Origin: a virus
Reading direction: 5' to 3' (one strand)
Virus record (IMG/VR): IMGVR_UViG_3300037264_002333
Span: 1 to 42,294 of that record
Length of the DNA: 42,294 nt
Part shown: one piece after another, positions 1 through 42,294 of the stretch
Layout of the letters: the number at the start of each line of letters is the position of its first letter
Position numbering within the stretch: the first letter of the stretch is position 1
Translations under genes and position numbers: made by a program
Notes under the pieces: generated by a model
What the model saw: only the letters and a program-made list of their open reading frames with translations
Databases searched by the model: none
What the model was told of the DNA's origin: nothing

Positions 1-4
1 CTGA

Positions 5-181
5 ATGAGCCGCGCATCCGAACAGGCTCGCACGTTAGTGGCGGATGTGGCGCGGTACGGCCTCGGCTATGACCGTGAGCGCGTGACCCGGCTCCTGACC
101 AAGCTCGTGGCCGATGTCGAATACCTTGAGGCTGCATTGCGCAGTGTGGAGCGTGACCGTGACCACATCGAAGGGGGCTAA
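5..181 (+). CDS. Small hypothetical protein, 58 aa
   Basis: ATG at 5 opens a 58-residue frame ending in TAA at 179-181, one base before the next start. The product is charged and mostly helical in character (residues 30-58 are rich in Glu, Arg and Leu, a possible short coiled coil). I do not recognise a family. It is the first gene of a tightly packed series of small genes. Its real start could lie upstream of the window, since only four bases precede this ATG. Confidence 0.55.
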   Translation: MSRASEQARTLVADVARYGLGYDRERVTRLLTKLVADVEYLEAALRSVERDRDHIEGG

Positions 182-182
182 A

Positions 183-365
183 GTGAATATCGCCATACTC
201 GTGGTGCTCTCCATCGCGGCGCTCATCGTAGTGCCGCTGGCTGTCATCTGGGCGCTCAATACGTTGTTCGGCCTCGCCATCCCTGTCGCGTTCGACACGT
301 GGCTGGCAGTCGCCATCTTGGCCGCCGTCGTCAGTCCGTCGAGTAGTCGGAAGGCGGCCCGATGA
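183..365 (+). CDS. Small membrane protein with two predicted TM helices, 60 aa
   Basis: GTG at 183 follows the previous stop by one base and is preferred over an upstream start at 114, which would overlap the previous gene by 68 bases. The product has a hydrophobic segment at about residues 2-25 and a second at about 33-50, followed by a short basic tail (SSSRKAAR). It is likely an inner-membrane protein of unknown role. The stop overlaps the next start as ATGA (362-365). Confidence 0.55.
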   Translation: MNIAILVVLSIAALIVVPLAVIWALNTLFGLAIPVAFDTWLAVAILAAVVSPSSSRKAAR

Positions 366-598
366 TGTTCGCTCGCGGGATTGTGGTCGCGGCGGAACCC
401 CGGCGTCGCGCTCTCATCATCCAGACGGGAACGCACAAGGGCTGGCCCACGACCACGACGGTCACGATTGATCGGCGGGCATGGGCGGATGTGCGCGAGA
501 ATCTTGACACCTTGCTCGGCGGGTCCGCCACGGTAAGTGGCGGGCGACTCCTGACCCAACGCGGCGTCTGGCCCCTCGACATGGGAGGTGCCCTGTGA
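362..598 (+). CDS. Hypothetical protein, 78 aa
   Basis: The ATG at 362 overlaps the preceding stop (ATGA), a typical translational-coupling arrangement. The product starts MMFARG and is beta-rich in character, without cysteines or a membrane segment; no family recognised. The stop overlaps the following GTG (595) by four bases. Confidence 0.55.
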   Translation: MMFARGIVVAAEPRRRALIIQTGTHKGWPTTTTVTIDRRAWADVRENLDTLLGGSATVSGGRLLTQRGVWPLDMGGAL

Positions 599-741
599 GG
601 GCACTCGCCAAGTTGCTCCGGCTTCCCAGGTGGTTCTGTCTGCGTGTCGGTCTCTGTCGTATCTGTCGCAGGCGGCGCGTCCTGGATGGTCACACGTTCT
701 GCAATGACTGTCTCACTTCGGCTCTGAGGCTCCTCACATGA
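595..741 (+). CDS. Small zinc-ribbon protein, 48 aa
   Basis: The frame runs from GTG 595 to TGA 739-741. The sequence shows a CRIC motif and, 12 residues later, CNDC, which is a classical CxxC-x12-CxxC treble-clef or zinc-ribbon spacing, in a very basic context (CRRRR). Such mini zinc ribbons in phages can bind nucleic acid or act as protein adaptors; the specific role is unknown. It is coupled to neighbours on both sides by 4-base overlaps. Confidence 0.55.
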   Translation: MRALAKLLRLPRWFCLRVGLCRICRRRRVLDGHTFCNDCLTSALRLLT

Positions 742-896
742 AAGTGCTCCTATACTACAGCATCCTGTATTTGGTGGCGACGGGGGTGGCCTGGGCGGGC
801 GGCTTCACCCTGGGCCGGGCGGCGCTGTTCGGCGCCCTTATCACGGGCGGCATCTGGCTTGAAGGCAGGCGCGTGTGTCTGATGAGCCATCCATGA
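738..896 (+). CDS. Small membrane protein, 52 aa
   Basis: ATG 738 overlaps the stop of the zinc-ribbon gene (ATGA). The product is almost entirely hydrophobic and Gly/Ala-rich between residues 3 and 41, consistent with one or two membrane-spanning helices, and ends in a short basic tail. No family recognised. TGA 894-896 overlaps the next ATG at 893. Confidence 0.55.
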   Translation: MKVLLYYSILYLVATGVAWAGGFTLGRAALFGALITGGIWLEGRRVCLMSHP

Positions 897-1099
897 CAGC
901 CGAAACACAGGCCCTACTCGCGCAAGCGATAATGGCGCTCGACAAGGTTGTGAAGCTGGCCGACGCTACTCCGGCTGACAAGCTCCCGCCTTATCCCTGG
1001 GATGGGGACTTACGCATGGTGCGGGCCTGGGTCTCCCGGCTCTATGTGCAGGCAGGCCGGGTGGCAACCCCTGACGCCGCAAGTACTTCCAGCACTTGA
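893..1099 (+). CDS. Hypothetical protein, 68 aa
   Basis: I prefer ATG 893, which forms an ATGA overlap with the preceding stop; GTG 875 in the same frame would add six residues. The product is a small, mostly helical protein (MTAETQALLAQ...) with a Pro/Trp-rich middle (LPPYPWDG). Function unknown. Its stop codon lies inside the -35 box of the promoter at 1096, so it is the last gene of the leftmost transcription group in this window. Confidence 0.55.
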   Translation: MTAETQALLAQAIMALDKVVKLADATPADKLPPYPWDGDLRMVRAWVSRLYVQAGRVATPDAASTSST

Positions 1100-1123
1100 C
1101 AAAGTAAGGGAGCCCCGTATATT
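1096..1123 (+). promoter_or_regulatory. Sigma70-type promoter TTGACA-N16-TATATT
   Basis: A perfect -35 box TTGACA at 1096-1101 and TATATT at 1118-1123 are separated by 16 bp. Transcription would start near 1130, about 34 bases ahead of the gene at 1164. CTTGACA (1095-1101) is matched by an inverted copy TGTCAAG at 1129-1135, so the promoter is bracketed by an inverted repeat that could bind a dimeric regulator. The same TTGACA-N16-TATATT arrangement recurs at 28429. Confidence 0.7.
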
Positions 1124-1163
1124 TACGGTGTCAAGGCAGTCTCCCTTCACCCTGAGGTTCCCG

Positions 1164-1334
1164 ATGAGAAAGACCTTCGAGCAGTGGATGGCGGCCGTGG
1201 ACGTGACCGTCCAAGCGGCTGTGGGGCTGTCTGTGGCGGACCTGCCGGACGCCCCGTTCATGGACTGGTTCGAGGCTGGGAAGTCTGTGAAGTCGGCCGC
1301 CAGAGCCGTGGTCAACAGTGCCTTGGAGGGCTGA
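1164..1334 (+). CDS. DUF5419-like small phage protein, 56 aa
   Basis: ATG 1164 has a GAGG-like site just upstream and is the first gene after the promoter at 1096. The pattern TFEQWMAAVD followed by GLSVADLPD and a conserved aromatic/Gly/Ala-rich helix (DWFEAGKSVKSAAR) resembles the small helical DUF5419-type proteins found widely in phages. No molecular function is established for that family to my knowledge. The assignment rests on recalled motif pattern, not a search. Confidence 0.6.
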   Translation: MRKTFEQWMAAVDVTVQAAVGLSVADLPDAPFMDWFEAGKSVKSAARAVVNSALEG

Positions 1335-1337
1335 CCC

Positions 1338-1745
1338 ATGACCACCAACATCTTCGACGGCGCGGAAGTCATTTCGAGCTACAGTCGAGCCCAGGCCCTG
1401 GCTGATGGCGTGCTGATGGACGCCCAGGTGGGCGACATCGCGGAGGTGACGCGACAACATGTCGGCACGATGCCGACAGCCATGACCTCGGCGGTGTTCG
1501 GCCTCATCGAGAAGGCTGTGCGGAACCCGAAGGCGTCCAACGATTGGAAGGGCGTCTGGCACGACATCTTGTGGATGTCACAGTTTGCGCGCCGGGCGAG
1601 CGCGCAAGATGGCGGCAGTCCCAAGGGCTTCAAGGTGACGATCACGGGGACGGGTCGCCAGCGGTTGTTCGTCCTGTGGGTGAGTGTCGGGCCGGGCGAT
1701 GCCGGGGGGCCTGTCGTGACCGTGATGACGCGGGAGGATTTGTGA
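1338..1745 (+). CDS. DUF6573-family protein, 135 aa
   Basis: Starts three bases after the previous stop. The N-terminal EVISSYSRAQALADGVL motif, a middle KGVWHDILWMSQFARR helix and a C-terminal VGPGDAGGPVVTVM strand are characteristic of the DUF6573 proteins common in phages and plasmids. Length fits the family. Its role is unknown; in this setting it belongs to an early-type operon of small accessory proteins. The stop overlaps the next GTG start (GTGA). Confidence 0.75.
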   Translation: MTTNIFDGAEVISSYSRAQALADGVLMDAQVGDIAEVTRQHVGTMPTAMTSAVFGLIEKAVRNPKASNDWKGVWHDILWMSQFARRASAQDGGSPKGFKVTITGTGRQRLFVLWVSVGPGDAGGPVVTVMTREDL

Positions 1746-1879
1746 CCGCGACTACTCCCATCACGGGATGCTGCGTGCGGTGCCGTCACAACGCGACGTT
1801 CCACTACGACGCGACTGAGGCGGCGCTCGTGTCCGACTGCTGCACGTGGCCGCTCGCGCCGAGCCCAGGAGAGGAGTGA
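1742..1879 (+). CDS. Cysteine-containing small protein, 45 aa
   Basis: GTG 1742 overlaps the preceding TGA. Cysteines occur as CCVRC near residue 10 and as CC about 20 residues later, a spacing compatible with a small zinc-binding knuckle. The product is otherwise unremarkable and I recognise no family. A further 16-codon frame (1876-1926) sits between this gene and the next and is probably only a coupling artefact. Confidence 0.45.
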   Translation: MTATTPITGCCVRCRHNATFHYDATEAALVSDCCTWPLAPSPGEE

Positions 1880-1922
1880 CCACAGTGACGTGCTATACGC
1901 CGAACAGTGAGGAGGATGACCT

Positions 1923-2180
1923 GTGATGACCGAGCAGTTTAACGCGGTGCGGAATTTCATTCTGACTACCCTGGAGGGCAGCACGGTGCGACGCGAAAGC
2001 GCGGCTAAGGCGTTGGCGCTCCTCGACGATTATGTCCACAAGGTGGAGCGGGAACGCGATGAAGCGCGCCGCAACGTGCTGGCGGTCGCCTCGCTCGCGG
2101 TTGACCCCCTCCGCACCCAGATCGCTGACCTCCAGGCCCGCGTACGGTGGCTGTTTGAAGAAAGGCGGCGTAGTGGCTAA
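1923..2180 (+). CDS. Coiled-coil hypothetical protein, 85 aa
   Basis: The start is GTG 1923 or ATG 1926; a GGAGG site at 1911-1915 serves either. Residues about 25-80 are highly charged with heptad-like leucines and alanines, suggesting a coiled coil. No family recognised. The 3' end overlaps the next gene by eight bases. Confidence 0.55.
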   Translation: MMTEQFNAVRNFILTTLEGSTVRRESAAKALALLDDYVHKVERERDEARRNVLAVASLAVDPLRTQIADLQARVRWLFEERRRSG

Positions 2181-2385
2181 ACATCCTTGGATGCCCTGCG
2201 AGAAATGCGGGAAGCTGACGCCAGCGCCCTACCACATCACGATTGTGGAGGCGCCCGCTGCGCCCGCAGAGCGCGTCTATGCGACGTTGCGCCTGTGCCC
2301 GGCTGATGGGTCTGCGGCGCAGAGCATCCCACTCAGTCGGCGGACGCGAGAGCGCGTCCTGGAGGTGTCGTCACATGGCACGTAA
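2173..2385 (+). CDS. Hypothetical protein with N-terminal CxxC, 70 aa
   Basis: GTG 2173 gives a product starting MAKHPWMPCEKCGKL. The CEKC pair near residue 9 and a later single Cys at about residue 48 (LRLCPADG) could form part of a metal site. No family recognised. The next gene's ATG lies inside its 3' end (overlap of 11 bases), again pointing to coupled translation. Confidence 0.5.
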   Translation: MAKHPWMPCEKCGKLTPAPYHITIVEAPAAPAERVYATLRLCPADGSAAQSIPLSRRTRERVLEVSSHGT

Positions 2386-2647
2386 AGAGACGAATCGTTA
2401 CCAGCACGTCGTCGCACCGCGCACGGCGCCGTTCATTATGCAGGGGGACATCAGAGGCCGACAGCACACACCACACGCGAGCGATTTGATTCTCCAGTTG
2501 GTCCGGCTCCGCGAGCAATTCATGCGCATTGGCATGGTGCAGACGGCACATGCGATGGACGCCCCGCAGTTAAAAGCGGGGTTCGAGTTGGCGGACCACT
2601 ACAGGTTGCTCCAGGAGCAGGAGCGCCGCACGCAGAGGAAGACATGA
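2375..2647 (+). CDS. Hypothetical protein, 90 aa
   Basis: ATG 2375 is preceded by GGAGG (2361-2365). The product has a basic N-terminus and an amphipathic helical C-terminal half (QLVRLREQF, ADHYRLLQEQERR). No recognisable domain. Ends in an ATGA overlap with the following gene. Confidence 0.55.
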   Translation: MARKETNRYQHVVAPRTAPFIMQGDIRGRQHTPHASDLILQLVRLREQFMRIGMVQTAHAMDAPQLKAGFELADHYRLLQEQERRTQRKT

Positions 2648-2814
2648 GCCTTCGGGTAGTCCTCCTCATTGTGGCTGCGGTGGCTGGGGCGATGTTGACC
2701 TGGGCGCTGTGTGCCATTGCCAGTGAGGCCGATGACCGCCTGGCGCAAATGGCGGGTGCGAGCGAACATCCTGAGGAAAGCGAGAGCCCGCGTGCCGAAC
2801 CCACTGGACAGTAA
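2644..2814 (+). CDS. Small membrane-anchored acidic protein, 56 aa
   Basis: ATG 2644 overlaps the previous stop. Residues about 3-25 form one hydrophobic helix resembling a signal anchor (LLIVAAVAGAMLTWALCAIA), followed by an acidic, Pro-containing tail. It could be an inner-membrane protein with a periplasmic or cytoplasmic tail; function unknown. Confidence 0.55.
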   Translation: MSLRVVLLIVAAVAGAMLTWALCAIASEADDRLAQMAGASEHPEESESPRAEPTGQ

Positions 2815-2986
2815 GCAACTCTCCTTGCTGGGGCGCTGGTACAACGCCATCGTCGTGGACTATCGCGTCGCGGCCCGGCGCCACCGTCCCGAACGCGACA
2901 GCCTGGAAAAGTACGCGACTGTCATGGCGAAACGGGCGCAGCGGTATCTCCAGCGAGCCGCGTTATTCGCGGGGCGTCACGAATGA
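2792..2986 (+). CDS. Basic helical hypothetical protein, about 64 aa
   Basis: GTG 2792 would give a 23-base overlap with the preceding gene; an in-frame ATG at 2732 adds 20 basic residues but a much longer overlap, so the start is uncertain. The product is rich in Arg and Lys with Leu/Tyr-containing helices (LGRWYNAIVVDYRVAARRH), suggestive of a small nucleic-acid-binding protein, though no family is recognised. Confidence 0.5.
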   Translation: MPNPLDSKQLSLLGRWYNAIVVDYRVAARRHRPERDSLEKYATVMAKRAQRYLQRAALFAGRHE

Positions 2987-3240
2987 CCCCCTCATCATTC
3001 CGTGAGGAGGTAGCGGCGGCTGAGGGAGACTATGTGCGGCTCCTCACGCTCGTGGGGAAGGCCGACGCCATCTTGACGCTCGTGAATAACACAGAGTGGG
3101 GAGGGAGTGGATGTCGTCGGACGCCCCAGCAGGCGGATGCAGCACGGGTCGCACTGCAACGGTTAGTCTGGGCGACCCATGAGGATTTGCGGAGGCTGGC
3201 TGACCGTATCGCCAACCTCAAGGCGTGTCTCCAACAATAA
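2983..3240 (+). CDS. Hypothetical helical protein, 85 aa
   Basis: ATG 2983 overlaps the previous TGA (ATGA). The product is acidic at the N-terminus and helical throughout, with a Gly/Cys loop (WGGSGCRRT) in the middle. No family recognised. A good ribosome site for the following gene (AAAGGAGGGG) begins directly at its stop. Confidence 0.5.
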   Translation: MTPSSFREEVAAAEGDYVRLLTLVGKADAILTLVNNTEWGGSGCRRTPQQADAARVALQRLVWATHEDLRRLADRIANLKACLQQ

Positions 3241-3253
3241 AAGGAGGGGAGCG

Positions 3254-3472
3254 ATGGTGTGGACACTGGACACGAAGCCTGTGCATCTGGGCGGTGGCAC
3301 TGTGGCGCGAGTGATGCGCGATGGTGAGAAGCTCCAGGTGCAACTGTGGAGCAAGCCAGCGGCTGGCTGGGTGCCTGGGGGAACCACTATCGAGAATCTG
3401 CGGGCTATCGATATGGCCCCACCTGTGAGCCCCGAGTGGCGGGCGCGCCTAGGGATGCCGGAAGAAGACTAG
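3254..3472 (+). CDS. Hypothetical protein, 72 aa
   Basis: ATG 3254 follows a strong AAAGGAGGGG ribosome site. The product begins MVWTLDTKPVHLGGG and looks beta-rich, ending in a short acidic tail (MPEED). No family recognised. Its TAG shares a base with the next GTG start at 3472. Confidence 0.55.
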   Translation: MVWTLDTKPVHLGGGTVARVMRDGEKLQVQLWSKPAAGWVPGGTTIENLRAIDMAPPVSPEWRARLGMPEED

Positions 3473-4425
3473 TGCGCGAACCCTCCCCTGGGACTTTGGA
3501 GGCCCGAGCCTTAGGCTGTCACTGCCCCGTGCCAACCTCGACGGGGCCGTTCCGCGTCAATACCTTGTGCGTCTTCCATGGTGAAGCCCTGAGCCCGCAG
3601 TCCATCAAGGATGGATTACGCGAACAGGCCCGCCACAAGATCACGCAGGACCCGGCCTACACGCAGGGGACCACGCGCCTGCAATATCTGTTCGTACATG
3701 TGCTTTCATCCAGCGACATGGGGCGCGCCGTGGAGATGACGCAAGACGTATTGTGTCTGGTGGCTACACCGCTCCAGGGGACTCCCCAACAGGCGCGGAT
3801 GGTAGTCGAGGGCACGCTTCCATTCGTGACAGAGATGGACTTCTGGGGGAGCCTAGAGCTTATCCTGCGAACGGATATCGGGGCGCTGGTGTCCATCGGC
3901 ATGGATGCTGGAGATGAGCGTGGCACCTACTACAGCCCCGATGACCCGCTGGGGTTCGGGCGAGCCGTGCGGCATACACGCCCGCGCCACCGTTCCGAGC
4001 AGCGCGGCGCGTTGGGCCTCTCCACGACCACCAGGCGCTCGGTGGTATTGCGGTTTATCCTCGACGGGGAACCTGGGCCCGTGGAATGGGCCGCTGTGGA
4101 TGAGGCGCTCGCGGGAATCGGTATCTATCGCACGAGCAGTCGGACGGCAGCGTTGACGGGGAGCCTCATCGAGTGGCGTGTCGAAGCCACCATGACGGCC
4201 ACCACACTGGGCCATGATGATGTCCGTGACAACCTAGAGCGTCGATTGACGGCGGCGATGGGCGTGCGCGTGCGACTGGTGGAATACAGTGTGGTACAGA
4301 ACCATTTGGGACAGCACTGGCACGGGATTGACATGCCGCAACTGCCTGGAGGCCCGCCGCCGCTCCCGACTCTCGGGGAAGTTCGGCTGGCGGTGCAGGA
4401 CGACTTCACTATCTCGTTCGATTAA
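3472..4425 (+). CDS. Unknown protein upstream of the MuF gene, 317 aa
   Basis: GTG 3472 overlaps the previous TAG. Near the N-terminus there is a CHCPVP motif followed by C-x3-G about 20 residues on (LCVFHGEAL), which may bind metal. Residues about 190-317 form an alpha/beta-looking region (RSVVLRFILDGEPGP, then DVRDNLERRLTAAMGVRVRLVEYSVV). It sits where a portal gene is expected in HK97-type head clusters, but it is too short and shows no portal features. I do not recognise the family; a head-associated role is only suggested by position. Confidence 0.6.
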   Translation: MREPSPGTLEARALGCHCPVPTSTGPFRVNTLCVFHGEALSPQSIKDGLREQARHKITQDPAYTQGTTRLQYLFVHVLSSSDMGRAVEMTQDVLCLVATPLQGTPQQARMVVEGTLPFVTEMDFWGSLELILRTDIGALVSIGMDAGDERGTYYSPDDPLGFGRAVRHTRPRHRSEQRGALGLSTTTRRSVVLRFILDGEPGPVEWAAVDEALAGIGIYRTSSRTAALTGSLIEWRVEATMTATTLGHDDVRDNLERRLTAAMGVRVRLVEYSVVQNHLGQHWHGIDMPQLPGGPPPLPTLGEVRLAVQDDFTISFD

Positions 4426-4426
4426 T

Positions 4427-4441
4427 CCCTAGATTCTAGGG
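4427..4441. promoter_or_regulatory. Perfect inverted repeat over the MuF gene ribosome site
   Basis: CCCTAGA and TCTAGGG form perfect 7-nt arms around a single central T, placed directly ahead of ATG 4443. The right arm contains the only purine-rich (AGGGG) sequence that could serve as a ribosome site, so pairing of the arms in RNA or binding of a dimeric protein to DNA could limit expression of the toxin-like head gene. Function is inferred from position only. Confidence 0.4.
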
Positions 4442-4442
4442 G

Positions 4443-7064
4443 ATGCCAACTCCCTCGCTGGCTCCCTACCGTCTGGCCCAGGGGCGCGTCCGCCAACTCA
4501 TGGGGCGTTTGCACGCCACCACGGCCCAAACGATGGCCACAGCCATGCGCGACTTCTCGCAGCGTATTGCGGGGGAGCTTTCCTCAATTGCCAACGCCGA
4601 CATCCTCCGCGCCCGCACAGCGACACAAAACATCATTGCGAAAGCCGCCACCGACCTAGATCGGGCGGTCTCGGCGGCACTGGCCGAGCAGCGGGCGGTC
4701 ACATTTCAGGAAGTCTCCGAGATTATGAAGGGAGCGCAGCTAGAGGCCGCTGCCAGTGTGGGGGTGCGTGGCGCTGTCCTGGGCGCTATCCGTACCCCGC
4801 CCATTGCGATGATGGGCGCCTTCGAGGGGTTGGGTGCCGCCCAAACGTGGCGCACGCTGCTGCAAGCCAATGTGCGACGGACGGCGCTCGAAGCCAATAC
4901 CATTGTGTCGCGGGCCATCCTCGAAGGCATGGGGCCAGTCGAATTGTCGCGCCGGTTGCGGCTCTATGTCACGGGGTCTGAATCGTTCCAGGAGGCATTC
5001 GCCGGGCAGGACAAGGTGGATTTGCGGCGCGTGCCTGCGGCGGTGCGTGGCGCAGCGGGGCAGATGCGTTTCAACGCTGAGCGTATCGCGTTCTCTGAGT
5101 ATCAGAATGCGCGGCACGAAGCGGAGGTCCAAGCCTGGATAGCGGACCCCCTTGTGGGAGCAGTGCAATGGACCCTGAGCCCGAACCGGGGCACGCAGAC
5201 TACGCCGGATGAATGCGACGTGCTGGCCTCGACGGACTTCTACGGCCTGGGCGCTGGGGTCTATCCTGTCGATAAGGTGCCACCTCCGCCTCATCCCTTT
5301 GACCGTTGCGAGCTACTCCCTGTCGTGCGCCCCGTGGGCGACATGGGGAAAAACAAGCCGAGCCCCGCTCGCGCCATTACCGGACACCTGGCCACAATCC
5401 CACGCCGGGAGTTGCTGTCCCCTACGGCAGCCACGCGCATTCAGGATTCCGTGGAGAGCCTCGTGGGGTGGGGCGACGCACAACTTTCTGGGAGCAAGTC
5501 GTTGCGGGCCGCCATTCGCAAGGAGACCTTCTCACCGCCCATTGGGTCCATTGATGAAGTCTCGGGCAAACTCGTGGGGCAGTCGGTCAATGATGTCGAT
5601 GAACTCATTCGACGGGGGCATGCCGTCCAGCCCACATTCGAAGCGGACATCAGGGGCATCGCGAATGAACTCGGCATCCCCCAGGAGAAGGGGCAGCTTT
5701 CTCGTGTCAAGACGCGAGAGAGTGCTTACCGCAAAATCGGAGATCAAGGGCGGCCCGCGAACTCCCTCAACGACTTTTTGGGTGGGCGGTTGCGGGTTGA
5801 CACAGAGGCCGAGGGGGATGCGATTCTGCACAGTTTGGAAGCGCGGGGATATCGCATTCTCGAAGACGATAACTTCATCAAAGAAGTTTCCACGCGGGCG
5901 GGATACCGGGCACGCCACCTGAGCCTCGTGACGCCTGACGGGCGCCTGGGGATTGAGCTACAAGTCATTCCCCGCGAAGTGGCACGGGTGCAGGAGTTGG
6001 CGCACCATTTCTACGATGTCATCCGCAACCCCAAGTCGTCCAAGGCGGCTCGGGACCAAGCGACACGCCTCGCCCAGAGATTGTTTGATGGCGCCTGGGG
6101 GCGATACAAGGTCCGCGTCGGATGGGTGGAGGGGCGACTCGCGCTTTCTGCATCTGATGAGGCGCTGGTCGCTCGCGCCACGAAGCAATGGAACCATTCC
6201 GTGAAGCAATACTGGTCGGTCGCGCGGTCTGACGCACAGAAGCTAGGGATTCCCCTTGACGCCTTGGACGCGCAAGCTGGGAGCGAGAGTCGCAAGAAAC
6301 TTCTCCGTCATTGGATAGACGAAGGGAAGGGGCGACTGGAGCCGGGCTTGGAATGGGATGCCGCAAAGAAGCGATATCTGCGTCAGTCGCCGGAAATGGA
6401 AGCTCTCGACAACGCGGTAAATGGAAGCTGGACCGATCCTGGCCTACTGAAGCCCGATGAGTCCTTCCCGGCGAACTACATCGCCCGCGACTTCTGGGAA
6501 CGCTGGACGAAGAACAGCACCTACGAAGGGGCGCTCGCCCTTAAGGTCGCGGCGAGTGAAGCCTTCGGGACGGACCTGGCTGTCTCGCTCAACAAACACA
6601 AGATCGAGAAATACATCAAGTCGGCCCAGGAAATCCTGGCGCGGTACAAGCTCACAGTGGCGGATGTGGCGACATGGCTGCGCGCTGAGCGCGCTACGAA
6701 TGTCGCTCTCTTGCGCACACTCGGGTACAAAACAATCAAGCTCTATCGCGGCGTCACGTACGAAGTGATGACGGCTGGTGGGAAGGCTCTGCCAGAGGTT
6801 GGCGAGACTAGCACGCTCGCCATGAAAGGTCTCTCTAGCTGGACGACAAACTTTGAAGAAGCCAAGGCGTTTGGTTCCGTGGTCTATGAGGTGGAGGCGC
6901 CTATCGAGAATGTGGTGGCGTCCTACTTGACGCGGTACGAGTTTTACGAACAGGAATTCGTGTTGGCCGGGAAGCCGTTGCGCGGCAAGGTCGTCAGTGT
7001 CTCGAAGCGTGCCAAGGACGCGGAGCTTGCGAAGCAAGCGGCGAAAACAGGGAGTACCCCATGA
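4443..7064 (+). CDS. MuF-type head protein fused to RelA/SpoT-like and ADP-ribosyltransferase domains, 873 aa
   Basis: Three parts are visible. (1) A MuF (Mu gpF / SPP1 gp7-like) head domain, about residues 130-290, with the helix AERIAFSEYQNARHEAE, then W-x-LSPN, DECDVL and the closing HPFDRCELLP. (2) A RelA/SpoT-like nucleotidyltransferase domain, about 400-560: RVKTRESAYRK (R421, K423, K431), NDFLGGRLRV with D444, GYRARH (487-492) and IELQV with E505/Q507, i.e. the Asp and Glu used by (p)ppGpp synthetases are present. (3) A C-terminal ADP-ribosyltransferase of the R-S-E class, about 740-860: LYRG with R769, LSSWTTN (798-803) and YEQEF with E836 and E838. MuF proteins carrying C-terminal toxins are known from temperate phages; the protein may be packaged and delivered with DNA. 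Two enzyme domains in one chain is unusual. The start is preceded by a poorly spaced ribosome site. Confidence 0.88.
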   Translation: MPTPSLAPYRLAQGRVRQLMGRLHATTAQTMATAMRDFSQRIAGELSSIANADILRARTATQNIIAKAATDLDRAVSAALAEQRAVTFQEVSEIMKGAQLEAAASVGVRGAVLGAIRTPPIAMMGAFEGLGAAQTWRTLLQANVRRTALEANTIVSRAILEGMGPVELSRRLRLYVTGSESFQEAFAGQDKVDLRRVPAAVRGAAGQMRFNAERIAFSEYQNARHEAEVQAWIADPLVGAVQWTLSPNRGTQTTPDECDVLASTDFYGLGAGVYPVDKVPPPPHPFDRCELLPVVRPVGDMGKNKPSPARAITGHLATIPRRELLSPTAATRIQDSVESLVGWGDAQLSGSKSLRAAIRKETFSPPIGSIDEVSGKLVGQSVNDVDELIRRGHAVQPTFEADIRGIANELGIPQEKGQLSRVKTRESAYRKIGDQGRPANSLNDFLGGRLRVDTEAEGDAILHSLEARGYRILEDDNFIKEVSTRAGYRARHLSLVTPDGRLGIELQVIPREVARVQELAHHFYDVIRNPKSSKAARDQATRLAQRLFDGAWGRYKVRVGWVEGRLALSASDEALVARATKQWNHSVKQYWSVARSDAQKLGIPLDALDAQAGSESRKKLLRHWIDEGKGRLEPGLEWDAAKKRYLRQSPEMEALDNAVNGSWTDPGLLKPDESFPANYIARDFWERWTKNSTYEGALALKVAASEAFGTDLAVSLNKHKIEKYIKSAQEILARYKLTVADVATWLRAERATNVALLRTLGYKTIKLYRGVTYEVMTAGGKALPEVGETSTLAMKGLSSWTTNFEEAKAFGSVVYEVEAPIENVVASYLTRYEFYEQEFVLAGKPLRGKVVSVSKRAKDAELAKQAAKTGSTP

Positions 7065-7192
7065 ACGAGCACGAAACCAAGGAGTACCTGGAACTACTCC
7101 AGGACATCCAAAAGTCGCATCCAGAAGTCACGGTACTGCTAGATTTCACCGAAGAAGATGCCAATTGGTTACACAAGAAGCCGAATGGTTAG
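7061..7192 (+). CDS. Acidic 43-aa ORF downstream of the MuF toxin-like gene
   Basis: ATG 7061 overlaps the MuF stop by four bases (ATGA), so it is probably co-translated with it. The product is acidic and helical (MNEHETKEYLELLQ... then LLDFTEEDANW), without cysteines or membrane segment. Its position, size and charge are those of a possible immunity or antitoxin peptide, but there is no family match and this is an inference. Confidence 0.5.
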   Translation: MNEHETKEYLELLQDIQKSHPEVTVLLDFTEEDANWLHKKPNG

Positions 7193-7200
7193 ATTCAGTG

Positions 7201-7404
7201 ATGTACGGGGATGGGGGGGTGGGGAAGATGTGGAAGGAAACGCTCTCGAACATCGTGCATGACAGCCCCTGTGCCGTCTGTGGTGAGGGGCGCATTCTCC
7301 TGTGTTTTGTCCGTGTCCAGGGGACGGCAGTGACGACGCGGCTCCAAACGCTGTGCGGGTGCCAGCACGTCTTACATGAGCACGTCGCCATTCGGAAGGT
7401 CTAA
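7201..7404 (+). CDS. Small cysteine-rich protein, 67 aa
   Basis: ATG 7201 (or GTG 7198) opens a frame with CAVCGEG near residue 24 and CGCQH near residue 52, a likely four-ligand zinc site. It ends just before a strong hairpin at 7405, so it closes this gene cluster. No family recognised. It may be a second accessory to the MuF gene or an unrelated small protein. Confidence 0.5.
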   Translation: MYGDGGVGKMWKETLSNIVHDSPCAVCGEGRILLCFVRVQGTAVTTRLQTLCGCQHVLHEHVAIRKV

Positions 7405-7435
7405 GGGACGGCGCTGGCATATCTTGCGCCGTCCC
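7405..7435 (+). terminator. GC-rich perfect hairpin after the MuF cluster
   Basis: Arms GGGACGGCGC (7405-7414) and GCGCCGTCCC (7426-7435) pair perfectly over 10 bp around an 11-nt loop, starting right after the stop codon. There is no T-run, so it is not a textbook intrinsic terminator; it could be a weak terminator, an RNA-end stabiliser or a processing site. Similar T-less hairpins occur at 13420 and 37639. Confidence 0.5.
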
Positions 7436-7521
7436 TCGCAATACACCAACTTTGATTTGGCGAGGAAAAAGTCCTGGGCGCGGGAACGACAGCAGACTGT
7501 CGGCCCACGTCCTTTTTAGTA

Positions 7522-7545
7522 CCGGCCCGCGACGGGTACGCGGAG
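7522..7545 (+). repeat. 24-bp direct repeat, copy 1, with internal hairpin
   Basis: Identical to 7589-7612, 67 bp downstream. Within it CCGCG (7527-7531) pairs with CGCGG (7539-7543) around loop ACGGGTA. The bases after each copy are also loosely similar (purine/CCAGG-rich with a ribosome-site-like GGAGG), so the whole leader segment may be an old duplication. Confidence 0.75.
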
Positions 7546-7588
7546 AGAGGCCCAGGCTCTGTTCCTTCCTGGAGGGGGTGTTCTGCAT

Positions 7589-7612
7589 CCGGCCCGCGAC
7601 GGGTACGCGGAG
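7589..7612 (+). repeat. 24-bp direct repeat, copy 2, with internal hairpin
   Basis: Second exact copy of the element at 7522-7545. Its hairpin lies at 7594-7610, about 38 bases ahead of the scaffold start, close enough to influence ribosome loading or to be a protein-binding RNA site. Confidence 0.75.
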
Positions 7613-7647
7613 GGGCTCCAGGCCCTGGTCCTGGAACAGGAGGCAGT

Positions 7648-8475
7648 ATGCCAGACAAGGCGCGGACCGTTGAGGTGGAGATTGACGGCAAGAAGGTAGC
7701 CGTGCAGTTGCCAGACACGGTGCTGACGCGGGAAGAAATCGACGAGCAATTCGTCCCGCTGACGAAGCACAATATCGCGATGAAGAAGCTCCGCGATGCA
7801 GCCGAAGGGAAAGTGGACCGAGCCACACTCGTCGAGGATGAAGGGTTCCTGGCGGAGTTGGCCGAGAAGAAGGGGGACTGGTTCGCGGAACGCCTCAAGC
7901 TCAAGAAGGGGGGCGTCGATCAGTCCGAGTTGGAGAAGCTCCAGCAACAGTGGGGCGAGCGGGAAGCGCGGCTCAAATCGCAATGGGTGGACCGCGAATT
8001 GAAGCCCGTGACGGACAAGCTGGAGATTGCGACCAAGACCGTTGGGTCCTTGCGGTCCCAGCAGTTGGACAACACGGTGATGCAAGCGGCCGTGGACAAT
8101 GAAGTGGTGGAGGACAACTACGAACCGATCAAGGCATGGTTCCGGTCCTTCACGAAGTACGACGAAGAATTCAACGGCTGGTTTATCGTGGGGGGCGACG
8201 GCGAATTCGAAGCCACCACGGTGATGAAGAAGGGCAAGGCACCGTACAAGACGCCGGGAGAACATCTGGCGGAGCTTCGACAGGCTGGCAAGTATGCCTC
8301 GTGGTTCAAGGCGGGGACACGGCCTGGAGCGGGATACAAGGGGCCTGGCAGTAAGACGCCCGACGTATCTGTGGACGAGCAAATCGCCGCCGCCGAGAAG
8401 GCGGGCAAGTTTAACGAGGCGATTAAGCTCAAGATGGACAAGGCACGACAGATCACAAGCGCGGCAACGCGCTAA
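7648..8475 (+). CDS. Capsid scaffolding protein, 275 aa
   Basis: ATG 7648 has an AGGAGG site eight bases upstream. The product is highly charged, Lys/Glu-rich and largely helical: residues about 60-150 look like a coiled coil (LEKLQQQWGEREARLKSQW), and the C-terminus is basic (KLKMDKARQITSAATR), the usual pattern for scaffold proteins that bind the capsid shell. Its place directly before the major capsid gene supports the call. It carries no visible protease domain. The N-terminus (VEVEIDGKKVAVQLPD) forms a small beta element. Confidence 0.8.
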   Translation: MPDKARTVEVEIDGKKVAVQLPDTVLTREEIDEQFVPLTKHNIAMKKLRDAAEGKVDRATLVEDEGFLAELAEKKGDWFAERLKLKKGGVDQSELEKLQQQWGEREARLKSQWVDRELKPVTDKLEIATKTVGSLRSQQLDNTVMQAAVDNEVVEDNYEPIKAWFRSFTKYDEEFNGWFIVGGDGEFEATTVMKKGKAPYKTPGEHLAELRQAGKYASWFKAGTRPGAGYKGPGSKTPDVSVDEQIAAAEKAGKFNEAIKLKMDKARQITSAATR

Positions 8476-8526
8476 ACCCGCGACCCCCGGTTGAAGGGTT
8501 GGTCGCCAAACAAAGAGGGATGACAA

Positions 8527-9495
8527 ATGCCTACAGTCTCTGGCATGGCGACCAGTTATGACCTCCCGCAGTATATCGGGGAGTTGTTCCAGAAGTCCGA
8601 GAAGCCGAATGCCGTGCTGCGCCTCGTCGGTGGCTTGACCGGAGAACTCCGGTTGGTCGGGAACGCCAAGTTCCCGATGGGCGTGAACTACATTCTGCCG
8701 ACAGCGGCCCAGCCCGCCATTCTCGAAGGCGCGGCGCCGTCGCCGGTCGAGCAGGACACCGCCCAGGCGGACAACATCGTCCAAATCTTCCAGAAGTCCG
8801 TGAAGCTCGCGTACTCGAAGATGGGCGAGAAGCAGTCCGTCGATGGTATCGCGCTGATTCCTGGCGCGGGTGTGGGGACGCCGCTTCAGACAGGTTCGTT
8901 GGAGTGGCAGTTGTCGAAGTCGATGGAGTCCATCCAGCGGGATGCGAATTACAGCTTCCTGCGGGGCGCCTATGTCTCCCCGGCCAACAACTCCACGGCG
9001 CGGCAGACACGCGGGGTGCGGACGGCGGTAACGACCAACGTGACGGCGGTGACGCCGCCACTGAGCAAGGTCACGTTCGAAGGGCACCTGCGGACGATGC
9101 TGAACAATAGCGCGTTCGTGCAGGGCGACGAGGTGTTCGTCCTGGGCTCCGCCGCGACGCTCGACATCCTTATCAGTCTCTACGAGCCCTCGGCTACTGT
9201 CGGGTTCCGCCCGCAGGACACGCGGGAAATTGTGGGTGTGTCGCTGCGGACCATCCACGCCCGTTGGGCGACGTGCCACCTGGTCTGGGAGCCGGATGTG
9301 GCGGCCAACGAGTTGTTTATCTTCCAGCCCAAATTCTGCCGGGTCACGGCCATGCCGATTCCGCAGAAGGGCGTCCTCTTTGCCGAACCGCTGGGGAAGG
9401 TTGGGGCGGCAGATGAGTGGCAGTTGTACGGCGAGCTTGGCATCGACTACCGGGACGAAATCTTCCACGGGGTCCTGACAGGCATCACGTCGTAA
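8527..9495 (+). CDS. Major capsid protein, SU10/DUF5309 type, 322 aa
   Basis: Forms the icosahedral head shell with the HK97 fold. Family landmarks are MATSYDLPQYIGELF near the start, AAQPAILEGA at about residue 60, RDANYSFLRGAYVSPANN and STARQTRG at about 138-162, and the C-terminal VLFAEPLGKVGAADEWQLYG block followed by HGVLTGI. These match the SU10-like/DUF5309 major capsid family, and length is normal. ATG 8527 follows a GAGGGATGAC ribosome site. A strong terminator follows the gene at 9509, suggesting high, partly separate expression of scaffold and capsid relative to the downstream tail genes. Confidence 0.9.
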   Translation: MPTVSGMATSYDLPQYIGELFQKSEKPNAVLRLVGGLTGELRLVGNAKFPMGVNYILPTAAQPAILEGAAPSPVEQDTAQADNIVQIFQKSVKLAYSKMGEKQSVDGIALIPGAGVGTPLQTGSLEWQLSKSMESIQRDANYSFLRGAYVSPANNSTARQTRGVRTAVTTNVTAVTPPLSKVTFEGHLRTMLNNSAFVQGDEVFVLGSAATLDILISLYEPSATVGFRPQDTREIVGVSLRTIHARWATCHLVWEPDVAANELFIFQPKFCRVTAMPIPQKGVLFAEPLGKVGAADEWQLYGELGIDYRDEIFHGVLTGITS

Positions 9496-9508
9496 GGCAG
9501 AGGGGTGC

Positions 9509-9548
9509 GCGGGGGGCTACGGCCCCCCGCCTTTCTGTTTCTCTTGTC
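9509..9548 (+). terminator. Intrinsic terminator after the major capsid gene
   Basis: Nine-bp arms GCGGGGGGC (9509-9517) and GCCCCCCGC (9522-9530) enclose a UACG tetraloop closed by C-G, a very stable UNCG-type loop, followed by a T-rich tail (CTTTCTGTTTCTCTT). It is probably partial, reducing transcription into head-tail genes, since no promoter is evident before 9559. Confidence 0.85.
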
Positions 9549-9558
9549 AGGAGTCCGT

Positions 9559-9864
9559 ATGCCTAAAGTGTTCGCGCTGCAATACGATCATCTGGTGGAC
9601 CGGAGGCCGCCGCAGCCCGTCACCTTCGACCAAGTGCGGGTCAAGAATGCCAAAGGCAACTTTGTGTTCTTGGGTGTGGCAGAGGTCACGGCGGCGCTCG
9701 CCAAGGAATTCTACGATGGGCGTCCAGAGCAATTCCGCGTCGAGTGGGGTCCTGAGGAGCAGAGTGCGGCGGCGCCCGAGATTCCTGTTGAGGTGGCAGG
9801 TGCTATCGAACCACATGACGACCCGGCCTCGAAGTCGCGGCGCGGGCGTTCGGCCAAGGAGTAA
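9559..9864 (+). CDS. Small head-region protein, 101 aa
   Basis: ATG 9559 follows CAGGAGTCCGT; the longer frame back to 9505 would run through the terminator hairpin and is rejected. The first 60 residues are alpha/beta in character (VFALQYDHLVD, VTFDQVRVKNAKG); the C-terminal third is low-complexity, acidic then basic (SKSRRGRSAKE). Position between capsid and decoration genes suggests a minor head protein. No family recognised. Confidence 0.65.
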   Translation: MPKVFALQYDHLVDRRPPQPVTFDQVRVKNAKGNFVFLGVAEVTAALAKEFYDGRPEQFRVEWGPEEQSAAAPEIPVEVAGAIEPHDDPASKSRRGRSAKE

Positions 9865-9867
9865 GTC

Positions 9868-10236
9868 ATGGATGCCGCTGGCCCACAGCCGAAACTGACG
9901 ACCGGCCCCGTCGCCCAGGTGGCAGCGGGCACCTACAATAGCCCGTCGATTGACTTGCCGTCGCGGGTGGGTGGCATCGCCATCGCCGTGCTCGTGAAGA
10001 ATATTTCTGGGGCAGGCGCGACCCTCACGGCGAAGCTTCAGCACACCGGGGATGCCGACAGCGTAAACGACGCGACGGCGGTGTGGCTCGACATCACAGG
10101 CGCGTCCGTGGGTCCCATTACTACGAACACGATGCTCGTGGCGAATGTCACGGTCCCACATCTGCGGCGCGTGCGCTGGAACGTCGTCCTGGGTGGAACC
10201 TGGACCACCGGGAACTACGAGTGCGTGATTCAGTAG
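9868..10236 (+). CDS. Probable head decoration or structural beta protein, 122 aa
   Basis: The product is beta-rich with many Thr/Val/Gly strands (GGIAIAVLVKNISGAGATLTAKLQ is one edge; W-LDITGASVGP another) and a repeated Val-rich pattern typical of phage decoration or adaptor jelly-roll proteins. The core pattern LTAKLQHTGD followed by a Trp strand recurs in the N-terminal part of the next gene's product, suggesting related folds. Function is inferred from composition and location. Confidence 0.6.
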   Translation: MDAAGPQPKLTTGPVAQVAAGTYNSPSIDLPSRVGGIAIAVLVKNISGAGATLTAKLQHTGDADSVNDATAVWLDITGASVGPITTNTMLVANVTVPHLRRVRWNVVLGGTWTTGNYECVIQ

Positions 10237-10240
10237 GCCC

Positions 10241-11089
10241 ATGAGCACGACCTATGTGTTGTTCGGCATGTCCGAACGCGCCGCTGGCGGCACTCCCGAG
10301 AGCGGCGCGTTTGCTACGGGTGGTCGCACGCGCTGGCGGGCACAGTTGGACGTGGCCCGCTGGGTCGGTGCGGGGAACCTGGAAGTCGTGCTGGAGGCCA
10401 GCCCCACGGGGGCAGAGGGGTCCTGGGTGCAAGTGGCCACGTTCGGCGTATTGACCGACGCGGGTGGGGCAGTCTCCATTGTGAAGGACAGTACGAAGGA
10501 CCCAGCGGAATTCACGACGGCTATCACGGGCCGGGACGCTTGGTGTCGTGCCCGTATCGCGAGCCAGACGGCAGCGAAGGTCACGTTTAGCGCGAAGATG
10601 TGGGCGCCCTGGCTGGACCATACCTTCCAGGCGGACAAGAGCTTGCTGTCGCCCGAGTTGCTGTCCTTCACGAGCGGTATCGACCGGGTGATGGCGGAAG
10701 CCGAATTCGATGTCGGCAGCTTGCTCATGGAGCGGATGCCACGGTTCCTGGGCGTGGCCGGGCTCATGGCCTGGGGCACGCAGACCTTCAATTGGCACGC
10801 CCCAGATATCGTGAGCTACGTGAGCCCTGAAGGCGTAGATCGGGCGTCCGACGTGCCACGCGAGCAGGTGATGAGTGCGGGCCTGGACCTACCGGGATTC
10901 CTCGAAGCCGTCCGATTCGAAGTGGCCTTGCAGGCCGAGCATCTGTTTCAACGCGAGCAGTTGCGCCGGATGACGGGCGACCGGGAGGCGCAAATCTCGT
11001 GGCGGAAGATGGGACGCTTCGCGCCGGGGCTGGGGCAGCGGTTGCAAGCCTTCCGCCCGCGTGACCGCGACGTGTGGCGGGGGCGCTAG
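10241..11089 (+). CDS. Head structural protein with decoration-like N-terminus, 282 aa
   Basis: Residues about 1-130 resemble the beta fold of the preceding protein (NLEVVLEASPTG...W-VQVATFGV), in the style of tailed-phage decoration proteins. Residues about 140-282 are helical and charged, ending with basic segments (LGQRLQAFRPRDRDVWRGR), and could form a head-tail connector or adaptor part. Two-part structure suggests a fusion. Starts five bases after the previous stop; the next ATG is one base past its stop. Confidence 0.6.
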   Translation: MSTTYVLFGMSERAAGGTPESGAFATGGRTRWRAQLDVARWVGAGNLEVVLEASPTGAEGSWVQVATFGVLTDAGGAVSIVKDSTKDPAEFTTAITGRDAWCRARIASQTAAKVTFSAKMWAPWLDHTFQADKSLLSPELLSFTSGIDRVMAEAEFDVGSLLMERMPRFLGVAGLMAWGTQTFNWHAPDIVSYVSPEGVDRASDVPREQVMSAGLDLPGFLEAVRFEVALQAEHLFQREQLRRMTGDREAQISWRKMGRFAPGLGQRLQAFRPRDRDVWRGR

Positions 11090-11090
11090 G

Positions 11091-11588
11091 ATGCCCGCCG
11101 AAATCAATGTCTCCATGGACTTGTCGCAGACCCTGGTCGCCCTCACGGGCGTCAGTGGCCGCGTTAAGAATCTCCGGCCTGTGTTTCATGGCCCCATTGA
11201 CCAGAGCGTGAGCGAGTTGTTCTCGGCGCAATTCCACACCGAAGGGGCGTTCGGGGGGCGGCGCTGGGCGGCCCTCTCTCAGCAGACGATCAAGCAGCGG
11301 ATGCAGCGGGGACGCGGACGTGGCGGTATCCTGCGGGATACCTCTAGGCTCTGGGCGAGTCTCGTCAAGCGCGGCTCGCCGGAAGGCATTCGCGCTATCA
11401 CGGACAGTCGCTATCGGCGGGGGACGGCGGTGCCGTATGCGCGCTTCCACCAAGAAGGCACAAAGCGGATGCCGCAGCGGCAAGTTATTCCCGACCCCAT
11501 GCCAAAGGTGGTTGAAGACGCCTGGGTCCGCATCATCGCCAACTACGTGCAGACGGGCGACCTCTCGCCCTTCGCAGGGTGGTCCTAA
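11091..11588 (+). CDS. Phage virion morphogenesis (Mu gpG/P2 S-like tail completion) protein, 165 aa
   Basis: Family pattern: RRWAALSQQT with basic residues, then GGILRDTSRLWASL, then PYARFHQEGTKRMPQRQVIPDP, which is the classic order W-LS-T, iLr-tG-L--Sl, YA--Hq-G--- R--lp of phage virion morphogenesis proteins. These act at the head-tail interface in tail completion. The length is usual. It sits between head proteins and the tail terminator-like gene, as expected. Confidence 0.8.
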   Translation: MPAEINVSMDLSQTLVALTGVSGRVKNLRPVFHGPIDQSVSELFSAQFHTEGAFGGRRWAALSQQTIKQRMQRGRGRGGILRDTSRLWASLVKRGSPEGIRAITDSRYRRGTAVPYARFHQEGTKRMPQRQVIPDPMPKVVEDAWVRIIANYVQTGDLSPFAGWS

Positions 11589-11591
11589 CCC

Positions 11592-12125
11592 ATGCCCGTG
11601 ATTGAAACAATCAGGCTGGTGGCGGCGGCCCTGCGTCACCCGAGCTACGGCGTCAATGCGCAGTTAGCTGTCTACGCCCGCGATGCGACGGATGACCGTC
11701 CGCCTGTCATCAAAGGCGTCTATGAGGAGACCAGCGACTCCGCAGCCGCCCGTGATGGCCTGTATCCCGAGTGGCCCATCCTTGTGGTGACAGCCGATGG
11801 CCCAGTGCATTCTGTGGGCGAGCCCGGCCTGGATGGGAAGCATCGAGATTCGGAAGTCCCCTTGGCGATTCGGTATGTGACGGGGACCGCCGAACCGCAG
11901 ATCAAGCGGCGGGACACGTACTACACGTTGAACGCCATCATCCGCTGCCTGGACGCACTGACTAATCCCAGCACGCCGCAGGAACACCGGGAACTCAATA
12001 CCGTCTGCATTCAGTCCAAAGAGGAAGTCTGGTACGGCGGTATCGCAGAGAAGATTGAAGATGTGCCGGGGACCCTGTTGGCCGGGGCTGTCGTGGTGAC
12101 CTTCAATGTCCGAGATGAGTGGTAG
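11592..12125 (+). CDS. Probable tail terminator/head-tail joining protein, 177 aa
   Basis: Located between the morphogenesis protein and the tail tube gene, the position of tail terminator proteins. The product has an N-terminal helix (VIETIRLVAAALRH) followed by alternating strands (LAVYARDA, WPILVVTADG, VPLAIRYVTG), a helix TLNAIIRCLDALT and a final strand (VVVTFNVRDEW), consistent with the lambda gpU-like alpha/beta fold. This is a synteny-supported inference; the sequence signature alone is weak. Confidence 0.6.
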   Translation: MPVIETIRLVAAALRHPSYGVNAQLAVYARDATDDRPPVIKGVYEETSDSAAARDGLYPEWPILVVTADGPVHSVGEPGLDGKHRDSEVPLAIRYVTGTAEPQIKRRDTYYTLNAIIRCLDALTNPSTPQEHRELNTVCIQSKEEVWYGGIAEKIEDVPGTLLAGAVVVTFNVRDEW

Positions 12126-12214
12126 ACCAAAGTGTGACAGTCCCCCAATTGGCACTCCAAATGTGCTAAACTTGAGGGGTCGCAGGGACGCCTTTTTGCT
12201 GGGGGAGCGGGCAT

Positions 12215-12376
12215 ATGAGCGCGAGCATTCGAGTGGCGGGGGTTGTGTACAAGCTCCCGTCTGGGCTGGTAGGGGAGAAGCTGGATGCCTGGGTGCGCGA
12301 GCAGCCATGGGGCAAGCAGTACGAGGCCGAGCTAGCCGGAACGTCGGCGGCTCCGAAAAAGGCGAAGGGCGAGTAA
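12215..12376 (+). CDS. Small hypothetical protein, 53 aa
   Basis: ATG 12215 to TAA 12374-12376, preceded by GGGGGAG about 6 bases upstream. The product starts MSASIRVAGVVYKLP and ends in an Ala/Lys-rich tail (SAAPKKAKGE). It lies in the 285-base gap between the tail terminator-like and tail tube genes. The remaining gap (12126-12214) holds an AT-richer stretch but no convincing promoter. No family recognised. Confidence 0.55.
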   Translation: MSASIRVAGVVYKLPSGLVGEKLDAWVREQPWGKQYEAELAGTSAAPKKAKGE

Positions 12377-12410
12377 CTACGTGTCGCCGCGACGGCGAAG
12401 GGGATAACCA

Positions 12411-13391
12411 ATGAGCGTTGCCAAGCAAGTCCTACTCTACGGCCTGGAAGCCCAGGTCGAGCCGTCGTATAAGGGAGCCGTAACCTTCGTTCCAGCCACG
12501 GACGCGGTATTGCTGGCCGAGCCTGCGGTGATGACGATTGACTACCTCACGGACGGCACGCACTCTCCGGCCAATGCCACGGCCTCGCAATTGACCCGCA
12601 ATCCGCCTGCGGGGCGGTTTGCCGAATTGCCTATCCGCCTGGAATTCCGAGGCCGGAACGCGGCGTACGACGGCACCACGGGCATCCCACAGGACATCCA
12701 CGCGCTCATGCGTGGTTCAGGGCACAGCGCCGTCTTCAGCGCCACCCCGACCCCGCAGTACACGTACGCGCCGGAATCCGACACGTACGAGTCGCTGGGG
12801 TTGCGGGCGTTCGCTCGGGCGCAGCAGTACGACATGAAGGGCGTCTACTGCGACATGGGGTTCTCCATCGATGGCCCCGAGGAATGCGTCTTCGAATTCA
12901 ACGCGCAAGGGCTCATCACGCTTCCCACGGACGTGGCCTTGCCCGCGCTGACGTATGCCACGCACAAGCCGCCCTTGGGTCGCAATATCGCCCTGACGGT
13001 CAACGCGGTCACGACGCTCATCACCCGCAGCATCCGGTTCGCGCAGAATCGCCAGCGGGTCGGACGGGCCAACATCAACGAGTCTGTCGCCGGGGATGCG
13101 CACGCGGGCTATGCTCCAGGACGGCGCGGCCCCACCCTGGATATCACCGTGGAATCCACGGCGCTGGCCACGTTCAATCCGTACTCGTTGCGGGACCTGG
13201 CCACCAGTTTCGCGCTGGAGTTTACGATTGGGTCCGTGCAGTACAACAGGTTCAAGTTTTCCGCCCCAGCGGCACAGATCATCAGTGTGTCGGATGACGC
13301 GGATGACCCGGTGGCGCTCTGGACGATCAGCCTCGCCCTCGGCACGCCGGGGCAGACGACGAACGACGAGTATTCCTTCCTCGTCAACTAG
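12411..13391 (+). CDS. Major tail (tube) protein, 326 aa
   Basis: Product starts MSVAKQVLLYGLEAQ and is beta-rich with Thr/Ala-rich strands across its length, no coiled coil and no membrane segment. It lies between head-tail joining genes and the tail chaperones/tape measure, the fixed position of siphovirus tail tube genes, and is followed by a hairpin, as often seen after this highly expressed gene. Motifs such as PPAGRFAELPIRLEFRG and ALEFTIGSVQYNRFKF fit tube subunits with a longer two-domain build. Family assignment rests mostly on context. Confidence 0.72.
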   Translation: MSVAKQVLLYGLEAQVEPSYKGAVTFVPATDAVLLAEPAVMTIDYLTDGTHSPANATASQLTRNPPAGRFAELPIRLEFRGRNAAYDGTTGIPQDIHALMRGSGHSAVFSATPTPQYTYAPESDTYESLGLRAFARAQQYDMKGVYCDMGFSIDGPEECVFEFNAQGLITLPTDVALPALTYATHKPPLGRNIALTVNAVTTLITRSIRFAQNRQRVGRANINESVAGDAHAGYAPGRRGPTLDITVESTALATFNPYSLRDLATSFALEFTIGSVQYNRFKFSAPAAQIISVSDDADDPVALWTISLALGTPGQTTNDEYSFLVN

Positions 13392-13419
13392 CTCGACCAC
13401 CACGAGTGGGGCGAGTAAC

Positions 13420-13447
13420 GAAGGCCGCCGCAGGTTGGGCGGCCTTC
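13420..13447 (+). terminator. Perfect GC-rich hairpin after the tail tube gene
   Basis: Arms GAAGGCCGCC (13420-13429) and GGCGGCCTTC (13438-13447) pair over 10 bp around loop GCAGGTTG. There is no proper T-run (CAGCATATC follows). It probably lowers read-through from the highly expressed tube gene into the chaperones or protects the mRNA 3' end. Confidence 0.5.
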
Positions 13448-13514
13448 AGCATATCTAGGATTGGCGTGGCTGGCTGGGTAGGTTCCAGGCACACCACAAC
13501 ATTCTGGAGGCAGG

Positions 13515-13880
13515 TTGAATCGGCCACGTTTTGATGCCGATGAGCGCCTGGCCAACCTCGCTCGTCCCGCCATCAAGCTCGGTGGCCGTGTGTACGTGGG
13601 CCGGTTGCTCAGCATCGAAGAATGGGAGCCGTTCGAAGAACGCATGGAGGCGCTGAAGAACAAAACGATGTCCGAGCCGTCCGTGCGGGAGTTTTTTCGG
13701 GAGTACGGGCACACGATTTTCGCCCGGCGCTGGTGGGAGCGATGGAAGGGTGACCCGACAGATCGGCTCCTGCGGGAAGCGCCCATCGTGCAGTTGGAGG
13801 CGTTCGTCAGTTTTTGGGTGGCGCAGCAGCGGGCTATGAGGCCGTCAAAGGCCACGGCCCAGACGAGTGGGAGCAGTTAA
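13515..13880 (+). CDS. Tail assembly chaperone, G-like, 121 aa
   Basis: The only start compatible with the frame is TTG 13515, just after GGAGG (13506-13510); the next in-frame ATG would remove about 45 residues. The product is charged and helical (IEEWEPFEERMEALK, FFREYGHTIFARRWW). It precedes a second overlapping frame and the tape measure gene, the hallmark of the G/GT chaperone pair that binds the tape measure during tail assembly. The last 20 residues are low-complexity (SKATAQTSGSS). Confidence 0.7.
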   Translation: MNRPRFDADERLANLARPAIKLGGRVYVGRLLSIEEWEPFEERMEALKNKTMSEPSVREFFREYGHTIFARRWWERWKGDPTDRLLREAPIVQLEAFVSFWVAQQRAMRPSKATAQTSGSS

Positions 13881-14227
13881 CCGCTGCGGGGAAGCGCCAG
13901 ACGATCAGCACGCACATTCCCCTTGTCGTGATGCGTGCGCAATTCCTCCGGTTTTATGGACACGGCCTGTACTACAGTCCGGCCCTCTGGGACACCTGGG
14001 ACCACATCATTCCCTGGGGGCTGTTCTACGGCGCGCTTCGCGATATGCACGCCGTCATGGCGCTGGAGCGGCTGAATGTGGCCCAGGCCGTGGCCCAGGC
14101 GAATGCGCTGACCAGCGGGGATGGCCCCGCTATCAGATCGGCGCAGCAGTTGTTCCGTAAGTGGGTGAAGGAAGCGTACCGTTTCGAACGCTCGACCGTC
14201 GAAGGGGTTCCCGATGGCACTGACTAG
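13814..14227 (+). CDS. T-part of the tail chaperone, probably made by -1 frameshift
   Basis: This frame is -1 relative to 13515-13880 and is open from 13754 to the stop at 14225-14227. It has no good ribosome site: its first in-frame start is a TTG inside the T-run at 13811-13815. The product region THIPLVVMRAQFLRFYGHGLYYS, then ALWDTWDHIIPWG, is well formed, so it is surely translated, most likely as a fusion to the upstream protein. The likely slip area is the T5GGG stretch at 13811-13818, although it is not a perfect X-XXY-YYZ heptamer. Overlaps the tape measure start by 14 bases. Confidence 0.65.
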   Translation: MGGAAAGYEAVKGHGPDEWEQLTAAGKRQTISTHIPLVVMRAQFLRFYGHGLYYSPALWDTWDHIIPWGLFYGALRDMHAVMALERLNVAQAVAQANALTSGDGPAIRSAQQLFRKWVKEAYRFERSTVEGVPDGTD

Positions 14228-16829
14228 CATGGTCACAATCGTCATCACCGCCAAGGACTTGGCCTCGAAAGTCCTGACCAAGCTCGTGGCGAGTTTCACG
14301 GGCCTTCGCACGGCCATCAATAAGGCGTTCCAGTACGCGGCCATCGCGTTGCCGGGGCTCGTAGTGGGACTGCAAAAATTCGCCGCCGCAGGGGAAAAGG
14401 ACATCAACGTCACCCGGCGCTTCCGGGACGCCATGTCCGAAGTGGGACAGTCCGCCACTATCGTGGTGGACCGCCTCAAGGCCGCCACCCAAGGGCTCGT
14501 GGAGGAATCCGAAGTCATGCGCCTGGCCACCGTGGCCATGCGCGACGGGGGGTTGTCGCTCAGCCAGACGGCCCTCGCCATGGAATTCTTGACCAAGCAC
14601 GCCATTTCGATGGGGCAAAGCGTGCAGGAGGTGCTGGAGCCCGCGCTGACGGGATTGATTCGCGGGAACCTCCGCCCGCTGTTGGCCATCTTCCCCGACC
14701 TAGGCCGAGTCATTCAGGAGTTGGGCGAAGACGGATTCAAGGACGCCAGCCAGAAGGCTGAGATTCTGTCGATGGGACTGAGCCGGATGGCTGGCAAGCT
14801 CCCGAGCTTGTCGGCCAGCACGAAGGACGCGGCCATTGGCGCCCAACAGTTGGGGACGCGATTCCGAGACCTCTGGAACGACATGCAAGTGGCGGTGGCG
14901 CAATCTCCCGCGACCACAGCAGCGTTTACGTCCCTTGAGCAGGCGATGGTGGCGTTCAAGGACGCTATCCCCGCTGTCATGGCCACGGTCAACAAGCTCA
15001 TCGCCATCCTGGGGCCAGCGACGAATGGCCTCGTCTGGGTGATTGATAAGGCCGCCACCGGGTGGAAACTGTTTCTCGAAGCCGTGGAAGGCAGCGACAT
15101 CGGCGCGACGGCAGCGGCCACGTTGGTCGCGACCGCGAAGAATTTCGATGAAGCGAATCGCGTCATCGCACGCCGGATGGAAAGTCTTCAGGAGAAATTC
15201 AATAAGGGCAAGCTGACAGTATGGGAATTCACTGAGGCCATGGAGAAGGCCGCCCGTGAACTCCACATCTTCGATACCCCTGGCGAGCAAGCGCAACTCG
15301 CGGATGTCTTCAGGCAGTTTGTCGGTGTAGACCCGAAAGACCTGGAGCAATACACCGTCGAGCAGTTGCAGGGGATTGCGCGCCTCATCGAAGTCTTCGG
15401 GCGCGAGAACTTCGGGAAGGCGGGGCTGGCGCTCAAGTTTGACCCGCTCCGCGAGCGCGTGCGTAACGCCATCCTGGACCGGCAAGCAAAAGATCGGGCC
15501 GATGCCGCGTTGCAGGGGCGGCCCGAGAGCCGGAAGCCCAAGCCAGAGGCTGGCGCTCCAGGCGCCGTGCCGACACCTGCTGCCCCTCGGAACGCTGCCG
15601 CAGGCATTGAGGCGCTGAAGGACGAACTCGCCCTGCTGCGGGCCGAGTTTGCGCTAGGCGAAATCTCGCAGGCCGAGTTTGAGCAGGGGCTTCGCGATGT
15701 CATGTCTGTCGGGGAGGGATTGCGTCGTACGACCACGCTGTCGGCTGAAGACTTCACGAAGCTGACAGAAGTGTTCATGGAGGTAAAGGGCGAGGTGATG
15801 GGCTTTGCCGAGGCGACGGCGGAAGCCACCCAGAAGATGATTGACCAGCGGGAGGAATCCCGCCAATCCACCGTCGAGCAGGTGCTGGCGAGCATCGAAC
15901 TGCGGATGGAGAACATCGCACTCCTCAAGGAGGAAGTGGAGGCAGGGCGGGCCTCCGAGAGCGCCTTGCGGCAAGCGGCAATGCAGGCAGAGGAAGCGGG
16001 GCTCCAGGCGGAAGCGGCCTTGCGCGCCGTCCTTCCTGTCGGGGCTGAGCTTGATGCGGTACTCGCCAAGCTGGCGAAGCGCCTTCAAGAACTCCAAGGG
16101 CTCACGAAGACCTTTGGAGAGCGTCTACGGGAAGCTCTCACTGGGGAAGCGGAGGGCGAAGAAAGGTCTTTCAGTGAGAAGCTGCAAGATCAGGCTGTTT
16201 CCGCTGCCGCGACGTTTAAGGAGACCTTCGTCACGCGCTTCGAGGAAGCAAAGGAAGCCGCTCGGGAACTCCGCGTAGAACACAAGCGAACGATGGAGAG
16301 CCTCAATAAGCAGTTGAAGGCAGGGGAAATCTCCCTGGAGCAGTACCGCGAAGCCTCGGCCAAGGCGATGGGCGAATTCCAGGAGGCATCGAAAGCCGCA
16401 GGTGGCGCGTTCAAACAGGCGATGATGGGCGCCTTGGCGGAAGTGGCCGCAGGGTTTGGTCGCTTTTTCCTGGCTCAGGCGATAGCGGAAGTGGCCAAAG
16501 CGATTGCGAATCCTCTCAAGGCCGGGCCGCACTTGGCCGCCGCCGCAGGCTACACGGCTGCCGCGCTGGCGATGTTCGCGGTGGCTGGGGCGATGAAGAC
16601 AGCGGCGGGCGGGCGCAGTGCCGGGGGCGGTGGAAGCGGCGGGGCAGCGGACACCGCCGATACCGCACGCTTGGGCGAGGAGAAAGACGCCATCCTCATC
16701 ATCGAAGGCGGGTTCATCAATGTGAACGACCCGCGTCAGGCCGATCAATTGGCGAATGCGCTGTCGCAACTCTCGGGACGCCGGGTGACGACGATTGTCC
16801 GAGCCCCTTCATGGGGAGGGGTGCGGTAA
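14214..16829 (+). CDS. Tape measure protein, 871 aa
   Basis: Sets tail length and lies inside the tail tube. Features seen: N-terminal amphipathic/hydrophobic region (AIALPGLVVG near residue 45), long helical stretches, extended coiled coil between about residues 450 and 720 (Glu/Lys/Ala-rich), a Pro/Ala linker near 445, and a hydrophobic Ala-rich block at about 740-810 (AAAAGYTAAALAMFAVAGAMK) followed by a Gly-rich segment. Using the usual 0.15 nm per residue gives a tail near 130 nm. Position directly after the frameshifted chaperones confirms the call. Confidence 0.9.
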   Translation: MALTSMVTIVITAKDLASKVLTKLVASFTGLRTAINKAFQYAAIALPGLVVGLQKFAAAGEKDINVTRRFRDAMSEVGQSATIVVDRLKAATQGLVEESEVMRLATVAMRDGGLSLSQTALAMEFLTKHAISMGQSVQEVLEPALTGLIRGNLRPLLAIFPDLGRVIQELGEDGFKDASQKAEILSMGLSRMAGKLPSLSASTKDAAIGAQQLGTRFRDLWNDMQVAVAQSPATTAAFTSLEQAMVAFKDAIPAVMATVNKLIAILGPATNGLVWVIDKAATGWKLFLEAVEGSDIGATAAATLVATAKNFDEANRVIARRMESLQEKFNKGKLTVWEFTEAMEKAARELHIFDTPGEQAQLADVFRQFVGVDPKDLEQYTVEQLQGIARLIEVFGRENFGKAGLALKFDPLRERVRNAILDRQAKDRADAALQGRPESRKPKPEAGAPGAVPTPAAPRNAAAGIEALKDELALLRAEFALGEISQAEFEQGLRDVMSVGEGLRRTTTLSAEDFTKLTEVFMEVKGEVMGFAEATAEATQKMIDQREESRQSTVEQVLASIELRMENIALLKEEVEAGRASESALRQAAMQAEEAGLQAEAALRAVLPVGAELDAVLAKLAKRLQELQGLTKTFGERLREALTGEAEGEERSFSEKLQDQAVSAAATFKETFVTRFEEAKEAARELRVEHKRTMESLNKQLKAGEISLEQYREASAKAMGEFQEASKAAGGAFKQAMMGALAEVAAGFGRFFLAQAIAEVAKAIANPLKAGPHLAAAAGYTAAALAMFAVAGAMKTAAGGRSAGGGGSGGAADTADTARLGEEKDAILIIEGGFINVNDPRQADQLANALSQLSGRRVTTIVRAPSWGGVR

Positions 16830-18557
16830 ATGCACAGCGCCATTCACTGGGGGGCAGCGTTCGAGAACATCCTCCACATCGGCATCCTCGATAATGTCGT
16901 CACCACGCGACGCCCGCAGGGGAACTACGAACGGGCGTATTCCGTGGGGGGGGCGGAAGACGCCTGGCTCGTGGCCTTCGACTACGAATTGGCTGGAGAC
17001 CTCCGCTGGATTCCGAAGGGGGCGAGCGTCACGAATCCCGACGACGCCACAGGATGGGCCGAACCCACGGGGGTCCTCGCCTTTGTGGACTGGGCGCGTG
17101 GGGGCACGAACACCTTTCGCTTCGTGCCCGATGCCGACAACCCCAATTTCTACGTGGCTAGCTACCTCGTGGACCCTTTCGAGCATCCCGCGCCCACACT
17201 GGAGCCGGTCGATCAATCACTTAAGCTCGGCATCCGTATCCGAAACGCGACCGTCGATTATGGAGAGGTGTGGCGGGGGGTGATGTTCGAGTACCTGCCG
17301 GGCAAGAGCCTGACCGACCCCGTGACGGCAACGTTCTCACGTGGCAGCGCAGCGCATTCGCTCGCGAGCCGGAGAACGCAACCGAAACTCAAGAACCAGA
17401 GCACGCTGCGCGATGCCCACTTCGAGGGCACGCTGCGGACCACGCTCATTGAGGGGACGCGCACGAACGAGTATTCCAACCCTCGTGCGTTCGACAATGC
17501 CGCGTGGGTCAAAACGAATTGTACGATCAGTGTGAATGCGGGCGCTGGCCCAGACGGGCTCGTAACGGCGGACCACTTCGTGGAGAGCACGGATGGGAGC
17601 GACCTCGCACACGGCATCGCCCAGACGTTGCCCGCGTTGACGAATGGCGCGACGCAGGCTGTCTCGTTCGTTGTTCGGGCGGGGACGCGGAGTTGGTGTC
17701 TCATCCAGGCGCGGACCAAGGCCAACAATTTCCCCACGGCTTCCTTTGACCTTGTGAATGGCGTGCTCGGGACGGTGACGGGTGGTGGCAGTCCGGTCGC
17801 GCACATTGAAGGCCCCTGGTGGCAGGATGTCACCACCACAGGGCCAGTCGCGTACTACCGCTGCACCTTGTTGTGGAACGCCGAGTCTGGCGGGACGACG
17901 CCTGCGGTCTCGTTCTACTCGGCCATCGCCAACGATGACCCGACCTATACTGGGAACGGCTCTCATTCGCTGGGGCTGTTCCATGCGCAATTCGAGAAAG
18001 ATGTGGCGTACGAGACCAGCATCATCCCTTCGAGCCCGCGCAGCGGGGATGTCTTGAATTGGCCGTATGCCTTTCGCCCGCAAGCCATGTTCGTCTACTA
18101 CAAGGGCGTATGGAAGGCAGGCGCGGCAGACTATGTGCGCCTGATGAACATTGGTCAGTTTTCCGGTGCCGGGCATGCCCGCGTCACGATCTATGGGAGT
18201 GCTGGTGGGTTTGTCTCATTCGCCCTCACGCTCAATCAAAACGGAGTGAACGTCAGTGTGTCCGCGAGCGTGACGATGCCTGCCTTCGGAGATGTCATCG
18301 AACTGCTCGGATACATCCAGCCCGATGGGAAAGTGCAGATCATCAAGTCTACGAACGGCGGGGCCGAAGTCGCAGGCACGCTCAGCGGCGCCATTGGACA
18401 ACCCTTCCCCTCGACCTTCCTCCGGCCTACGCTCGATGTGGGCGGCGAAGGGGGGAGCCCGCTTGATACTGCCGTTGCCTGTGCGCATCTGAAAGCCGGT
18501 CCCTACGTCTATGCGGGCCGCACGATGAACACGATTGCGAAGGCGAGGGTCGCCTAA
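16830..18557 (+). CDS. Distal-tail/receptor-type protein, paralog A, 575 aa
   Basis: Starts directly after the tape measure stop. The N-terminal 140 residues (VAFDYELAGDLRWIPKGAS is the most conserved stretch) form a module shared with the next gene, in the distal-tail position. The middle has the pattern FSRGSAAHS then LRTTLIEGTRTNEYSNP, typical of phage fibre-like proteins where a TxRxS-A strand and LiEgxRTN precede a beta-sandwich (LamG/concanavalin-like) carbohydrate-binding domain. A second beta-sandwich seems to lie at about 400-560. It probably sits at the tail tip and contacts the cell surface. No enzymatic motif is seen. Confidence 0.7.
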   Translation: MHSAIHWGAAFENILHIGILDNVVTTRRPQGNYERAYSVGGAEDAWLVAFDYELAGDLRWIPKGASVTNPDDATGWAEPTGVLAFVDWARGGTNTFRFVPDADNPNFYVASYLVDPFEHPAPTLEPVDQSLKLGIRIRNATVDYGEVWRGVMFEYLPGKSLTDPVTATFSRGSAAHSLASRRTQPKLKNQSTLRDAHFEGTLRTTLIEGTRTNEYSNPRAFDNAAWVKTNCTISVNAGAGPDGLVTADHFVESTDGSDLAHGIAQTLPALTNGATQAVSFVVRAGTRSWCLIQARTKANNFPTASFDLVNGVLGTVTGGGSPVAHIEGPWWQDVTTTGPVAYYRCTLLWNAESGGTTPAVSFYSAIANDDPTYTGNGSHSLGLFHAQFEKDVAYETSIIPSSPRSGDVLNWPYAFRPQAMFVYYKGVWKAGAADYVRLMNIGQFSGAGHARVTIYGSAGGFVSFALTLNQNGVNVSVSASVTMPAFGDVIELLGYIQPDGKVQIIKSTNGGAEVAGTLSGAIGQPFPSTFLRPTLDVGGEGGSPLDTAVACAHLKAGPYVYAGRTMNTIAKARVA

Positions 18558-20255
18558 ATGCCTAGTGCTATCTGTTGGGGACCCACCTTCGATACCATGC
18601 TCTACATCGGCGTCTTCGACAATGTGACGACACATCGCCGGGCGCGGCCTGGCGGCGAGCGGGTACGTGGTCTCACTGGGGGAGAAGACACCTGGCTTGT
18701 CGGCTTCGACTACGAACTCGCCGGAGACCTCCGCTGGATTCCAAAGGGGGCGAGTGTCACGTCACCGTGGAATGCCACGGGGTGGAGCGGTCCCACGGGC
18801 GTGCAGGCGTTCTTGGATTGGGCGCGTGGGGCGAATGCCTTCCGGTTTCTCCCTGACGCAAGTGTGCCGGACTTCTATGTCACGAGCTATCTCATGGAGG
18901 CCAACGAGGAGCCGCGCCATGAATCGTCCGACCTCGCCTTCCAGATCACCATGCGCATTCGCAACACCACGGTGGATTATGGGCTCGCCTGGCGCGGACT
19001 CATGTTCGAGTACGCTCCAGGGCTCAGTCTGACGGACCCTGCGATAGCAGACTACACGCGGGCCACCACTGGCACGTTCCGCAAGAATCCTGTAGACCTC
19101 CCCAGTACGGCCTTGGGGGCCAGCGCTGCTTCCGGCGTCTTGCGCGACCGTCACTACATCGGGGGGAGTAAGACGACGCTCCTGGAGGCATCCCGCATTC
19201 AACTCGTGACCGACCCTGTGAACATGGGGAGTGGCAACTGGTCAGCAATCAACACGCCGACACGGACGGGCGGCCAGACAGACCCATTCGGTGGGACCGA
19301 GGCATGGGACATCACAGACAACGACGCCGGGCTCTCAGAGGGATACGGGGGTGCTATCACGGCACTCTCTGGTAGTGACGGCGTGCGCAGCCTGGCCGTC
19401 TTTATGCGTCCCGTGACCTTCAATATCGAAGGGTCTTTTGCTCTCCGCGATAATGTGGCCGTCATCAATCGTCTACTCATCAACGCGGAGTGGGCCAGCC
19501 TCGACGCGATACCTGTCGTGACGGTCTCGAATGGCACGCTGCTCCATCAAGAGTACTACGGGGACGGATGGTGGCTGTTCATTTGCCAAACGACAAGCTG
19601 CACCATAGCTAACTCGCACACGGTTCATTGCCGCATTGGGGCCAACGTGGCGTCCGACCAAGGCACGATACGCTTCTACATGGCCAACCTCTGGAACGTC
19701 GCGGTCCCAGGGAGCCCGCAGGGTGCGGCGCTCGGCACAAGGAACGCTGATTCACTTGGCTACCCGTTCGCGTTCAAGCCGCAGCCGATGTTCCTGTACC
19801 TCAAGTTTGTTGAGCTAGGGACGCTCCTGGATGCTGTGGCTATACAGGGTGGCTATTGCGAGATCGGCTCCACGTCGGAGGCCGCGCCGACGCTGCGGAT
19901 GTTCTGCGGCACGGCGTTCAACTATCAGCTAGACCACTTCAACGGGAGCGGGTCAAATGTTGCCACGTCCACCGGGGGGTACGCGGCGGCGGCATACGGG
20001 AAGCTCGTCGAATGGCTGTGCTTGTTGAAGTCCGATGGGTCTGTGCAATTTCACATCGAGGTGAACGGGGTCCCGGCCTCCACGGGCGGTAGTGCAGGGC
20101 TCCAGTTCGCCAATGCCTGGAGCGCGCCCACCCTCATCCACATCGGACGCCGAGGCACGGCGATTGGACTCGCGGGCTTCCAGGACCTGAAAGTCGGTCC
20201 CTATATTTTCAACGGGCGCACGATTGATTCCCTGGCGAAAGCACGGGCCATATGA
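18558..20255 (+). CDS. Distal-tail/receptor-type protein, paralog B, 565 aa
   Basis: ATG 18558 abuts the preceding stop. It is collinear with paralog A: SAICWGPTFDTMLYIGVFDN and FDYELAGDLRWIPKGASVT near the start, LRDRHYIGGSKTTLLEASR in the middle, YPFAFKPQPMFLYLK at about 400, and LKVGPYIFNGRTIDSLAKAR at the end each have counterparts in paralog A. The region between about residues 230 and 390 differs most. This indicates a tandem duplication followed by divergence of the exposed part, as expected for alternative or paired receptor-binding modules. Confidence 0.7.
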   Translation: MPSAICWGPTFDTMLYIGVFDNVTTHRRARPGGERVRGLTGGEDTWLVGFDYELAGDLRWIPKGASVTSPWNATGWSGPTGVQAFLDWARGANAFRFLPDASVPDFYVTSYLMEANEEPRHESSDLAFQITMRIRNTTVDYGLAWRGLMFEYAPGLSLTDPAIADYTRATTGTFRKNPVDLPSTALGASAASGVLRDRHYIGGSKTTLLEASRIQLVTDPVNMGSGNWSAINTPTRTGGQTDPFGGTEAWDITDNDAGLSEGYGGAITALSGSDGVRSLAVFMRPVTFNIEGSFALRDNVAVINRLLINAEWASLDAIPVVTVSNGTLLHQEYYGDGWWLFICQTTSCTIANSHTVHCRIGANVASDQGTIRFYMANLWNVAVPGSPQGAALGTRNADSLGYPFAFKPQPMFLYLKFVELGTLLDAVAIQGGYCEIGSTSEAAPTLRMFCGTAFNYQLDHFNGSGSNVATSTGGYAAAAYGKLVEWLCLLKSDGSVQFHIEVNGVPASTGGSAGLQFANAWSAPTLIHIGRRGTAIGLAGFQDLKVGPYIFNGRTIDSLAKARAI

Positions 20256-23113
20256 GCACAGTCGGGTACAGGCTGGAAGTCCGCCAACGGCGGTCCGTGG
20301 ACCCGACAGAAACCTCGGTCCTGACGCCGGACTTTGGCAGTGAAGTCTTCCGCGTGACCACCCTGGCCAATGTCTCGGGCTGGAAACCCTACATGGGGCT
20401 CCCCACGGGACGCCGGGGACGCATCGACATCATGTCCCGCACGACAGACACGGGGTCTCTGGAAATCCCGCTACAAGACCAAGACCTCTGGGTTACGGGC
20501 TTTATCGGAGACCAGCACGGACGCTTCATTCATACGAACGCCCTGGCTGTGGTGGAAGAAACTCGCGACGGGGGCGTCACCTGGGTGCCGTACTATCGCG
20601 GGCGCGTTATCTCTCTGTCTCGCGCTGGCCGCACAGGCTACACCATGGTCCTGCGAGACCTGGCGGACGACTTCCAGGCGGGACTGCTCTTTCCGCAGAA
20701 ACCCTCTGCCGTGGTGTATGGGACTGGCTCGGGGAAGTACGCACAGATGTTGTCGCAAGCTCCCTGGGGGCTCGCCTTCCCCTACGGGGCCATCACGACA
20801 TCCTATCGGATAGACGGGACCATCGTGGCCGTCACCTTGCCGACGACGCCGCCCACGGATGTGGCCGTCATCGAACTGGCGGACACGACCCACATGGTGC
20901 CGAAGGCGCTCGCAGACGCGCTCGCAGAGCACGGGGCCAGCGGCATCCCCGACACCGCAGGCGATGTCCAGTGGGGCGCCACGAGTCAGCAGGTGCGGGC
21001 GATAGTCAAGCGGACCGATACACAGGCGGAAGGGGAGTTTTATGTGGGGGCACAGTGGGCGTGGGTGGATAGTGGGTCGGGCGCCCGCCCTCTCTTGTAT
21101 TCGCTCACGATCAAACTCCTGGATTACCCGAAGGGCATTGCCACGGGCACGCCGCTGGTCAACAACGGGGCGGGGTATGGCATCGGGACCTTCACGATCA
21201 ACACGGATGGCTGGACTGTTAGCCAGACAGGGATTGTCAAAATCGGGGATGTCTTCTATTTCGACAATCATCCAGACCGCTATGTCGTCAGTGCGGACGC
21301 GAACTCCAACGGGAGTGGACAAGCCACTATCTCGTTTTACACCCGGCGCAAAGGAGTGAACGCGGGCCTGCAAGTCGCCATCGCAGACAACCAGGTTCTT
21401 ACGGTTATCAAGTCTCCTGGATTCATGGCGCTACCGCCCACGAGCACGGCAGTGACGGTCACGTTGTATGTCGATGGCCCAGTGCAGAAAAACAACCCCA
21501 TCATCATCAATGACGTGCATCCGGCGCAGTACATGAAGGATATCGCGCTTGGGTATTTCGGCCCGTTGTGGCGCGAGGGCGAATTCCTGCCGCCTGGCGT
21601 GTCGTATGGCGACCCCATGTCACCCGTTGCTATCGACACCACGGCGTTCACCAATCTCATTGCCGACACCACGTTTCCCTCGTACCGCGTCATTCACACG
21701 GAACGCCCGAATCGTGCCGCCGAGTTTGAGATTGTCGGGCAGGAAGTCGGCATCGCCTACTACTTCAATGAAGCAGGCGTCCTCGTGCCCGTGGATGTAC
21801 GCTTCCCGACCTCGTTGGCGGGTGTGGGGTCCATCACGGACGCCGATATGGACATGGATACGCCGCCTGAATGGTATCACGATGTCGCAGCGGGCATCTC
21901 GTGGGGGCAGGGGAGCTACGTCCTGGAAGCGGCGGCGCTGGCGTCCTGGGAGCGGGGACATCCGAAGACTGGCACCTTCCCCAATCTCGAAGAAGATATC
22001 GTCACGCATCACGAACTACCCGTCATCGTGCTGGGGATGGGCGACCCGTCGATAGGGGACGCGCATGTGGCCCTCCAGGGGCGGGGTATCCGAGCGATGG
22101 TCGGGGAGAACATTGTGCGGGGGGCGACAGCCGGGGCGACACTCAGTCGGGCCGAATGGGCGTATCAAATGGTGGAAACCAACCTCCTCGACTTCGCGTC
22201 CACGTACGGGAATGGTCCCACGATTATCACGATCACGTGTCGGCGGACCGCCAACGTCGCAGCCATTCAACCTGGCATGCTCAAGACTGTGACGATTCCC
22301 GGCAATCCCGACCCCCTTACCAAAACGCTGTCTGGCACTCGTGTCGTCCGCGTGGTGGAAGTCCGCGATATCAATCTCGGAAGGCGGCAAATCGTCGCGC
22401 TCGATTTGGGGCAAGACCAGACAGCCGCCGTGCCGACGATTGGCACGCCAGTAACCTGGGCGTCAGACACACGGAACGCCATCCAAGTCGCGCTCACACT
22501 GAACGGGGCGGCGCAGCCTGCGGAGATTCAGTATGCTGTCACAGCGACTTCTGTCGGCACCGTGCCAGCCGAGACAGACCCGATTTGGAGTATGGCGCCG
22601 ATTCGGTCGCGGTCGCGGGGGCATCTCCTCTCCTTTGATTCCATGACACTTGTCATCTATCCGGTGCCCTCAGGGAAGCGCATTTGGGTGCGGGCGCGTT
22701 CTGTCCCCGCGTTGAGTGGCCAAGTCACCAGGCAACTGCCGAGCGCGTGGGTCACCCCGAGTGGCACCAAGCACGTAGACACCACGGCCATCACGGCGCC
22801 TACCTCGTTGGTGGAGGGCACGGATGGCGGGCGCTTCGTGGAGTTGACGTTCCTGTACGGGGACGTGAGCCGGTACACCCGCGTGTATCTTGTAACGCCC
22901 GCCGCAGACCCCTTGGAACCTGTCATGCTGTTGCGACCAGGGCAGAAGCGTTTCACCGTGTATGGCCTTTCGTTGAGCACGGAGTACAAAGCCGAAGTCC
23001 GACATATCGACGACTTTGGCGGTGAGTCGGCGGGGGCGAATGTCACATTTACGACTGCCGCCGGGACGCCGACAGCCCCCAATCCGGCGACCGTCCCGCC
23101 CAGGGTGCTCTAA
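20252..23113 (+). CDS. Tail hub/tip protein with FN3-like C-terminus, 953 aa
   Basis: ATG 20252 overlaps the preceding TGA. The first about 130 residues form a beta-rich module (GRIDIMSRTTDTGSLEIPL) and the long central part is beta-rich with Gly/Thr-rich loops, consistent with a tail hub or central tip protein. Residues about 790-940 look like fibronectin type III repeats (TAPTSLVEG...VELTFLYGDVSRYTRVYLV, then KRFTVYGLSLSTEYKAEVRHID). FN3 modules are common in hub/host-specificity proteins. No lysozyme or peptidase motif is seen. The stop shares a base with the next start (TAATG). Confidence 0.68.
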   Translation: MSTVGYRLEVRQRRSVDPTETSVLTPDFGSEVFRVTTLANVSGWKPYMGLPTGRRGRIDIMSRTTDTGSLEIPLQDQDLWVTGFIGDQHGRFIHTNALAVVEETRDGGVTWVPYYRGRVISLSRAGRTGYTMVLRDLADDFQAGLLFPQKPSAVVYGTGSGKYAQMLSQAPWGLAFPYGAITTSYRIDGTIVAVTLPTTPPTDVAVIELADTTHMVPKALADALAEHGASGIPDTAGDVQWGATSQQVRAIVKRTDTQAEGEFYVGAQWAWVDSGSGARPLLYSLTIKLLDYPKGIATGTPLVNNGAGYGIGTFTINTDGWTVSQTGIVKIGDVFYFDNHPDRYVVSADANSNGSGQATISFYTRRKGVNAGLQVAIADNQVLTVIKSPGFMALPPTSTAVTVTLYVDGPVQKNNPIIINDVHPAQYMKDIALGYFGPLWREGEFLPPGVSYGDPMSPVAIDTTAFTNLIADTTFPSYRVIHTERPNRAAEFEIVGQEVGIAYYFNEAGVLVPVDVRFPTSLAGVGSITDADMDMDTPPEWYHDVAAGISWGQGSYVLEAAALASWERGHPKTGTFPNLEEDIVTHHELPVIVLGMGDPSIGDAHVALQGRGIRAMVGENIVRGATAGATLSRAEWAYQMVETNLLDFASTYGNGPTIITITCRRTANVAAIQPGMLKTVTIPGNPDPLTKTLSGTRVVRVVEVRDINLGRRQIVALDLGQDQTAAVPTIGTPVTWASDTRNAIQVALTLNGAAQPAEIQYAVTATSVGTVPAETDPIWSMAPIRSRSRGHLLSFDSMTLVIYPVPSGKRIWVRARSVPALSGQVTRQLPSAWVTPSGTKHVDTTAITAPTSLVEGTDGGRFVELTFLYGDVSRYTRVYLVTPAADPLEPVMLLRPGQKRFTVYGLSLSTEYKAEVRHIDDFGGESAGANVTFTTAAGTPTAPNPATVPPRVL

Positions 23114-24408
23114 TGGCCCTTCCGAATACCTATCCCAAAGAACAAGTCCCGGCCCCAGGGCAGGCGGCGGGGCTGTCTGTCTCCATCGTGCCTGGGGACA
23201 CCACGTTCCAGATTGAGCTTCAGCGCACCGTCGATGATGGGGCCGGGGCACCCAACGCCGGGGTCGCGGAAGTCGTGGCGCAGTTGCCTCCGGCGCCGCT
23301 GACGGGGATAGTCTTCACTGAAGACCTCCCGATGGACAACGTACTGCGCTTCTATCGGTACAGGCATATCCGCCTGGGGTACACGGCGGGGGCGTGGTCC
23401 TCGTGGTCGAACGGCAAGGTGCCTGGCATCGTCACTATCCCGGCGCAACGCGCCGCTGAGCCCCGCCCCACCAATACGCATCCGGCCGGTGGCACGATAC
23501 CGGGCGGGAATCCACGGGGGTACGAATTCGGGGATGGGATGTTTGCGGTGAAAGCCGTGAACAATATCGGCTCCTTTATGCCAGCGGACATCCGGCAGTC
23601 CGATGGCGTGGTGCAGCGGGTGATTGCGAAAGGGTACATCACCGGGCAAGGCCGTCATGCGGACGCGGTGAGTTTTGCGGCCAATTTCCAGAATGTGCCG
23701 TTCGTGCTGGTGCATGGAGGGCTCCTGACTGAGCCCCGCGCCAAGTGGGGCACGATGGCGGCGACGGACGCAGGCACAGGGTCCACGGCCTTCGATACCG
23801 CGAAGCCGATATACGAGAACATGTCGGCCCTGAATGTCACGGTCTCGGGATTCACGATTCGCGCCACGTTGCGCCAGAAGTCTGGGACGACAGCGCGGGA
23901 AGACAACTTTCCGTCCGCGAATGTGTTGGACGCTGAAGGGGAGACCACAGAGGCGAACCTGGCGAATGCACCGTCTGCGACTGACCTCTACACGGCCCAC
24001 TTCACCGTCACAATCTCAGTGGACAGTGAGCCGGGCGCCGGGAAGCCGTGCAAGTCTGGGACCGTCACAGTTGCCGTTGACACGAACGACGGTGGTGGGT
24101 GGGTCGAGCGCGCCACCGAGGAGTACTTTGCGGAGTGGTGTCCGGGCGGCGGCTCGTCGCCGGTCACGTGGTCGCACGAGATTATCGGCTGCATCGTGAG
24201 CGGGATGGGTACAAACGATGACCTTCGCATTCGCATCAAGGATGTCGTTACCACAGCGGGCGTCACATTCACGGCACACGGGTTCAACCTCCCGACCGAT
24301 GTTGACCCTTCGGCGGGGGTCACGTACAACACGGCCTCGGATAACTTTGCTTCGAAGACGCCGGACACGGAAGACCGTGTAACCTGGGAGGCGCTCGCTG
24401 TCGCATGA
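23113..24408 (+). CDS. Tail-tip or fibre protein, 431 aa
   Basis: Begins MALPNTYPKEQVPAPG, with an FN3-like first 110 residues (FYRYRHIRLGYTAGAWSSWS is close to the YRVR-- --GwS-wS pattern). A middle segment FQNVPFVLVHGG resembles the H-type lectin/fibre pattern, and the remaining part is beta-rich with paired cysteines (GKPCKSG, AEWCPGG, IIGCIVSG). It is last in the tail group, the usual place for a receptor-binding component. The overlap with the hub gene suggests co-assembly. Exact role unknown. Confidence 0.6.
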   Translation: MALPNTYPKEQVPAPGQAAGLSVSIVPGDTTFQIELQRTVDDGAGAPNAGVAEVVAQLPPAPLTGIVFTEDLPMDNVLRFYRYRHIRLGYTAGAWSSWSNGKVPGIVTIPAQRAAEPRPTNTHPAGGTIPGGNPRGYEFGDGMFAVKAVNNIGSFMPADIRQSDGVVQRVIAKGYITGQGRHADAVSFAANFQNVPFVLVHGGLLTEPRAKWGTMAATDAGTGSTAFDTAKPIYENMSALNVTVSGFTIRATLRQKSGTTAREDNFPSANVLDAEGETTEANLANAPSATDLYTAHFTVTISVDSEPGAGKPCKSGTVTVAVDTNDGGGWVERATEEYFAEWCPGGGSSPVTWSHEIIGCIVSGMGTNDDLRIRIKDVVTTAGVTFTAHGFNLPTDVDPSAGVTYNTASDNFASKTPDTEDRVTWEALAVA

Positions 24409-24668
24409 CCTGGAAACCGCAAACCTTACGTGACCGTTCCGCCGCGCACAGCGGGAATGAGAAAACGCGGTGCCGCTGTGGACGCACGACGCAGGCCGAT
24501 ATGATGGTCTACATCCCTCCGGCCCTTCAGGCGAGTCTTCAGGTGCCGCCCTATCTCTGCGACGGGTGTCGCGAGCGGTATGTGCGCGACGGGCGTCTGA
24601 CGAAACGCGCCTGGCTCGAAGCTGTCGGGGCGCCTGCGGACGTGCTAGATCGCCACGGAGCCCCCTAG
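24405..24668 (+). CDS. Zinc-ribbon protein, 87 aa
   Basis: ATG 24405 overlaps the previous TGA. CRCG near residue 23 and CDGC near residue 52 form a four-cysteine zinc ribbon; the C-terminal part is a charged helix (YVRDGRLTKRAWLEAVG). It lies between the tail and lysis groups. Function unknown; a nucleic-acid or protein adaptor role would fit the fold. Confidence 0.6.
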   Translation: MTWKPQTLRDRSAAHSGNEKTRCRCGRTTQADMMVYIPPALQASLQVPPYLCDGCRERYVRDGRLTKRAWLEAVGAPADVLDRHGAP

Positions 24669-24696
24669 TTAACCTCTGCTGTGCGTAGATTATAGG
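24669..24696 (+). promoter_or_regulatory. Weak promoter candidate before the lysis genes
   Basis: TTAACC (24669-24674) and TATAGG (24691-24696) are spaced 16 bp apart in a short AT-rich gap before ATG 24704. Each box matches the sigma70 consensus at four of six positions. The predicted start point would fall on or just before the ATG, leaving almost no leader, so this is a marginal call. Confidence 0.2.
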
Positions 24697-24703
24697 GTCT
24701 CTC

Positions 24704-24988
24704 ATGGAGCCTCGCATGGCTGACGGCAGCAATCACCTTCTGGAAGCCCTCTCGCTCCTCGGCAAGCCATGGACGGGCATCGCGCTCCTCGCCTTTCTCC
24801 TAGGGACGTTGACTGCGACGGTCAAGAATGAACGCGCCAGCCTCTGGGAGCATATCAGCCAGAAGGCCGACACCATGACCATTCGTGACATTCAGCGGGA
24901 CATGCACAGGGTGCAAAGTAAGCTGGATTCCATGTCCCTCCGGCAGCACGAGTTTTTCTGCGACCAGAAGCCTCGGTTTTGCCGATAA
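24704..24988 (+). CDS. Membrane-anchored coiled-coil protein of the lysis region, 94 aa
   Basis: ATG 24704 (alternative ATG 24716). One hydrophobic segment at about residues 22-42 (WTGIALLAFLLGTLTATV) is followed by a charged helix with heptad pattern (IRDIQRDMHRVQSKLDSM). This architecture fits a class III-like holin partner or an antiholin. The stop shares a base with the next start (TAATG), implying coupled expression with the holin candidate. Confidence 0.55.
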   Translation: MEPRMADGSNHLLEALSLLGKPWTGIALLAFLLGTLTATVKNERASLWEHISQKADTMTIRDIQRDMHRVQSKLDSMSLRQHEFFCDQKPRFCR

Positions 24989-25296
24989 TGCTGGGCGTCC
25001 GGTGGTCTACGTTCCTGGCCGATGCCAATGGGGTAGTGGACTATGTGCGCGTGCGGGCGCTCGTGGCCGTCCTCCTGGCCATGCTGGGCGGCCTGGCCAC
25101 TGTGTGGGTGGTCTTCCTGACAGAAAAGAACATCAACGAATACCTCGTGGGGATGATGGTGGCGGCCTGCGTGGCTCCGTTGACTGGAGGCAAGATCGCA
25201 GACGTGCTCTCGGGGCGGAGCAAGAGTGCCGCCATTTCCGATGGGCGGCAACCGGGACGGCGAAGCTCCGATGCCGCCCTGCGGCCTTCCGCCTAA
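24988..25296 (+). CDS. Putative holin, 102 aa
   Basis: ATG 24988 overlaps the preceding TAA. Two hydrophobic helices are visible, about residues 25-47 (VRALVAVLLAMLGGLATVWVVF begins here) and 54-75, separated by a short charged turn (LTEKNIN), with a charged basic C-terminal tail (GRQPGRRSS). Two-helix small membrane proteins directly upstream of an endolysin are the typical holin layout. The protein would form inner-membrane lesions that release the endolysin. Confidence 0.65.
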   Translation: MLGVRWSTFLADANGVVDYVRVRALVAVLLAMLGGLATVWVVFLTEKNINEYLVGMMVAACVAPLTGGKIADVLSGRSKSAAISDGRQPGRRSSDAALRPSA

Positions 25297-25300
25297 GTGG

Positions 25301-25720
25301 ATGCCGAGCTTCAGTAAGACCTCGCAAACACGCCTCGACACCTGTGCGGAGCCCCTCAGGCGGCTGTTCCAGGAAGTGGTACAGTCCTGGGATTGCACCA
25401 TCTTGGAGGGGGAGCGCACACCAGAGCAGCAAGCCATCAACGTGCGCAAAGGCGTGAGTAAGACCTTACTCAGCAAGCATATCCCTGCGGCGGGCGCTCA
25501 ATCCCGAGCCGTGGATGTGGCCCCCTTCCCCCTTGCCTGGCCTGACCGCCAAGCCCCGAACTACGCGAAGGCCCTGGCGCGTTTCTACTTTTTCGGCGGC
25601 TACGTCCTAGGTGTGGCGGCGCGACTGGGTATCCCGGTGGTCTGGGGTGGGGATTGGGATGGAGACCACGACATCCACGAGCAGGACTTCGATGACCTGG
25701 TGCATTGGGAGCTTCCTTAG
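25301..25720 (+). CDS. M15-family peptidase endolysin, 139 aa
   Basis: Cuts peptide cross-links of peptidoglycan (L-Ala-D-Glu or D-Ala-D-Ala type). The N-terminal SKTSQTRLDTCAEPLRRLF helix, LEGERTPEQQ, SKH (H60), SRAVDVAPF (D72) and C-terminal HWELP (H135, E137) match the zinc ligands and catalytic residues of the M15C/VanY-like endolysins. I chose ATG 25301 because family members begin M(P)xFSxxS; ATG 25271 is an in-frame alternative. Length is normal for a globular single-domain endolysin. It has no signal peptide, so it would depend on the upstream holin. Confidence 0.88.
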   Translation: MPSFSKTSQTRLDTCAEPLRRLFQEVVQSWDCTILEGERTPEQQAINVRKGVSKTLLSKHIPAAGAQSRAVDVAPFPLAWPDRQAPNYAKALARFYFFGGYVLGVAARLGIPVVWGGDWDGDHDIHEQDFDDLVHWELP

Positions 25721-25729
25721 GGGGGCAGC

Positions 25730-27199
25730 GTGTCTTCACGTCCGAAGTACGACTGGAAGACGATTGGCGCCCAGGTGCGGGAGTCCGCGTTAGAGGAGGT
25801 TCGCTTACGCGGGCCGTACGGGTATTTGCAGCGCGTGGGGCGCCTCCACAACATCCGCCACAACGCGCTGGACATGTGGCTGCGCCATCATCCTGACTGG
25901 AAGGCCCAGTATCGGGCAGCCGTTGCGGCGTTCGCAGGTGAGCCATCTGAGGCCGACGAGTCGCCATCCCTCGCCCCACCAGCCCCACCACCGCCGCCTG
26001 CGATGGACCCTGGGCATCCCGACTTGCAGCGGGCCTATCAGACGATTCACGAGCTACGCGAAGAAGGGCGGTTACTCCGCTCCGAACTGCGTGTGGCCCG
26101 CAAAGAGGAATCCGTCTTTGAGCGTGCAGCGGCGCTCATTCGCGAATACACGCGGCCCATCCCGTATGTCGCGCATCCCCGTGAGCCTGTTGAGGCGGGC
26201 TTGTTCGATGTGGATGCCCTCGTGATGCTGTCGGACGAGCACGCCGATCAGGTGATTACGGGAGCGGGGACGTGGGGGATTGAGCGGTACAACTTCGATG
26301 TCTTCCGGTGCCGCCTCGCCCGCTGGGTCGAAGTCATCGCGTCTTACTGCTCGCGACACCTCCCCCGATACAACTTTCGCAGGCTCTGGGTGGCCAAGCT
26401 GGGCGACGCCATCAATGGTCCTATCCATGACGCGGAATATCGGAACGCCTTCGCCAATAGCGTGCGGGCCGCCCTGGCGGTGGGCGACACAGAAGGGCAG
26501 GCGATAGCCAGTCTGGTCCCCTACTTCAGCGAGGGCGTGCATGTCGTGTGCATTCCCGGCAATCATCCGCGCTTGACCAAGCGCAAAGACTACGATGACC
26601 CACACTCGAACCTCGACTTCTTGGTGGCCACGCAACTCCACATGCGCCTCAAGGAATTCGTCGAGGCGGGGAAGATCACGGTCCATGTGCCGCGTGCCTA
26701 TACAGCGTACGTGGAAATCTGCGGGCATCTGTGCGCGCTGAATCACGGCGACGATGTGATTGGCACCTGGGGCATCCCCTGGTATGGGTTCGCCCGCAAA
26801 GAAAATCGTGTGCAGGCGCTGGTTGCTCGTCACAATGCCCGCGTCCGGTACTTCCTCTACGGGCACTATCACACCCCGATTGAGCGGCGCGAAGGGGATT
26901 CGGAGTCCTTACATGCTGGGGCCTGGATGATGACCAGCCCGTTTGCCATTGAGAAGGTCTCCGGTGGGACCGAGCCGACACAGCAACTGTACGTGATTGA
27001 CGAGCCGCTGGGGCGCATTATGAGCATCCCCATCTTTGTGCGGAACCCTGAGCGGGAAGATCAGATGCGGCGCGGGGAGTGGGACCCCCCGTTCGGCAGC
27101 CGGACCGTGCTCGATGAAGTGGGGGCGCTGGACGACGTGGCGAATCTGGGGAAATTCCCCGTCATCCGCGCCGAGCGAGCCGATGGGGACACAGCGTGA
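25730..27199 (+). CDS. Calcineurin-like metallophosphoesterase with N-terminal HTH-like region, 489 aa
   Basis: GTG 25730 follows AGGGGGG. Residues 1-65 contain a short helical HTH-like region (LQRVGRLHNIRHNALDMWLRHH), then a Pro-rich linker (APPAPPPPP), a coiled helix (about 100-130) and the phosphoesterase core: LSDEHAD (about 167), LGDAING (about 224), IPGNHP (about 276), LNHGDD (about 338) and GHYHTP (about 378). All five metal-binding motifs are present, so it should be active as a nuclease or phosphoesterase. Position between the endolysin and the spanin-like genes is odd; elsewhere such HTH-phosphoesterases sit near packaging or replication genes. Confidence 0.85.
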   Translation: MSSRPKYDWKTIGAQVRESALEEVRLRGPYGYLQRVGRLHNIRHNALDMWLRHHPDWKAQYRAAVAAFAGEPSEADESPSLAPPAPPPPPAMDPGHPDLQRAYQTIHELREEGRLLRSELRVARKEESVFERAAALIREYTRPIPYVAHPREPVEAGLFDVDALVMLSDEHADQVITGAGTWGIERYNFDVFRCRLARWVEVIASYCSRHLPRYNFRRLWVAKLGDAINGPIHDAEYRNAFANSVRAALAVGDTEGQAIASLVPYFSEGVHVVCIPGNHPRLTKRKDYDDPHSNLDFLVATQLHMRLKEFVEAGKITVHVPRAYTAYVEICGHLCALNHGDDVIGTWGIPWYGFARKENRVQALVARHNARVRYFLYGHYHTPIERREGDSESLHAGAWMMTSPFAIEKVSGGTEPTQQLYVIDEPLGRIMSIPIFVRNPEREDQMRRGEWDPPFGSRTVLDEVGALDDVANLGKFPVIRAERADGDTA

Positions 27200-27260
27200 C
27201 CCGCTCGCGTGGCTTTGGCTCGTGGCCTGGTTGGCCGCGTGGTCTCTTGTGGGAGGAATG

Positions 27261-27863
27261 ATGAAACACGCATGGATGCTGGGCGTCTTTATCACCGGGG
27301 GCATTCTCGTGGCCCTGCTCTGGTGCGGCCCGTCTGGGCTCTCGCCCTCGCAGCAACGGGAACTCGACAGCTTGCGGCGGGAGAACACGCGCCTCGATAG
27401 CGTCGTGGGCGCCTCGATAGCCATGGCCACGCGGACCGCTGCGCAGTCTGATAGCGCCCAGCGAGCGAACAGGCGGCGTTCGGCGCTGGATTCGGCGCAA
27501 CACCTGGAAACGGTGCGCGCCTTGCACAGCTTTCTCTCCGACACTGCCACCGTGGTCTCGCGGATGTTCCACAACGAAGTGCTGGCTGTGTACGACGTGG
27601 CACTCGTGCGGGTGCGGGCGGAGCGGAATCGCGCCGATTCAGGATGGACAGCCACGAGTGACAGCCTCAGGCGTATCGTGCCGATTCTCTCTAGGCTCTG
27701 GACGCAGAACGGGGCGCTGCTCGCGCAAGTCAACAGTCTTGCCCACCGGGTTCAGGGGCGTCTATCCCTGTGCGCCTCCGGGGGGTACGGCGCGACGGTC
27801 ACAAATGGTCGCGTGGTCACAGGTCCCGCGCTCACCGTGGGCCTATGCTACAGGCTCCGCTAA
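27261..27863 (+). CDS. Membrane-anchored coiled-coil (i-spanin-like) protein, 200 aa
   Basis: GGGAGGA precedes tandem ATG codons at 27258 and 27261; a further in-frame ATG at 27183 would add a second hydrophobic stretch and overlap the previous gene. One TM helix lies at residues 5-21, followed by a long Ser/Ala/Arg/Glu-rich helical region with heptads (LDSLRRENTRLDS) and a Gly/Val-rich end (GYGATV...GPALTVGLCYRLR). The N-in, periplasmic coiled-coil design is that of inner-membrane spanins, which disrupt the outer membrane of Gram-negative hosts. The partner may be the next, signal-peptide gene. Confidence 0.6.
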   Translation: MKHAWMLGVFITGGILVALLWCGPSGLSPSQQRELDSLRRENTRLDSVVGASIAMATRTAAQSDSAQRANRRRSALDSAQHLETVRALHSFLSDTATVVSRMFHNEVLAVYDVALVRVRAERNRADSGWTATSDSLRRIVPILSRLWTQNGALLAQVNSLAHRVQGRLSLCASGGYGATVTNGRVVTGPALTVGLCYRLR

Positions 27864-28228
27864 TGCGGGCGCTCGTGTGCGTTGTCGGTCTGCTCGTGGG
27901 TGGAGCCTTCCCCACACAGGCCCAATGGCTTGACCCTGATACCTGTTGGACGTGCTCGGACACTTGGGGGCATGTCGGTGCGGGGGCGGCGTTAGACCTC
28001 GTGGTGCGGGGACCGTGGGTGACGAAGACCTGGCGCAACACGATGCTCAAGCGCGTCGCATTCGTGGTCGCCCTCGGAGCACTCTACGAGGGGGCGCAAC
28101 TCTACACGGCGCACACCAAGGGGACGCTGGGACAAGCGGGATACGGCTTTGGGCTCAAAGACTTAGCCGCTGATGCCATGGGGGCCGTCGTGGCCGAAGG
28201 GCTCCTGGCCGTTCTGCGCAGACGATGA
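27863..28228 (+). CDS. Exported small protein of the lysis region, 121 aa
   Basis: ATG 27863 shares a base with the preceding TAA. Residues 1-20 are a convincing signal peptide (VCVVGLLVGGAF, cleavage after PTQA). The mature part contains CWTC, then WGHVGAGAALDLVV, a hydrophobic helix (AFVVALGALYEGAQLY) and LKDLAADAMGAVVAEG, a pattern similar to small periplasmic/membrane proteins of the DUF2279 or VanZ-like type. It has no lipobox, so it is not a classical o-spanin. It ends the late operon, 81 bases before the terminator. Confidence 0.55.
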   Translation: MRALVCVVGLLVGGAFPTQAQWLDPDTCWTCSDTWGHVGAGAALDLVVRGPWVTKTWRNTMLKRVAFVVALGALYEGAQLYTAHTKGTLGQAGYGFGLKDLAADAMGAVVAEGLLAVLRRR

Positions 28229-28309
28229 CTAGCATTTGCCTGTGTGGGGGAGCGATATTCCTCACGCGGCGCAAGCCGTTCCTGACAAACAGGAGCTTCC
28301 CTCGCCAAC

Positions 28310-28345
28310 GGGCGGTCCAGCGCAAGCTGGGCCGTTTCGTTTTTT
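28310..28345 (+). terminator. Rho-independent terminator ending the late operon
   Basis: GGTCCAGC (28314-28321) pairs with GCTGGGCC (28326-28333) with one G-T wobble around a GCAA (GNRA) tetraloop, extended by further weak pairs at the base, followed by TTTTTT at 28340-28345. It separates the structural/lysis genes from the genes transcribed from the promoter at 28429. The 28229-28309 stretch before it holds no gene. Confidence 0.85.
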
Positions 28346-28428
28346 AGGTCCTTTTAGGCGCCCTGCCTGGACGGTCACACTTTGGTCAGTTGGGGTGTAA
28401 CCCCTGCGGGCCTATAGAGTTATGCTTC

Positions 28429-28456
28429 TTGACAAATCTTAGTCAAGCTGTATATT
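28429..28456 (+). promoter_or_regulatory. Sigma70-type promoter TTGACA-N16-TATATT with overlapping inverted repeat
   Basis: TTGACA at 28429-28434 and TATATT at 28451-28456, spacing 16, identical in both boxes and spacing to the promoter at 1096. CTTGAC (28428-28433) pairs with GTCAAG (28442-28447), an inverted repeat lying between and over the boxes, where an operator would act. A weaker candidate (TTGGGG-N17-TATAGA, 28390-28418) lies just upstream. It would drive the gene at 28494 and probably the amidoligase group. Confidence 0.72.
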
Positions 28457-28493
28457 CCTCTGTGTAAAGAGACCCCAACCCAGAAGGTTCCGA

Positions 28494-28688
28494 ATGACGA
28501 CCACGCCGATGACCACGACGCAGATCGCCGCCTTCGCCCAGCGCATCCTCGATGCCTTCAACCCTGGACTGGGCGACCTGACAGACCAGATGGTGATGGA
28601 CGCCTTGCGCAAGCGGTTGAACCCTGCGGACCGGGCGGCTGTGAACGCGACCATCAAGGCACGGCTGGCAGCGGCCTTGACAAAGTAG
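28494..28688 (+). CDS. Small helical protein, 64 aa
   Basis: First gene after the promoter at 28429, with AGAAGG a few bases upstream. The product begins with a Thr/Met-rich segment (MTTTPMTTTQ) and continues as amphipathic helices (IAAFAQRILDAF, VMDALRKRLNPADRAAV). No family recognised. Its stop region contains the TTGACA box of the next promoter (28677). Confidence 0.6.
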   Translation: MTTTPMTTTQIAAFAQRILDAFNPGLGDLTDQMVMDALRKRLNPADRAAVNATIKARLAAALTK

Positions 28689-28705
28689 GACCACGCTGTT
28701 AGCTT
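28677..28705 (+). promoter_or_regulatory. Sigma70-type promoter, TTGACA with extended -10
   Basis: TTGACA (28677-28682), 17-bp spacer, TAGCTT (28700-28705) preceded by TGT, which supplies an extended -10 TGn. The sequence CTTGACAAAGTA at the -35 matches the promoter at 1095 over 12 bases. It would drive the amidoligase gene at 28743, with an AGAGAGGA ribosome site close to the start. Confidence 0.55.
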
Positions 28706-28742
28706 CCCTATGTAAGACAGACAGTCAACCAGAGAGGAAACG

Positions 28743-29840
28743 ATGCCACGGATAGCGCGGCAGTCAGGGGTCGGCGGGTCAGAACGGGCCTTCGGTGTGG
28801 AGTTTGAATTCACGGGCCGGATGACCCTCGCCGCGTACGGCGACATTGTGAAAACGGCGCTGCGCCCGTTCGGCGTGCCCGATTCACAGGTTGTCGTGGC
28901 GGGATACCGGCACTCTGACGGGACCACCTGGGACATGAAGACGGATGCGTCCTGCGGGTTCGAGTTGGCCACGCCCCGCATCACCTGGGCGGACTGGCCC
29001 AAGGTGGAAGCGGTCACGGCGGCGCTCTTGGCGGCGGGTGCCCGTTCGACGGTCCAGTGCGGGGTCCATGTCCATCACGAGGTCCGCGACTACACGCCCG
29101 CGAATCTCCGCGACCTGATAAAAGTGTGGGCGCTGCATGATGACGCGATTCACGCCATGCTGACGCAAAGTCGGCAGGACAATCACTTCGCGAAGACCTT
29201 CACCCGGCTCGAAAACTTGCGCAAGGGGCGCAATGGCGAAGTCGTGACGGACCTGGTGAAAGCGACCGTGCGCTCGGCCTGGGTGCGCTTCGCCACGTTC
29301 CTGCGGACGGACCAGTCGATGCAACAGTACATCGAATCGAAGGGCCGGTACACGAGCCTGAACACGACACTGTTCTGGCGGTCTGGCCGCGTCGAAGTGC
29401 GGGCGCACCACGGCTCCCTGAAAGCTGCCGACGTGGCTCCCTGGATTGAATTCACGCAGCGGCTGGTTGATCGGGTTCAGCAGGGGCGAATGTACTGGAC
29501 ACAAGAGCGGGAAGTCGAGCGGCTCGTGGCCGTTCCCCGCCGCCGCCTGGAGTCCCTGATGGTCCTGGTCACGGGCCACCCCACACGGCGCACCGACAGC
29601 GACAAGCAGTTGGTCACGCAATTGCGGAGATTCGTACGGAAGCGCCAGCCCAGCTTCTTGGGGCAGCGGGGTGGGGACTGGCGGGCACGGCGGGCGGCTG
29701 GTGGGGCGCGGGTGGCCACGCCAGTACAGCAGATGACGGAAGCGGCGGCCAACATCTGGCGTGGGGCGCGGGTGGCCACGCCAGTACAGCAGATGACGGA
29801 AGCGGCGGCCAACATCGGGCGCGTGGTCCTGAGCCTGTAA
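28743..29840 (+). CDS. Amidoligase-family (GCS-like COOH-NH2 ligase) enzyme, 365 aa
   Basis: Motifs fit the Amidoligase_2 family, relatives of gamma-glutamylcysteine synthetase that join a carboxylate to an amine using ATP: FGVEFEF (17-23) with the metal-binding glutamates E20 and E22, MKTDASCGFELATP (65-78), CGVHVHHE (106-113), and VEVRAHHGS in the C-terminal half. The substrate is unknown. Literature on this family describes pairs with class II glutamine amidotransferases, which is exactly the next gene here. The last 45 residues hold a 20-residue segment duplicated in tandem, most of it outside the catalytic core. Both genes probably act together on a peptide, cell-wall or protein target. 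Confidence 0.75.
   Translation: MPRIARQSGVGGSERAFGVEFEFTGRMTLAAYGDIVKTALRPFGVPDSQVVVAGYRHSDGTTWDMKTDASCGFELATPRITWADWPKVEAVTAALLAAGARSTVQCGVHVHHEVRDYTPANLRDLIKVWALHDDAIHAMLTQSRQDNHFAKTFTRLENLRKGRNGEVVTDLVKATVRSAWVRFATFLRTDQSMQQYIESKGRYTSLNTTLFWRSGRVEVRAHHGSLKAADVAPWIEFTQRLVDRVQQGRMYWTQEREVERLVAVPRRRLESLMVLVTGHPTRRTDSDKQLVTQLRRFVRKRQPSFLGQRGGDWRARRAAGGARVATPVQQMTEAAANIWRGARVATPVQQMTEAAANIGRVVLSL
29701..29820 (+). repeat. 60-bp tandem duplication in the amidoligase gene
   Basis: 29701-29760 and 29761-29820 are identical at 59 of 60 bases (only position 57 of the unit differs, T versus G). The unit is a multiple of three, so it adds one 20-residue copy (GARVATPVQQMTEAAANI core) without breaking the frame. 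Near identity indicates a very recent duplication. Confidence 0.95.
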
Positions 29841-29861
29841 CCTAGGAGGAAGTGAGACACC

Positions 29862-31145
29862 ATGTGCGGCATCTTCGGAGTAGTCAAGCCAGCGCCCTTG
29901 CGCATGACCAAGAAAGGCCATGAGCGGTTGGAAGTCTTGCTCGATGCGCTGGCGGCATTGAGCGCCGCTCGGGGAACGGATTCCACCGGGATTGCGCGTA
30001 TCACCATGGGGCAGGCGCCGGTCATCACCAAGGCGGCGGTTCCATCCTGGACATTTATCCAGACAGCGGCTTGGCGCCACGCCGTCGCCACCCCTGACGC
30101 CCACGTGGTCGCGTGGCTGGGACATACGCGGTGGGCGACGCATGGCGATGTGACGGCGGCGAACGCGCATCCGTTCCGCTTCAAGACGCCGGATGGCTAC
30201 GTGGTCGGGACGCACAACGGGGTCATTCACAATCACGCGAATCTGCGAGGGCCTGACGATAAGGTCTATGAGGTAGACAGCGCCAATCTGATCGCGGCGC
30301 TTGCACAACTCCCCGTTGCGGAGTGGCCCGACTTGCTGAATCGCGTGACGGGGAGTATGGCGCTGGCCTTGAGTGTCGTGACGGACCGGCACCAATCCGT
30401 GGTGCTGACGCGGAATAGCGGCAATCCCTTGTGGATGGCGCGAGCGCCCAAGATGGGGAACCTCCTGGTGTACGCCAGCACGTACGACATTCTGACCCGT
30501 GCGGCGGATACGGCTGGCATCACCATACAGGGGATGAAAGAGCTTTCCGCAGGCACGCTCCTGACCATCCGCCCGACGCGCAACACCCTGCGCCTCAAGG
30601 TGCAGCGGTGGGCGCCAGAGAAACAGGACATGTGGGATGTGTGGCGCGCCGGGCGGCCCGCGAGCACGAACGTGAGTGTCAAGCTGTCTCCCACTGGACC
30701 ACGGACGACGTACACCCTGGGTCCGGCTGAGAGCAACAGGGTGCAGCCGAAGTTGGACCTCCTACACAAGGCCGCGCCGTACGGCACGAATACGAATCTC
30801 CATCGCAATTGCGGCGGGTGCGGGAAGTGGTTCGTGGAGACCAAGATGGTCAAGGTGCTCGGGGCGGGGACCAATGCGCGACGGTGCGAAGCGTGCGCTA
30901 TGGCTTGGGTGGGGATGGGCGGCAAAGTCGAAGCGGCTCCGCCCCGCCAACCGGCGAGCGAAGTGGACATGGGGGCCGAGCCTGAGGAGGGGCCACACCA
31001 AATGTGCAGCGGGTGCGGCGTTTGGTTCCCCGAAGTCGAGTTGCTGGGGTCTGTGGATACGGGCCAAGCGGGGTGGCGGTGCCTGGACTGCCTGGACCTC
31101 GTAGGGCTTGACACAAGGGTTGACAACAATACGGGCACGGACTAG
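29862..31145 (+). CDS. Class II glutamine amidotransferase with two C-terminal zinc ribbons, 427 aa
   Basis: The N-terminal MCGIFGVV gives the catalytic Cys2 after Met removal; GHTRWATHGD (R90), NAHPF, THNGVIHNH (N119, G120) and the acid DSANLIAAL (D139) are the Ntn-hydrolase glutaminase signatures of the GlmS/PurF class. It would release ammonia from glutamine or act as an amide hydrolase. No sugar isomerase or PRTase domain follows; instead, after about residue 300, there are two zinc ribbons, CGGCGKWF...CEAC and CSGCGVWF...CLDC. This combination with the preceding amidoligase suggests a two-gene peptide/amide-forming system. A GGAGG site precedes ATG 29862. Confidence 0.82.
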   Translation: MCGIFGVVKPAPLRMTKKGHERLEVLLDALAALSAARGTDSTGIARITMGQAPVITKAAVPSWTFIQTAAWRHAVATPDAHVVAWLGHTRWATHGDVTAANAHPFRFKTPDGYVVGTHNGVIHNHANLRGPDDKVYEVDSANLIAALAQLPVAEWPDLLNRVTGSMALALSVVTDRHQSVVLTRNSGNPLWMARAPKMGNLLVYASTYDILTRAADTAGITIQGMKELSAGTLLTIRPTRNTLRLKVQRWAPEKQDMWDVWRAGRPASTNVSVKLSPTGPRTTYTLGPAESNRVQPKLDLLHKAAPYGTNTNLHRNCGGCGKWFVETKMVKVLGAGTNARRCEACAMAWVGMGGKVEAAPPRQPASEVDMGAEPEEGPHQMCSGCGVWFPEVELLGSVDTGQAGWRCLDCLDLVGLDTRVDNNTGTD

Positions 31146-31148
31146 ATT
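31120..31148 (+). promoter_or_regulatory. Promoter candidate TTGACA-N17-TAGATT
   Basis: TTGACA (31120-31125) and TAGATT (31143-31148), spacing 17. A second TTGACA lies 12 bp upstream at 31108, giving a direct repeat. The predicted start would be near 31155, three bases before ATG 31158 and past the GGAGG site at 31149, so transcripts from it would be leaderless for that gene but could serve genes further down. Confidence 0.45.
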
Positions 31149-31157
31149 GGAGGCACC

Positions 31158-31409
31158 ATGAAACCTTATCGTTTTCGCGACACCTACGGCACAGAGTTTT
31201 CAGGGCCGACGTACATCGCGGTGGTGGTACAGATGCGGCGCGCCGCTTGGTTGGCGCCTGGGAAGGGGCCGTACATGCGGGAAGTGGCGGCACGGGTAGC
31301 GGCGCTCTGGCCCGGCACCGTGGTCAACGTAACCTCGGCTGTCACCTTTATCCGGTCGCTGATCGCTGCCGGGCTCCTGGAGCCCAAGGGCGAACGTATC
31401 GCCGCCTAG
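31158..31409 (+). CDS. Winged-helix-like small protein, 83 aa
   Basis: ATG 31158 has GGAGG at 31149-31153. The pattern MREVAARVAALWPGTVVNVTSAVTFIRSLIAAGLLE looks like a helix-turn-helix followed by a recognition helix and wing (LIAAGLLEPKGER), as in small wHTH regulators. It may bind DNA, possibly the TTGACA-repeat promoter region just upstream, but that is only inference. Confidence 0.55.
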   Translation: MKPYRFRDTYGTEFSGPTYIAVVVQMRRAAWLAPGKGPYMREVAARVAALWPGTVVNVTSAVTFIRSLIAAGLLEPKGERIAA

Positions 31410-31421
31410 GTAGGAGGGCAT

Positions 31422-31499
31422 GTGCGGGGCGACTTGTAGCAGGCGTGCTACCGCCTAGTCGCCGGGTTCCCAGATGCACGTTCGAGGCGTGCGCCGCAC
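31422..31499 (+). ncRNA. Putative structured RNA with tRNA-like closing stem and T-arm
   Basis: The 138-bp gap between genes folds into three perfect helices. P1: GTGCGG (31422-31427) with CCGCAC (31494-31499). P2: GGCGACT (31428-31434) with AGTCGCC (31457-31463), capped by AGGCG/CGCCT (31441-31445/31452-31456), which competes with GTAGC/GCTAC (31436-31440/31447-31451). P3: GCACG (31476-31480) with CGTGC (31488-31492) around the loop TTCGAGG, the tRNA T-loop consensus. There is no anticodon arm with a 7-nt loop and no CCA, so it is not a standard tRNA. A 12-codon frame (ATG 31420) with a GGAGGG site overlaps P1 and P2. Function unknown; it might be a cis-regulatory leader for the gene at 31548. 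Confidence 0.35.
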
Positions 31500-31547
31500 T
31501 TGGTTGATCGAGGGGGGAAGCTCACCTTTTTGAATGGAGTCTCGTAT

Positions 31548-31829
31548 ATGTGGACACAGATTGAAGCGGCCTTGGCGGACTCGCGCTATCGGTTGCGGAC
31601 GATTCATGGTATCGCTCGGCAGGCCAACGTGCCGAATGATGATGTGATCGCGACGCTGCGCCCGAAGGTGCGTGAGGGTGTCGTGGCCGTCGTGCGGGAG
31701 CGCGGCACGAACACACTCTGGTTCGGGTTGGTCACGCGGGTGGTCCCGCCTGGGTTGCGTGCAGATTTTGTAGCGGCAGCGCAAGCGGATGCGGACGACC
31801 CGTTCGGCGTTGTCCCGAACGCCAACTAG
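31548..31829 (+). CDS. HTH-like small protein, 93 aa
   Basis: ATG 31548 is chosen because TGGAG lies about nine bases upstream; a longer frame reaching back to 31500 would start in the structured element. The product has IHGIARQANVPNDDVIATL, an HTH-like turn, followed by strands (GVVAVVRERG, LWFGLVTRVV). It could be a small DNA-binding protein. No family recognised. Confidence 0.55.
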   Translation: MWTQIEAALADSRYRLRTIHGIARQANVPNDDVIATLRPKVREGVVAVVRERGTNTLWFGLVTRVVPPGLRADFVAAAQADADDPFGVVPNAN

Positions 31830-31838
31830 GGAACAGGG

Positions 31839-32441
31839 ATGCCCCTGACGCATGCTGGGGAGCGCCTTCTGGGTGCCGCGTTGTCCAGTCGGCGCTCCTG
31901 GCTCTACTGCGTTGAGAGCATCATGGCACTCTCGTCGTGCCCGGTGTCGCTGGTGCAGTTAGCACGGATGAATTTCGGGGACCGTGTGTTCGTTGCGACG
32001 GGGGACGCTCATGCGACTATCTTTGGATGTCTCCACGTGGAGACCTTGACGGGGCTGAACCGGCAGGATTCCCGCTTCCTCGGACGCCTCTTTGAGGAGG
32101 CGGCACCCAGCGGCGGCTGGCCAACCGTCGCGCTCACGATGCCACAAGTTGTGGCGGCGCTTCAAGAAGTCGGCTCCACGTCACGCCAACGGATGGCACT
32201 GGGCGGGAGGTTCGAGGGGATAGCGTTTGTACACCTTGATACCGTCCCGCCGTTTCGTGGGTATCGCCAAATCGATGAGCAGTTTCTCTGGGACCTCAAT
32301 CCGGTGGTCCGCCATCGCCGTGTTATGGGGCGCGGGTTCTTGCGTCAGGAGACCCCAGTAGAACGGCGGGCACGTTTTCTTGTGCTCACACGCGCTCGCC
32401 GGGAGATTCAGAACATCCGTACGTTCGTGGGCCGCGTGTGA
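31839..32441 (+). CDS. Unknown protein, 200 aa
   Basis: ATG 31839 starts nine bases after the previous stop; GGAAC/AGGG serves as ribosome site. The product has no membrane segment and no recognisable catalytic motif; an alpha/beta pattern with a basic C-terminal helix (ERRARFLVLTRARREIQNIR) is visible. I do not recognise the family. It belongs to the same operon as the flanking regulators. Confidence 0.55.
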   Translation: MPLTHAGERLLGAALSSRRSWLYCVESIMALSSCPVSLVQLARMNFGDRVFVATGDAHATIFGCLHVETLTGLNRQDSRFLGRLFEEAAPSGGWPTVALTMPQVVAALQEVGSTSRQRMALGGRFEGIAFVHLDTVPPFRGYRQIDEQFLWDLNPVVRHRRVMGRGFLRQETPVERRARFLVLTRARREIQNIRTFVGRV

Positions 32442-32460
32442 ACCACACCCAGGAGAGAGG

Positions 32461-32745
32461 ATGCGTATGGCTGTTCGCGAGAAGCGTGACCTGACGGTGG
32501 TCCTGGCGACCACCTTGCCGACCCGCGACAAGGTGCGACAGTTGCGGCGCCTAGATCGGACGCTCAAGGGCATCGAACTCGCCGCGCTCCTGGGCGTGAG
32601 CCGCGAGCGCATTCGTCAACTCCTCGTGGACATGAAGCTCAAGACGCGGGTGCGCGGGGAGCTTCGCGGTGGCTGGCGCCCACGGAAGACGAAGCGGGCG
32701 GCGGTTAAGCGCCGGGTGCGGGGTGTGAAGGCGAGGCGTGCATGA
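32461..32745 (+). CDS. Small HTH protein resembling sigma factor region 4, 94 aa
   Basis: AGGAG at 32451-32455 supports ATG 32461. Residues 37-60 (LKGIELAALLGVSRERIRQL) form a typical sigma70 region-4/LuxR-style helix-turn-helix, and the C-terminal third is strongly basic (RPRKTKRAAVKRR). It may recognise promoter -35 sequences or bind DNA non-specifically. A second protein of this type is encoded at 33801. No region-2 part is present, so it is not a full sigma factor. Confidence 0.65.
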   Translation: MRMAVREKRDLTVVLATTLPTRDKVRQLRRLDRTLKGIELAALLGVSRERIRQLLVDMKLKTRVRGELRGGWRPRKTKRAAVKRRVRGVKARRA

Positions 32746-32921
32746 CGGCCTGGGAGATGCTGGAATTGCTCCAGAGCGCAACCCCAGGCGCGATGATCGT
32801 CTGTCGCGTCGATGGGTTCGACGAGCCCGGCCTGGAGATTGAGCCCAATGAGGTTGTGGACACTGGGGATGTCGTGTATCTCGATTTTTGCCGGAAGCTC
32901 TCGACTGAGGAGGATGAATGA
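32742..32921 (+). CDS. Small acidic protein, 59 aa
   Basis: ATG 32742 overlaps the previous TGA and its own TGA overlaps the next ATG, so it is firmly inside a coupled operon. The product is acidic (ends STEEDE) with alternating strand-like segments (MIVCRVDGFDE, VVYLDFCRKL). No family recognised. Confidence 0.6.
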   Translation: MTAWEMLELLQSATPGAMIVCRVDGFDEPGLEIEPNEVVDTGDVVYLDFCRKLSTEEDE

Positions 32922-33307
32922 ATCCTGCCACCATACCGTCCGTGCCGCTGACCCTGGGAGCGGCGCCACGAGTCCTCGATATCGCCCAGGTGGCGCGTGA
33001 GGCAGCGGCCAAGATCGGCTGGGGGCAACGGTTGCGGGTGTGGCTGGCGCTCCGCTGTGTGGGGGGGCTGGGGCTGGGTGTGTACACGACGAGCCACGTG
33101 ACGGAGGCGGCGCAGCAACTGCAAGCCCTGCGGGCGCTCGTCGCCGCATCGGGGTATCTCCCGCAGCGGCCCAAGTGCAAGCGGAAGCTCGGGATTCTGG
33201 CGGCGCACGGGCTCACGGCATTGCTGTTTGCGGAGCTTCGGTTGGCGCCACGGGCTCCCGCTGCGAAGGGACGCCCTGCGACTACGACACCCCAGGCGGG
33301 CCGATGA
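32918..33307 (+). CDS. Unknown basic protein, 129 aa
   Basis: ATG 32918 overlaps the previous stop (ATGA). The product is Ala/Leu/Arg-rich and helical (AQVAREAAAKIGWGQRLRVWLALR) with a Gly-rich turn (GGLGLGVYTTS) and a basic, Pro-rich tail. No family recognised. The next gene begins in its last four bases. Confidence 0.55.
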   Translation: MNPATIPSVPLTLGAAPRVLDIAQVAREAAAKIGWGQRLRVWLALRCVGGLGLGVYTTSHVTEAAQQLQALRALVAASGYLPQRPKCKRKLGILAAHGLTALLFAELRLAPRAPAAKGRPATTTPQAGR

Positions 33308-33804
33308 AGCGCCCGCTCCTGTGGGCGGCGGGAGTCTTGTTCGTGCTCATGCTGAGTGTGCCGACTATTGTGTTGCGTAAGGTGGAAGCCGAACCGCTGT
33401 CGGGGAGTGCGACTGACACCCTGGGACATCCAGCCGGGCGGCATCCTGATAGCACGATGCTCCGCACCTGGTCACAGCTAGTGGGGGTCCGCCACAGGTA
33501 CACGTACGCGGTGGCATGGGAAGAAACGCGACACAGCCAAGATTCCACGGTGCGAAGTCAGAAGCGGGCCTTGGGGCGGTTCCAAATCATGGACGCCACG
33601 GCGATACGTCGCTGTCCCGCGTTCGACGTACGCACGCGGGCGGGGAATCTCGCCTGCTTTCTCAAGATGACACAGGAAGACATTGCCTCGTGCGGGGGCT
33701 ATTGGTGTGCGGCGCGCATTCACAATGGGTCGGGGCCTGAGGCCGTGGCCTTCGCGCACCGCGTGCTCGGCACCGTGGGTATCCTGTCCCTCGAAGCGCC
33801 GTGA
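33304..33804 (+). CDS. Membrane-anchored lytic transglycosylase-like protein, 166 aa
   Basis: Residues 6-24 form a signal anchor (LLWAAGVLFVLMLSVPTIV). The mature part has AWEETRHSQD (E73/E74 as catalytic Glu candidates), ALGRFQIM (89-96) and a later helix with NLACFLKMTQED and AARIHNGSG, the order of goose-lysozyme/SLT transglycosylases (E-S, GlmQi, Y-N-G). It should cleave peptidoglycan glycans in the periplasm. It lies 5 kb downstream of the lysis group among regulatory genes, so it may serve entry, secretion or early envelope change rather than final lysis. Confidence 0.7.
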   Translation: MKRPLLWAAGVLFVLMLSVPTIVLRKVEAEPLSGSATDTLGHPAGRHPDSTMLRTWSQLVGVRHRYTYAVAWEETRHSQDSTVRSQKRALGRFQIMDATAIRRCPAFDVRTRAGNLACFLKMTQEDIASCGGYWCAARIHNGSGPEAVAFAHRVLGTVGILSLEAP

Positions 33805-34355
33805 CTCGCGCTCGACAGTATGCCACCGTCGTCGTCGTGGAACAGGGGCGACAGGTGATTCACACCACGCCACGGGACTCTGGGGTGATTGTGTCGTTTC
33901 TCTCGGGGTCCACGCTCACGGCTCTCGGAGCGGAGTATGGCATCACGCGAGAGCGGGTGCGGCAACTGATCGCACGCGCCGGGCTCTCCTCGAAGATGCG
34001 CAGACGCTTTGCCTCCGAGGAGAACGATAGCACGCGAGCATGGATAGCGCGGGGACAGCGGCTTCGCGCCAAGGTCGCCCAACGGCTCGCTCAACGGCGC
34101 GAGCGACGTGCAGTTGTGGTGGAGCTTGTGCGGTGGTTCGTGGCGGAGCATGGGACCACCCCGACATACGACGAGCTTGGGTGTGTCCTGTGGGGTGAGG
34201 TTGAAAACACCACCCCTCGGCTGCTCGGGTTCCTGGGTGTCGGTCGAATGCGGCGGGCGTGTCGGATGTTGCGCGCTATCTACCACACAGCGGGCGTCGA
34301 ACCACGCCCACTCGGGTTTCATGGACGTAGTAGTTTCACTGGAGGGTCCACGTGA
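33801..34355 (+). CDS. Sigma region-4-like HTH protein, 184 aa
   Basis: GTG 33801 overlaps the preceding TGA. The segment LTALGAEYGITRERVRQLIA (residues 39-58) is a clear sigma70 region-4-type helix-turn-helix. Downstream are basic helices and a second possible winged region (VRWFVAEHGTTPTYDELGCVLWG). It may be a transcriptional regulator that redirects host RNA polymerase or binds phage promoters. It and the 32461 product share the R-ER-RQL core, suggesting relatedness of that motif only. Confidence 0.65.
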   Translation: MTRARQYATVVVVEQGRQVIHTTPRDSGVIVSFLSGSTLTALGAEYGITRERVRQLIARAGLSSKMRRRFASEENDSTRAWIARGQRLRAKVAQRLAQRRERRAVVVELVRWFVAEHGTTPTYDELGCVLWGEVENTTPRLLGFLGVGRMRRACRMLRAIYHTAGVEPRPLGFHGRSSFTGGST

Positions 34356-34984
34356 CAGACATGGCGCTACGCCTCGTGCCGGAAGACGTACAACCCCTTA
34401 TCGCAGAGTTTGACCTAGCAGTCGTACCAAGCCCAGCCCGTGGCGTCCTGAACGAAGGCGTCGTGCGGGCACTCGGGGACCAGTACCTCAGGGCGCTCCA
34501 GGCTGTGCGTGAGGCCCAGGCGCACCTGGATGCGGAATATGCGGCCCTCGTGCAGAGTGTGGCCGCAACCAAAGAGCGTCGTACCGCGACGCTCGCCCTC
34601 AGCGAATCCTGGGTGATCGAACAACTCAAACTGGTGTTCGCGGCGCTCCCGTTGCCTCCAGGCAAATCCAAGAGTCACGCCTTCCTCATGGGGCGCATCG
34701 GGAGGCGGGAGAAGCCTGGGCGCTGGGTGGTGACAGAGGCTGAGGTGTTTCTTGCCTGGGTGAATGCGGACGACACGCGGCAGGCGATGCGGCGCGTATC
34801 GCAAACGCCAGATGTCCGAGAACTCAATCTCTACGGCCACACGACGGGCGACACCCCACCGGGGACCACGTACCTGGAGCATGAAACGCATTTCTACGCG
34901 GCTCCCGTCACGCCTGAGCCATTGACAATCCCAGTTGTGCGGCCCATACTCACGGCCTCACCCCACACCAGCGAGGAGTCTTAG
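34352..34984 (+). CDS. Gam-like/Gp157-like protein, 210 aa
   Basis: GTG 34352 overlaps the previous stop. An N-terminal helical part (YLRALQAVREAQAHLDAEYAAL) is followed by GKSKSHAFLMGRIGRREKPG and WVVTEAEVFLAWVN, the layout of phage host-nuclease-inhibitor (Gam) and Gp157-type proteins: coiled coil, then G-i--R-kp--w-v-de--l--W. Such proteins protect DNA ends or aid recombination. It is directly upstream of the SSB-like gene, a typical recombination neighbourhood. A promoter for the next gene lies in its 3' end. Confidence 0.55.
   Translation: MTDMALRLVPEDVQPLIAEFDLAVVPSPARGVLNEGVVRALGDQYLRALQAVREAQAHLDAEYAALVQSVAATKERRTATLALSESWVIEQLKLVFAALPLPPGKSKSHAFLMGRIGRREKPGRWVVTEAEVFLAWVNADDTRQAMRRVSQTPDVRELNLYGHTTGDTPPGTTYLEHETHFYAAPVTPEPLTIPVVRPILTASPHTSEES
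34922..34950 (+). promoter_or_regulatory. Promoter candidate TTGACA-N17-CATACT
   Basis: TTGACA (34922-34927) and CATACT (34945-34950), spacing 17, inside the end of the Gam-like gene and about 36 bases before ATG 34986. It is the fifth TTGACA-type promoter candidate placed just ahead of a gene. It could give separate expression of the SSB-like and initiator genes. Confidence 0.45.
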
Positions 34985-34985
34985 T

Positions 34986-35786
34986 ATGCCAAAGTCCGAC
35001 CCCATTCTCCGGCTCACGCCGGATACCCCGTGTGTGCTCATCTTGACGGGAATGGCGTGGTTCGAGCACGCGAAGTATGGCCCTGGCATCAAGCTCGAAG
35101 GGCAGGTGGAACCAGGGCAGGAGTATGCGGCGGGGTCGCACGTGGTCTTTCTCCCCGGAGAGCCGAACACCAACGAAGCCACCTTGCTCGGATTGGGTGT
35201 GGCGGTGAAAGCGGTGCGGGAGGGACGGGTGTCGTATTCCCTTCGCGGCACGCCACGGCTCCGCCTCACGAAGTCTGGGCGCCTGTGTGTGATTGATCGG
35301 CTCGACACAGTGACAGCAGCGCCGCCGCCCGCGCCCGCTCCACACACTCCGAGTGTGCCTGCCCCTACATCCCATCCGACGAACCTTCAAGAGTCGGTCC
35401 AGCAATGGGAGGCCCTGGGCGAGGAATATGGGACGGCGGCGTTTCTCGTGATTCGGGCGCTCACCCGCACCCTGGGGTGCAAGAAAGACGACCTCGTACA
35501 AGAGGCCGTACAGGCAGGCATCGCCACGCTTATCATCGGCGCCCGGCAGCGGAACGTCATGGTCAGTCCTGGGCTGTGGCGGGCCGTGTGGGAACGGATG
35601 AACCCCAAGCAGGCCGCTGCCGCCAGACTCGCTCAGGAGGCAGTCCAGGCCGCCCAGGCGAAGACAGTAGCCCAGACCCCACGTCCAGCCCCATCCCAGG
35701 CTCCCGCGCTCGTGGCAGCGGGTCCTGGGCTCGAATCCGTGCCCCCTGCACTCCAGACGCCAGAGGATGACGAATTGCCCTTTTGA
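34986..35786 (+). CDS. SSB-like DNA-binding protein with acidic tail, 266 aa
   Basis: ATG 34986 follows GAGGAGTC. The first about 110 residues are beta-rich (VLILTGMAWFEHAKYGPGIKL begins this part; SYSLRGTPRLRLTKSG later), in the range of an OB-fold; then come a Pro/Ala-rich linker, a helical domain (about 130-220) and the C-terminal EDDELPF, very close to the DDDIPF tip by which bacterial SSBs recruit partners. I infer a phage single-stranded DNA-binding protein or an analogue. The OB-fold itself is not proven by sequence. It lies between a Gam-like and an initiator-like gene. Confidence 0.62.
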   Translation: MPKSDPILRLTPDTPCVLILTGMAWFEHAKYGPGIKLEGQVEPGQEYAAGSHVVFLPGEPNTNEATLLGLGVAVKAVREGRVSYSLRGTPRLRLTKSGRLCVIDRLDTVTAAPPPAPAPHTPSVPAPTSHPTNLQESVQQWEALGEEYGTAAFLVIRALTRTLGCKKDDLVQEAVQAGIATLIIGARQRNVMVSPGLWRAVWERMNPKQAAAARLAQEAVQAAQAKTVAQTPRPAPSQAPALVAAGPGLESVPPALQTPEDDELPF

Positions 35787-35877
35787 ACGAGTGGAGCGGA
35801 GTGGTGGGCCGACGCACATCGGGACCGTGGTGCTTGGGTGGCAACCGTACGACTTGAGTAGGCCGGAGGTGGGGTGA
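35767..35877 (+). CDS. Possible small bridging ORF, 36 aa
   Basis: ATG 35767 lies in the 3' end of the SSB-like gene, and its TGA (35875-35877) overlaps the GTG start at 35874. The product begins MTNCPFERVERSGGP. It spans the otherwise empty 87-base gap and would couple translation to the initiator gene. There is no clear ribosome site and no family match, so it may not be a real gene. Confidence 0.3.
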   Translation: MTNCPFERVERSGGPTHIGTVVLGWQPYDLSRPEVG

Positions 35878-36770
35878 GAGCGAGGATACGGACCATCAAG
35901 CCCGAGTTTTTTCAACATGAGGGACTGTATGATGCCGAAGTTGCAACTCAGTTGCCGCTACGGTTGGCATTCGCTGGCCTGTGGATAGTCGCAGATCGGG
36001 AAGGTCGCTTCGAATGGCGACCACGCGCACTGAAAGCGAACATCCTCCCATATGATGGGATGGACTTCGAAGTGGTCCTGGATGCACTAAGTGCGCATGG
36101 ATTCGTGACCAAGTACAATAGTGACGGTCGGGAATTAGGCTATATCCCAAGCTTCTCCCGACATCAGGTTGTTCACCATTCGGAGCGTGCTAGTGAGCTA
36201 CCAGAGCCTCCGGGTGTTCCCGGTAGACCTACGGTAGGTTCCCCGGTAACTCGCCGTGTCAGCACCGTAAAACCACGTCGTGGAAAGGAAGGGAAAGGAA
36301 AGGAAAGGAAAGGAAAGGAAAGGAAGGAGCAATCTCTTGTGCGCGTTCCGCGCACCTATGCGGTGGTCCGGTCAGAGATTGATTCCAGTTTCCAGCAGCT
36401 AACCGACCAAGCTGTCGAGCGGGAGACTCAGATCGAAGCAGCAGCCGAAATCCTGTTCGCCTACTGGGCGGCCAAAACGGGTCGCCAGAACAATGCGCTG
36501 TACGACAGGCAACGGGCCTCCAGACTGCGGGCGCGGCTCGTCGAAAATGATGGAAACTTGTCGGAGTTGCTCTACGCCGTCGATGGGGCCTTACGGGATG
36601 ACCATTTGACGGGCCGCAGTACTAGTGGCGGGGGCAAGAAATATCTGGGGATTGAGACCCTTTTCCGTGATCGAGCCCAGGTGGAACGGTTGTCCGCGTT
36701 GATGTCGTACCGGATGGGGCAAGAGCATCCCTTACTCGTCCGTCACCGGAGTCAGGATGCACACTCCTAG
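35874..36770 (+). CDS. Phage replication-initiator/helicase-loader-like protein, 298 aa
   Basis: GTG 35874 follows GGAGGTGGGG. The N-terminus RARIRTIKPEFFQHE, then AFAGLWIVADREGRFEWRP and LKANILPYDGMD, is the well-known wHTH domain of phage replication proteins. A strongly basic low-complexity linker (about residues 136-151, GKGKERKGKERKE) is encoded by the GGAAA tract. The C-terminal domain (about 185-285; AAEILFAYWAAKTGRQNNALY... LGIETLFRD) resembles DnaD-like/loader modules. It would bind the origin and load the helicase. The codon and base composition of the first 300 bases is lower in GC than its neighbours, suggesting an origin or recent transfer. Confidence 0.75.
   Translation: MRARIRTIKPEFFQHEGLYDAEVATQLPLRLAFAGLWIVADREGRFEWRPRALKANILPYDGMDFEVVLDALSAHGFVTKYNSDGRELGYIPSFSRHQVVHHSERASELPEPPGVPGRPTVGSPVTRRVSTVKPRRGKEGKGKERKGKERKEQSLVRVPRTYAVVRSEIDSSFQQLTDQAVERETQIEAAAEILFAYWAAKTGRQNNALYDRQRASRLRARLVENDGNLSELLYAVDGALRDDHLTGRSTSGGGKKYLGIETLFRDRAQVERLSALMSYRMGQEHPLLVRHRSQDAHS
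36282..36326 (+). repeat. GGAAA pentanucleotide microsatellite in the initiator gene
   Basis: Nine consecutive 5-mers: GGAAA, GGAAG, six pure GGAAA (36292-36321) and GGAAG. Because 5 is not a multiple of 3, loss or gain of one unit shifts the frame and would truncate the C-terminal domain. Pure purine strand; it could also form triplex or unwound DNA at the origin. Confidence 0.95.
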
Positions 36771-36785
36771 CGAGGGAGGCAGGTT

Positions 36786-37628
36786 GTGGCCAAGAGAATC
36801 AAGCAGGATACGAGCCAGGAAATCCAGATTTTGGAAATCCAGCAGCAGCATGTGCAAGTGGCTATCGTGGGGACGACGCCGCTCATTCTGAACCGTAAGA
36901 GCGAGAAGGCGCGGCGCGAATTGTTGTTCCCGAAGGGAAGGAAGACGGCGGCTGAGAAGGCGCAGTCGCTGAAGCATGAGCCGCTCGTCGAGTATCGGGC
37001 GTCACCGTACACGTTGCCGGATGGCCCGACGTTGCTTGGGGCGCTGGCGACGTGGTTCAAGGGGGCGATGCTCACGGCGGCGCTGGACCTTCCCGGCGTC
37101 AAGAAGGCGCAGATCGGACGCTTGGTCCGCGTCGAAGGTGAGCGGTTGCCGTTGTACGGTACGCCGCAGTTGCACATGTCATCGGTCAACACGGCGGGGT
37201 TCCCGCCAACACCGGACATTCGGACGCGGGCGATTCTTCCGCAGTGGGCGACGTTCCTGACCATCACGTATCCCAGCCCACAGCTTCGCCAAGAGTCGAT
37301 TCTGCACTTGCTCGGGGCGGCTGGCGTGTTCGCTGGAGTCGGGGACTATCGGGCTGAGAAGGCGAAGGGCAACTACGGGAGCTTCCGGCTGGCCTCGGCC
37401 AACGACCCAGAACTGCGGGCCATTCTCAAGCAGGGACGGGACGCCCAGGTGGAGGCGCTGAATACCCCGGCGTGCTACGACGATGAATCCGAATCGCTGT
37501 TCAAGTGGTTCGGCACGGAATTCGTGCTCCGAGGGTACGAGGGCGCCCGTCGTGTCGCAGAGGGGGCGGGGTCGCTCATCGTGACAGGTGTCGATGACGA
37601 GGACGACGAGCCCACACAAGCCGCGTAG
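36786..37628 (+). CDS. Conserved phage protein of unknown function, 280 aa
   Basis: GTG 36786 has GGGAGGCAGG upstream. Motifs IVGTTPLILNRKSEKARRE, then LLGALATWFKGAMLTAA, RAILPQWATFLTI and AGVFAGVGDYRAEKAKGNYG recur in a group of phage proteins I have seen near replication and recombination genes, but I know of no established function. The Gly-rich final motif and length are vaguely like RAMP-type folds; this is too weak to name. It ends acidic (DDEDDEPTQ). A perfect hairpin follows. Confidence 0.6.
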   Translation: MAKRIKQDTSQEIQILEIQQQHVQVAIVGTTPLILNRKSEKARRELLFPKGRKTAAEKAQSLKHEPLVEYRASPYTLPDGPTLLGALATWFKGAMLTAALDLPGVKKAQIGRLVRVEGERLPLYGTPQLHMSSVNTAGFPPTPDIRTRAILPQWATFLTITYPSPQLRQESILHLLGAAGVFAGVGDYRAEKAKGNYGSFRLASANDPELRAILKQGRDAQVEALNTPACYDDESESLFKWFGTEFVLRGYEGARRVAEGAGSLIVTGVDDEDDEPTQAA

Positions 37629-37638
37629 TGCTGACCGA

Positions 37639-37666
37639 CTTCGGGCGGCGTTTGCGCCGCCCGAAG
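37639..37666 (+). terminator. Perfect 12-bp hairpin without T-run
   Basis: CTTCGGGCGGCG (37639-37650) and CGCCGCCCGAAG (37655-37666) pair perfectly around a TTTG loop, 11 bases after the previous stop. ACCACCTAG follows, so there is no intrinsic-terminator tail. Third member of the T-less GC-hairpin set (with 7405 and 13420). Confidence 0.55.
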
Positions 37667-37688
37667 ACCACCTAGAAAGGGGCACGGT

Positions 37689-38171
37689 ATGTCGAGGAGG
37701 AGAGTCCTTTCAGCGGCTGGCAGGGCGGAGTTGCAGCGGCTCGCCAGTCTGCATGGCGGGAGACTCACCACAAAGAGCGTGGAGCGTGTCGCTCGGAACA
37801 AGAACAGTCCCCTCCATGAGTATTTTGAGTGGGACGACGGAGCCGCCGCGTATCGGTGGCGGCTGTTCCAGGCCCGAGAGTTGATTAGTAGTGTGCGCGT
37901 CGTCGTGACGGTGGACAATGTGCGGATTGATACGGTCGCGTACGTGCGGGACCCGGCGATGGCCGGGGATGAGCAGGGGCATATCGCCGTCGCGACGCTG
38001 GGCCGGAGTCGGGAGGCGGCTCGCAAAGAGTTACAGTACGAGTGGGACCGGGCGGTCGCCCAGATCGAACGGACCCGCAGGCTGGCCGTCGTGCTGGGGC
38101 TCGTGGATGAATTCGAGGCCATGCTGGCCAGTCTCAGTCGCTTCAGTGCGTTGGTGGAACGAGCGTCGTAG
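37689..38171 (+). CDS. Unknown phage protein, 160 aa
   Basis: ATG 37689 follows AGAAAGGGG. The N-terminal part is basic (MSRRRVLSAAGRAELQRL) with an HTH-like helix pair (LTTKSVERVARNKNSPLHEYFEWDD split across), as in the phage proteins with pattern --l-dWAr-p-SpLH--feWdd. The C-terminal half is a charged helical bundle ending near FSALVERAS. Function unknown. It is the last clear gene before the GGYNN array. Confidence 0.6.
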   Translation: MSRRRVLSAAGRAELQRLASLHGGRLTTKSVERVARNKNSPLHEYFEWDDGAAAYRWRLFQARELISSVRVVVTVDNVRIDTVAYVRDPAMAGDEQGHIAVATLGRSREAARKELQYEWDRAVAQIERTRRLAVVLGLVDEFEAMLASLSRFSALVERAS

Positions 38172-38984
38172 GTACGGCGTGGCGCGGCAGGGCCGGGTCA
38201 GGCTCGGTAAGGCGCGGCAGGTTGGGTTGGGCTAGGTCAGGCCGGGTAGGGTAGTCCGTGGTCTGGAGTGGCAGGCATGGTGCGGCGTGGCGAAGCTGGG
38301 TCGGACTGGGCGCTGTGCGGTATGGCAGGAGCGGTTAGTCCAGGCCGGGTATGTGCTGGTAAGTCATGGCAGGTTTCCTCAGGGTAAGGCTGGGCGCGTC
38401 ACGGCGAGGCTGGGCAAGGCTAGGCAGGCGCGCTCGGGCAAGGCCCGGCGGGGCCAGGTCGGGCCTGGCTCGGTGCGGTTTGGTGCGGCAGGTGTGGTTC
38501 GGCCCGGACAGGGCGTGACGAGGCGAGGCTGGGCAAGGCTAGGCAAGGCATGTAAAGGTCGGGCTCGGTTAGACCGGGTATGGCGAGGTACGGCCGGGCA
38601 AGGCAGGTGCGGTTAGGCCGGGCGGGGCCGTGTGTGGCTGGGTAGGTTCCGGCGAGGCTTGGCAGGTATGGTGGTGCTTGGTAGGGTGGGGCTCGGTCGG
38701 GCGTGGCAGGAGCGACCTGGTGAGGCCCGGCGCGGTGACGGCACGGCCGGGTGAGGCGTGGCAAGGCAGGAGAGGTAAGCCAAGGCCGGGCCGGGCACGG
38801 CTGGGTGTGGCGTGACAGGTGGGGTCAGGCCAGGTAAGGCTGGGCCGGGTGTGGCGCGGTGTGGCCCGGCAGGTGGGGCTGGGTGTGGCACGACTCGGCC
38901 GGGCAAGGTCAGTCTTGGTCCGGCAGGTAAGGCGCGGCGGGGTCAGTCGTGGTACGACGGGGCGCGGTTGGGTCTGGCAGGCAC
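38172..38984 (+). repeat. GGYNN pentamer array with about 54-nt higher-order period
   Basis: This roughly 810-base gap has no supportable gene. It is built of degenerate pentamers GG(C/T)NN kept in strict 5-nt phase, for example GGCTG GGCAA GGCTA. The phase is reset by 4-mers at recurring GGCAGG sites, found near 38186, 38216, 38270, 38324, 38368, 38423, 38487, 38602, 38661, 38705, 38765, (38814 as GACAGG), 38868, 38922 and 38976. Spacings of exactly 54 occur six times or nearly so, and most others equal n x 5 + 4 (44, 49, 59, 64). The G-rich strand is the coding strand. GG-N3-GG-N3-GG-N3-GG is the minimal two-tetrad G-quadruplex pattern. Role unknown; replication origin, R-loop site, packaging/partition site or structural RNA are possible. 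Confidence 0.85.
38403..38545 (+). repeat. Exact 24-bp direct repeat inside the GGYNN array
   Basis: 38403-38426 and 38522-38545 are identical 24-mers, 119 bp apart, each made of five in-phase GGYNN units beginning GGCGA GGCTG. They are the longest exact repeat I found within the array, showing that expansion by copying of multi-unit blocks has happened. Confidence 0.85.
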
Positions 38985-38999
38985 AGGAGACAAACCAAA

Positions 39000-39404
39000 A
39001 TGGGACATTGGGTGCAGCGCGTGAACGGTCATGGCCGCCCGTTCCAGCAGTGGTTCCCGTCACATCCACAGGAATCCTTGCCGGAGTTTGGTCCAGGGAC
39101 CGCGAGTCCTGACTGTCCCATTTGCGGCGCGGCATTCGTGAAAGTGTACCCGCCGAAGTATCACACTGATGGGGTGGTGAACGCTGAGGGGGAGAAGGTC
39201 CGCAACGTGGCCTCGATGTTCATGCTCGCTGGCCCAGAGCATTTGCGGCAGCATGACCCCTGGGATGGGGACCCTCGGCCCTGGGCGCTGCGGATAACCC
39301 ATGATACGTTAATGCACGAGACCTACAACCCCGCGACGTACGAACGTGAAGTGAGCGGGGAACCAGAACTCCCACGTCCGCGTCGAGCGGCAGAGGGTAT
39401 GTAA
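39000..39404 (+). CDS. Zinc-finger-containing hypothetical protein, 134 aa
   Basis: ATG 39000 has CAGGAGA about 9 bases upstream, directly at the edge of the array. Residues about 39-44 contain CPICGAAF, and HLRQH follows some 45 residues later (LAGPEHLRQHDPWDG), giving a possible C-C-H-H site. The rest is Pro-rich with a charged end. No family recognised. Confidence 0.55.
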   Translation: MGHWVQRVNGHGRPFQQWFPSHPQESLPEFGPGTASPDCPICGAAFVKVYPPKYHTDGVVNAEGEKVRNVASMFMLAGPEHLRQHDPWDGDPRPWALRITHDTLMHETYNPATYEREVSGEPELPRPRRAAEGM

Positions 39405-39599
39405 ATGAACGGGGACACGCAACCAAAATTTCCAGGGAAGCTCTACGTCCGCCTCGATGGAGATGGGGACGAGCAGTGGCTCACCGTTCTGGGCGAGAAG
39501 CTCGACCCTGACGACATCGAAAACGATTCCCGCGTCGGCATCTATCAACTCGTCCAAGAAGGCCGCGCCAAAGTCACCGCCGAATTCATCGGGGGTTGA
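39405..39599 (+). CDS. Small hypothetical protein, 64 aa
   Basis: ATG 39405 is one base after the previous TAA. The product has strand-like LYVRLDGDGDEQWLTVLGEKLD followed by helices (IYQLVQEGRAKV split here), similar to small phage proteins in which W/F-G-D-E-L stretches are seen, but no specific family is recalled. Acidic overall. Confidence 0.55.
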   Translation: MNGDTQPKFPGKLYVRLDGDGDEQWLTVLGEKLDPDDIENDSRVGIYQLVQEGRAKVTAEFIGG

Positions 39600-39601
39600 C
39601 T

Positions 39602-39907
39602 GTGACGCACCAATCCCTCGTGCTCGCTGCCTTGAAGCACGAGCGGGCCTATCAGGACATGAAGTGGAACGCTGGCACCACTGCCAGCGGCGGACAGCAC
39701 ACGCCGACTGAGTGGTTGGTCTACATCGAAGACTACATTCGCGAAGCGACGCAGTTTACCTCCCGACATCCTGAGCCTGAAGCCACACACTTTGTTCTCC
39801 ACGCGATGCGCAAGATCGGTGCGATGGCGGTGGCGTGTCAGGAGCAGAATGGGGTGCGGACGCGAGAGCGCGAAGGCCCAAGGGCAGAGGGATTCTCGGC
39901 CACATGA
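39602..39907 (+). CDS. MazG-like-helical phage protein, 101 aa
   Basis: GTG 39602 is preferred (GGGG 7 bases upstream); TTG 39596 is an alternative. The pattern HERAYQDMKWN, then HTPTEWLVYIEDYIREA, and RKIGAMAVACQEQNGVRTRE is that of small all-helical phage proteins related in style to MazG-type nucleotide pyrophosphohydrolases, but the acidic catalytic ExxE set is not complete. Role unknown. Confidence 0.55.
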   Translation: MTHQSLVLAALKHERAYQDMKWNAGTTASGGQHTPTEWLVYIEDYIREATQFTSRHPEPEATHFVLHAMRKIGAMAVACQEQNGVRTREREGPRAEGFSAT

Positions 39908-40320
39908 AAGATGTCGATGCGTGGATTGCGGAACGTCTTCAGAGTGATGCTCCTTTTCGTTCTACGATTCGAGAGCGGGCGTGGCGGGAGTTATTGTTGG
40001 CGGAAGCCGCCGAGCCCCGCATGGACTTCGCGACCCGCGAAGATGGACACGGTGCGTGGGGGCGGTTCTGGCTCGCCGTGGAACAATATCGGGACGCCTG
40101 TATCGCGTACGGGGAGCATGACGAGCATCGCACGAATCCCCAGGCGATGGCGCGGGTCCTTCAGGCGGCGCGGACTTCTCGCACACAACTCGATATTGCG
40201 GTGCGGCGGTTACTGGTGTTGTTCGCCACGGACGTGCGGGCACAGGAGGGAGATATCCAAGAGTTATGCCAAGCTCTCGCCGTGACGACGGCGCAGACCG
40301 GCCACGCTACGGCCACGTGA
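39904..40320 (+). CDS. Hypothetical helical protein, 138 aa
   Basis: ATG 39904 overlaps the previous TGA. The product is helical and charged (VDAWIAERLQSDAPFRSTIRERAWRELL is split by a short turn; LDIAVRRLLVLFATDVRAQEGD near the end). No family recognised. The stop overlaps the next GTG (GTGA at 40317-40320). Confidence 0.5.
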   Translation: MKDVDAWIAERLQSDAPFRSTIRERAWRELLLAEAAEPRMDFATREDGHGAWGRFWLAVEQYRDACIAYGEHDEHRTNPQAMARVLQAARTSRTQLDIAVRRLLVLFATDVRAQEGDIQELCQALAVTTAQTGHATAT

Positions 40321-40484
40321 CACGGGGGAAGGCGCGGACGCATCTCTGGGGCGAAGTCCGCTGCCCCCACCCCTCGTGCGGACAGGTTGGCCGGATTCCC
40401 CCACAAGACCAGATCGTGTTGTTGCAGTGTACCGCGTGCCGTCGATGGTTCCGCGTGAACCCGCCAGGCGAGGAGGCGACGTGA
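40317..40484 (+). CDS. Zinc-ribbon protein, 55 aa
   Basis: GTG 40317 overlaps the preceding TGA. CPHPSCG (residues about 16-22) and CTACRRWF (about 39-46) form a zinc ribbon with a Phe/Arg-rich end, close in style to the FPG/transcription-elongation type of ribbons. It could bind nucleic acid. It is coupled to the next gene by another GTGA overlap. Confidence 0.6.
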   Translation: MTRGKARTHLWGEVRCPHPSCGQVGRIPPQDQIVLLQCTACRRWFRVNPPGEEAT

Positions 40485-40756
40485 ACTCTGTGTCTGAGCG
40501 TGGCATCCTGCGTCTGTTCCCCTACTTCGTGCGCGGGGTGGCGTGTCTCGCCGCGCTGGTGCTCGGGGACTGGCACTACGCCCTCGTGGGACTGATCGTC
40601 GCGGACATTATGCGCCTTGCTACTCCGGCGTCCTGGGATGAGGAGCCTGCCTCCCCGTCTGCGCAGCGGCACCTCTGCGAGTTGTGCGCGTACGGGTGGG
40701 ACGGGCCGGAGACCCGGTGCCCGCGCTGTGGGCTTCAAGAAGTCGAGCCGCGATGA
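40481..40756 (+). CDS. Membrane protein with C-terminal zinc ribbon, 91 aa
   Basis: GTG 40481 overlaps the previous TGA. A hydrophobic segment (about residues 12-45, FPYFVRGVACLAALVLGDW with a second short one after it) is followed by a cytoplasmic-type ribbon CELCAYGWDGPETRCPRCG. Membrane-tethered zinc ribbons can recruit partners to the envelope; no family recognised. Confidence 0.55.
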   Translation: MNSVSERGILRLFPYFVRGVACLAALVLGDWHYALVGLIVADIMRLATPASWDEEPASPSAQRHLCELCAYGWDGPETRCPRCGLQEVEPR

Positions 40757-41292
40757 CGCGCAAGCCATTACGGCGTCTTGTCGGCATCGACCCGAGCTTG
40801 ACGGCCACTGGGCTCGTCGTCGTGGAACTCACGCCCACGACGCAGACAGTGGTCTGGCGTCGGACTGTGCGGAGTCACACGGGGGAGGATTTGCTAGCGC
40901 GACTGTCTCAATTGGCCACCACGGTTTCACATGCCGTGGTGGGGGCCACCGAGGCATTCCCCTGTGCGGACGTGGTGATTGAAGACCCCACGGACCAGAA
41001 ACTCATCGGGCGGAATCGCAATGTGGGGAGTATCTGTAAGCTGGGCGCGGCAGTGGGTGCCATTATGGTCTCGGTCGCCCGCGACATCCATCTCCCGATG
41101 CACGCGGTTCCGGCTAGTCACTGGCTCCCCAAGACCCAGACGGGGAATTTCCGACATGCCGTGAAGCACGATGTGGCGAAACTGTTGCTCCGACACCAAA
41201 TTGTGGGCCTCGATGAGGCGACGGACGATGAAGTCTTCGCCGCAGGCGTCGCGGTCTGGTGGGCTCATCATTCCAAGGAGGAAGACCTGTGA
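40753..41292 (+). CDS. RuvC-like Holliday-junction resolvase, 179 aa
   Basis: Cleaves branched DNA during recombination, replication or before packaging. Catalytic pattern: GIDPSLTATGL with D13, VVIEDP with E77, a basic helix FRHAVKHDVAKLLL with the Lys, and the C-terminal DEATDDEVFAAGVAVWW with D158/D159, the usual D-E-D-D set of RuvC. Length is normal. It is coupled to its neighbours by ATGA/GTGA overlaps. A late or replication-associated role is likely. Confidence 0.82.
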   Translation: MTRKPLRRLVGIDPSLTATGLVVVELTPTTQTVVWRRTVRSHTGEDLLARLSQLATTVSHAVVGATEAFPCADVVIEDPTDQKLIGRNRNVGSICKLGAAVGAIMVSVARDIHLPMHAVPASHWLPKTQTGNFRHAVKHDVAKLLLRHQIVGLDEATDDEVFAAGVAVWWAHHSKEEDL

Positions 41293-42068
41293 CCACACCC
41301 AAGAAGAAGAAGAAGGCTCGCCAGGCGGAGCCCGTGACCCATGTCGCGCTCATTCTTGATCGCAGCGGGTCCATGATGGAGTGCCGGGACGCGACCATTG
41401 ACGGGTTCAACGCCCAGCGCGCCTCCATCCAGGCGAATGTCGCGCAAGGGGATGAAGTCCGTATCACGTTCTTGAGTTTCGGGGGCCGAGGGCCGAGTGG
41501 GGTGCATCTCCACAAGTACAATCGCCCTATCGCAGAACTCGATGCGCTCACTCCTGAGACCTACATCCCGACAGGCGGTACGCCGTTGTATGACGCTGTG
41601 GGGGAGGCGCTCGCGCAATTGCAGCGGCATGACGAGCAGGGTAAAGACATCGGGTTTCTCGTCATCATCTTGTCGGACGGTCAGGAAAATTCCTCCACGG
41701 AATGGGTCTCGCCGCCGCCCAAACACAAAGGGGAGAAGCTGGCGGCGCGCATCAAGAAGCTCCGCGACACGGGGCGCTGGAACTTCGTGTACATCGGGGC
41801 GAACCAAGACTTGGCGGATGTGCAGCGGCATCTGGGCGTGCAGCAAGCTGTGGCCTACACCCCCTCTCCGGCTGGGACGCAGCGACTGTATGAAGTGTCG
41901 AGCCGCAGTCTCGGCTCCTATCTCTCGGCGCGGAGTCACGGGCTCACTCCACAGGCCAGCGCGGTCGCGTACGACGTGGCGTTGGAGGCGTGTCCCGAGT
42001 GTCATCATTTGGGTGCTGGGCATGCCGCAGGGTGTGCTCGCGAGGCGCGGCAAGGCCAAGGCAGGTGA
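41289..42068 (+). CDS. von Willebrand A (VWA) domain protein, 259 aa
   Basis: GTG 41289 overlaps the previous stop. The MIDAS site is complete: DRSGSM (D24, S26, S28), PTGGTPLYDA (the Thr at about 97) and LSDGQENSS (Asp at about 135). The fold binds Mg2+ and partner proteins. N-terminal Lys-rich tail (KKKKKARQ) suggests nucleic-acid contact. Near the C-terminus CPECHHLGAGHAAGC may form a zinc site. The last residues (REARQGQGR) are encoded inside the second GGYNN array, so the 3' end has been altered by it. Role unknown; phage VWA proteins often pair with AAA+ ATPases, not visible here. Confidence 0.82.
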   Translation: MTTPKKKKKARQAEPVTHVALILDRSGSMMECRDATIDGFNAQRASIQANVAQGDEVRITFLSFGGRGPSGVHLHKYNRPIAELDALTPETYIPTGGTPLYDAVGEALAQLQRHDEQGKDIGFLVIILSDGQENSSTEWVSPPPKHKGEKLAARIKKLRDTGRWNFVYIGANQDLADVQRHLGVQQAVAYTPSPAGTQRLYEVSSRSLGSYLSARSHGLTPQASAVAYDVALEACPECHHLGAGHAAGCAREARQGQGR

Positions 42069-42134
42069 GGTTGGGTGAGGTCAGGCTCGGCGTGACTCGG
42101 TGAATGCTCGGCGGGGACTGGCACGGCAGGTGAG
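42043..42134 (+). repeat. Second GGYNN array overlapping the VWA gene end
   Basis: Starts within the last codons of the VWA gene and runs about 90 bases: GGCGC, GGCAA, GGCCA, then GGCAGGT at 42060 and GGCAGGT again at 42125, 65 bases apart. It has the same pentamer phase and the same GGCAGG punctuation as 38172-38984. The rest of the 95-base gap to 42164 (GGAAAGGGGTGGTGGGGCGG) is G-rich but less regular. Confidence 0.75.
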
Positions 42135-42163
42135 CAGGAAAGGGGTGGTGGGGCGGTGAGGCG

Positions 42164-42294
42164 ATGGTCGGGGACCAGATAACGCCGGAGGAAATTCGTC
42201 GGCGCTTAGGTCTCGCGCTGGCCGTGGGGGCGTGCCGTCCGTTACACGGGCAGACGCCCCCATGTGTGACGTGTGTACGGTACGGGCTGACACT
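42164..42294 (+). CDS. Partial gene running off the window end
   Basis: ATG 42164 opens a frame with no stop before the window ends. The visible 43 residues begin MVGDQITPEEIRRRLGLAL and include Cys-x2-LHG and PCVTC, a possible zinc-binding small protein like several others here. No family recognised; length unknown. Confidence 0.5.
   Translation, partial: MVGDQITPEEIRRRLGLALAVGACRPLHGQTPPCVTCVRYGLT

What the first reader, a model, noticed from the sequence alone, without database searches (positions are those of the whole stretch)
4443..7064. Phage MuF head protein carrying both a RelA/SpoT-like domain and an ADP-ribosyltransferase domain
Seen: MuF signatures, then an intact RelA/SpoT-like set (R421, D444, GYRARH, E505-x-Q507), then R769/SSW/E836-x-E838 of an R-S-E ADP-ribosyltransferase. 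Known: MuF proteins with single C-terminal toxin domains form a polymorphic toxin family, and T4 injects ADP-ribosyltransferases with its DNA. Inference: this virion protein could deliver two effectors, one altering nucleotide pools (ppGpp, ppApp or tRNA pyrophosphorylation as in ToxSAS) and one modifying host proteins or nucleic acids. The central domain could also be inactive or regulatory. Two distinct enzyme domains in one MuF protein would be unusual and possibly a new architecture.
Basis: partly seen in the sequence, partly recalled or inferred. Interest (0 to 1): 0.88.

Follow-up and report, generated by a model that had tools for sequence, protein, structure and literature searches.

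The report
Phage head protein with two enzymes
One protein from the head-gene block of an uncultured phage joins a capsid-anchoring domain to two different predicted enzymes, an alarmone-synthetase-like one and an ADP-ribosyltransferase-like one, so that a single virion protein could carry two attacks on the host cell; each pairing is known singly, and the searches made here found no example with both.

Summary
Window 4443-7064 is one open frame of 873 codons just upstream of scaffold and major capsid genes. Residues 150-301 match phage head-morphogenesis (MuF) families. Residues 420-523 match Pfam RelA_SpoT above its cut-off; a low-confidence single-sequence AlphaFold model of residues 380-576 retrieves only RelA/SpoT-family chains at Foldseek PDB ranks 1-21. 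The C-terminus carries R769, S798-S799 and E836-x-E838 of an R-S-E ADP-ribosyltransferase; this part is weaker (DRAT below cut-off, a profile link to jumbo-phage ADP-ribosyltransferase-like proteins, fold inconclusive).

MuF plus alarmone synthetase (Apk2) and MuF plus ADP-ribosyltransferase (Bxa, EFV) are published; no paper seen here describes both in one MuF protein, and no homologue with the whole architecture was found. Best reading: a virion-delivered two-effector protein, a new variant of MuF polymorphic toxins/polyvalent proteins. Delivery, catalysis, substrates and immunity are inferred. The published Apk2 signature is absent, so (p)ppApp is not the default product. The best MuF relative found in cellular genomes (1 of 111 searched) is short and lacks both effectors.

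The parts
4443..7064 (+). MuF / RelA-SpoT-like / ART-like protein, 873 aa
   Evidence: one open frame; domain matches; codon-position GC
4443..5372 (+). residues 1-310: MuF head-morphogenesis part, with the C-terminal ECD...GLGAGVYP...PPPPHPFDRC stretch
   Evidence: phrog_1657 E 1.4e-18 over residues 150-301; 36% over 118 aligned positions to an annotated phage head morphogenesis protein; 36% over 176 to a short MuF of a genome from the phylum of a Thermus
5580..6122 (+). residues 380-560: RelA/SpoT-like synthetase domain (R421/K423/S427/K431, D444/R449, G487-Y488/H492, E505/Q507)
   Evidence: PF04607 31.2 bits, cut-off 27; Foldseek PDB ranks 1-21 are RelA/SpoT-family chains; shuffles
6540..7061 (+). 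residues 700-873: R-S-E ADP-ribosyltransferase-like domain (R769, S798/S799, E836-x-E838)
   Evidence: DRAT 23.9 bits, cut-off 25; hhalign E 1.2e-5 to a jumbo-phage ART-like family; shuffles; fold evidence weak
7061..7192 (+). 43-aa acidic ORF overlapping the MuF stop as ATGA; candidate immunity protein (by position only)
   Evidence: only weak family matches, E 0.03 or worse
7201..7404 (+). 67-aa ORF with CxxC and CxC, function unknown; second small ORF next to the toxin gene
   Evidence: no family match
7648..8475 (+). head scaffolding protein (context)
   Evidence: phrog_206 E 2.4e-6
8527..9495 (+). SU10-type major capsid protein (context)
   Evidence: PF17236 129.1 bits

Best explanation
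The gene encodes a minor head protein that sits in the capsid through its MuF part and carries two C-terminal enzymes. On infection the protein, or its C-terminal part, enters the cell with the DNA. The RelA/SpoT-like domain then transfers pyrophosphate from ATP to a 3'-OH of a nucleotide (or a tRNA end), disturbing nucleotide signalling, energy or translation. The ART-like domain transfers ADP-ribose from NAD+, most likely to arginines of host proteins. Shown: frame, context, domain homology and active-site residues (weaker for the ART). Inferred: packaging, injection, both activities, both substrates, and the benefit (host takeover, or inhibition of competitors). The two tiny ORFs directly downstream may be immunity proteins; this is only positional.
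For: Position beside scaffold and major capsid genes. MuF match. RelA_SpoT above Pfam's cut-off; catalytic residues aligned with Rel/SAS domains; single-sequence AlphaFold model (mean pLDDT 53.6, pTM 0.52) hits only RelA/SpoT-family chains at ranks 1-21, best E 7.3e-5; VIA Z 9.3 to 6fgk_A and 8vx3_B with rmsd 5.0 and 5.3 over 154 and 161 residues. ART: R-S-E residues, DRAT 23.9 bits, hhalign 81% / E 1.2e-5 for the domain and 65% / E 6.3e-5 for the whole protein against four jumbo-phage proteins, one of which matches phrog_832 'RNA polymerase ADP-ribosylase' at E 1e-4, below its best match to a family of unknown function at 4.5e-6, and weakly DRAT and ADPrib_exo_Tox. Literature: MuF toxins are proposed to be injected from the head (PMC5576092); MuF-ART Bxa is antibacterial (PMC11699363); MuF-Apk2 makes (p)ppApp (PMC12226406).
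Against: The ART fold is not established: no PDB row at E <= 0.001, ART-fold chains only at Z 3.5 or less in VIA, under helical rows at 4.4, four of five models at pLDDT 37-40, DRAT below its cut-off. The ExQxR arginine is replaced (I509), so the RelA-like domain might be altered or inactive. phmmer against PDB gave nothing for the whole protein and only E 0.64 for the central part, with green fluorescent proteins beside it. No hydrolase-type immunity gene among 29 window ORFs scanned with Pfam. MuF proteins are reported at one to three copies per virion (PMC5576092, PMC12226406), which limits dose. No portal or terminase was recognised among the ORFs scanned.
Confidence: 0.55

Rival explanations
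1. Only one domain is a live effector. The RelA/SpoT-like domain is degenerate or regulatory (for instance a nucleotide sensor that gates the ART), and the ART does the work, as in T4 Alt or Bxa.
For: The arginine of ExQxR is I509; Syn3 reads GYRARH, where the second R occurs in none of the 11 Rel/SAS rows compared (the A at the serine position does, in 2 of 11). Single-ART MuF proteins are established (PMC11699363).
Against: D444, E505, Q507, R421, K423 and H492 are all kept, which drift would be expected to erode.
Confidence: 0.2
2. The alarmone-synthetase-like domain is the effector and the C-terminal part is not a working ART (a binding or ancillary domain with an ART-like motif).
For: Fold evidence for the ART is weak; DRAT is below its cut-off; direct tblastn of this part found only E 0.7 in phages and an unrelated frame at E 0.2 in plasmids.
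Against: The R, S-S and E-x-E residues occur in the expected order; the profile link to ART-like jumbo-phage proteins beats all 2000 shuffles; the two best Foldseek PDB rows are an entry of exoenzyme S and the RHS2 toxin domain, though only at E 0.07 and 0.27 (that both are ARTs is recalled).
Confidence: 0.15
3. The C-terminal domains serve a prophage-borne antibacterial toxin released on lysis against competitors, with the small downstream ORFs as immunity.
For: [quoted passage not shown]); a 43-aa ORF overlaps the stop.
Against: No integrase or repressor family appeared among the window ORFs scanned (not all ORFs); the small ORFs have no meaningful match.
Confidence: 0.2
4. Assembly or annotation artefact that fuses separate genes.
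For: No relative with the same three-part architecture was found; GC at codon positions 1 and 2 falls towards the C-terminus and 6001-7000 has 59.0% GC against 62.4% in the preceding kilobase, which would also fit acquisition of the ART part.
Against: One uninterrupted frame of 873 codons with position-3 GC of 0.68-0.76 throughout; head genes follow.
Confidence: 0.03

Closest known systems
Apk2 (MuF + adenosine 3'-pyrophosphokinase), prophages of S. pneumoniae, M. haemolytica, P. multocida (PMC12226406)
   Same: MuF part followed by a RelA/SpoT-family synthetase domain.
   Different: The Apk2 letters that the paper gives (GxN in Syn3, RYT in Syn2, YH in Syn4; SxH, AVR, IR in RSH) are absent: by my alignment Syn3 reads ARH, Syn2 GGR, Syn4 VI. 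An ART-like domain follows. No Aph1-type hydrolase was recognised in 29 scanned ORFs.
Bxa and the EFV toxin (MuF + ADP-ribosyltransferase; PMC11699363, PMC5576092)
   Same: MuF part with a C-terminal ADP-ribosyltransferase(-like) domain; small ORFs next to the gene, as for Bxa.
   Different: Here an alarmone-synthetase-like domain lies between; no ADP-ribosyl hydrolase was recognised in 29 scanned ORFs.
Polyvalent proteins (PMC5512222)
   Same: Several effector domains in one phage polypeptide; MuF, RelA/SpoT and ART all occur in that network.
   Different: [quoted passage not shown] here the motif is R-S-E.
T4 Alt (head-injected R-S-E ADP-ribosyltransferase; PMC5512222, PMC9503650)
   Same: Predicted head-borne R-S-E ART acting early.
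   Different: The passages seen do not describe Alt as carrying MuF or RelA/SpoT parts.
SaEAS, small alarmone synthetases, Rel, CapRel, FaRel2 (PDB)
   Same: Fold of the central domain.
   Different: No MuF part is named in those entries' titles.
Short MuF in L026, from a genome of the phylum of Thermus
   Same: Same PHROG family, 36% over 176 aa.
   Different: 356 aa (start chosen by me in an open frame of 515), ending about 40 residues after the matched MuF part, without effector domains.

Membership tests
MuF polymorphic toxins (PMC5576092) | N-terminal MuF domain | tested here: met
   phrog_1657 E 1.4e-18; 36% over 118 positions to an annotated head morphogenesis protein. No Pfam MuF model was reported.
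MuF polymorphic toxins (PMC5576092) | C-terminal extension with a known toxin domain | tested here: met
   RelA_SpoT above the cut-off; RelA-like domains are among the toxin domains of that paper
MuF polymorphic toxins (PMC5576092) | gene near portal or terminase (85% of phage muf genes in that paper) | tested here: inconclusive
   scaffold and major capsid genes follow; no portal or terminase recognised; the record may be a fragment
MuF polymorphic toxins (PMC5576092) | temperate phage | tested here: inconclusive
   no integrase among the ORFs scanned; not all ORFs were scanned
MuF polymorphic toxins (PMC5576092) | adjacent immunity gene | tested here: inconclusive
   43-aa ORF overlaps the stop, without a meaningful family match
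RelA/SpoT-family synthetase (PF04607) | sequence profile above the curated cut-off | tested here: met
   27.6, 31.2 and 32.4 bits against 27
RelA/SpoT-family synthetase (PF04607) | synthetase fold | tested here: met
   Foldseek ranks 1-21, best E 7.3e-5; VIA Z 9.3, rmsd about 5; the model is single-sequence and of low confidence
RelA/SpoT-family synthetase (PF04607) | Syn residues: RxK...S...K, D....R, GY...H, ExQ | tested here: met
RelA/SpoT-family synthetase (PF04607) | arginine of ExQxR (present in all 11 Rel/SAS sequences compared) | tested here: not met
   I509 (HMM alignment and pair alignment place E505 and Q507; the 12-row MAFFT print misplaces this segment)
Apk2 | GxN / RYT / YH letters of Syn3 / Syn2 / Syn4 as given in PMC12226406 | tested here: not met
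   ARH, GGR, VI by my alignment
Apk2 | iapK and aph1 downstream | tested here: inconclusive
   no hydrolase family in 29 scanned ORFs; an IapK-type protein could not be recognised without a reference
R-S-E ADP-ribosyltransferase | R, S-(S/T), E-x-E in order | tested here: met
   R769, S798-S799, E836-x-E838; R and S regions align to jumbo-phage ART-like proteins, the E region does not align well
R-S-E ADP-ribosyltransferase | curated sequence profile | tested here: inconclusive
   DRAT 21.4 and 23.9 bits against 25
R-S-E ADP-ribosyltransferase | ART fold | tested here: inconclusive
R-S-E ADP-ribosyltransferase | NAD+-dependent transfer of ADP-ribose | not testable with these tools
   needs a bench assay
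Polyvalent proteins (PMC5512222) | two or more distinct effector domains in one phage polypeptide | tested here: met
   sequence level only
Polyvalent proteins (PMC5512222) | ART, where present, of the H-Y-D (HYD2) clade | tested here: not met
   R-S-E type residues; rule from section 9 of that paper

The most novel reading that the evidence does not exclude
The first MuF head protein known to carry two different, both active, effector enzymes: one injected molecule that at once makes or consumes an alarmone-type (or tRNA-end) product and ADP-ribosylates host proteins, perhaps with one activity gating the other.
Probability: 0.4. Interest if true: 0.72.

Novelty: new variant of a known kind. 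Interest (0 to 1): 0.56.

Why it matters
The MuF toxins studied at the bench in the papers seen here (Apk2, Bxa, EFV) carry one effector each. A protein with two chemically unrelated enzymes would show that phage heads can deliver combined payloads, and would let one ask directly whether the two activities act together. It would also bring an R-S-E type ART into a multi-effector phage protein, where a published survey (PMC5512222) did not find that type.

Tried and rejected
Searches without a relative of the whole protein: viral contigs (whole or part as query), phages by tblastn, plasmids, genome contigs. The one confirmed locus, L008, is a short chance match in a frame that I take, from recall, for an alanyl-tRNA-editing-like protein; its genome has no match to the protein (0 of 1). 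The major capsid search gave two distant loci at 29%; none of their ORFs of 100 aa or more matches this protein, but L003 holds only 705 bases upstream of the match. The genome with the short MuF has no match to the major capsid protein (0 of 1).

Weak tblastn leads checked and dropped: H2/L009 is, by its look, a terminase, H49/L013 an unrelated 713-aa frame. H1/L005 (E 2) turned out to lie in a 762-aa Rel-like frame, which supports the RelA reading. For the Rel/SAS HMM I used 11 of the 13 loci fetched for it (L005), out of 61 records with a match; L020 and L021 were dropped before the count as weak hits (E 0.2 and 9) of unproven kinship. The same HMM gave 19.3 bits on the central part and -0.5 or less on the C-terminal part, the MuF part and the major capsid protein.

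phmmer against PDB found nothing for the whole protein; for the central part its best row was a GTP pyrophosphokinase at E 0.64, with green fluorescent proteins next; for the C-terminal part only an unrelated row. VIA for the C-terminal model ranks sigma-factor helices first (Z 4.4) and Tpt1 at 3.5 and below; no fold is excluded by that. PADLOC: nothing for the protein. NCBIfam: only a SciP match far below its cut-off. PF06627 (DUF1153) matches residues 727-759 below its cut-off and was not followed. Promoter scan uninformative: 1 found, 0.8 expected.

Papers: the searches (lists cut at 20 of 22, 13 of 14, 1 of 1, 1 of 1, 15 of 7,742 and 8 of 9) and the passages read gave no description of MuF with both domains. 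Figures and supplements of PMC5512222, PMC5576092 and PMC9503650, where such an architecture could be drawn or listed, were not readable here.
Full report
What is there. The window is a whole IMG/VR virus record of 42,294 bases. The frame 4443-7064 on the + strand codes for 873 aa. It is followed by a 43-aa acidic ORF whose ATG overlaps the stop, a 67-aa ORF, a scaffold protein (phrog_206) and an SU10-type major capsid protein (PF17236, 129.1 bits). Codon-position-3 GC is 0.68-0.76 in all nine blocks along the frame; positions 1 and 2 fall towards the C-terminus. The frame is thus unbroken, with a drift in base make-up that would fit later acquisition of the last part.

MuF part. Residues 150-301 match phrog_1657 (head morphogenesis) at E 1.4e-18, and three other head families more weakly. 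Residues 207-323 are 36% identical over 118 aligned positions to a protein annotated as phage head morphogenesis protein. A search of 111 genomes from the phylum of a Thermus genome (Deinococcota by recalled taxonomy) found one match, E 7.1e-22 over residues 26-309. It is a MuF of the same PHROG, 356 aa from the start I chose, 36% identical over 176 positions, ending about 40 residues after the matched part. The effector part of the window protein therefore looks like an added extension. This phylum was searched only because a chance locus gave an entry to it, so the match is no strong hint at the host.

RelA/SpoT-like part. PF04607 is above its cut-off of 27 in the whole protein (27.6 bits), the isolated domain (31.2) and the record (32.4). 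An HMM built from 11 Rel/SAS sequences found among the 'phages' records (by their look mostly bacterial) scored 16.4 bits on the protein against 2.2 for the best of 2000 shuffles. R421, K423, S427, K431, D444, R449, Y488, H492, E505 and Q507 are there. The arginine after ExQ, present in all 11 sequences, is I509. Folded from the single sequence (mean pLDDT 53.6, pTM 0.52), the domain retrieves RelA/SpoT-family chains at ranks 1 to 21 of the Foldseek PDB list, 6 of 349 rows being at E <= 0.001 and the best at 7.3e-5. VIA gives Z 9.3, rmsd 5.0 and 5.3 over 154 and 161 residues, for two small alarmone synthetases; 28 of 997 chains reach Z 8.

ART-like part. Pfam's DRAT model scores 21.4 (whole protein) and 23.9 bits (domain), below its cut-off of 25. 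tblastn found a protein of the Klebsiella jumbo phage Eowyn at E 0.7. That protein has relatives in three further phages. Its best PHROG is of unknown function (4.5e-6), the next phrog_832 'RNA polymerase ADP-ribosylase' at E 1e-4, and it matches DRAT and ADPrib_exo_Tox weakly. Profile comparison of these four with the window domain gives 81% probability, E 1.2e-5, over residues 766-822, which hold R769 and S798-S799; with the whole protein 65%, E 6.3e-5. The HMM of the four scores 14.7 bits against 3.7 for the best of 2000 shuffles. The E-x-E stretch lies outside that local alignment and MAFFT did not align it well. The single-sequence model has one usable version of five (60.8; the rest 37 to 40). 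Its Foldseek PDB list has no row at E <= 0.001; the two best rows are an exoenzyme S entry and the RHS2 toxin domain (E 0.07, 0.27; that these are ARTs is recalled). In BFVD 2 of 291 rows are at E <= 0.001, both unnamed; a minor capsid protein (E 0.01) and rows named as ART or PARP domains (E 0.09 to 0.2) stand lower. VIA gives Tpt1 (ART fold, recalled) Z 3.5, rmsd 3.9 over 71 residues, under sigma-factor rows at 4.4. I take the domain as a probable R-S-E ART.

How it may work. [quoted passage not shown]). Apk2 (MuF + synthetase) makes (p)ppApp and is toxic in E. coli (PMC12226406, first quarter and passages). Bxa (MuF + ART) is toxic to bacteria, modifies arginines and has two immunity proteins (PMC11699363, passages). 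The window protein would combine the two. It does not carry the Syn letters that the Apk2 paper gives for adenosine-type enzymes, so its acceptor (GTP/GDP, ATP, tRNA) is open. That E-x-E points to arginine as target is recalled knowledge, not a result of a call.

Immunity. Among 29 distinct window ORFs scanned with Pfam (7, 2 more, 10, 10, E limits 1, 10, 0.05 and 0.05), no hydrolase family of the Aph1 or ADP-ribosyl-hydrolase kind appeared. The 43-aa ORF is a candidate by position only.

Novelty. Six paper searches and passages of seven papers gave MuF + RelA/SpoT (PMC3482391, passages; PMC5512222, section 22), MuF + ART (PMC9503650, passages and section 27) and multi-effector polyvalent proteins (PMC5512222, passages and sections 9 and 22), and no MuF protein with both. 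PMC12691689 (passages) counts 39 MuF-type sequences among exported alarmone synthetases, and its main text does not contain 'ADP-ribosyl'. Figures and supplements were not readable, so an unlisted precedent is possible. I file it as a new variant of MuF toxins / polyvalent proteins.

Noticed in passing
7524-7545 and 7591-7612: Two perfect copies of a 22-base repeat (GGCCCGCGACGGGTACGCGGAG) between the 67-aa ORF and the scaffold gene; none in 100 shuffles.
   Followed up: partly
4427-4441: A short inverted repeat (CCCTAGATTCTAGGG) ends one base before the ATG of the MuF gene; possible control of its translation or transcription (seen).
   Followed up: no
28743-31145: Amidoligase (PF12224, 78.9 bits) followed by a glutamine amidotransferase-type protein.
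   Followed up: no
1-42294: No portal or terminase was recognised among the ORFs scanned, though head genes are present; the record may be a fragment.
   Followed up: partly
41259-42068: Protein with a sub-threshold von Willebrand factor A match near the end of the record, phrog_7371.
   Followed up: no
35874-36770: Replication initiation protein; 34% identical over 84% of its length to one of Vibrio phage VvAW1.
   Followed up: no
L007 1824-2342, L010, L011, L012: Small family of unannotated or 'hypothetical' jumbo-phage proteins that look like stand-alone R-S-E ADP-ribosyltransferases.
   Followed up: partly

What the first reader, a model, noticed from the sequence alone, without database searches (positions are those of the whole stretch)
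38172..38984. Hierarchical GGYNN array: 5-nt units, GGCAGG punctuation, recurring 54-nt blocks
About 810 bases keep GG every five bases with a pyrimidine next, and the phase is reset by 4-mers at GGCAGG sites. Distances between GGCAGG sites are 54, 54, 44, 55, 64, 115, 59, 44, 60, 49, 54, 54, 54 from 38216 on, largely n x 5 + 4. The unit sequence varies but the phase does not, so selection or a copying mechanism acts on spacing rather than on sequence. It is not CRISPR, coding, or a simple satellite. Possible roles: two-tetrad G-quadruplex or R-loop tract for replication start, binding scaffold for a polymerising phage protein (54 bp is about five helical turns), partition or packaging site, or a structured non-coding RNA.
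Basis: seen in the sequence. Interest (0 to 1): 0.86.

Follow-up and report, generated by a model that had tools for sequence, protein, structure and literature searches.

The report
Phage VIPR guide-RNA array with punctuation
This stretch of a phage genome is a bank of guide-RNA sequences for VIPR, a recently described CRISPR-related system that phages use against rival phages; the guides are strung together without gaps and are separated by a fixed four-letter mark.

Summary
About 165 units sit in five-base register over 38171-38986 (GG lag-5 autocorrelation 0.48; highest of 1000 shuffles 0.14). GGY is fixed, NN is random, and the phase is reset by a conserved GGCA.

It is a vrRNA array of a VIPR system (preprint PMC13142463, 2026). 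The gene at 36786-37628 encodes a Vipr-family RAMP. Its family profile hits the solved SUSP1 Vipr (36pp) at E=2e-32. Its AlphaFold model matches CRISPR Csm/type VII backbone subunits, and its C-terminus has the glycine-rich loop. The next gene, 37689-38171 (phrog_15946), is the likely accessory protein. Of 120 viral contigs picked only by a GGYNN DNA pattern, 88 encode this Vipr; 172 of 174 arrays lie on its strand.

New detail: Viprs with this accessory gene form one clade (39 of 41 rows). Nearly all have long arrays, mostly punctuated by GGCA, unlike the tailed single guides of SUSP1. In Mycobacterium phages, whole GGCA-to-GGCA blocks are present or absent. I infer one block is one guide.

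Targets under the published one-base-skip rule were sought and not convincingly found; transcription is untested. The kind is known; this is a new, unannotated member with a distinctive array layout.

The parts
36786..37628 (+). vipr gene (GTG start), 280 aa: RAMP-family RNA-binding protein with a C-terminal extension shared by its sub-clade
   Evidence: phrog_4652 E=6e-14; family profile hits PDB 36pp 'SUSP1 Vipr protein' E=2.2e-32; AlphaFold model pLDDT 87.7; Foldseek best PDB hits are Csm and type VII CRISPR backbone subunits, E down to 1.4e-5
37689..38171 (+). putative vap (VIPR accessory protein), 160 aa, phrog_15946 family; fold confident but unmatched, weak winged-helix-like hits
   Evidence: model pLDDT 92.5; no PDB match at E<0.001; present in 43 of the 59 full-context loci with continuous/punctuated arrays and in 1 of the 30 without
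38171..38986 (+). vrRNA array: about 165 GGYNN units, continuous, phase reset by 4-nt GGCA
38220..38273 (+). block/putative guide, 11 units, NN = TG TG TA CA CG AG AG GT CT GT, ends GGCA
38274..38327 (+). block/putative guide, 11 units, ends GGCA
38427..38490 (+). block/putative guide, 13 units, NN = GC CG AA CC GG CA CG CT TC GC TT GC, ends GGCA
38606..38664 (+). block/putative guide, 12 units, ends GGCA
38665..38708 (+). block/putative guide, 9 units, ends GGCA
38818..38871 (+). block/putative guide, 11 units after a GACA separator at 38814, NN = GG CA CA AA TG CG GT GC GT CC
38872..38925 (+). block/putative guide, 11 units, NN = GG TG GT AC TC CG AA CA TT CC, ends GGCA
38926..38979 (+). last block/putative guide, 11 units, ends GGCA

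Best explanation
The array is the guide-RNA bank of a phage-borne VIPR system. It is probably transcribed rightward together with vipr (36786-37628) and the accessory gene (37689-38171). Vipr subunits, which are RAMPs like the CRISPR Csm3/Cas7 backbone, coat the RNA with one unit per GGYNN. The invariant GGY is held by protein, and the variable NN pairs are displayed to read double-stranded DNA in steps of two bases with one skipped, which represses rival mobile elements. In this clade GGCA marks the boundary between consecutive guides of about 9-13 units. Shown here: the array and its statistics, the RAMP identity, the genetic linkage, the clade, the conserved separator, and whole-block presence/absence. 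Published for a relative (SUSP1), not shown here: RNA loading, the 1-nt skip rule, repression. Inferred: one block is one guide, GGCA is a boundary, one protein subunit per unit, and the co-transcription.
For: The family profile matches the solved SUSP1 Vipr at E=2.2e-32, and a window-seeded HMM finds SUSP1 Vipr at 2e-45. The predicted fold matches Csm/type VII RAMP subunits, with a conserved GxGxxRPxxxGxxGxF loop. Contigs chosen only by the GGYNN pattern encode this protein in 88 of 120 cases, with 172 of 174 arrays on the same strand at a median distance of 124 bases. Unit form GGY + random NN, with blocks of 9-13 units, matches the published 9-16 YNNGG. The separator is GGCA: in 163 selected phase breaks its C is 98% and A 94%, against about 0 bits at NN. 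In Mycobacterium F1 phages whole GGCA-bounded blocks are present or absent, and the few substitutions compared all fall in NN.
Against: No convincing target was found: four window blocks and one Mycobacterium-phage block against IMG/VR, and one Bradyrhizobium and two Aureimonas blocks against genomes of their genus. The accessory protein is not homologous to SUSP1 vap1. There is no per-guide 3' tail as in SUSP1. No promoter or terminator was recognised around the array. A direct pairwise match of the window protein to 36pp is weak (E=0.62), so homology rests on the family profile. Foldseek TM-scores are modest (about 0.3-0.4 by query length, 280 aa with an extension).
Confidence: 0.94

Rival explanations
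1. The array is a double-stranded DNA site (replication origin, partition or packaging scaffold) read by a multimeric phage protein; the neighbouring replication-initiation gene would be its partner.
For: A replication initiation gene lies just upstream at 35874-36770 (phrog_16167 E=5e-45); the regular spacing could suit a polymerising protein.
Against: The array follows Vipr/vap across many phages and prophages. Block length varies in 5-nt steps instead of helical turns. The strand is fixed relative to vipr in 172 of 174 arrays.
Confidence: 0.03
2. G-quadruplex or R-loop tract acting through G-richness.
For: 25 two-tetrad motifs on the + strand and strong GC skew.
Against: G4Hunter score is below composition shuffles, GGG runs are fewer than expected (39 vs 55) and there is no three-tetrad motif. 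It does not explain the conserved phase, GGCA separators or linked RAMP.
Confidence: 0.01
3. A VIPR array, but GGCA is not a guide boundary: guides overlap or span separators (the preprint mentions staggered arrays with overlapping vrRNAs), and GGCA serves RNA processing or subunit phasing inside one longer RNA.
For: The preprint reports staggered arrays with overlapping vrRNAs. Some window segments contain 6-mers or composite lengths (115, 103 nt). No single-block target was found.
Against: Whole GGCA-to-GGCA blocks are present or absent between Mycobacterium phages, and block lengths match published guide lengths.
Confidence: 0.25

Closest known systems
VIPR of Escherichia phage SUSP1 (type II; PMC13142463, PDB 36pp)
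   Same: Vipr RAMP homologue, GGY/NN repeat RNA of similar unit number, minimal phage locus with an accessory gene
   Different: SUSP1 has separate vrRNAs each followed by a 3' tail; here blocks are continuous with a GGCA separator. The accessory proteins are unrelated by sequence.
VIPR-like loci of Mycobacterium F1 phages (Saal, Donkeykong, Quico and others), Gordonia phages Pipp and ODay, cyanophage Cy-LDV1
   Same: Same pair of genes (phrog_4652, phrog_15946 families) and the same GGCA-punctuated continuous arrays
   Different: F1 arrays are nearly pure GGC units and lie upstream of vipr; the window's mix GGC/GGT and lie downstream of the accessory gene. Annotated only as hypothetical proteins or as probably spurious genes.
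Class 1 CRISPR effector backbones (Csm3/Cas7, type VII Cas7)
   Same: RAMP fold found by structure comparison
   Different: No repeat-spacer array found by repeat search; guide read noncontiguously according to the preprint.

Membership tests
VIPR | Vipr protein: minimal RAMP with RRM core | tested here: met
VIPR | Glycine-rich loop in Vipr | tested here: met
   Conserved GxGxxRPxxxGxxGxF C-terminus across 54 homologues
VIPR | Thumb domain contacting guide RNA | not tested
   No model with RNA was made
VIPR | RNA of 9-16 tandem units with conserved GGY and hypervariable NN | tested here: met
   (sequence level only)
VIPR | Minimal locus: vipr, vap and a long non-coding stretch, mostly in phages or proviruses | tested here: met
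VIPR | vap homologous to a published accessory protein | tested here: inconclusive
   Not homologous to SUSP1 vap1; vap2-6 sequences not available (supplements closed)
VIPR type II | Conserved structured 3' tail after each guide | tested here: not met
   Blocks abut with only GGCA between them; no Rfam match above gathering score
VIPR | DNA targets read with a 1-nt skip | tested here: inconclusive
VIPR | vrRNA transcription and binding to Vipr | not testable with these tools
   Needs RNA sequencing or pull-down
CRISPR-Cas | Identical direct repeats separated by unique spacers | tested here: not met
   Tandem repeat search reports nothing in the array
G-quadruplex tract | G-run density above composition expectation | tested here: not met

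The most novel reading that the evidence does not exclude
A distinct VIPR clade stores its guides in a continuous bank in which an invariant GGCA is both the phase reset and the guide boundary. Guides are gained and lost as whole GGCA-to-GGCA modules and drift only in NN, so the bank works as an updatable targeting memory without Cas1-type machinery.
Probability: 0.45. Interest if true: 0.72.

Novelty: new member of a known kind. Interest (0 to 1): 0.56.

Why it matters
VIPR was described only in 2026 and may be ancestral to the CRISPR effector backbone. This locus, together with isolated Mycobacterium and Gordonia phages carrying the same clade, gives a simple handle on two open questions: how guides are delimited in continuous arrays, and how new guides arise. 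The Mycobacterium smegmatis phages are isolated phages of a laboratory strain, so both can be tested directly.

Tried and rejected
Target search by the 1-nt skip rule: all array blocks of 9-16 units against 1.25 Mb of local loci gave no excess over 0-, 2- or 3-nt skips. Eight-dinucleotide cores of window blocks 38427, 38872 and 38220 against 2.9 million viral contigs gave 13, 15 and 7 hits, with flanking dinucleotides at chance and random reading frames. Block 38818 gave one phage family matching all 20 specified bases, in a gene whose product may be a nuclease (judged by eye only). With roughly 20 unrelated core hits inspected, one full match has about an 8% chance of arising at random (my estimate), and the site is not wobble-aligned, so it is only a weak candidate. 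A conserved Mycobacterium-phage block gave 2 chance-like hits. One Bradyrhizobium block in 266 genomes of its genus: none; one Aureimonas block in 21 genomes of its genus: none; a second gave two hits with 2 mismatches, not followed up. Seeking close relatives of the window's Vipr in viral contigs by a single sequence found none. Rfam gave no family above its gathering score. PADLOC and Pfam do not recognise the window's Vipr or accessory protein. Terminator scans after three prophage arrays found one candidate, in L176.

Full report
Check of the observation. The array is real and lies where stated. It starts in the stop codon of the gene 37689-38171 and runs to about 38986, just before the ribosome-binding site of a gene starting at 39000. 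GG recurs at lag 5 with autocorrelation 0.48; 1000 shuffles reach at most 0.14, and no other part of the window comes close except a short GGAAA run inside a gene. Parsed, it has 151 five-base units, 12 four-base units (11 GGCA, 1 GGCG as parsed) and 2 six-base units; the two variable positions use all four bases. G4Hunter is lower than for shuffled sequence, so G-quadruplex formation is not what is selected.

Surroundings. The record is a 42,294-base virus contig with head and tail genes. Upstream of the array lie a replication initiation gene (35874-36770), then 36786-37628 (phrog_4652, unknown) and 37689-38171 (phrog_15946, unknown). Mycobacterium phages Saal and Donkeykong, found by weak DNA similarity to the array itself, have the same two genes beside a GGCNN array. 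A search for relatives of the second gene brought 11 viral loci, 8 of which carry such an array directly downstream.

Identification. A literature search found the preprint PMC13142463, which describes VIPR: a phage-borne RAMP protein, Vipr, that uses RNAs of 9-16 YNNGG units, with fixed GGY and variable NN, to read DNA with one base skipped per step. Three tests were made. (1) A profile of 54 homologues of 36786-37628 matches PDB 36pp, SUSP1 Vipr, at E=2.2e-32, although the single sequence does so only at E=0.62. An HMM seeded by the window's protein finds SUSP1 Vipr at 2e-45. (2) The AlphaFold model (pLDDT 87.7) has as its best PDB matches Csm and type VII CRISPR backbone subunits (58 matches at E<=0.001; all 50 listed are CRISPR components), and the family's most conserved stretch is a C-terminal glycine-rich loop. 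(3) Contigs selected by the DNA pattern alone (eight GGYNN units, no protein information) encode a Vipr in 88 of 120 cases, and 172 of 174 arrays are on the vipr strand. Together these settle membership at the level of gene and array.

What is distinctive. Among full-context Vipr loci, 43 of 44 with the phrog_15946-type gene have a continuous or punctuated array, against 16 of 45 without it (Fisher p about 1e-10, uncorrected for kinship). In a quick tree of 80 Viprs the 39 loci with that gene lie in one 41-row group (SH-aLRT 97), apart from SUSP1; the window sits in a 15-row sub-group with relatives in Alphaproteobacteria, Betaproteobacteria, Binatota and Myxococcota (the careful search did not finish). 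In 44 arrays, 307 phase steps are 4-nt and 22 are 6-nt, and 208 of the 307 read GGCAGG. At 163 selected phase breaks from 40 arrays, the four bases are GGCA with C 98% and A 94%, while NN elsewhere carry almost no information (the GG letters there were required by the selection, the C and A were not). Inner blocks peak at 9-12 units, the size of published guides.

Evolution of the bank. Ten Mycobacterium F1 arrays show whole GGCA-bounded blocks present or absent: ByChance lacks exactly one 59-base block that Saal has, and Donkeykong has two blocks absent from Brocalys. They also show single-unit duplications, and the four substitutions counted in the few equal-length block pairs all fall in the first N (small sample). 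Inside the window, one 24-base stretch is shared by two places (38403 and 38522), which fits internal copying.

Mechanism. Shown here: array, RAMP identity, linkage, clade, separator, block-wise variation. Taken from the preprint for a relative: guide loading, 1-nt skip reading, repression of competing phages. Inferred: blocks are single guides, GGCA is their boundary, and the array is co-transcribed with vipr and the accessory gene. The accessory protein has a confident but unmatched fold with only weak winged-helix hits, so a DNA-binding role is a guess in line with the preprint's statement about several types.

What did not work. Targets under the 1-nt skip rule were not convincingly found. 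One 20-of-20 match for block 38818 in a family of viral contigs is about what chance allows once in a dozen such efforts (my estimate). The absence is weak evidence: the host is unknown and exact matching was required in the largest collection. The type number within VIPR could not be assigned, because the preprint's supplement was not readable.

Verdict. It is a guide-RNA array of a kind first described in 2026; the locus is a new, unannotated member, with an array layout and accessory gene that mark a distinct clade. I did not find this GGCA-punctuated layout described in the preprint's main text, but its supplement (staggered arrays) may cover it.

Noticed in passing
36282-36325: Nearly nine GGAAA copies inside the replication initiation gene, encoding a KGKERKGKERK linker; the only other pentamer tract in the window.
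   Followed up: partly
29701-29821: Two 60-base tandem copies (98% alike) near the end of an amidoligase-like gene (28743-29840), next to a protein with a class II glutamine amidotransferase-like start (MCGIFGVV) at 29862-31145.
   Followed up: no
41259-42068: Von Willebrand factor A-like protein (phrog_7371 E=3e-27; Pfam VWA below cut-off) at the right end of a phage contig, after a RuvC-like resolvase at 40684-41292.
   Followed up: no
L010, L013, L014: Loci with both Vipr and the phrog_15946-type gene but no array found by the GG detector; L010 has two Vipr hits in tandem. Possibly another unit consensus.
   Followed up: no
L177, L178, L180 (start of array): Arrays in Aureimonas, Microvirga and Methylobacterium genomes share a leader-like GGATCACGGC just before the first separator.
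   Followed up: no
L002:3195-3245: Mycobacterium F1 arrays end in a conserved GGCTGG-GCAA-CCAGCC inverted repeat, a possible 3' tail of the whole array.
   Followed up: no
Mycobacterium F1 phage annotations (L205, L208, L209, L211): Deposited records annotate hypothetical proteins inside the guide array; these are probably spurious genes.
   Followed up: partly
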